Source of the DNA: a virus
Length of the DNA stretch: 24,223 nucleotides
Reading direction: 5' to 3' (one strand)
IMG/VR virus record: IMGVR_UViG_3300033153_007336
Location: 1-24,223 of that record
Shown here: one piece after another, positions 1 to 24,223 of the stretch
How the letters are laid out: each line of letters starts with the position of its first letter
How positions within the stretch are numbered: position 1 is the stretch's first letter
Notes under the pieces: model-generated
What the model saw: the letters and a program-made list of their open reading frames with translations, nothing else
Databases searched by the model: none
What the model was told of the DNA's origin: nothing
Translations under genes and position numbers: made by a program

Positions 1-22
1 CTGATGATAGTGAGATTTAATA

Positions 23-256
23 ATGTCAAAACCAAAGATTGTAAATATTATGCAATATGGAGATGATAGTACTTATGTTGCTATGACTATGATAGCACCT
101 GCTGATTTCTCTAAAGCTAATATGAAGGCTATCAGTAAACTTGCTAATGCATATTTTCAAGACACTAATAATATTCAAGAGGTTATTAAATTTCTTGAGG
201 GGTATGGCTTTGTTTCTTGTAATGATTATGAAGTAACTATTGGTGGTAACTTATAA
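23..256 (+). CDS. Small phage protein of unknown function (77 aa)
   Basis: I do not recognise this protein. It is soluble by composition, has no Cys pairs or membrane segment, and is mixed acidic and basic. The ATG at 23 follows a weak purine stretch (GTGAG). Its stop codon overlaps the next start (TAATG at 254-258), so the two genes are very likely translationally coupled. A reading frame in another register is open through base 1, so the preceding gene may end just upstream or overlap here; this cannot be settled from the window. Confidence 0.75.
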   Translation: MSKPKIVNIMQYGDDSTYVAMTMIAPADFSKANMKAISKLANAYFQDTNNIQEVIKFLEGYGFVSCNDYEVTIGGNL

Positions 257-510
257 TGGCTCGTAGGAAACGAATTAAAGTTGTCTTATCTGAGAATATT
301 GTATTGTCTGAGAACTCATCGGTTTCTTTTGAGTTGGTGAACAATGAAGAATATGATATTCCTGATAGATTACGTATGGTTGAATACGAGGTTGCTCATG
401 GTAGAAACATTCGTGTGAAGGATATCATTGAATCGAGTTTCGAAGATATGCCCTGGTTTGCTAATGATAGATATGGTATATTAATATCTGTTGAGCATTT
501 GGGAGAATAG
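256..510 (+). CDS. Small phage protein of unknown function (84 aa)
   Basis: The protein has a basic N-terminus (MARRKRIK) followed by an acidic body, with no recognised domain. The start overlaps the previous stop codon (TAATG), which fixes the start and implies coupled translation. The next small gene begins four bases after its stop. It belongs to a four-gene plus-strand run ending at 1055. The role is unknown. Confidence 0.75.
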   Translation: MARRKRIKVVLSENIVLSENSSVSFELVNNEEYDIPDRLRMVEYEVAHGRNIRVKDIIESSFEDMPWFANDRYGILISVEHLGE

Positions 511-513
511 AGA

Positions 514-690
514 ATGGAGAAATTTGATACGGGAATTTATGAGATGCATATATCACTGCTATCTAGCGTAGAAGATATATCCCCCATCCAGCTTGCTCGT
601 AGGGTACGTATGAAAGCTCGGAGCGATCCAAAGTTCATGTATCATTATTATCAATGTATTGTATATCGTAGAACTATGTTTAGTAATTAA
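514..690 (+). CDS. Very small basic protein of unknown function (58 aa)
   Basis: This 58-codon frame fills the gap between its neighbours exactly. It has a purine-rich ribosome site (GGGAGAATAGAGA) before the ATG and ends 14 bases before the next start. The protein is basic in its second half, with an RRVRMKAR segment around residues 29-36 and a Tyr-rich stretch after it. It could bind nucleic acid, but nothing specific is visible. Spacing, strand and Shine-Dalgarno support a real gene. Confidence 0.6.
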   Translation: MEKFDTGIYEMHISLLSSVEDISPIQLARRVRMKARSDPKFMYHYYQCIVYRRTMFSN

Positions 691-704
691 TTAAGGAGAG
701 AATG

Positions 705-1055
705 ATGAGTACAAATGCAAATATTAACGTAAAGGTAGGAGATTCATTCCATAATGTATATCTACATTGGGATGGTTACCCTAGCGCGGCTTTCGAAACA
801 TTGAAAGCAAATTATAACAGTCAGGAACTAGCTGAGTTATTAGTGAGTCATGGTGATATGTCCATACTAGCTGAGAAGTCTGAACCTGATCCTAAAGATA
901 ATGAGCATTCATTTGAGAACCCACAAGAAGGGGTATCTGTATACTATGGTCGAGATCGTGGAGAATCTGATGTAGGTAAAACTGTTACCGATAAACCACA
1001 GGATACTCAACAGTATAACTATTTATTCCAAGATGGTAAATGGAAAATTATCTAA
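705..1055 (+). CDS. Conserved phage protein of unknown function (116 aa)
   Basis: The N-terminal half (VYLHWDGYP around residues 19-27, YNSQE, HGDMS) and the YYGRDRGE segment resemble a conserved family of uncharacterised proteins seen in many phages; this is recalled from general knowledge, not searched. There are two adjacent ATGs, at 702 and 705. The strong AGGAG at 694-698 is three bases from the first and six from the second, so 705 is preferred. It is the last gene of the plus-strand run; a promoter begins four bases after its stop. It is predicted soluble and acidic. Confidence 0.75.
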   Translation: MSTNANINVKVGDSFHNVYLHWDGYPSAAFETLKANYNSQELAELLVSHGDMSILAEKSEPDPKDNEHSFENPQEGVSVYYGRDRGESDVGKTVTDKPQDTQQYNYLFQDGKWKII

Positions 1056-1058
1056 CAC

Positions 1059-1087
1059 TTGACACATCACCCCCCACATGCTATAGT
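1059..1087 (+). promoter_or_regulatory. Strong sigma70-type promoter for a short transcript
   Basis: The -35 box is a perfect TTGACA (1059-1064). A 17-base spacer precedes the -10 box TATAGT (1082-1087), which has a TGC extended -10 just before it. Transcription would start near 1094. No plus-strand gene follows before the terminator at 1180-1212, so the expected product is a short RNA. Confidence 0.75.
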
Positions 1088-1128
1088 ATGTAAACAAGTT
1101 AAAGCTAATATATTCTTTTAATACAACT

Positions 1129-1146
1129 AGGAGAAATCCCATGTAG
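1129..1146 (+). other. Ribosome site followed by a minimal AUG-UAG start-stop
   Basis: AGGAG at 1129-1133 lies seven bases before ATG at 1141-1143, and the next codon is TAG at 1144-1146. The spacing is ideal for initiation, yet the frame encodes only Met. Such a site would hold an initiating or terminating ribosome on the short transcript. It may be accidental decay of an old reading frame. Confidence 0.45.
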
Positions 1147-1179
1147 TTATTCAATTTATAATATAGATAAAACTTAACG

Positions 1180-1212
1180 AAAAAAGCTCTGGCATTGTGT
1201 CAGGGCTTTTTT
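1180..1212 (+). terminator. Intrinsic terminator
   Basis: A six-pair stem GCTCTG / CAGGGC (1186-1191 with 1201-1206, one T-G pair) encloses a nine-base loop. It is flanked by A6 on the left and T6 on the right (1207-1212). It ends the short transcript started near 1094 and also backs up the upstream plus-strand genes. The A-run lets it work on the minus strand too. Confidence 0.85.
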
Positions 1213-1237
1213 AATGAATGACCATTATAATATACAT

Positions 1238-1292
1238 ATCACCCCCTAACGGCTAGTATTCTAGTCATTAACCCCTATAATCACCCCTAACG
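1238..1292 (+). repeat. C-rich direct repeats upstream of a late promoter
   Basis: ATCACCCCCTAACG (1238-1251) and ATCACCCCTAACG (1280-1292) are near-identical, differing by one C. A related AACCCCTATAATC lies just before the second copy. The C-runs stand out in AT-rich DNA. A further CATCACCCCCC lies in the spacer of the promoter at 1059. They may be protein-binding sites. Confidence 0.4.
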
Positions 1293-1306
1293 ATAATTTA
1301 ACTTAT

Positions 1307-1314
1307 CATAAATA
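1307..1314 (+). promoter_or_regulatory. T4-type late promoter (CATAAATA)
   Basis: CATAAATA followed by CTATTAT shares fourteen bases (ATAAATACTATTAT) with the late promoter at 6384. T4 late promoters place TATAAATA about -13 to -6, which puts the first transcribed base at or next to the A of the ATG at 1320. Confidence 0.6.
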
Positions 1315-1319
1315 CTATT

Positions 1320-1910
1320 ATGCCAAATGAAGAAAAGAACAATGTAGCGTTAGACAAGCTTGCTCAATTACGTAAGTCTGGTAAACGCATGTCAGCTAAT
1401 GAAGCGCAGAAATGGTTCAAGCAAATCATTACTAAATCTAAATTCGCTTCTAAGAAGAAAGGACGTATCGGTGGAGCGACTAATCGAGTTCGCCCTGGCA
1501 CTATGATGATATTCAAATACGATGCTAAGACCAAAGAGAAGCTTCCTTATTGGGATAGACAACCAATGGGAATTGTGGTAGATATATTACCTGATGGGTT
1601 TACTATGTTGAACTTCCATTATTTACCTGCGGCTCAACGTATAGTATTATTAGAAGCACTATTGACTAAGCAAAAAGGTAAAGATGAGAAAGCTGTTGTT
1701 GATGTGAGTTATTCTTTATTGAAAGGGGCTTCTCGATATAAGTGGTATAAACCTACGTATAAGAGATACCTTAGATCTCACTTAGATAGTAAGATGATAT
1801 TAATTCCTATAGAAGATTGGCAATACGCTGTTCTATTACCTACGCAAAAATTCCAGAAGCAATCTAGACAGCAGGTTTATAAAGATAGTTTACGTATTGG
1901 TAGAGGTTAA
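1320..1910 (+). CDS. Late-expressed T4-superfamily protein, possibly DNA-end or head-completion related (196 aa)
   Basis: The middle of the protein has a distinctive pattern: PGTMMIFKYDAK near residue 59, LPYWDRQP, DGF, NFHYLP, then WYKPTYKRYLRSH near residue 142. I recall this pattern from conserved proteins of T4-like marine phages, some of which I believe are annotated as DNA end protector, but I cannot confirm that. The N-terminus is basic. It is driven by a late promoter, consistent with a virion or packaging role. There is no Shine-Dalgarno before the ATG, and the likely transcript start coincides with it, so the mRNA may be leaderless; a later in-frame ATG at residue 24 is the alternative. 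It ends overlapping the convergent gene by four bases. Confidence 0.75.
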   Translation: MPNEEKNNVALDKLAQLRKSGKRMSANEAQKWFKQIITKSKFASKKKGRIGGATNRVRPGTMMIFKYDAKTKEKLPYWDRQPMGIVVDILPDGFTMLNFHYLPAAQRIVLLEALLTKQKGKDEKAVVDVSYSLLKGASRYKWYKPTYKRYLRSHLDSKMILIPIEDWQYAVLLPTQKFQKQSRQQVYKDSLRIGRG

Positions 1911-2179
1911 TTCTTCTTACTAAACGCTCTAATCTTATTTAACATCTCTTTATAATCCCTCATATCCCACAGCTCATCTAGTAAGGTATTGATTGCTTCG
2001 AGTTCTTCATCTCTTGTGTTCCAAGCTTTGATTTGTTTTTCTGTATCCTTTCCTGTCATAATAGCTTCCGCTATAGTTGCGCCACACGACATACAACAAG
2101 GTGATTCAAAGCCATTCATAGGCCATAATTCAATATCTTTACTAGAGCAAAACGGACAAGGTTTTAATTCTTCATTCAT
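1907..2179 (-). CDS. Lar-like restriction-alleviation family zinc-ribbon protein (90 aa)
   Basis: The start LKPCPFC (Cys8, Cys11), a second Cys set (Cys28/29, Cys32, SCGA) and the IKAWNTR segment near residue 50 fit the Lar restriction-alleviation family (Pfam Lar_restr_allev), whose founding member is the Rac prophage Lar protein that modulates type I restriction. Many phage members are untested, so the function is inferred. The C-terminal third is helical and acidic and is not part of the motif. The start overlaps the upstream gene end by four bases. It is the last gene of the minus-strand run. Confidence 0.7.
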   Translation of the reverse strand: MNEELKPCPFCSSKDIELWPMNGFESPCCMSCGATIAEAIMTGKDTEKQIKAWNTRDEELEAINTLLDELWDMRDYKEMLNKIRAFSKKN

Positions 2180-2403
2180 AATAATTTTCTAAGTCTCTCT
2201 AGTAAATGTATTTCAAAGAAACCCCATCCATAATCAATTTTTTGTATACGATCAATTGCTTCTGACAAACCTTCACGCATATCATCTAATCCACTATTTT
2301 CTATGGCAGCGTTCCACGCGGCTTCAGCGATTTTCTCCTCATCCATATCAGACTCATTAGCAAACCAATCTTCGTTATCTTTAAACCATTCTTCAAAGTT
2401 CAA
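2176..2403 (-). CDS. Small acidic phage protein with MNFEEW...AWNAAI motif (75 aa)
   Basis: The protein opens with MNFEEW and has AWNAAI near residue 29. The same two elements open the 72-residue product at 3110-3328, so the two look like distant paralogues. Similar short proteins are common in phages and have no known function. It is strongly acidic and helical. Four-base overlaps on both sides place it in one operon. Confidence 0.75.
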   Translation of the reverse strand: MNFEEWFKDNEDWFANESDMDEEKIAEAAWNAAIENSGLDDMREGLSEAIDRIQKIDYGWGFFEIHLLERLRKLL

Positions 2404-2621
2404 TGGTTGTATCCTGTTGATTCACGCCATACATAACCACACCCATTACATTTATTATGTAGATGTTCTTTCTTAGCGGTTAGTTTGAAAAAGAAATCAT
2501 ATTCAGAAGATGTTATAAAATCATTTTCTACACGTTTATATGATGAGCTATCTATAAGCTCCCCTTCAGGAACATATGATACATTGACTTTATCACTATG
2601 ACACTTTACACATTCACTCAT
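2400..2621 (-). CDS. Small zinc-ribbon protein (73 aa)
   Basis: There are two CxxC knuckles, at Cys4/Cys7 (CVKC) and near residues 59-62 (CNGC), separated by a long charged insert. This is the arrangement of a four-Cys zinc ribbon. No catalytic domain is visible; such proteins usually bind nucleic acid or protein partners. It overlaps both neighbours. Confidence 0.75.
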   Translation of the reverse strand: MSECVKCHSDKVNVSYVPEGELIDSSSYKRVENDFITSSEYDFFFKLTAKKEHLHNKCNGCGYVWRESTGYNH

Positions 2622-2925
2622 AATAGGTTTCTTCTATGGTTCTAGTTTTCTTTTCTACAAACTTAGCATTATCAATATCATAATGTAGATCCATATCACT
2701 CATACTATTATCACCTGTAATAATATAATCATCGTATTGTATAAACCGACCTTCTATTTGTTGAACAGATCCAATCTCTCTAATATACCACCTATGAGAA
2801 TCTTGTTCGCCTGAGTATACTTTCCTACCATAATCAATTAATGTTTCACTTAGACTTTCATCATCAGTGTCCCAATCTTCTTTGAGATTAATAGCTGCTA
2901 AAAATTCTCTTACGCTTTCTTCCAT
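2614..2925 (-). CDS. Acidic phage protein of unknown function (103 aa)
   Basis: I do not recognise this protein. It is strongly acidic (many DD/DE runs) and contains a tyrosine-rich segment (IQYDDYIITGDNS). It has no Cys pair and no membrane segment. The stop overlaps the zinc-ribbon gene downstream by eight bases. Acidic small phage proteins of this kind can be DNA mimics, but nothing here proves that. Confidence 0.75.
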   Translation of the reverse strand: MEESVREFLAAINLKEDWDTDDESLSETLIDYGRKVYSGEQDSHRWYIREIGSVQQIEGRFIQYDDYIITGDNSMSDMDLHYDIDNAKFVEKKTRTIEETYYE

Positions 2926-2927
2926 AA

Positions 2928-3113
2928 TTACTTCTCCAATATATCTTCGTTACATACAGGACAACTAATTTTAGCTACCCATTCATCTTGTTCATTAGAC
3001 CACGCAGCATTCTCTAAGTCTACGCACCCATCATCTTTAATGATGTTGTGAGGAAATAATATTTTATCAGTATCTATTACTACTCCACATCCTTCACAGC
3101 TTTTAAGATTCAT
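2928..3113 (-). CDS. Small zinc-ribbon protein (61 aa)
   Basis: CEGCG near residue 6 and CPVCNE near residue 52 make a two-knuckle ribbon with the knuckles at opposite ends of the chain. It is acidic with one Trp pair position. Its start overlaps the end of the upstream gene by four bases. The function is unknown. Confidence 0.75.
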   Translation of the reverse strand: MNLKSCEGCGVVIDTDKILFPHNIIKDDGCVDLENAAWSNEQDEWVAKISCPVCNEDILEK

Positions 3114-3328
3114 TTTACAAGACCTCTTATTTTATCAGTCATATTAATATCATGCATGTCACACCATTTAGAAGGTTCTAATGGATGACCAGAAGCGCAT
3201 ATCCAATTATCATTAATAATTTTAACCGCTTCAGCTATGGCAGCATTCCACGCTATACGTTCCCATTCTTTATGATCTTTACCAAATTGCGGGTGATACG
3301 TTTCCGCATACCATTCATCGAAGTTCAT
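3110..3328 (-). CDS. Small phage protein with MNFDEW...AWNAAI motif (72 aa)
   Basis: MNFDEW at the start and AWNAAI near residue 27 match the product at 2176-2403. The C-terminal half has two Cys and two His (CASGH, CDMHD), which could bind a metal and are absent from the paralogue. It overlaps the neighbouring genes by four bases on each side. Confidence 0.75.
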   Translation of the reverse strand: MNFDEWYAETYHPQFGKDHKEWERIAWNAAIAEAVKIINDNWICASGHPLEPSKWCDMHDINMTDKIRGLVK

Positions 3329-3558
3329 TTTATATTACCTATATTATTTAATTGTATTCGACCTACGCAACATCTCATATAGACATCTGAGCTTTTACCT
3401 AGTATACTAGCACCGGTTATAGTGATAAAGGTATTACTATATTCAAGGGATATACAATCCGTTGTATTACAGAGGGTACATAATTCTCCCTCTTTTAAAT
3501 TATTTGGTCTTTTGTTCATATGATATCGTAGGACTATTTGGTTGTTCATGATACTCAT
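3325..3558 (-). CDS. Cys-containing small protein of unknown function (up to 77 aa)
   Basis: CTLCNTTDC near residue 27 and a CC pair near residue 64 suggest a metal site. The start is uncertain: ATGs at 3558, 3549 and 3519 are in frame and none has a good ribosome site. All three overlap the end of the membrane-protein gene at 3500-3646, by 59, 50 or 20 bases. The distal part, including all the Cys, is the same for each choice. Confidence 0.6.
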   Translation of the reverse strand: MSIMNNQIVLRYHMNKRPNNLKEGELCTLCNTTDCISLEYSNTFITITGASILGKSSDVYMRCCVGRIQLNNIGNIK

Positions 3559-3646
3559 AGAATATATAAGCTGCTATAAATCCCAAAGCAAATGAAACAA
3601 CAATTAATAATCTAGCTCCATTCATTGTTACGTATTCAGTTTTCAT
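3500..3646 (-). CDS. Very small membrane protein (48 aa)
   Basis: Residues about 12-32 (ARLLIVVSFALGFIAAYIF) form one clear hydrophobic helix, followed by a short polar tail, giving a single-pass inner-membrane protein. It starts inside the end of the zinc-ribbon gene 3636-3779 (eleven-base overlap) and ends inside the next gene. Position and composition support it although it is short. Small phage membrane proteins of this type can act in lysis control or exclusion; no specific role is seen. Confidence 0.55.
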   Translation of the reverse strand: MKTEYVTMNGARLLIVVSFALGFIAAYIFYEYHEQPNSPTISYEQKTK

Positions 3647-3779
3647 TATCAGTATCCTTTACATCTTCTTCATATTTACATTTAGGGCATACAGCACCTT
3701 TAGGATAAGGTACATTATGTATCCTACATTTATAAAAGATTTCTCCCCAAGGGAATGACCAATATAGTCTGTCTGTCAT
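3636..3779 (-). CDS. Very small zinc-binding protein (47 aa)
   Basis: A knuckle-like CRIH near residue 18 and CPKC near residue 31 make a short CxxH/CxxC metal site, with an acidic tail (EEDVKDTDNEN). The start overlaps the upstream stop (TAATG at 3781-3777), which fixes it and implies coupled translation. Confidence 0.6.
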   Translation of the reverse strand: MTDRLYWSFPWGEIFYKCRIHNVPYPKGAVCPKCKYEEDVKDTDNEN

Positions 3780-3982
3780 TATAAATATCTCCAGAAAGTT
3801 TTCCACCATGCGGTACGTTGGCTCATTTCTTTAAAGTGTATTTTCCCTTCTTTCATATACATCTGCTTTGGTGGATTATAAGGTTTAAGATTATTCGCCA
3901 TTCTCACAGCATAGTTAATCTTTAATCCCCAATAGATAACAAGGAATATAAGAACTAATGTATTAAAAATATATACGTTCAT
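3779..3982 (-). CDS. Small membrane protein with basic C-terminal domain (67 aa)
   Basis: Residues about 4-24 are a hydrophobic membrane segment (IFNTLVLIFLVIYWGL). The rest is basic and aromatic (KPYNPPKQMYMKEGK, WWKTFWRYL), most likely cytoplasmic and membrane-hugging. It begins one base after the upstream stop. The function is unknown. Confidence 0.7.
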   Translation of the reverse strand: MNVYIFNTLVLIFLVIYWGLKINYAVRMANNLKPYNPPKQMYMKEGKIHFKEMSQRTAWWKTFWRYL

Positions 3983-3983
3983 T

Positions 3984-4181
3984 CTAATCTGCTTCTAAGA
4001 AAATAACCCAATCGGTAACATAACTATCAAACATATCATTTGGTTGATCCTCATAGTAAAATACTTTACCGTTCCATCTAGCAACTTGGTAACCTGTTTC
4101 ATTCCACCCCATACAATAACATAATATGGTTTTATGTAATGGGGGAGTATATATACTTGATGCGATATTAATCCAATTCAT
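3984..4181 (-). CDS. DUF551-like protein (65 aa)
   Basis: The pattern MNWINIAS...PP...ILCY..GW....ARWNGKVF...VTDWVIF resembles DUF551, a short phage and prophage domain that begins with a WI motif and ends with a THWMPLP-like segment; its function is unknown. I chose the ATG at 4181 rather than an in-frame ATG at 4202 because the family begins at MNWI and because GAACGAGAAT precedes it. It overlaps the upstream gene by 14 bases. Confidence 0.65.
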   Translation of the reverse strand: MNWINIASSIYTPPLHKTILCYCMGWNETGYQVARWNGKVFYYEDQPNDMFDSYVTDWVIFLEAD

Positions 4182-4449
4182 TTTTATTCTCGTTCCATTC
4201 AAATAACGATAAACCTAATTCACGGAAATCACTACTAAACAAATCATTTATTGCACATGCTTTAGTAATGACATCCGTACCATTCCATTCAAATACTTCA
4301 GTGGCGGCATCTATTACTTTACGTGCGTCTCTCATTTCCTCTAAGAGTTTTACAAGATGCGCATTTGATATATGGTAAATATCGTCATCAGGATATACCT
4401 CTAGTAATGTTTCAAACTGTTCTGTTATATTACTTAAATTTTCGTTCAT
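4168..4449 (-). CDS. Helical phage protein of unknown function (93 aa)
   Basis: The protein is mostly helical and acidic, with EEMRDARKVIDAATEVFEW in the middle, a pattern common in small phage proteins of unknown role. I chose the ATG at 4449, preceded by GGAG nine bases upstream, over a GTG at 4464. The chosen start overlaps the upstream stop as TAATG. Confidence 0.7.
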   Translation of the reverse strand: MNENLSNITEQFETLLEVYPDDDIYHISNAHLVKLLEEMRDARKVIDAATEVFEWNGTDVITKACAINDLFSSDFRELGLSLFEWNENKNELD

Positions 4450-4706
4450 TATTCTTCGCTCCACAATTCCGCTACGTTAATAGGTTCTATAATAAATCCT
4501 AATGTACCATCGAGGGTTATTCTCGTATGTCCTACGCCTTTATATATCCATCGTTTTTCTTCTTCAGCTCTTTCATATACATCGGTCATAATAGCTTGAT
4601 CCTCAAACTTACCTAGATATTGGTCATCCTCAGGCGACCATACAGCTTCCCATTCATCTAGATAAACTCGTAGGTCTTTTACTGATAAATATTCTTTACG
4701 TGGCAT
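4449..4706 (-). CDS. Phage protein of unknown function (85 aa)
   Basis: I do not recognise this protein. It has four Trp, an acidic body and a hydrophobic end (TLGFIIEPINVAELW). The stop overlaps the next start as TAATG. The ribosome site before its ATG is weak (GGATAA). Confidence 0.7.
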   Translation of the reverse strand: MPRKEYLSVKDLRVYLDEWEAVWSPEDDQYLGKFEDQAIMTDVYERAEEEKRWIYKGVGHTRITLDGTLGFIIEPINVAELWSEE

Positions 4707-4720
4707 CAGGGTTTATTATC

Positions 4721-4900
4721 CTATTCATCGAAAACCATTGCTTGAGCGAATACACCTTCATTAAACATCTTATTATCTATTGTGGTCGCACATACTCCAC
4801 CAATAGGATACCATCCTTCACCTATAAGTCTGTTAACACCTTGGATCAATTCAGCACAAGTAGCATAATGTAATATTGTATATTCTTGTTTCATTTCCAT
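4721..4900 (-). CDS. DUF1737-like small protein (59 aa)
   Basis: The sequence EYTILHYATCAELIQGVN, then GEGWYPIGGV, then a closing FAQAMV fits DUF1737, a short alpha/beta domain known for the GW.P.GG and QAMV elements; its function is unknown. The gene fills the gap between its neighbours and has AGGTGA as ribosome site upstream of ATG 4900. The next gene downstream starts 14 bases after its stop. Confidence 0.65.
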   Translation of the reverse strand: MEMKQEYTILHYATCAELIQGVNRLIGEGWYPIGGVCATTIDNKMFNEGVFAQAMVFDE

Positions 4901-4913
4901 TCGAAATCACCTG

Positions 4914-5168
4914 TTACAATTGTTGAGCTAGTAATTCTGTATCTTCTTTTCTAGAAGAAAGATCTAATGTAATACTCTTACCATAACATACATTATGAGT
5001 ATCTACGAAGCCAGCAGAGATTGGAGTACGCATTACTCTATGCCAATCTCCATGAGTTTGATTTTTAATACTACTTAGAGCTTCGGCCATAGCATCATGA
5101 TTAACCGTTTCAGGGAATGTAAAAATTTCCATCATGTCTGTGTTGTCTATAGTGCATATATATTTCAT
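4914..5168 (-). CDS. Phage protein of unknown function (84 aa)
   Basis: I do not recognise this protein. It has one Cys near the start and one in the HNVCYGKS segment, plus MRTPISAGFVDTHN in the middle. It is soluble by composition. Its start overlaps the end of the upstream gene by four bases (ATGA). Confidence 0.7.
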   Translation of the reverse strand: MKYICTIDNTDMMEIFTFPETVNHDAMAEALSSIKNQTHGDWHRVMRTPISAGFVDTHNVCYGKSITLDLSSRKEDTELLAQQL

Positions 5169-5443
5169 AATAAATCTTTCACCTCATCTAATGTTTCATT
5201 AGTGTTATCTATAATATTAGTAGCTTGAGTACCAAAGTCTCCCATACAATGACCAGGATTATAATCGCGGATATCTATTAATGCTTCTTGAAGTTTTTTG
5301 AAATCTTCATAGCGTACATAATCTTCTATGAATTTTTTAAAATCTTCATATAGAATATAATCACCATTCTTATTCTCCATATTAACAGGAGAACCACAAT
5401 TCACACGTTCCAAAGAAGGTTTATATCGAGTTAATTCTTTCAT
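5165..5443 (-). CDS. Phage protein with an internal repeat (92 aa)
   Basis: The middle contains two tandem copies of a Y-E-D-F-K-K element (LYEDFKKFIEDYVRYEDFKKL, residues about 32-52), seen in the DNA as a repeated CTTCATA/AAATCTTCATA pattern, so a short internal duplication has taken place. The rest is acidic. The function is unknown. Four-base overlaps join it to both neighbours. Confidence 0.7.
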   Translation of the reverse strand: MKELTRYKPSLERVNCGSPVNMENKNGDYILYEDFKKFIEDYVRYEDFKKLQEALIDIRDYNPGHCMGDFGTQATNIIDNTNETLDEVKDLL

Positions 5444-5814
5444 ATTATATTCTTACCCTCGGTTAAAGCTTTAATCTCAAGAACTTTATTTTCAATAGAA
5501 TTGAGATAATCAATAAAATTTTTATTTTGTTTATCTTTAGCTTTTAATAAACAAGAAAGCGCATATGCGAAATCGCCAGCTAGATGTTCCATGATATAGT
5601 TTTCATATTCGTATGACATTTTAGATGCTACGAATTCACGCGCTTCAGTAGTGATATCTTCCTTAGATTTTTTTATGATGATCTTTCCGTTAAGGGATTT
5701 CATCATAGTGACTTCATAATTACATTTATGACATAGTGGAGGTTGAGAACTTATTCTGTTCGCTCCACACGTACCACACTCAGGACATGTATACTGCTGC
5801 ATTTTATGAGCCAT
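5440..5814 (-). CDS. Zinc-ribbon protein with helical C-terminal domain (124 aa)
   Basis: Residues 1-40 hold CPECGTC (Cys10, Cys13, Cys16) and CHKC (Cys28, Cys31), a four-Cys ribbon of the kind used by nucleic-acid-binding proteins. Residues 50-124 are a Lys/Glu-rich helical region. It is the longest of the zinc-ribbon genes in this run. The start overlaps the upstream stop by one base. The role is unknown. Confidence 0.75.
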   Translation of the reverse strand: MAHKMQQYTCPECGTCGANRISSQPPLCHKCNYEVTMMKSLNGKIIIKKSKEDITTEAREFVASKMSYEYENYIMEHLAGDFAYALSCLLKAKDKQNKNFIDYLNSIENKVLEIKALTEGKNII

Positions 5815-6020
5815 TAGTTACACTCATTTATAAAGGTTTCTGTTTCTGTAAAAATAATATCTTCTTCATGATACCAATAAGAGAAAATCCATCCCTTATG
5901 TTCAAGATACATATGTACATCACCATCCACTATTAATATTTTCCATCTTCCTGTTGGGTTAAAATCTTTATATCTATATCCCCAATAGTCAGCCATGTCT
6001 CTAACATAAATTTTAAGCAT
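5814..6020 (-). CDS. Aromatic-rich phage protein of unknown function (68 aa)
   Basis: The protein is unusually rich in Tyr and Trp (YWGYRYKDF, WIFSYWYHEED), with an alternating pattern suggesting a small beta fold. It has no membrane segment and no metal motif. One-base overlaps on both sides indicate coupled translation. Confidence 0.7.
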   Translation of the reverse strand: MLKIYVRDMADYWGYRYKDFNPTGRWKILIVDGDVHMYLEHKGWIFSYWYHEEDIIFTETETFINECN

Positions 6021-6274
6021 TATGATTCCACATTTAATACTTCATTTAATTTTTCTATTTTATGAAAAGTAAATGACGGTCTAGCCATGTTCTCTAATAA
6101 CAAGCATTCACAAACTTCTTGAGCAGCATCTAGAATATTATCTACTACCTTTGTTGTTTCGTCCAAGTCATTACACATATCCTGTATAGCAATACGCATA
6201 TTATCAGGAGTGTAGTTCTCAGCTTCGTTAGCTAACTTCCATAACTCATTATTAATTTCCGCTAGGTCTTTCAT
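6020..6274 (-). CDS. Helical acidic phage protein of unknown function (84 aa)
   Basis: The protein is predicted to be all helix, with an N-terminal amphipathic region and a CEC pair near residue 56. It is one of several short acidic helical proteins in this operon. The start overlaps the stop of the tiny membrane-protein gene upstream (TAATG). No function is recognised. Confidence 0.7.
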   Translation of the reverse strand: MKDLAEINNELWKLANEAENYTPDNMRIAIQDMCNDLDETTKVVDNILDAAQEVCECLLLENMARPSFTFHKIEKLNEVLNVES

Positions 6275-6360
6275 TATTCATAACCCGCCATAACTAATAT
6301 TACACCTAATACGAAGAATACAATTGCGGTATATTTTATTATCTTTGCTTGTAAGCTCAT
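6274..6360 (-). CDS. Tiny membrane protein (28 aa)
   Basis: The protein is a short basic start (MSLQAKIIKY) followed by a single hydrophobic helix (residues about 11-26). A good ribosome site, AAAAAGGAAAT, precedes the ATG at 6360, and the stop overlaps the next start as TAATG. It is the promoter-proximal gene of the minus-strand run that ends at 1907. It would sit in the inner membrane; the role is unknown. Confidence 0.6.
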   Translation of the reverse strand: MSLQAKIIKYTAIVFFVLGVILVMAGYE

Positions 6361-6383
6361 TATAATTTCCTTTTTAAATTTTG

Positions 6384-6391
6384 TATAAATA
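6384..6391 (+). promoter_or_regulatory. T4-type late promoter (TATAAATA) for the tail-tube-family gene
   Basis: This is a perfect TATAAATA followed by CTATTAT, the same extended sequence as at 1307. The predicted start is near 6397, leaving a leader of about 34 bases with the purine site AAGAGAAAATA before ATG 6431. Confidence 0.8.
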
Positions 6392-6393
6392 CT

Positions 6394-6421
6394 ATTATAC
6401 ACATATACCCACCATAATCAA
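6394..6421 (-). promoter_or_regulatory. Candidate sigma70 promoter facing the minus-strand operon
   Basis: On the minus strand TTGATT (6421-6416), a 16-base spacer and a perfect TATAAT (6399-6394) face the operon beginning at 6360. The box lies within a few bases of the late promoter on the other strand, so the two could not both be occupied. The -35 box is imperfect. Confidence 0.45.
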
Positions 6422-6430
6422 GAGAAAATA

Positions 6431-7102
6431 ATGGATATTAACAATGTAATTGCTGGCGTGACAGAATACGCAAAACCAAATAGATATAAAGTGGACATTT
6501 TCCCACCCAATACTATGATCAATGGTACAACAAGTAACGATAAAGACAGTAATTATTTTGAAGGATTACTATCTTCTTTTGTTGATGACATTGGTGGTTA
6601 TGTCACAGGTTCTCAAACTGGCTATGGTGACCAACGAGCTATTAACCTAAGTTGTTCAGCTATATCATTTCCTGGTGTCTCATACGCTACAAAAGAGATG
6701 CGTACAGGTTCTGGCCCTCTTTATAAAATTCCATATGACAAAATCTTTGAACCTATTACCGCTACGTTCTATGTTGACATAGAATATAACTCTCGTAGAT
6801 TCTTTATTGATTGGATTAACTCTATAGATTTACCTACAGAGCAAAAACAATCTAATGGTAACCATTACCAATTCTATAATAATTATATTGGTGGTATGTA
6901 TATTTACCAATTAGATCAAAATCAGCTACCATCCCATCTCATATATCTAGAAGAAATGTACCCTACTGCTGTAGGAGAAATCGTATTAGGATATGAGAAC
7001 GGAGATCAGATAGCAACATTCACCGTTACATTTACATATCGTAATTGGAAAGAGAAATCTGTCAACCGTCTTGCTAGTACATTAATAGATAATTTAAGGT
7101 AG
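6431..7102 (+). CDS. Tail-tube-family structural protein (T4 gp19/gp54-like, 223 aa)
   Basis: The protein has the signature of the T4 tail-tube family: a central SFPGVSYATKEMRTGSGPLYKIPYDK region with EPITATFYVD, then FFIDWINSI, and at the end PTAVGEIVLGY followed by ATFTVTFTYRNW. These correspond to the beta-sheet core shared by gp19 (tube subunit, about 163 aa) and gp54 (tube initiator, about 320 aa). At 223 residues it lies between the two, with an Asn/Ser/Gly-rich insert at residues 30-70. It is a virion protein expressed late. Which of the two roles it has, or whether it is an extra tube-fold protein, cannot be decided here. The 3' end overlaps the convergent gene by nine bases. Confidence 0.75.
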   Translation: MDINNVIAGVTEYAKPNRYKVDIFPPNTMINGTTSNDKDSNYFEGLLSSFVDDIGGYVTGSQTGYGDQRAINLSCSAISFPGVSYATKEMRTGSGPLYKIPYDKIFEPITATFYVDIEYNSRRFFIDWINSIDLPTEQKQSNGNHYQFYNNYIGGMYIYQLDQNQLPSHLIYLEEMYPTAVGEIVLGYENGDQIATFTVTFTYRNWKEKSVNRLASTLIDNLR

Positions 7103-7258
7103 ATAGGTAAAGTCTTCATATATTCTTTCACCATCCCATAATAATGATACTTCAATACTATTATTATGGGAATCATGATCGATCTCTACACTTAAATGTT
7201 CATTCATGAGTTCAGGTAAGACATCTTTTAACATTTCTTTAAACTTTTCTCTTTCCAT
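7094..7258 (-). CDS. Small acidic protein of unknown function (54 aa)
   Basis: The start overlaps the upstream stop (TAATG at 7260-7256), and the frame runs into the end of the convergent tail-tube-family gene. The protein is acidic and helical at first (MEREKFKEMLKDVL), then beta-like (IEVSLLWDGERIY). A perfect 11-base inverted repeat lies inside the coding sequence. The function is unknown. Confidence 0.6.
   Translation of the reverse strand: MEREKFKEMLKDVLPELMNEHLSVEIDHDSHNNSIEVSLLWDGERIYEDFTYLP
7135..7170. repeat. Perfect 11-base inverted repeat
   Basis: CCCATAATAAT (7135-7145) and ATTATTATGGG (7160-7170) are exact complements with a 14-base loop. The repeat lies 33 bases after the plus-strand stop at 7102, where a 3' end for the late transcript would be expected. 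It lacks a T-run, so it is more likely an RNA-stabilising or pausing hairpin than a classic terminator. Confidence 0.6.
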
Positions 7259-7551
7259 TACATTTCTTCCTGATATACTTCACGCATTAATATGTATTCG
7301 TCTTGACCAGATTTACCGAAGTCAGAGCGTGTCCAATTATTATATTCACACTCGATATATGCAACATCATCATCTCTCACTTTTATAACAAACTCTCGTC
7401 TGCGTCTAATTTTATAATCTAATCCTACTAAGTCCCAAGCATGATCATCTTCAATTAATATGTTAGGTGTTTTACCTTTGGCAGCGTATAGAATTTTTTC
7501 ACCTTTAGCTTTTGCATCTAACAAGGTTCTTATTAAGCTATCATTTCTCAT
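7258..7551 (-). CDS. Phage protein of unknown function (97 aa)
   Basis: I do not recognise this protein. It has a basic first half (KAKGEKILYAAKGK, YKIRRRREF) and an acidic second half ending MREVYQEEM. GGAAGGGATA precedes the ATG at 7551. The stop overlaps the next start (TAATG). Confidence 0.7.
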   Translation of the reverse strand: MRNDSLIRTLLDAKAKGEKILYAAKGKTPNILIEDDHAWDLVGLDYKIRRRREFVIKVRDDDVAYIECEYNNWTRSDFGKSGQDEYILMREVYQEEM

Positions 7552-7563
7552 TTATATCCCTTC

Positions 7564-7746
7564 CTATAATTTCTCATTTAACGATTTAAGCTTTTCATGT
7601 CGCTTTATTCTTTCGTCTAAATCGTTTTTAATGATTCTTGCGAGAACATCTATTTTCTCTTCTAGGGTTTCAACACGATTAGCTAAACCCCTACTTTGTT
7701 GTTCTAATAGTTTTATTCTTTGATAGTCTTCTGTAATAGCTGGCAT
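7564..7746 (-). CDS. Coiled-coil protein (60 aa)
   Basis: Nearly the whole chain is a heptad-patterned helix (IKLLEQQSRGLANRVETLEE and onward), so it should form a dimeric or trimeric coiled coil. GAGGATATAAATT precedes the ATG. No further domain is present. The role is unknown. Confidence 0.7.
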   Translation of the reverse strand: MPAITEDYQRIKLLEQQSRGLANRVETLEEKIDVLARIIKNDLDERIKRHEKLKSLNEKL

Positions 7747-7757
7747 AATTTATATCC

Positions 7758-7952
7758 TCACGAAAATTTATCTTTATCTACTGGAGGTGATGAAAAATCT
7801 CCTTCATATAATTTTTTCCAACATTCTTCACTACACACATAAGGTTCTATGGGTAATCCCATACAACCACATTCAAATCCACCACAGCATGTAATGAACT
7901 CATATTCATCAGGAGCTTCGTTACCACATACACATGTATCCCAATAACTCAT
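7758..7952 (-). CDS. Cys-rich metal-binding protein (64 aa)
   Basis: There are nine Cys in 64 residues: CVCGNE, TCCGG, ECGCMG and CSEEC. This is enough for two metal sites. The opening CxCGNE and the CSEECW near residue 41 recall treble-clef zinc proteins of the kind found in many phages. The ribosome site is weak. The function is unknown. Confidence 0.7.
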   Translation of the reverse strand: MSYWDTCVCGNEAPDEYEFITCCGGFECGCMGLPIEPYVCSEECWKKLYEGDFSSPPVDKDKFS

Positions 7953-7954
7953 TA

Positions 7955-8428
7955 CTATTTTTCGCCATACATATCAACTACCCATTTGAACGGGCCAGCT
8001 TTACGAGCAGATATATAACCTTCTACATACGCTAGTTGATTTTTAGAGTCTCGTAATTGTCGTTGAGCATTATTTAATTGAGATAGAGCTGATACAATAG
8101 GATGATCAACATTTGATTTTGCTAATAGACCTTCATCAAGTTCTTTAGAAGAATCAGTAATCATCTTGACATGTTCTTTCATTTCTTTTAAGAATTCTTC
8201 CGCATTACTAACTTCTTTAACACGCTGTCTTAATGTTCCAAGCTCACTAACATGTGTAAATACAGAAGAAACACTACTAATTACAGTAAACAATGCAACA
8301 ATAAAACTAATGATTCCTGTTGACAATGCCCATCCTTCACTTAATTGAATACCACCAAATGCTAGTGCAAAGAAATAAACCACGGACACCACAGCATATA
8401 CAGGTATAAGACTAAATATTTTTTTCAT
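7955..8428 (-). CDS. Two-pass membrane protein with coiled-coil tail (157 aa)
   Basis: Residues about 7-28 and 35-56 are membrane helices. From residue 62 to 145 the chain is a charged amphipathic coiled coil, and it ends in a basic patch (SARKAGPFKW). Both ends are probably cytoplasmic. AGAGGAATGT precedes the ATG. It begins a separate transcriptional stretch after a 58-base gap. A role in membrane attachment or superinfection control is possible; none is recognised. Confidence 0.75.
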   Translation of the reverse strand: MKKIFSLIPVYAVVSVVYFFALAFGGIQLSEGWALSTGIISFIVALFTVISSVSSVFTHVSELGTLRQRVKEVSNAEEFLKEMKEHVKMITDSSKELDEGLLAKSNVDHPIVSALSQLNNAQRQLRDSKNQLAYVEGYISARKAGPFKWVVDMYGEK

Positions 8429-8486
8429 TTTACATTCCTCTATTTTAATTTAATTAATAATTTTCTATCTACAACATTGTACTTTA

Positions 8487-8711
8487 TCAAATACCATACT
8501 TAGTGGCTGTTTCTATAATGATAGGTATTTTAATATCACCCTTAATAATTAAAATATTTTCTCCCCAATAGTTTGTATCTTCATTATCAGGAACTTCATC
8601 TAAAAATTCACATGAACCAAATTCTTCATTGTTTATTGCTTCTAACAATTGACTTCTACTATATGGTGTAACCGTAGTATCACCATCTGAATTAGAAATT
8701 ACATAATACAT
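8487..8711 (-). CDS. Acidic phage protein of unknown function (74 aa)
   Basis: I do not recognise the fold. It is acidic, with a short hydrophobic end (IPIIIETATKYGI). I chose the ATG at 8711 because AGGATTGAG precedes it; an in-frame ATG at 8729 would overlap the upstream gene. The gap to the next gene at 8428 may hold a weak promoter, but no convincing -10 box was found. Confidence 0.65.
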   Translation of the reverse strand: MYYVISNSDGDTTVTPYSRSQLLEAINNEEFGSCEFLDEVPDNEDTNYWGENILIIKGDIKIPIIIETATKYGI

Positions 8712-8713
8712 AC

Positions 8714-8902
8714 TCAATCCTTTTTCCATCTAGGTACACGTTTAATAATTCCTGATCTGTCGAGTACTTTATAAGCACCTTCTACTAAGAGAGCATTCAA
8801 TATATCTTTCTTAGGATCAGTACGACTTTCAATCTCAGCTAACATTTGCCAATACACAGATATAAAATTCTCTACTTCATTTTCAGGTATTTCATATTTC
8901 AT
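8714..8902 (-). CDS. Small phage protein of unknown function (62 aa)
   Basis: The protein is helical, with an acidic start (MKYEIPENEVENF) and a basic end (IIKRVPRWKKD). I chose the ATG at 8902, preceded by GAGAGAG, over a TTG at 8935 that lies inside the tRNA-like element. This leaves the tRNA-like element entirely outside coding sequence. Confidence 0.65.
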   Translation of the reverse strand: MKYEIPENEVENFISVYWQMLAEIESRTDPKKDILNALLVEGAYKVLDRSGIIKRVPRWKKD

Positions 8903-8922
8903 AATAAACTCTCTCATAAAAT

Positions 8923-8994
8923 TGGAGTCTCGCAATGGGAATCGAACCCAAAACCTCCATCACCCATTCTAGAATTTATAGGGATGTACGAGAC
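8923..8994 (-). ncRNA. tRNA-like element with CCA end, no normal D-arm
   Basis: On the minus strand an eight-pair acceptor-like stem GTCTCGTA / TGCGAGAC (one T-G pair) is followed by T and an encoded CCA. It also holds a T-arm, TGGG-TTCGATT-CCCA. Between the stems lies one long arm, CATC-CCTAT / ATGGG-T-GATG, with a ten-base loop AAATTCTAGA. No D-arm can be drawn. The total is 72 bases, close to a normal tRNA, so it is not a simple deletion. It begins six bases after one gene and ends twenty bases before the next, so it must be cut from a longer mRNA. It may be a decayed tRNA (the loop holds TCT, as in the Arg tRNAs common in T4-like phages, and CTA) or a tRNA mimic. Confidence 0.5.
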
Positions 8995-9000
8995 ATTAAT

Positions 9001-9348
9001 TTATTCATCTAACTCTTTTTCAATCATAATATCTATTTTACGTAACTCTCTAGCGCATTTTAATTCAATTGCATTACGCATAGCTTTTAATGCAAGTAAT
9101 TCTGTACTGTATAACTTTATACCTTCTTGAGATGTTGTTCTATCATCACCACTAGTATTATGTCCAAGAGAACTTGAACAAGCTTTAGTAACACGAAATG
9201 AATATTCATTCATCACGAAACCTTTAGATAATTCATTAGCAAAAGGTTCTGGAATTTCAACATCAAGTTCAACTTTATTAGTAAAATGTAAAGCACACAT
9301 TACTTTTAAATCTTCTACCATTGCTTGTTCTTTTTTATTCATAGCCAT
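9001..9348 (-). CDS. Phage protein of unknown function (115 aa)
   Basis: I do not recognise this protein. It has a basic helical start (MNKKEQAMVEDLK), a central Ser/Gly-rich loop (SSSLGHNTSGDDRTTSQ) and a long helical C-terminus. The weak site GAGTAAATTAAA precedes the ATG; an in-frame ATG two codons later is equally possible. It lies directly upstream of the tRNA-like element. Confidence 0.7.
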   Translation of the reverse strand: MAMNKKEQAMVEDLKVMCALHFTNKVELDVEIPEPFANELSKGFVMNEYSFRVTKACSSSLGHNTSGDDRTTSQEGIKLYSTELLALKAMRNAIELKCARELRKIDIMIEKELDE

Positions 9349-9354
9349 TTTAAT

Positions 9355-9600
9355 TTACTCAAATGTTATTTTATTTACAGCTTCTATTAATGGAGCGATA
9401 GTAAATCCACCTAGCTTTCTACTATTTGCAATTACTTTCGCTTCTTCCACAACTTTTTCATATTGTTCCATTTCTTTTAATATATCAGGAATTAAATCAA
9501 GCATACATGCTGTGAAAACATTATGTTCAAATTCATTACGTGCTTCATCACGTCTTTCTTCTAGGTGGTTAAATTCTTTTATAAATCTTTCAGCAGACAT
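9355..9600 (-). CDS. Helical phage protein of unknown function (81 aa)
   Basis: The protein is almost all helix and acidic (FIKEFNHLEERRDEARNEFE, then EQYEKVVEEAKVI), with likely coiled-coil character. Six bases separate it from the next gene. No motif is recognised. Confidence 0.7.
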   Translation of the reverse strand: MSAERFIKEFNHLEERRDEARNEFEHNVFTACMLDLIPDILKEMEQYEKVVEEAKVIANSRKLGGFTIAPLIEAVNKITFE

Positions 9601-9609
9601 TATTTTTTC

Positions 9610-9855
9610 CTAATCGAGTAAACAAGGATCACTTGCTACAGCATCAATTAAATTCGCTAATTCAAAAGCCGCTTGTTCATAGTTATCACCAAAATCGTTT
9701 TTGTGATTATCCAAATGGATACTTCCTTTTGAAATTCCATGCATAAGAATATGAATACTTGCTACACCATTTGAATCTCGTTTACGTGTAACAGTAAATA
9801 CACCATCATCAGATGATTTACTAATTTCGCGTGTTGTAAAATCTTTATCAATCAT
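9610..9855 (-). CDS. Small phage protein of unknown function (81 aa)
   Basis: The pattern suggests a small alpha/beta fold: alternating strands (GVFTVTRKRD, ASIHILMHG) then a helix (YEQAAFELANLIDAV). It has no known motif. Its start overlaps the upstream stop by four bases. Confidence 0.7.
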   Translation of the reverse strand: MIDKDFTTREISKSSDDGVFTVTRKRDSNGVASIHILMHGISKGSIHLDNHKNDFGDNYEQAAFELANLIDAVASDPCLLD

Positions 9856-10058
9856 AATGGTATAACCTCATCACATAATCGTTTAGCATTATCTACAAGT
9901 ATTTCTTTAACTAGACCTTCGTTCCAAGCTTCACTATCACCACTAAACATAACTTCATCCATAGCAACTTGCATAGCTTGTTCTTCGTCTTCATTGTCTT
10001 CAACTTCAATCAAGAAACTTTTAGTTGTTCTAGTTGTTATTTCGTACCATTTACTCAT
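9852..10058 (-). CDS. Small acidic phage protein of unknown function (68 aa)
   Basis: The opening strand KWYEITTRTTKSFLIEVED is followed by an acidic helix (DEEQAMQVAMDEVMF). Short proteins with this W-Y-E-I pattern occur in other phages without known function. It overlaps its neighbour downstream and starts three bases after the gene upstream. Confidence 0.7.
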   Translation of the reverse strand: MSKWYEITTRTTKSFLIEVEDNEDEEQAMQVAMDEVMFSGDSEAWNEGLVKEILVDNAKRLCDEVIPL

Positions 10059-10061
10059 AAA

Positions 10062-10223
10062 CTATTCTCCAATTAAACGTTCAATGTCTTCGCCCTGACG
10101 AGCAATCCGGCGCGACATGTAAGTAATATAATTTATATCATTACCTTCTATTTCTGCTAATAGATAAGTTAAAGCTAATTTCATATCACGTTTAATTATT
10201 TCAATTTTCTGATTATTACTCAT
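10062..10223 (-). CDS. Very small helical protein of unknown function (53 aa)
   Basis: This frame exactly fills the gap between its neighbours, with four and three bases on either side. The protein is helical and amphipathic (KIEIIKRDMKLALTYLLAEIE, split by a loop from SRRIARQGEDIERLIGE). It is likely a small dimer-forming or regulatory protein, but nothing specific is recognised. Confidence 0.6.
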   Translation of the reverse strand: MSNNQKIEIIKRDMKLALTYLLAEIEGNDINYITYMSRRIARQGEDIERLIGE

Positions 10224-10227
10224 TGTA

Positions 10228-10518
10228 TTATTCCTTGTAAAGAGCTAATGAATAACCGTTGTAAGGTTCAGTATGGTAACCTTTAGGAACAGAATACAAT
10301 TTTCGTTCTTTATATTCACCACCCATTCCCAAACTTTTTAATTCTTCGAACAATCCATAACCATCATTCATAGTCCAATCAAAAGGGCCAGCTTCCCAAA
10401 CTACAGAAACTCCATCTTCATTCTCTACAACAAATGGTTTCTCATCAGAATATTCACCAATGTTTTTTTCTAAACTTGCTACGATTTTCTCAGCAGCTTT
10501 GTATAAACGACTAGCCAT
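10228..10518 (-). CDS. Phage protein of unknown function (96 aa)
   Basis: The protein has a helical start, then an aromatic middle (WEAGPFDWTMNDGYGLFEEL), then a Tyr-rich end (HTEPYNGYSLALY). TTGAGAGAGGATAAAG precedes the ATG, the same leader type as in the early promoter cassettes but without a nearby promoter. It probably shares the transcript starting near 10986. Confidence 0.7.
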   Translation of the reverse strand: MASRLYKAAEKIVASLEKNIGEYSDEKPFVVENEDGVSVVWEAGPFDWTMNDGYGLFEELKSLGMGGEYKERKLYSVPKGYHTEPYNGYSLALYKE

Positions 10519-10538
10519 AATCTTTATCCTCTCTCAAA

Positions 10539-10964
10539 TTAAGATTTAATTAATGGTGGAAGCAAGTTCTTCATAGGGTTAGATTTACGTAACCGATATA
10601 AATTACCATGCGCGTCTCTTAAAGTTTTATTCTCTTCAATAACTCCTGATACTCCATTATGAAGTAACACTAAAGAACCAACACCAAATTTATTATCAAT
10701 CCAATATTTGTCGAAATCAGGATAGTTACGAATTGGAGTAACTTCGGTATATGAATTTTTTACTTCTAATTTCCAACCAGCTTTTTTAGCAGCGTCCATG
10801 TAAACGCCAGCATCACAATCTTCTTCAAGATAAGATCGAGTTGGAGACATATAACTATATCTCGAAATCTGATCAGCGATACCTAATTCCTTGACATCCT
10901 TATTAGATACGGATAACCAACCATGACCAGGATCATTTAAAAATGTAACTTTCTTAACTTTCAT
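10539..10964 (-). CDS. Conserved phage/plasmid protein of unknown function (141 aa)
   Basis: The region TFLNDPGHGWLSVSNKDV near the start, then YSYMSPTRSYLEEDCDA, matches a family I recall from phages and plasmids; its function is unknown. The C-terminal part (VGSLVLLHNG, ENKTLRDAHGNLYRLRK) looks like a small beta barrel. It has its own early promoter at 10993-11021 and a strong leader (GAGAGAGGAC). This is the first gene of an early unit. Confidence 0.75.
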   Translation of the reverse strand: MKVKKVTFLNDPGHGWLSVSNKDVKELGIADQISRYSYMSPTRSYLEEDCDAGVYMDAAKKAGWKLEVKNSYTEVTPIRNYPDFDKYWIDNKFGVGSLVLLHNGVSGVIEENKTLRDAHGNLYRLRKSNPMKNLLPPLIKS

Positions 10965-10992
10965 AATTTAGTCCTCTCTCAAATCAGGTTCT

Positions 10993-11021
10993 ATTATCGT
11001 TTATTTTCTAAACCGTGTCAA
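10993..11021 (-). promoter_or_regulatory. Early sigma70 promoter cassette
   Basis: On the minus strand TTGACA (11021-11016), 17 bases, then GATAAT (10998-10993). The spacer holds the dyad GTTTA-GAAAA-TAAAC, whose right arm touches the -10 box. The stop codon of the gene at 11018 is the TGA inside TTGACA. The leader after it carries the conserved CTGATTTGAGAGAGGA. Confidence 0.8.
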
Positions 11022-11233
11022 GACTTTTCTGGAAATACTCCACCATATTCAGAGATAATTAATTCCCTCACTCGTTCTCTGTCTATTGAATCCGCTTCAA
11101 ACGAACTAGCTAACTCATTGTAATATTTTTCACATGCTGATTCAATCGTTTCATATGTAACACCTAATGGATATATACCATCATTACCATAAAAACTATT
11201 TACATAATAAACAAAATTCTTTGGAACACTCAT
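11018..11233 (-). CDS. Small phage protein of unknown function (71 aa)
   Basis: The protein has an aromatic N-terminus (NFVYYVNSFYGNDGIYPLG) and an acidic helical C-terminus. GGAGAGGAAATT precedes the ATG. Its stop codon TGA forms part of the next -35 box (TTGACA). No function is recognised. Confidence 0.7.
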   Translation of the reverse strand: MSVPKNFVYYVNSFYGNDGIYPLGVTYETIESACEKYYNELASSFEADSIDRERVRELIISEYGGVFPEKS

Positions 11234-11247
11234 AATTTCCTCTCCTG

Positions 11248-11424
11248 TTAATCAGTTTCTTTTAATTTAATAAGATACTCAGTTTCGTTGTAATTTTCGC
11301 GGTATGTGACTTTCTTAATAATACCCTTTTTAACACCATCAGATGTTTGCACATTAATCTCAGCACCCACATAGTTCTCAGGATAATCTTCTGGCGCCCC
11401 TCTGTTCCTAGATGACTTAATCAT
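11248..11424 (-). CDS. Small protein, possible SH3-like fold (58 aa)
   Basis: The second half (VGAEINVQTSDGVKKGIIKKVTYRENY, seen in two parts, and EYLIKL) has the strand pattern of a small SH3-like barrel. I chose the ATG at 11424, preceded by GAGGGAGTATAAA, over a GTG at 11454 that would overlap the upstream gene. The stop of the gene before lies two bases upstream. Confidence 0.6.
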   Translation of the reverse strand: MIKSSRNRGAPEDYPENYVGAEINVQTSDGVKKGIIKKVTYRENYNETEYLIKLKETD

Positions 11425-11425
11425 T

Positions 11426-11647
11426 TTATACTCCCTCAACCAATTTAGAGACACCTTTCCAAGACTTGTAGTGACCTTCTACTTCTTCTAAGGTCTCAAA
11501 GTATTTCGGAATATTCATCCTCCAAGCTCGTGTAGCAGCGTTAGAAGTCCACATTTCCCACCCATCTTCTTTTCTCAACAAAGTCATTTCATGACCACGA
11601 TTAGTAAGAGTGAATGTATTTTCATCAACCATCATTATTGCGTTCAT
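11426..11647 (-). CDS. Small phage protein of unknown function (73 aa)
   Basis: I do not recognise this protein. It has four Trp and a beta-like start (TFTLTNRGHEMTLLRKEDGW) followed by a helical C-terminus. AGGAGAGATTGAG precedes the ATG at 11647. Confidence 0.7.
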   Translation of the reverse strand: MNAIMMVDENTFTLTNRGHEMTLLRKEDGWEMWTSNAATRAWRMNIPKYFETLEEVEGHYKSWKGVSKLVEGV

Positions 11648-11658
11648 CTCAATCTCTC

Positions 11659-11889
11659 CTAATAAACTTTAACTTTAGTAATTTTGACAATCTCACCACT
11701 ATAATCTTTCAAAGGAAATTCTACATAACCATTTTTCTTGAGGAGACGGGAAGTTTCAACCCTAGTGGACTCAGAAAAATCAACATCATCATCATAAGTA
11801 CGGAATAAATAACTAACAGCCTTTTCGGTATTACTAAAAATAGTATTATAATCACCTGTTTCTAAACAAACCAGAGTGTAAACATTCAT
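11659..11889 (-). CDS. Small phage protein of unknown function (76 aa)
   Basis: The protein shows a beta-alpha-beta pattern: a starting strand (MNVYTLVCLETGDY), a helix with VSYLFRTYDDD, and a C-terminal strand pair (EIVKITKVKVY). It is the first gene after the promoter at 11916-11944 and carries the conserved GAATTGAGGAGAGA leader. The role is unknown. Confidence 0.7.
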   Translation of the reverse strand: MNVYTLVCLETGDYNTIFSNTEKAVSYLFRTYDDDVDFSESTRVETSRLLKKNGYVEFPLKDYSGEIVKITKVKVY

Positions 11890-11915
11890 CTCAATCTCTC
11901 CTCAATTCAGACTCT

Positions 11916-11944
11916 ATTATCATGCATATTTGATGTGATGTAAA
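11916..11944 (-). promoter_or_regulatory. Early sigma70 promoter cassette
   Basis: On the minus strand TTTACA (11944-11939), 17 bases, then GATAAT (11921-11916). The leader has the conserved AGTCTGAATTGAGGAGAG. Unlike the sister cassettes, the -35 box is TTTACA and is not the end of the upstream gene. Confidence 0.7.
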
Positions 11945-11972
11945 GTTAATTAATTTTATAGGGGTATAAAAT

Positions 11973-12485
11973 TTACTTATTTTCTTCTTCAAGTAATCCT
12001 CTCACCTTTGAGATTTCTTCTTCTGTGTGAGCTACGCCACCAGCATTAAGGTCAATGTACCATTGTAAGACCTCAGAACGTGTTTTAAGGTCATTTATAT
12101 GTACAACGAAGTCAGCATCAGTGGATCTCAAATTACCCTCAAAATCCTTGTAAAGCGTTCCAAACGCGGGTATTTCATTATTCATGAATCTCAATACAGC
12201 ATTTAACCGTTGTTTTCCATCGACCAATACAAAATCACCTGTAAAACTTCCCATCCAATTAGGATGATTGAAATACAAATCTTTTCCACTATCCCCACCA
12301 CTTAGTCGAAATTCAACATATCTTATTTGTTGTTCCTCAGTCCAAACATGAGCACGTTGAAAATCAGGATCAAGTTCCAATCCTATTTCATATTGTGATT
12401 CCAACCATTCAGGAATATATTTCCAAGATTGGTTTACCGCGTAGGATGCGGTTCTTGTAAATTTTGGCATATCTTTAAAATGCAT
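11973..12485 (-). CDS. Stand-alone DUF262 (GmrS-type) domain protein (170 aa)
   Basis: Residues 39-44 (DPDFQR, followed by AHVW) and 87-95 (LVDGKQRLN) are the two marks of DUF262, a ParB-like domain found in the GmrSD type IV restriction enzyme and in many phages. Here it stands alone: there is no DUF1524 HNH nuclease half. The usual DGQQR is DGKQR. The C-terminus has the LNAGGVAHTEEEI segment seen in family members. A nucleotide-dependent DNA-related role is inferred, not shown. The start overlaps the upstream stop as TAATG, so it is coupled to the gene at 12485. Confidence 0.75.
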   Translation of the reverse strand: MHFKDMPKFTRTASYAVNQSWKYIPEWLESQYEIGLELDPDFQRAHVWTEEQQIRYVEFRLSGGDSGKDLYFNHPNWMGSFTGDFVLVDGKQRLNAVLRFMNNEIPAFGTLYKDFEGNLRSTDADFVVHINDLKTRSEVLQWYIDLNAGGVAHTEEEISKVRGLLEEENK

Positions 12486-13720
12486 TATTCAACCTCAGTC
12501 TCAGTAATTTTAGTAGGACGTTGTAAAACAGTTTGTTTCACATCGTTGTATTCTTTATGCTCTTTAACTTTAGCATCAAAGGTAAATGGAACACCCTTAT
12601 CAGGAAAGCTTGCTGTTGTGAATAACACTAATTGGTTACCTTCATCACTTTGAATAGTAATCACCGAAGATGTACCATACTGAGTATCATAGTATGAAAC
12701 ACTTTTTACGTAACCTTTAAATGAATAACGTTGACCAACTTCACCTAAGTATTCATTATTAATACTTTCACGCTCTACTTTCTTTAAACGTAATCTATCT
12801 TGTTCTTTTAAGTAAGATGATACGATAGAAGCTGTATAACCAAATAATTTATAGTTTACAAAGTCAGCATCAACGATTGATTTCAAATTATGGAAATATG
12901 AATTATCTTCATCTTCAGGTTTATCTTTAATCCATTGAATAGACTTTTCGATATTCTCTAAATCAATTTCATTAGAAGCATACTTCTTACGATCTTCTAA
13001 CCATTGTTTACGTTCTTTTGCATTATATGGATAATTTAATAAGTAACTTGCTGTTGAAGCGGTAGCAGGACGGTCAGTACCAGAAGCACTACGAGGAGTC
13101 CAACCATCAATACGAATAATAGGAGCAACCCATTCAAGAAATTCACTTACTGTATAGGAAGGTACATAATAACCACCTCCACTAAAATGATCATCATCTT
13201 CTAATTCTTCAAACAAAGCATATAAACTTTCTAAGTAAGAAGCAATTTGTGCAGGGTTATGACCTAAGAAATCTTTTAAACAATTACGACCAACAGCTTT
13301 TGTTTCACCATCTTCATTCGCAACTACAAAAGTTTCATTACGAAAACGTTTCTTGTTACAGTGATCGCAATTACCATCATGATGAAAATATTCTTTAGGA
13401 ACAGTTTCATTAGGAACGGTATTAACAATAACTTTATTGGGAATGGTTACGTGGTCTAAAGTACCAACAAATTTCCAACCTTCAAGTTTAGGAGCACCTG
13501 ATACGGTGATTTCATATACCTTAATCTTAGGTACATTAACCATCTCCTTTTTTTGCTCGTTAGATATACGAGGATCTTCAATATATTTTTCACTGAGAAT
13601 ATTTACCGATACAGGAGAAAGACCTACTTTATCAGCACGTTTTTTAAGCTTTTCGATTTTCCCCATTAATATAGGAAAATTCCACTCTGGAATAACGTAA
13701 ATTGGTAATTCTTCGCTCAT
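12485..13720 (-). CDS. Large Cys-motif protein with C-terminal OB-like domain (411 aa)
   Basis: Residues 113-151 (HHDGNCDHCNKKRFRNETF, then VGRNCLKDFLGH) hold a CxxC and a third Cys near residue 147, a likely zinc site. The last 85 residues (GQRYSFKGYVKSVSYYD, SVITIQSDEGN, VPFTFDAKVKEHKEY) have the strand pattern of an OB fold, typical of nucleic-acid binding. I recall similar proteins in phages and plasmids without known function. It has its own early promoter and the leader TTGAGAGAGGATTGAG. It is the largest early gene here and is coupled to DUF262. Confidence 0.7.
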   Translation of the reverse strand: MSEELPIYVIPEWNFPILMGKIEKLKKRADKVGLSPVSVNILSEKYIEDPRISNEQKKEMVNVPKIKVYEITVSGAPKLEGWKFVGTLDHVTIPNKVIVNTVPNETVPKEYFHHDGNCDHCNKKRFRNETFVVANEDGETKAVGRNCLKDFLGHNPAQIASYLESLYALFEELEDDDHFSGGGYYVPSYTVSEFLEWVAPIIRIDGWTPRSASGTDRPATASTASYLLNYPYNAKERKQWLEDRKKYASNEIDLENIEKSIQWIKDKPEDEDNSYFHNLKSIVDADFVNYKLFGYTASIVSSYLKEQDRLRLKKVERESINNEYLGEVGQRYSFKGYVKSVSYYDTQYGTSSVITIQSDEGNQLVLFTTASFPDKGVPFTFDAKVKEHKEYNDVKQTVLQRPTKITETEVE

Positions 13721-13748
13721 GTCTCAATCCTCTCTCAATTCAGACTAT

Positions 13749-13777
13749 ATTATCACATAGGTAAATATGCGTGTCAA
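13749..13777 (-). promoter_or_regulatory. Early sigma70 promoter cassette
   Basis: On the minus strand TTGACA (13777-13772), 17 bases, then GATAAT (13754-13749). The spacer holds GCATA-TTTACC-TATGT, a dyad ending at the -10 box. The stop of the upstream gene at 13774 is the TGA within TTGACA. Confidence 0.8.
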
Positions 13778-14007
13778 GCTTTATCTTCCCATTCCTCGAA
13801 ATATATTGATTCTTTAAAGCATAACCCTGTTGCTTGTACTGTTATACCCTGTAGTTTGAATTCATAGAAGATACGTTCATCCTTTTTACCACCATTCCCC
13901 ACAGGAACAACATCAATAGTAGTAATCTTCACATCGAATGATTTCTCATAAGGTGCATAGGTAGCATCATCATTTATTCCAAATTCAATCTTATTACGTT
14001 TATCCAT
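13774..14007 (-). CDS. Small beta-rich phage protein of unknown function (77 aa)
   Basis: The protein is beta-rich by pattern (SFDVKITTIDVVPVG, IFYEFKLQGITVQATGLCF). I chose the ATG at 14007, preceded by GGAAATTTCTAAT, over a GTG at 14031. Its TGA stop is embedded in the next -35 box. The role is unknown. Confidence 0.65.
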   Translation of the reverse strand: MDKRNKIEFGINDDATYAPYEKSFDVKITTIDVVPVGNGGKKDERIFYEFKLQGITVQATGLCFKESIYFEEWEDKA

Positions 14008-14008
14008 A

Positions 14009-14227
14009 TTAGAAATTTCCAGATATTTCACGAGCTAAGAATACATTAGCGATCTCTAAATTAGCTTTAGCTTTTTCAATATCAGCTAAAGCTTTAATAT
14101 AGAATTGAACAGCTACGGACGTATTATCCAACGCTTCTAATTCTCCATCATTCCCCTTTTCATCCAAGTCGAATAATAAATCACCATGTAGCGACTCAAG
14201 TGTTTTAATAGCTGTTTTAATGTCCAT
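14009..14227 (-). CDS. Helical protein of unknown function (72 aa)
   Basis: The protein is two or three amphipathic helices (MDIKTAIKTLESLHGDL and ADIEKAKANLEIANVFL), probably a coiled-coil dimer. I chose the ATG at 14227, preceded by GAGGGAATATTT; longer starts at 14242 and 14245 would overlap the upstream gene more. It overlaps the gene before by eleven bases. Confidence 0.65.
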   Translation of the reverse strand: MDIKTAIKTLESLHGDLLFDLDEKGNDGELEALDNTSVAVQFYIKALADIEKAKANLEIANVFLAREISGNF

Positions 14228-14420
14228 TAAATATTCCCTCATCATTTAATATTTCTATCACTTTATCTACAATAACTTCCTTACTTTCTGTAGGAGCATG
14301 GAAACCGCGATACATGACCGCAGTTTCGTAACATGCTTCAACTATATCTCGATAACCATATGTCATAGTGGACATTTCACCCACCATCCAATGTATTAAA
14401 GTATTAGCTGTATTAGTCAT
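14217..14420 (-). CDS. Small phage protein of unknown function (67 aa)
   Basis: The protein is mixed helical, with a Met/Thr-rich segment (MVGEMSTMTYGYRD) and an acidic end. The start overlaps the gene upstream by eight bases. It has no recognised motif. Confidence 0.7.
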   Translation of the reverse strand: MTNTANTLIHWMVGEMSTMTYGYRDIVEACYETAVMYRGFHAPTESKEVIVDKVIEILNDEGIFNGH

Positions 14421-14943
14421 TGGTTAATCGCTTGTTACCAAATTGACGTTTTACAGATCGACTCTCTTTAACTTCAATACCTACTTCACCCAAATCAACA
14501 ACGACCTGTTGACCCGATTCATCAATACGTAATCGCCAAACATCCTCACGTTCTTCACCAAATGCTTCAATGATACCTTCAAATGAATGTGGATGTAAGA
14601 AATCACTAGCATCAGGATTAACTTGTTTAGCAATAGCATCTGATCCGAAAAAATGGTCAATTAAATATTGCATCCATAATTCAGCATGATAGAACTTCTC
14701 ACTACCATCCCATTCAATACCACTACCATCTTCTGTAGGAATCCACTGACACCATAAACCTGGTTGTCCTTTAGGTGGTGAATTATGCTCGATAACATCA
14801 TCTTCACCATCACCCACATAATAAGGGCCAGCTTCACGTTCCATTCTTCGTGAATCAGAAAACATATTTAAGTAATTAATTTCCTCTACTGATAGAGGAG
14901 GTGTAACTTTAATTACACCTTCAAACTCTGTCGTATAACCCAT
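14413..14943 (-). CDS. Conserved phage protein of unknown function (176 aa)
   Basis: The opening MGYTTEFEGVIKVTPPL, the YYVGDGEDD stretch, the PPKGQPGLWCQW segment and the IEWDGSEKFYHAELWMQYL segment match a family I recall from many phages of different hosts; its role is unknown. It is acidic and compact, with no metal motif or membrane segment. It is the longest gene of this operon. Confidence 0.75.
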   Translation of the reverse strand: MGYTTEFEGVIKVTPPLSVEEINYLNMFSDSRRMEREAGPYYVGDGEDDVIEHNSPPKGQPGLWCQWIPTEDGSGIEWDGSEKFYHAELWMQYLIDHFFGSDAIAKQVNPDASDFLHPHSFEGIIEAFGEEREDVWRLRIDESGQQVVVDLGEVGIEVKESRSVKRQFGNKRLTND

Positions 14944-14959
14944 AAATATTTCCTCTTAA

Positions 14960-15115
14960 TTAATGGTTGATATAATATTGGATATCTTCTTTAGATAAAA
15001 ACTCGATATCATCTTCATCCGATACATTAATACATCGGTAAACATTAGCACCATCACCATGTTGACTTTCTACATAATATATTTTACCATTTTTAAAGAA
15101 AGTTTCGGTAATCAT
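14960..15115 (-). CDS. Very small acidic protein of unknown function (51 aa)
   Basis: The protein is beta-like at first (TFFKNGKIYYVESQHGDG) and then a strongly acidic helix (SDEDDIEFLSKED). The start overlaps the upstream stop by four bases (ATGA), which supports a real coupled gene. The stop lies 16 bases before the next start. Confidence 0.6.
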   Translation of the reverse strand: MITETFFKNGKIYYVESQHGDGANVYRCINVSDEDDIEFLSKEDIQYYINH

Positions 15116-15612
15116 TTCAACGCCTCCTTAATTGAATATGGAATAGAGCTTTCAATTCCATCAATTTCTTTTTTCAATTCAGCAATTTTAGCTTTCTTAG
15201 CTTCCAATGATTCCTCAGTGATACTAAGAACTTTAGTGTATGCATCAAAATAATGTTCTTCATCAAAAGTATATTTGAAAACACCACTATCGCGGTCAAG
15301 CTCACCAATGTAAACATTGTTACCAAAATAACTACATGAGCCACTATTATTACTAACACGTACATCAGCTTTAATATAAACAAAGTAAACACTCTCACCA
15401 ACATAACAACGGAAAGCATTATCATTCATTAATTCATTAACTTTTTCGCCAAACGCATCAGTCACTTTTTGAAACTTAGCTGATCGACCACTCTTAACAG
15501 CAGCACGTTCACCATCAAAGGATTTGAAGTATTCATCAATAAGTGGAATAACTCCTAACATTTTTCCAGCGAATGATTTTTCACCATTTAAAATTCGTGA
15601 TACTTTATTCAT
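15112..15612 (-). CDS. Phage protein of unknown function with C-terminal coiled coil (166 aa)
   Basis: Residues 1-50 are basic (SRILNGEKSFAGKML, VKSGRSAKF). The middle is beta-rich with Ser/Asn and aromatic residues (YVGESVYFVYIKADV). The last 35 residues are a charged coiled coil (EESLEAKKAKIAELKKEI). It has its own early promoter at 15643-15671. The function is unknown. Confidence 0.75.
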   Translation of the reverse strand: MNKVSRILNGEKSFAGKMLGVIPLIDEYFKSFDGERAAVKSGRSAKFQKVTDAFGEKVNELMNDNAFRCYVGESVYFVYIKADVRVSNNSGSCSYFGNNVYIGELDRDSGVFKYTFDEEHYFDAYTKVLSITEESLEAKKAKIAELKKEIDGIESSIPYSIKEALK

Positions 15613-15642
15613 AACTTTTACTCCTCTCTCAATTCAGAATAT

Positions 15643-15671
15643 ATTATCTGTTATTTTAAAAATACTGTCAA
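15643..15671 (-). promoter_or_regulatory. Early sigma70 promoter cassette
   Basis: On the minus strand TTGACA (15671-15666), 17 bases, then GATAAT (15648-15643). The spacer is A/T-rich with an ATTTT/AAAAT dyad. The stop of the gene at 15668 is the TGA in TTGACA. The leader has CTGAATTGAGAGAGGAG. Confidence 0.8.
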
Positions 15672-15973
15672 GCTATTTTTAATAAAAGTTCTTTTAAATC
15701 ATTAGAAAGTTTACCATCAGCTTTGACTTGTAAAGCACCTTTAATATAACTACGAGCTTTATCAGGATTCTTATTAACTAACTCAGTAGCTACTAATAAT
15801 ACTTTATCCTTATCCAAATTAATACCTAATGTATCTTCAATCCACTTCTTTGATACAGGTTGGAATTTTTCATAGAATAGTTTACCAGCGATTTCCTGAT
15901 TCCATTCGTAACCATCCTTGGTTTCGTTAATGACCCATACTTTTGATGGGTTATGTTTATCTTGAATTTTCAT
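15668..15973 (-). CDS. Phage protein of unknown function (101 aa)
   Basis: Residues 1-35 form a beta-like module (KVWVINETKDGYEWNQEIAG). The rest is helical and basic (DKARSYIKGALQVKADG). It starts one base after the gene upstream. The TGA stop is part of the next -35 box. No function is recognised. Confidence 0.7.
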   Translation of the reverse strand: MKIQDKHNPSKVWVINETKDGYEWNQEIAGKLFYEKFQPVSKKWIEDTLGINLDKDKVLLVATELVNKNPDKARSYIKGALQVKADGKLSNDLKELLLKIA

Positions 15974-15974
15974 A

Positions 15975-16307
15975 TTACCCCTCTACACGGTCATGAATTG
16001 CAATAGGTGAATCAGATGGGAAACGACTATCACAACTATATAAGAAGTTGCCACCAAACATTGTCCATTTACCTGAGTCAACTAAGTCAGCAGGGATAGC
16101 TCGAAGACGTTCTTTACCACAACAAATATCTCGAACAATTACATAATGGGGGTTTTCTTCGCCAGGGGCAAAAATCTCACTATCTTCCCCAATACCATAA
16201 CCTGTGATTACACCACTCTCAGTTTTAGAACTAAGACCACCATTTGTACAATCGTAACTACCATTACGGTATACATAAGCTAATAAACCTAGAATTTTTT
16301 TACTCAT
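15975..16307 (-). CDS. Phage protein of unknown function (110 aa)
   Basis: The protein is rich in Gly and Ser, with four Cys spread along the chain (YDCTNGG, DICCGKER, SCDSRF). It may bind a metal, but the spacing fits no known ribbon. It is the first gene after the promoter at 16338-16366, with the leader TTGAGAGGAG. Confidence 0.7.
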   Translation of the reverse strand: MSKKILGLLAYVYRNGSYDCTNGGLSSKTESGVITGYGIGEDSEIFAPGEENPHYVIVRDICCGKERLRAIPADLVDSGKWTMFGGNFLYSCDSRFPSDSPIAIHDRVEG

Positions 16308-16337
16308 TTTAATTACTCCTCTCTCAAATCAGGTTCT

Positions 16338-16366
16338 ATTATCGGTTATTTTCGATACCGTGTCAA
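16338..16366 (-). promoter_or_regulatory. Early sigma70 promoter cassette
   Basis: On the minus strand TTGACA (16366-16361), 17 bases, then GATAAT (16343-16338). The spacer holds GGT...ACC, an imperfect dyad reaching the -10 box. The stop of the metalloprotease gene is the TGA in TTGACA. The leader from the -10 box onwards (GATAATAGAACCTGATTTGA) is identical to that of the cassette at 10993. Confidence 0.8.
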
Positions 16367-16851
16367 GCACTTTGCAACCATTTCATCTCTAAAACATCAC
16401 AAAATTTACCTGATAATTTTAATTGATTATCAAACGCTTCGACTTCCCAAGGCTGTTCACGATATGGGATTTTGAAACCTTCCCCAATATCCTTACCTTC
16501 CCAACGTACATGTAATTTACCATCAGACTTCCATACACGTCTTTGGAAACGATTTGTAGCAATCTGTTGTACGTGAATCATCTCATGTGCAAGAACTTGT
16601 AACTGAGTCGCTAAATGAGCATCACGATCAATATTAATATTAAATACTTTTTGAGCGATACTACCGTTAGACATCATTTCAACATGACCTCTAGTAGTCT
16701 TCTTAGCACGTCCTGAGACTCGCATAGCGACTCGAATAGTTAAGGTATTAGTCATACGAGTGGACATTAATTCCTTTGCGAAGAAGCGTACAGCGTCCTC
16801 AATGGTAGAATGTTGCTTACTTCCACCTTTCTGTAAAATCTTAACTTTCAT
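16363..16851 (-). CDS. SprT-like zinc metalloprotease-fold protein (162 aa)
   Basis: Residues 89-93 are HEMIH, a full HExxH zinc site, followed by VQQ. PWEVEAFD near residues 134-141 offers the Glu that usually serves as third ligand in SprT-like and related minigluzincins. The region before the motif is basic. The active-site residues are all present, so it should be able to bind zinc. The substrate is unknown; candidates are host DNA-repair or defence proteins. It is an early gene with its own promoter (16875-16903), opposite the late gp26-like gene. Confidence 0.7.
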   Translation of the reverse strand: MKVKILQKGGSKQHSTIEDAVRFFAKELMSTRMTNTLTIRVAMRVSGRAKKTTRGHVEMMSNGSIAQKVFNINIDRDAHLATQLQVLAHEMIHVQQIATNRFQRRVWKSDGKLHVRWEGKDIGEGFKIPYREQPWEVEAFDNQLKLSGKFCDVLEMKWLQSA

Positions 16852-16874
16852 CCGTATCTCCTCAATTAAGACCT

Positions 16875-16903
16875 ATTATTGCATGAGCTATATATGCTGT
16901 CAA
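16875..16903 (-). promoter_or_regulatory. Early sigma70 promoter for the metalloprotease gene
   Basis: On the minus strand TTGACA (16903-16898), 17 bases, then AATAAT (16880-16875). The spacer begins GCAT and ends ATGC, a dyad spanning the whole gap between the boxes. The leader has CTTAATTGAGGAGA. Confidence 0.75.
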
Positions 16904-16934
16904 GTCTTTTTTTCAATTATCGTATGAAAGCAGG

Positions 16935-16942
16935 CATAAATA
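16935..16942 (+). promoter_or_regulatory. T4-type late promoter (CATAAATA) for the gp26-like gene
   Basis: CATAAATA followed by GTCTTAT resembles the other two plus-strand late promoters. The start is expected near 16948, leaving a leader of about 35 bases with GAGG before ATG 16983. Confidence 0.7.
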
Positions 16943-16982
16943 GTCTTATAGTATAATTAATTTATTTAATGAGGATGTCATT

Positions 16983-17681
16983 ATGGCTCTACCAAAGATA
17001 AACGCTCCAACATATTCACTAACACTACCATCAAGTAAACAGAAAATCAAGTACCGTCCATTCCTTGTTAAAGAAGAAAAACTTCTATTAATGGCAATGG
17101 AGTCAAAAGAAGATGATGAAATGAAAGAGGCGGTAGAACAGATTATTCGTAATTGTTCTTTCGATAAATTAGATCCTCTAACAATGGCATTGGTGGATAT
17201 AGAATATATGTTTCTATATTTAAGAATTAAATCTAAAGGTGAGACCGCAGAATATTCTTTCAAGTGTGATGCGTGTGAAGTTGTAAATGATAAGGAAGCA
17301 AATTTAACTAAAGTAAAAGTTATTAATAAAGATCAAAGTAATGTTATTAAGTTAACATCTGATATCGGAATTCAAATGAAAGCTCCCTCATATGAACTTG
17401 CAGGTGTTATATCTAATGATATGAAAGCGGAATCTATATTCAAAGTGGTAGTACAATCTATTGAATCTATCTACGAAGGTGAAGAAGTTTTCCAAGCAAA
17501 AGATCAATCCGATGAAGAATTAATGGATTTTATAGAATCTTTAAGTGATGCACAATTTAAAGAAATAAAAAATTATTTCGAAAACGTTCCATCATTAGAA
17601 CTTGATATAGATTTTACATGTACAGCTTGTAAAAAAGAAAATACATTAACACTAAAAGGTATAAAAGATTTTTTAGCATAA
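16983..17681 (+). CDS. gp26-like baseplate hub / tail assembly protein (232 aa)
   Basis: The start MALPKINAPTYSLTLPS, then KIKYRPFLVKEEKLLLMAMES, is the hallmark of the T4 gp26 hub family (Pfam T4_baseplate). Two CxxC pairs (FKCDACE near residue 97 and FTCTACKKE near residue 217) form a likely zinc ribbon across the protein. In T4, gp26 is needed for hub assembly. The frame ends KDFLA-stop, and the codons GAT TTT TTA form the slippery heptamer T TTT TTA. The neighbouring tape-measure-like gene supports a chaperone role like lambda gpG; this is inference. It is driven by the late promoter at 16935. Confidence 0.85.
   Translation: MALPKINAPTYSLTLPSSKQKIKYRPFLVKEEKLLLMAMESKEDDEMKEAVEQIIRNCSFDKLDPLTMALVDIEYMFLYLRIKSKGETAEYSFKCDACEVVNDKEANLTKVKVINKDQSNVIKLTSDIGIQMKAPSYELAGVISNDMKAESIFKVVVQSIESIYEGEEVFQAKDQSDEELMDFIESLSDAQFKEIKNYFENVPSLELDIDFTCTACKKENTLTLKGIKDFLA
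17669..17675 (+). promoter_or_regulatory. Candidate -1 programmed frameshift site (T TTT TTA)
   Basis: The heptamer T TTT TTA sits in the phase needed for a -1 slip (X XXY YYZ) in the gp26-like frame, and six bases before its stop. An SD-like AAAAGG (17654-17659) lies nine bases upstream, as in dnaX. Downstream, TAAGCTT (17679-17685) can pair with AAGCTTA further on, giving a seven-pair stem that starts three bases after the heptamer. All three parts of a typical bacterial frameshift signal are therefore present. It is not experimentally shown. Confidence 0.65.
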
Positions 17682-17857
17682 GCTTCCGAGACGAGACTAT
17701 TGTTGGATTTTATAAGCTTAATTTCCAAATAATTTCGGGAGATTATGGAATAACATTAACAGAGCTTGAAGAAATGATTCCTTTCGAAAGAGAGGCTTTT
17801 ACACACATGATCATAAATAAAATACAAGAAGATACTAATAGGAATAGTAATGGCTGA
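17675..17857 (+). CDS. C-terminal extension reached by -1 frameshift from the gp26-like gene (60 aa)
   Basis: After slipping at TTTTTTA, translation continues for 60 codons and stops at TGA 17855-17857, giving a fusion of 231 + 60 = 291 residues. The extension (FYKLNFQIISGDYGITLTEL and EEMIPFEREAFTHMI) is well-formed, helical and acidic, and looks like the T part of G/GT chaperones. The frame has no usable start codon at its head; the first ATG is at residue 34, without a ribosome site. The stop lies inside the tape-measure-like gene start (ATGGCTGA), suggesting coupling. Confidence 0.6.
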   Translation, partial: SISFRDETIVGFYKLNFQIISGDYGITLTELEEMIPFEREAFTHMIINKIQEDTNRNSNG

Positions 17858-19385
17858 CACCGAAGAAGTTAAATCAATACGTAAATTAACAGAGAAGATT
17901 AAAGAAGCTAGTGAGAATACTATTGGCTCTACTAGAAAATTAGCTGATGGTGTTAATGATGCTTTTCGCGCTACATTTGCTGATTCTCCATTATTGAGTT
18001 CTATTGTTGATGTCGGTGAGTCAATGGGTAGAGATGTTCTAGGTTTATTTAAAGGTGAAGAAAAAGAACCTTTAACAGAAGCGGAAACTGAAGCGGCTGA
18101 GCAGAGAAGAGAACAAAAAGATGAGTTGAAAGAAGTTACTAGATCATTAGAAGATGCTAAGAATGATGATTTACAAATGGGTGAGTTAATTCGTACTGAT
18201 AATGAGCAGATCATTGATAACCTTCAAGATATAAAAGATGTTTGGGATGCTGGAAATAATGCTGAAGAAGAACGAGAAGCTATCCGTTTAGCAGAAGAAC
18301 GTTTACGTTTAGAAGAAAGACGTAATGAATTATTAGAAGCATTGGCTGAACAGAGAGATAAAGAAGATGATGAAAATTTAGGATTTTTTGCTAAGTTAAA
18401 AGAAAATTTAACGTTAACCTTTTTAGGTTTATTTACATTTTTAAAATCACCTATTAAGAACTTATTAAAATTCTTTAAACCACTATTAGGAGTATTTGGT
18501 AAACTTGTAAGAGTACTCGGCCCTATTGGTGTTCTAATAGGAGCTGTGATTGGAGCGTTTACTGGCTTTAATAAAGCAACTGAAATATTTGGTGAGAACG
18601 CAACAATCTTTGAAAAGATAGCTTCGTCTATTGGTGGTATAATTTCTGGACTAACATTTGGTCTAATTGATATAGAACCATTGGCTAAAGGTATACATTC
18701 AACATTAAAATTTATATACGATACAATCCAACCGTTTGTTATTACAATGGGTGAATTTTTAGGTGGTGTGTGGGATGTATTATCATCAAGTTTCTCATTA
18801 CTCACTGCACTATTTACTGGTACACCATCTGAGATTGACGCAGCATGGGATACATTCATCGGATCATTTACAGGTTTAGGTGATAAGTTTACAGCTATGG
18901 CAATCGAGTTAAGTAAAACTTTATGGACATTTATTTCTCAGATACCTCAAATGATTTTAGAACAAATAGGTAAGTTAGGTGGTGTATTAGGTAAAAGTTT
19001 AGCAAATCTATTTGCTGACGAAACTGAGGGAAGTAAACTTTACAATAGATTAGAAGATGAAGGTGGACTAGACGATAAATTTATTGGTAGTGATACAATG
19101 TCTAAAGAAGATATTGCTAAACTATCTGCAGCAGAAAATGCTACCCTACAAAAATTCTTATTGGAGAATGATAAAGCTGATAAGAACAGTAAAATAATTA
19201 TTGACCTACAGAACCAGTTAGAAAAATCTAAGGAAGAAAAATTATCACGTTCTGGAGAAGGAAATATTACTTCTGTGGTTGATGCTTCTAATACTAATAA
19301 TACAACTAATATTAGTTATATTAAACCATCAGCTAGAAATCCTGATAATTCATTGAAGACTTCTGTACTTCAAGCATCCTCATAA
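17850..19385 (+). CDS. Tape-measure-like baseplate hub protein (gp29-like, 511 aa)
   Basis: Residues 1-175 are a charged helical region (long Glu/Lys/Arg stretch around 140-175). Residues 180-330 are mostly hydrophobic with several membrane-like helices (LTLTFLGLFTFL, LGPIGVLIGAVIGAF, IASSIGGIISGLTFG). The C-terminal third is polar, ending in an Asn/Thr-rich tail. This is the layout of tail tape-measure proteins; in T4 that is gp29, a hub subunit of about 590 residues. Its position right after the gp26 frameshift unit supports this. It is followed by a strong terminator. Its exact identity with gp29 is inferred from layout, not from sequence. Confidence 0.65.
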   Translation: MADTEEVKSIRKLTEKIKEASENTIGSTRKLADGVNDAFRATFADSPLLSSIVDVGESMGRDVLGLFKGEEKEPLTEAETEAAEQRREQKDELKEVTRSLEDAKNDDLQMGELIRTDNEQIIDNLQDIKDVWDAGNNAEEEREAIRLAEERLRLEERRNELLEALAEQRDKEDDENLGFFAKLKENLTLTFLGLFTFLKSPIKNLLKFFKPLLGVFGKLVRVLGPIGVLIGAVIGAFTGFNKATEIFGENATIFEKIASSIGGIISGLTFGLIDIEPLAKGIHSTLKFIYDTIQPFVITMGEFLGGVWDVLSSSFSLLTALFTGTPSEIDAAWDTFIGSFTGLGDKFTAMAIELSKTLWTFISQIPQMILEQIGKLGGVLGKSLANLFADETEGSKLYNRLEDEGGLDDKFIGSDTMSKEDIAKLSAAENATLQKFLLENDKADKNSKIIIDLQNQLEKSKEEKLSRSGEGNITSVVDASNTNNTTNISYIKPSARNPDNSLKTSVLQASS

Positions 19386-19387
19386 TA

Positions 19388-19416
19388 AAAAAGGGACTCA
19401 TCGAGAGTCCCTTTTT
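19388..19416. terminator. Strong bidirectional intrinsic terminator
   Basis: GGGACTC-ATCGA-GAGTCCC (19393-19411) is a perfect seven-pair stem flanked by A5 and T5, which extend the stem to twelve pairs. It lies three bases after the tape-measure-like gene and 50 bases from the convergent gp32 stop, so it can stop both late plus-strand and gp32 transcripts. Confidence 0.9.
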
Positions 19417-19426
19417 AGGTCTTATC

Positions 19427-19464
19427 GTTCCCAAATTGGGAACTATCGTTCACTTCCGTTGAAC
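19427..19464. repeat. Two tandem hairpins with repeated TATCGTTC heads
   Basis: GTTCCC-AAATT-GGGAAC (19427-19443) and GTTCA-CTTCCGT-TGAAC (19448-19464) each follow the sequence TATC, giving two about 21-base units that begin TATCGTTC and end GAAC. They lie immediately after the gp32 stop on the minus strand. They may stabilise the 3' end of the gp32 mRNA. Confidence 0.6.
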
Positions 19465-19465
19465 T

Positions 19466-20425
19466 TTATTCTTCCGCTAAGTTTTGAAAATAATTCATTG
19501 CTTCATCATCTTCATCAAAACCATTTTCGTCCTTAGTTGATTCACTAACAACAGCTTCTTTTTCCTTTTCAGGTTCAGCAGCTTTATTTTTGAACTTTGG
19601 TTTTTCAGATATAGTTTTTTCTTGAGAAGGTGTTTCATCAATAGTTTCTGCTGTAGCTGTAGATTTCTCTCCACCCTCAACACGATTGAAACGTTTTTCA
19701 AGTTCAGGGAACTCTTTAAACTTATCTTTATCATTAAGTTCTTTTAATGTATACTCTTGATCGTACACAGCAGACATCTCTTCATCAGTAGGTAAGAACT
19801 GTGACATTTTTTCAAATTCAGAGCTATCATAGTTGGTTTGTTGATCAACTTGACGGATCTTTAATTTGTAGTTAGCACCGTTCCACATATGAAATGGTTG
19901 AATTGGAGTTTCATCAGGGAATTCTGGTTTAGCAGCTACCATTAACTGATCGAAAATTCTTTTACCATATTTGAATATGAATACTTTTCCTTCATTCTCA
20001 GGAGTTTCAGGGTCACTTACAACATAGATATTACTGTAGTAAGATAACTTACGCTTACGGTTGCGGATAGCACCATCTTTAACTGACTTAGGTGTAGTAT
20101 CCCAACCACCATGAGATTCAACAATCGCACGATTAGCAGAACATACAGGACAATCATTATCTAGTGTAGTAGGACAATTTTCAAAATACCATTGACCAGT
20201 TTCACCTTTAAATCCGTGACTGTATAATTTTACGAAAGGGAGATCATCATTTTCTGATGCAGGGAGAAAACGGATAACAGCGTACCCATTTTTTTGTTCG
20301 TCTAACTTAGGATACCATTGACGATCATCATTGTAAGATTTACCCTTACTGCCGCCAGCGTCTTCTAGTTTGTTAGATAATTCTTCGAAAGACATGTCAT
20401 TTTTCTTCATTGAAGCAAAGCTCAT
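19466..20425 (-). CDS. 32: Single-stranded DNA-binding protein gp32
   Basis: Residues 1-20 form the basic, Lys-rich cooperativity region. Residue 70 (His) and Cys84, Cys92, Cys95 form the gp32 zinc site (H-C-C-C, as in T4 His64/Cys77/Cys87/Cys90). Residues 30-250 are the OB-fold core. The C-terminus is long and acidic (DENGFDEDDEAMNYFQNLAE), the part that contacts replication and repair partners. At 319 residues it is slightly longer than T4 gp32 (301). It coats single-stranded DNA in replication, recombination and repair. AAGGAAATAAAAAAT precedes the ATG; upstream is a late promoter and a leader hairpin that could serve autogenous control. The gene order 33-59-32 is as in T4. Confidence 0.95.
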   Translation of the reverse strand: MSFASMKKNDMSFEELSNKLEDAGGSKGKSYNDDRQWYPKLDEQKNGYAVIRFLPASENDDLPFVKLYSHGFKGETGQWYFENCPTTLDNDCPVCSANRAIVESHGGWDTTPKSVKDGAIRNRKRKLSYYSNIYVVSDPETPENEGKVFIFKYGKRIFDQLMVAAKPEFPDETPIQPFHMWNGANYKLKIRQVDQQTNYDSSEFEKMSQFLPTDEEMSAVYDQEYTLKELNDKDKFKEFPELEKRFNRVEGGEKSTATAETIDETPSQEKTISEKPKFKNKAAEPEKEKEAVVSESTKDENGFDEDDEAMNYFQNLAEE

Positions 20426-20451
20426 ATTTTTTATTTCCTTTTTTGATTTGT

Positions 20452-20476
20452 GGTATAGCGGGATTCACCCTTTACC
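20452..20476 (-). promoter_or_regulatory. Leader hairpin before gp32, possible autoregulation site
   Basis: On the minus strand GGTA (20476-20473) pairs with TACC (20455-20452), and inside it GGG-TGAAT-CCC forms a smaller stem. It lies in the gp32 leader, 27 bases before the start codon. T4 gp32 controls its own translation through a folded leader; this hairpin could be a counterpart, but it lacks a clear pseudoknot. Confidence 0.35.
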
Positions 20477-20490
20477 TGTTTTAGTAATGT

Positions 20491-20498
20491 TATTTATC
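20491..20498 (-). promoter_or_regulatory. Late-type promoter (GATAAATA) for gp32
   Basis: On the minus strand GATAAATA followed by ACATTAC resembles the late consensus, with G for the first T. It overlaps the stop codon of the gp59-like gene. The start would lie near 20485, about 60 bases before gp32. T4 gene 32 also has its own late promoter. Confidence 0.5.
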
Positions 20499-21105
20499 AA
20501 CCTTTAAAAATGGTTCTCAGTAATTTTTTATACTTTGACACATCAATAGTTTTAAAATAACAAAGATACTTACGAATTCTTAGTGAATAATCATCGTAAA
20601 TGTGGTCATCTAAATACATCTTGTCGTATTGTTCAGATAAGAAAAAAATCTTTTCTAAAATAACATATGTTTCTAGAGTAATATATTTCTCCATCATTAA
20701 ACGCATAATGATGGGATATTTATTTTTAGTTGGCTTAAATACTTCATTAAACGATAATTCTTTTTCTTCCATAAATCGTTTAATATTATTACAATCATTA
20801 TCGAAGATATATGTAAGTCTACTCATACGTTTCTTCCACGCATGAAATATTTTAATACTATCATCTAGATTTTCTACCATATCAATAATATATTGATCGC
20901 CTTCAACCATATTAGATATAAAGAAAGGTTTAATCTCTTCATCTCTAAAACGTTTAGATACATATTCAAAGAAAGACTTGTCGTTACGATTTCTATAGGA
21001 AGATGGAGATGCCGATACCTTATTATATCTGGTAGCGTCAAAACTATCTCTAGTGAAGTGTGTCTTTATTAATAGGTAAGTTTGATACGTTTCATATCCA
21101 TTCAT
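20497..21105 (-). CDS. 59: Replicative helicase loader gp59
   Basis: The start YETYQTYLLIKTHFTRDSFD matches the N-terminal helix of T4 gp59 (KLYLMIKQHM). The segment YRNRNDKSFFEYVSKRF mirrors KRRDKYFFQKLSEKY in T4, and PFFISNMV mirrors LIFISNLV. The C-terminal part also fits (ITLETYVILEKIF and YDDYSLRIRKY). At 202 residues it is close to T4 gp59 (217). gp59 loads gp41 helicase on gp32-coated fork DNA. It is basic and all-helical. It lies between gp33 and gp32, exactly as in T4, which supports the call. Confidence 0.9.
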   Translation of the reverse strand: MNGYETYQTYLLIKTHFTRDSFDATRYNKVSASPSSYRNRNDKSFFEYVSKRFRDEEIKPFFISNMVEGDQYIIDMVENLDDSIKIFHAWKKRMSRLTYIFDNDCNNIKRFMEEKELSFNEVFKPTKNKYPIIMRLMMEKYITLETYVILEKIFFLSEQYDKMYLDDHIYDDYSLRIRKYLCYFKTIDVSKYKKLLRTIFKG

Positions 21106-21116
21106 ATTTTATTGCA

Positions 21117-21332
21117 TTAAAATAACGATATAGGAACATCATTATCAATCATCATATTTAATTGTTTAGCTTCTAATTCTATTTTTTCTTTTATGTTTTT
21201 ATTGAGTGCGCTTTTCAGTACTTCAAATTCAATTTCATGTGTCTCACAAAGATCTATAACAGCATCTATATAAGATAATCCACTTGTTAATACACGTTGC
21301 TCTACAATCATAGAGAAATTAAAATCATTCAT
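21117..21332 (-). CDS. 33: Late transcription co-activator gp33
   Basis: The segment MIVEQRVLTSGLSYIDAVID matches EKMVEEFGMSYLEATTAF of T4 gp33, and the following ALNKNIKEKIELEAK matches GIIEKIQSEA. At 71 residues it is shorter than T4 gp33 (112 aa), mainly in the N-terminal tail. gp33 binds host RNA polymerase beta flap and links late promoters to the sliding clamp. AAGGGTGGAAAA precedes the ATG. Its place directly upstream of gp59 is as in T4. It is the likely partner for the YATAAATA promoters of this window. Confidence 0.8.
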   Translation of the reverse strand: MNDFNFSMIVEQRVLTSGLSYIDAVIDLCETHEIEFEVLKSALNKNIKEKIELEAKQLNMMIDNDVPISLF

Positions 21333-21342
21333 TTTTCCACCC

Positions 21343-21573
21343 TTAAAGACTATTGATTAAATCTGATTTTTCTTTAAATATATTTTTTACATCATAACCA
21401 ACTGCAGGGTTTTGATTTGTATCAGCACTCATCGTACCATTAACAACCGTAAAAAACTTTTCTGTATTCTTTTTAGAAAAATCCATTCTCTCTTCAATAG
21501 AATATATCATAACTTTAATTGGGGTATTATTTTTCATAACCCATACTTCATCATAAATTTTAAACATTTTCAT
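21343..21573 (-). CDS. Small phage protein, possible SH3-like fold (76 aa)
   Basis: The pattern KIYDEVWVMKNNTPIKVMIYS suggests a short beta barrel. It occupies the position of dsbA in T4 but shows no similarity to DsbA. The ATG at 21573 lies only about three bases from the predicted transcript start, so the first start may be leaderless; the ATG two codons later has a weak GGAT site. It is the first gene of the 33-59-32 operon. Confidence 0.65.
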   Translation of the reverse strand: MKMFKIYDEVWVMKNNTPIKVMIYSIEERMDFSKKNTEKFFTVVNGTMSADTNQNPAVGYDVKNIFKEKSDLINSL

Positions 21574-21582
21574 TATCCAGTT

Positions 21583-21611
21583 ATTATATCTTTATATGTA
21601 GTGTTTGTCAA
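21583..21611 (-). promoter_or_regulatory. Consensus sigma70 promoter for the 33-59-32 operon
   Basis: On the minus strand TTGACA (21611-21606), 17 bases, then a perfect TATAAT (21588-21583). It lacks the conserved leader of the 10-17 kb cassettes. The start would be about 21576. It probably drives early expression of gp33, gp59 and gp32. Confidence 0.8.
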
Positions 21612-21615
21612 GAAC

Positions 21616-22065
21616 TTATACTTCTTCTTTTCTATGAAATTCAATTTCTTTATCAACATCTTCTCTTAATTCTTGAACAATATCTTGTAAATTATCATAG
21701 TAGTTTTCATCACATGTATACTCAACAGGATCAGTTAGTCTATCAATATACTTCATTAAAATTTTACCTAAACGAGCATTACGGATATTTTCTTCTTGGT
21801 AATCTCTACCCCCATACCATTTAGGATCAATCCATATTTCCATTGCAGATACTTCTCTATGATAAGCAAGAATCTTTTTTAAGTCTTCTTGAATAATATA
21901 TTCATCATCAACCATATTACAATATAGTCTCCAATTAACATCTTCATAATTAGCTTCATGTATTTCTTTTAAACGCGCAACCATACCATCATGATCATGA
22001 AATGTTTCTAATTGAAAAGGTTCACCACAAAAATTAGGTGTCCATACTAATGTATACGTAATCAT
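21616..22065 (-). CDS. Acidic phage protein of unknown function (149 aa)
   Basis: I do not recognise this protein. It is acidic and aromatic, with a beta-like start (ITYTLVWTPNFCGEPFQLE) and a long helical C-terminus (NYYDNLQDIVQELREDVDKE). TTAGGAGATTAAT precedes the ATG at 22065. The stop is five bases from the -35 box of the next promoter. Confidence 0.7.
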   Translation of the reverse strand: MITYTLVWTPNFCGEPFQLETFHDHDGMVARLKEIHEANYEDVNWRLYCNMVDDEYIIQEDLKKILAYHREVSAMEIWIDPKWYGGRDYQEENIRNARLGKILMKYIDRLTDPVEYTCDENYYDNLQDIVQELREDVDKEIEFHRKEEV

Positions 22066-22066
22066 A

Positions 22067-22276
22067 TTAATCTCCTAATGTATCCCAATGACCAGAACCC
22101 CAAGTACTAGGTATATACCATATCGAATCACTACTCCATCGTTCTGTTGCTACAGACCATTCATTTTTTGGTGTACCACATTTACTACATACTTTCAAAT
22201 GTATATGAAATTTACTACCGAAAGGCATTTCATATCTTTTATCACATTTAGGACACTTAGCGTATTTATCCCACAT
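22067..22276 (-). CDS. Small zinc-ribbon protein (69 aa)
   Basis: CPKC near residue 8 and CSKC near residue 31 make a four-Cys ribbon over the first 35 residues. The rest is Trp/Ser-rich (ATERWSSDSIWYIPSTWGSG). A good site, AATAGGAAATTATTA, precedes the ATG. The role is unknown. Confidence 0.75.
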   Translation of the reverse strand: MWDKYAKCPKCDKRYEMPFGSKFHIHLKVCSKCGTPKNEWSVATERWSSDSIWYIPSTWGSGHWDTLGD

Positions 22277-22277
22277 A

Positions 22278-22583
22278 TTAATAATTTCCTATTCTACCCA
22301 TATTGAGTCCGGCGGCCGGCAGCCTTAATTCTTTTTCTTTATCCAAAGCTTCTTTTAATTTTTTCGCTATCTCAGGATGCATGATCATACTATTCTCAAA
22401 CATAATAACTTCTGTACTTGGTATTTTAGGTATTGTAATGTTATGTGTTTTAAAAGGTTTCCAAGGCCAAGATAATAAACGTTCTTTCCATGTTCGTTTA
22501 ACTTTTATTGGTTCACCATTTACGGTCATACTAAGGTTTTCAACAACTCTATATCCATTGCATGTGAAGGGTATATTATTCAC
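22278..22583 (-). CDS. Conserved phage protein with WPWKPF motif (101 aa)
   Basis: The middle has TWKERLLSWPWKPFKTHNIT, a motif I recall from conserved small phage proteins of unknown role, followed by P-S-T-E-V and an MHPEIAKKL segment. The C-terminus (LRLPAAGLNMGRIGNY) is encoded partly by an unusual G/C block (22309-22324) in AT-rich DNA. It overlaps the CoaD-like gene by eight bases. Confidence 0.7.
   Translation of the reverse strand: MNNIPFTCNGYRVVENLSMTVNGEPIKVKRTWKERLLSWPWKPFKTHNITIPKIPSTEVIMFENSMIMHPEIAKKLKEALDKEKELRLPAAGLNMGRIGNY
22309..22324 (-). other. G/C-only block in AT-rich DNA
   Basis: Fifteen of these sixteen bases are G or C, with GGCCGCCGG-type palindromes on both strands. 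Nothing else in the window is comparable. It encodes the Leu-Pro-Ala-Ala-Gly stretch of the WPWKPF protein. It may be a constrained protein segment or a foreign insert. Confidence 0.5.
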
Positions 22584-23079
22584 TATTCCACCAATCTGTA
22601 CTTAAAAAGCTATCCATTAATTCATATGTCATTACGTCAGGCATCAAAGGACTTATTATAGTGTAACCAGCTTCCGCTTTAATAAGATTTCTAATAAGAC
22701 TAGAACTTATGTGTTGAGTTTCAGGACTAGAATTAATATATATAGTGTTAACATCAAATGATTTAGTAAATACTTCTACAGATTTCTCATATTCATAATC
22801 TATTGAATTGCGTAGTCCACGAACAACTATTAATGGATAATCGAATTTATCAAATAGTTTATTTAACATACCTTTATGAGATATCACATCAATATATTCA
22901 GGTAAAGATTCTCTTACTAATGACATTCTTTGGTCGAGTGATAATAGATTTGTCTTATCTAAGTTATCCATAACAACAACAGTTAAATTCTCACCAGTGA
23001 ATAGTTCTTCGGCTTTGTATATGATATCCATATGACCTTTAGTAATAGGGTCAAAACTTCCTGTTATTAAAGCTTTCAT
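22576..23079 (-). CDS. coaD: CoaD-type phosphopantetheine adenylyltransferase
   Basis: Residues 7-16 (GSFDPITKGH) hold the nucleotidyltransferase HxGH-like motif, here KGHMDII. Residues 87-90 (RGLR) and the following DYEYEKSV match the pantetheine-binding part of bacterial CoaD. Residues 124-130 (ISSSLIR) are the second nucleotide motif. CoaD converts 4'-phosphopantetheine and ATP to dephospho-CoA. At 167 residues it has the family's full length (E. coli CoaD 159). Substrate use in this phage protein is inferred. It overlaps the HD-domain gene upstream by four bases (ATGA) if both are read as coupled. Confidence 0.85.
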   Translation of the reverse strand: MKALITGSFDPITKGHMDIIYKAEELFTGENLTVVVMDNLDKTNLLSLDQRMSLVRESLPEYIDVISHKGMLNKLFDKFDYPLIVVRGLRNSIDYEYEKSVEVFTKSFDVNTIYINSSPETQHISSSLIRNLIKAEAGYTIISPLMPDVMTYELMDSFLSTDWWNSE

Positions 23080-23621
23080 AATGATTCCATCTCTCTTTTA
23101 ATATTTTTACGTGCTGCTTCTTCAAAGTGAGAAAATCGTTTTGTTATAAAAATAGGTTTCTTTAATAATTCTCTAAAGAAATGTGAACGACCAATTTTCC
23201 ATTCTACATCAGATAAGTGAGAAAATTCTTTTCTTATATTCTCACCATTGATTCTAAAAGTATCATAATCAAGCCCCATTCCCAACAAATCAAGATCAAG
23301 TACAAGTTCTGATTCAGGTCTAGTTGCTTTATGTGTTCTAGTATCCAATATAATGTTAGCAATAACATCAACAGCTTCACCACTACATTCTTTCATGGTG
23401 TCATATCCTTCATCTAACATTTTATACATAAGAGAAGCTGACTTTTCTTCGTTATCTTTTCTCTTAGGATCATAAACTATATCATGAAATAGAACAGCTA
23501 AATACTGTTCTCTGTTCAATAAATTTTTACCACGCTCTAACATAAAATCAATATGATCCATGTTATGATAGAAACGATGTGGTTCATTATAATAAGGTCG
23601 AACTAAATTAATTATGTTCAT
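23076..23621 (-). CDS. HD-domain metal-dependent hydrolase (181 aa)
   Basis: The start RPYYNEPHRFYHNMDHIDFML, then the HD pair at residues 46-47 (LFHDIVYDP), NEEKSA, and DLDLLGMG near residues 109-116 fit the predicted HD-superfamily phosphohydrolases (COG4339). His19/His23, His46 and Asp47, and Asp109 or Asp111 could bind two metals. The substrate is unknown. It is coupled to the CoaD-like gene (four-base overlap). I chose ATG 23621 over a TTG at 23630. A twelve-codon frame (23608-23646) covers the start and might couple it to the gene upstream. Confidence 0.75.
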   Translation of the reverse strand: MNIINLVRPYYNEPHRFYHNMDHIDFMLERGKNLLNREQYLAVLFHDIVYDPKRKDNEEKSASLMYKMLDEGYDTMKECSGEAVDVIANIILDTRTHKATRPESELVLDLDLLGMGLDYDTFRINGENIRKEFSHLSDVEWKIGRSHFFRELLKKPIFITKRFSHFEEAARKNIKREMESL

Positions 23622-23645
23622 ATTTACCAACCAGTTCCGTTCTCA

Positions 23646-23732
23646 TTATAAGAACCATTCAGGGTGCAAAAACATTGATGTGAGAACGACTGCCATTAAG
23701 ATCAGCGTCACCCATTTAATACCTTGTCTCAT
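23646..23732 (-). CDS. Tiny membrane protein (28 aa)
   Basis: MRQGIKW, then a hydrophobic helix (VTLILMAVVLTSMFL), then HPEWFL. AAGGAGAAGGAT, one of the best ribosome sites in the window, directly precedes the ATG at 23732. It would be a single-pass inner-membrane peptide. The role is unknown. Confidence 0.6.
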   Translation of the reverse strand: MRQGIKWVTLILMAVVLTSMFLHPEWFL

Positions 23733-23799
23733 ATCCTTCTCCTTGTTAGTTACATTGCTTGTTCTGAAAAAATATAATACGTCTTCTTATAGCTATCAC

Positions 23800-24096
23800 T
23801 TACTTAGCCTTATCAACTATTTCAGATATAAAATCTAAAGAGAATATTGAATTACCACCATTATATTCATTATACATATATATAATGTTATTCATTGCTT
23901 CCTCAGTTAATCCGAGTTGAGTAACTATTTTACCATCAACAACTTCCGAAAATATAGGAGCTATACCGTAATCCTCAGTTATTAGAGGACGTTCCATTAT
24001 TAAAGAATATCCATCATCATATTTACCTAAAGATACAGATCTTCCTTTACCAAATTTAATACGTTTATGTTCTATTCTTTTCTTTGTTTGTTTCAT
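23800..24096 (-). CDS. Phage protein of unknown function (98 aa)
   Basis: The protein has a strongly basic start (KQTKKRIEHKRIKFGKGRS) and a beta-rich middle (DDGYSLIMERPLIT), then a helical C-terminus. GAGGGAATATT precedes the ATG. The function is unknown. Confidence 0.7.
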   Translation of the reverse strand: MKQTKKRIEHKRIKFGKGRSVSLGKYDDGYSLIMERPLITEDYGIAPIFSEVVDGKIVTQLGLTEEAMNNIIYMYNEYNGGNSIFSLDFISEIVDKAK

Positions 24097-24105
24097 AATA
24101 TTCCC

Positions 24106-24223
24106 TCAGTTCTCAATTAATTCTGTATCCATAAGTGGATGAATTTCATTTTTAATAATATCCATAATCTGAGATATTTTTATACCCTCTACAAATGATA
24201 CACCACCAGCGAACTTATGTCCA
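24106..24223 (-). CDS. C-terminal end of a gene running out of the window
   Basis: The frame is open from the window edge to TGA at 24108-24106, ending ...GGVSFVEGIKISQIMDIIKN and EIHPLMDTELIEN (39 residues at hand less the first). The start lies beyond the window. Only its tail is visible and I do not recognise it. Its stop is nine bases before the next start. Confidence 0.6.
   Translation of the reverse strand, partial: GHKFAGGVSFVEGIKISQIMDIIKNEIHPLMDTELIEN

Follow-up and report, generated by a model that had tools for sequence, protein, structure and literature searches.

A gp26-family gene in an undescribed T4-like phage very probably directs the synthesis of both a short and a long tail assembly chaperone by means of a programmed -1 frameshift of the G/GT type. 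The window, meaning the whole 24,223-base stretch of DNA that was analysed, carries T4-like phage genes encoding a tail tube protein, a gp26-family hub protein, a gp32-like single-strand binding protein, a helicase loader, and a DNA end protector. The preliminary description had read the gp26-like gene as a G/GT-type tail chaperone, a reading that is supported by the slippery heptamer near its end and by the open -1 frames of its relatives. In the mechanism that we infer, including the slippage itself, its rate, and the binding partners, the majority product of the gene would be the short chaperone (TAC-N, similar to lambda gpG), and a minority of ribosomes would slip one base back on the heptamer, bypass the stop codon, and append a 60-residue gp51 domain to give a 291-amino-acid long chaperone (TAC-NC, similar to gpGT). 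An excess of the short form would cover the tape-measure protein, whose gene lies directly downstream; on the less abundant long form, the gp51 domain would draw in components of the tail tube or hub, and neither chaperone would stay in the virion. The mechanism would place an undescribed T4-like phage in the scheme of short and long tail chaperones, and the balance of the two forms, as set by the slip site, can be tested directly in cultured relatives.

Slip site and open -1 frame in the window

The gp26-family gene (16983 to 17681, plus strand) encodes a protein of 232 amino acids with matches to PF12322 (E value of 3.8e-58) and phrog_150 (E value of 2.5e-61). It lies directly 5' of a tape-measure-like gene (17850 to 19385, plus strand; 511 amino acids), which is the position expected of a T4-like chaperone. 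The assignment of the tape-measure-like gene is based on gene order and on weak similarity to several PHROGs of tail length tape measure proteins, the best match having an E value of 2.7e-5.

The gp26-family open reading frame ends in GAT TTT TTA GCA TAA, so that the heptamer T TTT TTA (17669 to 17675, plus strand) stands in phase and is separated by the single codon GCA from the stop codon TAA (17679 to 17681); it has the X XXY YYZ form of a programmed -1 frameshift site. Past the slip, the -1 frame (17675 to 17857, plus strand) stays open for 60 codons and ends at a TGA (17855 to 17857) inside the beginning of the tape-measure-like gene, whose ATG at 17850 gives an overlap of 8 nucleotides. 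The first ATG, GTG, or TTG in this frame is found at +95 from the gp26 stop, which leaves the frame without a usable start codon. The heptamer, the 60-codon open frame without a usable start codon, and the end of this frame inside the tape-measure-like gene had been noted in the preliminary description and were confirmed. The long form would comprise 231 gp26 codons followed by the 60 codons of the -1 frame, and an open frame of 60 codons arose in dinucleotide shuffles of the stretch with a probability of about 0.006.

The -1 extension matches phrog_634, "baseplate hub assembly catalyst" (gp51), with an E value of 8.2e-12 and, judged by its sequence, is a C-terminal domain of the known gp51 family rather than an anonymous tail. 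Both parts of the long form are therefore homologous to T4 proteins, the first to gp26 through PF12322 and phrog_150 and the second to gp51 through phrog_634. Comparison of the -1 frame with that of a close relative (L002) gave a dN of 0.069 and a dS of 0.470, and the resulting dN/dS of about 0.15 indicates that the frame is under purifying selection. An open and selected -1 frame is expected of a programmed -1 frameshift site, and the arrangement of slip site and open frame is, on the sequence comparisons, the result of neither chance nor sequencing error.

The predicted structure of the gp26 protein gives some support to a tail assembly chaperone fold for its N-terminal domain. Residues 1 to 94 of the AlphaFold2 model (pLDDT of 86.7) had 2OB9 and 3FGX as their best structural matches, each with a Z score of 7.5, in the range that the comparison tool calls possibly common; the next match had a Z score of 3.3. 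These two structures are HK97 gp13 and Rbstp2171, both of which have been described as tail assembly chaperones (PMC9603447). Foldseek alone returned no match to the gp26 model with an E value of up to 0.001, and searching the solved structures by sequence gave chance-level matches only. Chaperone structures were not retrieved with a model of a T4-type gp51, a result that says nothing against the family.

Searches of the window for Rfam families and tRNAs found none. Elsewhere in the window, on the minus strand, a cytidylyltransferase-like protein (22576 to 23079; PF01467, E value of 3.7e-13) is perhaps a phosphopantetheine or nucleotide adenylyltransferase. A small protein (16363 to 16851, minus strand) contains a HEMIH motif of the HExxH type, with weak metallopeptidase matches and a PHROGs match of unknown function only, and a short protein (11973 to 12485, minus strand) matches the N-terminal domain of the GmrSD restriction endonuclease (PF03235, E value of 1e-9), besides which a search of this frame against Pfam found nothing.

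Slip site and recoding in relatives

Relatives were gathered from IMG/VR scans with gp26 queries and from annotated phage records and were scored with profiles made for gp26 and for the -1 domain. Of the 250 gp26-type open reading frames, 229 place the gp51-like domain in the -1 frame and 1 places it in the +1 frame; another 13 are continuous T4-type genes, and no domain was seen in 7. For 4 of these 7 (L049, L053, L115, and L160) the locus stops shortly beyond the match, and the other 3 are accounted for by short paralogues or a distant member. The junction was an in-phase T TTT TTN in 228 of the 229 -1 loci, representing 188 distinct junctions; in the sole exception (L068), an indel has disrupted a T4-type gp51. 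In the 228 loci, the heptamer lies 0 to 8 codons before the gp26 stop, and its last base is C in 171, T in 46, A in 10, and G in 1. Elsewhere in the bodies of the gp26 genes, in-phase NNT TTT TTN was found at 60 of 42,940 codons. NNT TTT is kept in all 24 representatives of less than 70% identity, for which codon usage alone would give a probability of about 1e-12, although the loci are related by descent and neither this probability nor the survey counts can be read as independent trials. The comparative test that had been set beforehand as able to refute the frameshift thus left it standing, the heptamer and the open -1 frame both recurring in relatives.

Loci with the heptamer and the -1 domain include those of P-SSM2, S-PM2, KVP40, phiM12, Rhizobium phage N34, Stenotrophomonas phage Marzo, Aeromonas phage AS-zj, Pelagibacter phage Mosig, and Methylophilales phage Melnitz. 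Two close relatives (L002 and L003, at 89% identity) have the same -1 arrangement. The 8-nucleotide overlap between the end of the -1 frame and the start of the tape-measure-like gene is likewise shared, being found in 99 of the 229 loci. Ribosomes that had slipped would stop at the start of the tape-measure-like gene, and synthesis of the long form could thus be coupled to that of the tape measure. Unannotated gp51-like -1 domains were also seen in Aeh1 (L248, NC_005260) after position 1986, with the junction T TTT TTC, and in Vibrio phage vB_VmeM-32 (L249) after position 1968, with the junction T TTT TTT.

A different junction, AAC TTT TTT CGA, was seen in two related contigs (L247, 2173 to 2188, and L020, 3673 to 3688), in which the gp51 domain is in the +1 (or -2) frame. 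The gp26 sequences of L020/L246 and L247 are 68% identical, and the contigs are related but independent; their agreement makes an error at this junction unlikely. Whether the direction of the shift has switched within the gp26/gp51 family, from -1 in the 228 relatives to +1 (or -2) in L020/L246 and L247, is in our estimation evenly balanced. If it has, then this switch and the gene duplication through which T4-type phages lost the slip site would together make the family a natural record of change in recoding, in which recoding changes direction or is replaced and the two products are kept. No report of such a switch within the family was met in literature whose coverage was incomplete and not targeted to the subject, and a +1 (or -2) position for the gp51 domain is possibly new.

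Alternative explanations and RNA signals

The gp51 domain could instead be made as a separate small protein by re-initiation or translational coupling past the gp26 stop, the run of T residues being incidental. The annotations of P-SSM2, S-PM2, P-HM2, and KVP40 show gp51 as a gene of its own, and an ATG, GTG, or TTG is present in the -1 frame near the junction in 173 of the 228 loci (an in-frame ATG in 149). However, in the remaining 55 loci, the window among them, no such codon occurs between the upstream stop and a point 15 codons past the slip. The heptamer is also retained, in its phase, where codon usage by itself would not preserve it, and in T4 gp51 both parts form one covalent chain. 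Re-initiation cannot explain the 55 loci or the conservation of the heptamer, and as a replacement for frameshifting we regard it as very unlikely; across this large sample, the conserved feature is the slip site and not a separate start. In the 173 loci with a start codon near the junction, re-initiation could add a free gp51 domain to the products of the frameshift.

Runs of T can also support slippage of RNA polymerase, which would give a mixed mRNA population and from it a fused protein. This origin of the long form is less probable still and fits the signals less well than ribosomal slippage, for the X XXY YYZ phase is kept, the run in 171 of the 228 loci consists of six T residues followed by C, and both downstream RNA structure and upstream Shine-Dalgarno (SD)-like pairing are enriched, as expected if it is the ribosome that slips. 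Family-wide, the 70 nucleotides 3' of the slip site fold better (mean z of -1.83) than control stretches of gp26 (-0.23), and SD-like pairing upstream is stronger than the synonymous expectation (-7.2 versus -5.1 kcal/mol, n = 149).

In the window, the downstream fold has a z of about -2.1. The SD-like AAAAGG (17654 to 17659, plus strand), a weak candidate stimulator, is present nine bases 5' of the heptamer as the preliminary description had it, but its pairing (-3.9 kcal/mol) is within the synonymous expectation (-4.5 kcal/mol) and not stronger, and it was rejected as a stimulator. The stem TAAGCTT/AAGCTTA (17679 to 17685 and 17714 to 17720) proposed in the same description was likewise rejected as a conserved stimulator; it is broken in the 89%-identical L002 and L003 and has a stronger competitor in the stem CTTCCGAGA/TTTCGGGAG. 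The 5' arm of this alternative (CUUCCGAGA, 17683 to 17691, plus strand) begins 7 nucleotides past the heptamer and would pair with the 3' arm (UUUCGGGAG, 17733 to 17741, plus strand). In L002 and L003, a C-G pair is replaced by A-U through a double change and a G-U pair by G-C, which amounts to one compensated pair between two genotypes, and the candidate stem is accordingly better supported than TAAGCTT/AAGCTTA, with moderate support overall. A hairpin in cyanophages showed little covariation in a set of 32 sequences, which are too conserved to decide the matter.

The least probable explanation, that one continuous gene has been split, either by a T dropped from the homopolymer during sequencing or assembly or by a recent frameshift mutation, draws on the facts that one extra T would fuse the frames and that T runs are error-prone, but it is refuted by the recurrence of this -1 arrangement across 228 loci, from many samples and from finished isolate genomes, by the stop codon retained in each of these loci, and by the agreement of L002 and L003 (89% identity) with the window.

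Comparison with T4 and other known systems

The gp26 and gp51 proteins of T4 both match PF12322 over its full length (E values of 8.8e-64 and 3.9e-52), and of the two only gp51 has the extension (phrog_634, E value of 1.2e-23); their genes are on opposite strands. With PF12322 common to both and the extension confined to gp51, the short and long forms of T4 are the products of two paralogous genes. The claim that T4-type hub assembly follows the G/GT scheme therefore holds for the products and fails for the way in which T4 makes them. The two-gene arrangement of T4 is also seen in the annotations of Aeromonas phage 31 and Acinetobacter phage Konradin. KVP40, Aeh1, and AS-zj, which belong to the same family, the Straboviridae, have one gene with a slip site. 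A review of the T4 tail from 2010 places gp26 and gp51 among the hub assembly chaperones and reports that gp51 is required yet absent from the particle (PMC3004832).

The gp51 proteins of cyanophages and vibriophages have been described as "truncated," lacking the first ~200 residues, and counted as shortened separate genes, and gp51 has been reported missing from Aeh1 (Sullivan 2010, PMC3037559). The sequences called truncated are the same as the -1 domain described here, and the gp51 that was reported missing was found in the -1 frame of Aeh1. A -1 frameshift would explain both the apparent truncation and the apparent absence, and it suggests that in many genome records the gp26/gp51 gene is divided or left out.

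Frameshifting in the gp26 family has largely been described already, to judge from papers that cite Vladimirov, Gautam and Davidson (2022, Virology 566:9-15), whose content is taken here from those papers: the PRFect paper (PMC10274946) cites it for T4-like tail assembly chaperones that in some cases consist of a short gene and a long gene, and the Adele paper (PMC12846349) cites it for poly-T slip sites in the TAC-N genes of T4-like phages. The chaperones of T4-like phages are the same kind of protein as those described here, belong to the same families (PF12322, phrog_150, and phrog_634), and occur in short and long forms. In T4 the two forms come from two genes, whereas in the phage of the window a single gene carrying a -1 slip site would supply both.

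In lambda, the slippery heptamer is a different one. The gpG and gpGT of this phage are likewise short and long forms; the first attaches to the tape measure, and the extension of the second brings in tail subunits (PMC5009743). The window differs in that its phage is T4-like and the extension is a gp51 domain, and the likeness to lambda is drawn at the level of the scheme. The chaperones of the Vandenendeviridae and Andersonviridae (PMC12846349) likewise have a conserved poly-T -1 slip site, with a -1 frame that stays open over a long stretch ahead of the tape measure, but these are different phage families, and their motif is GTTTTT rather than the T TTT TTN found here.
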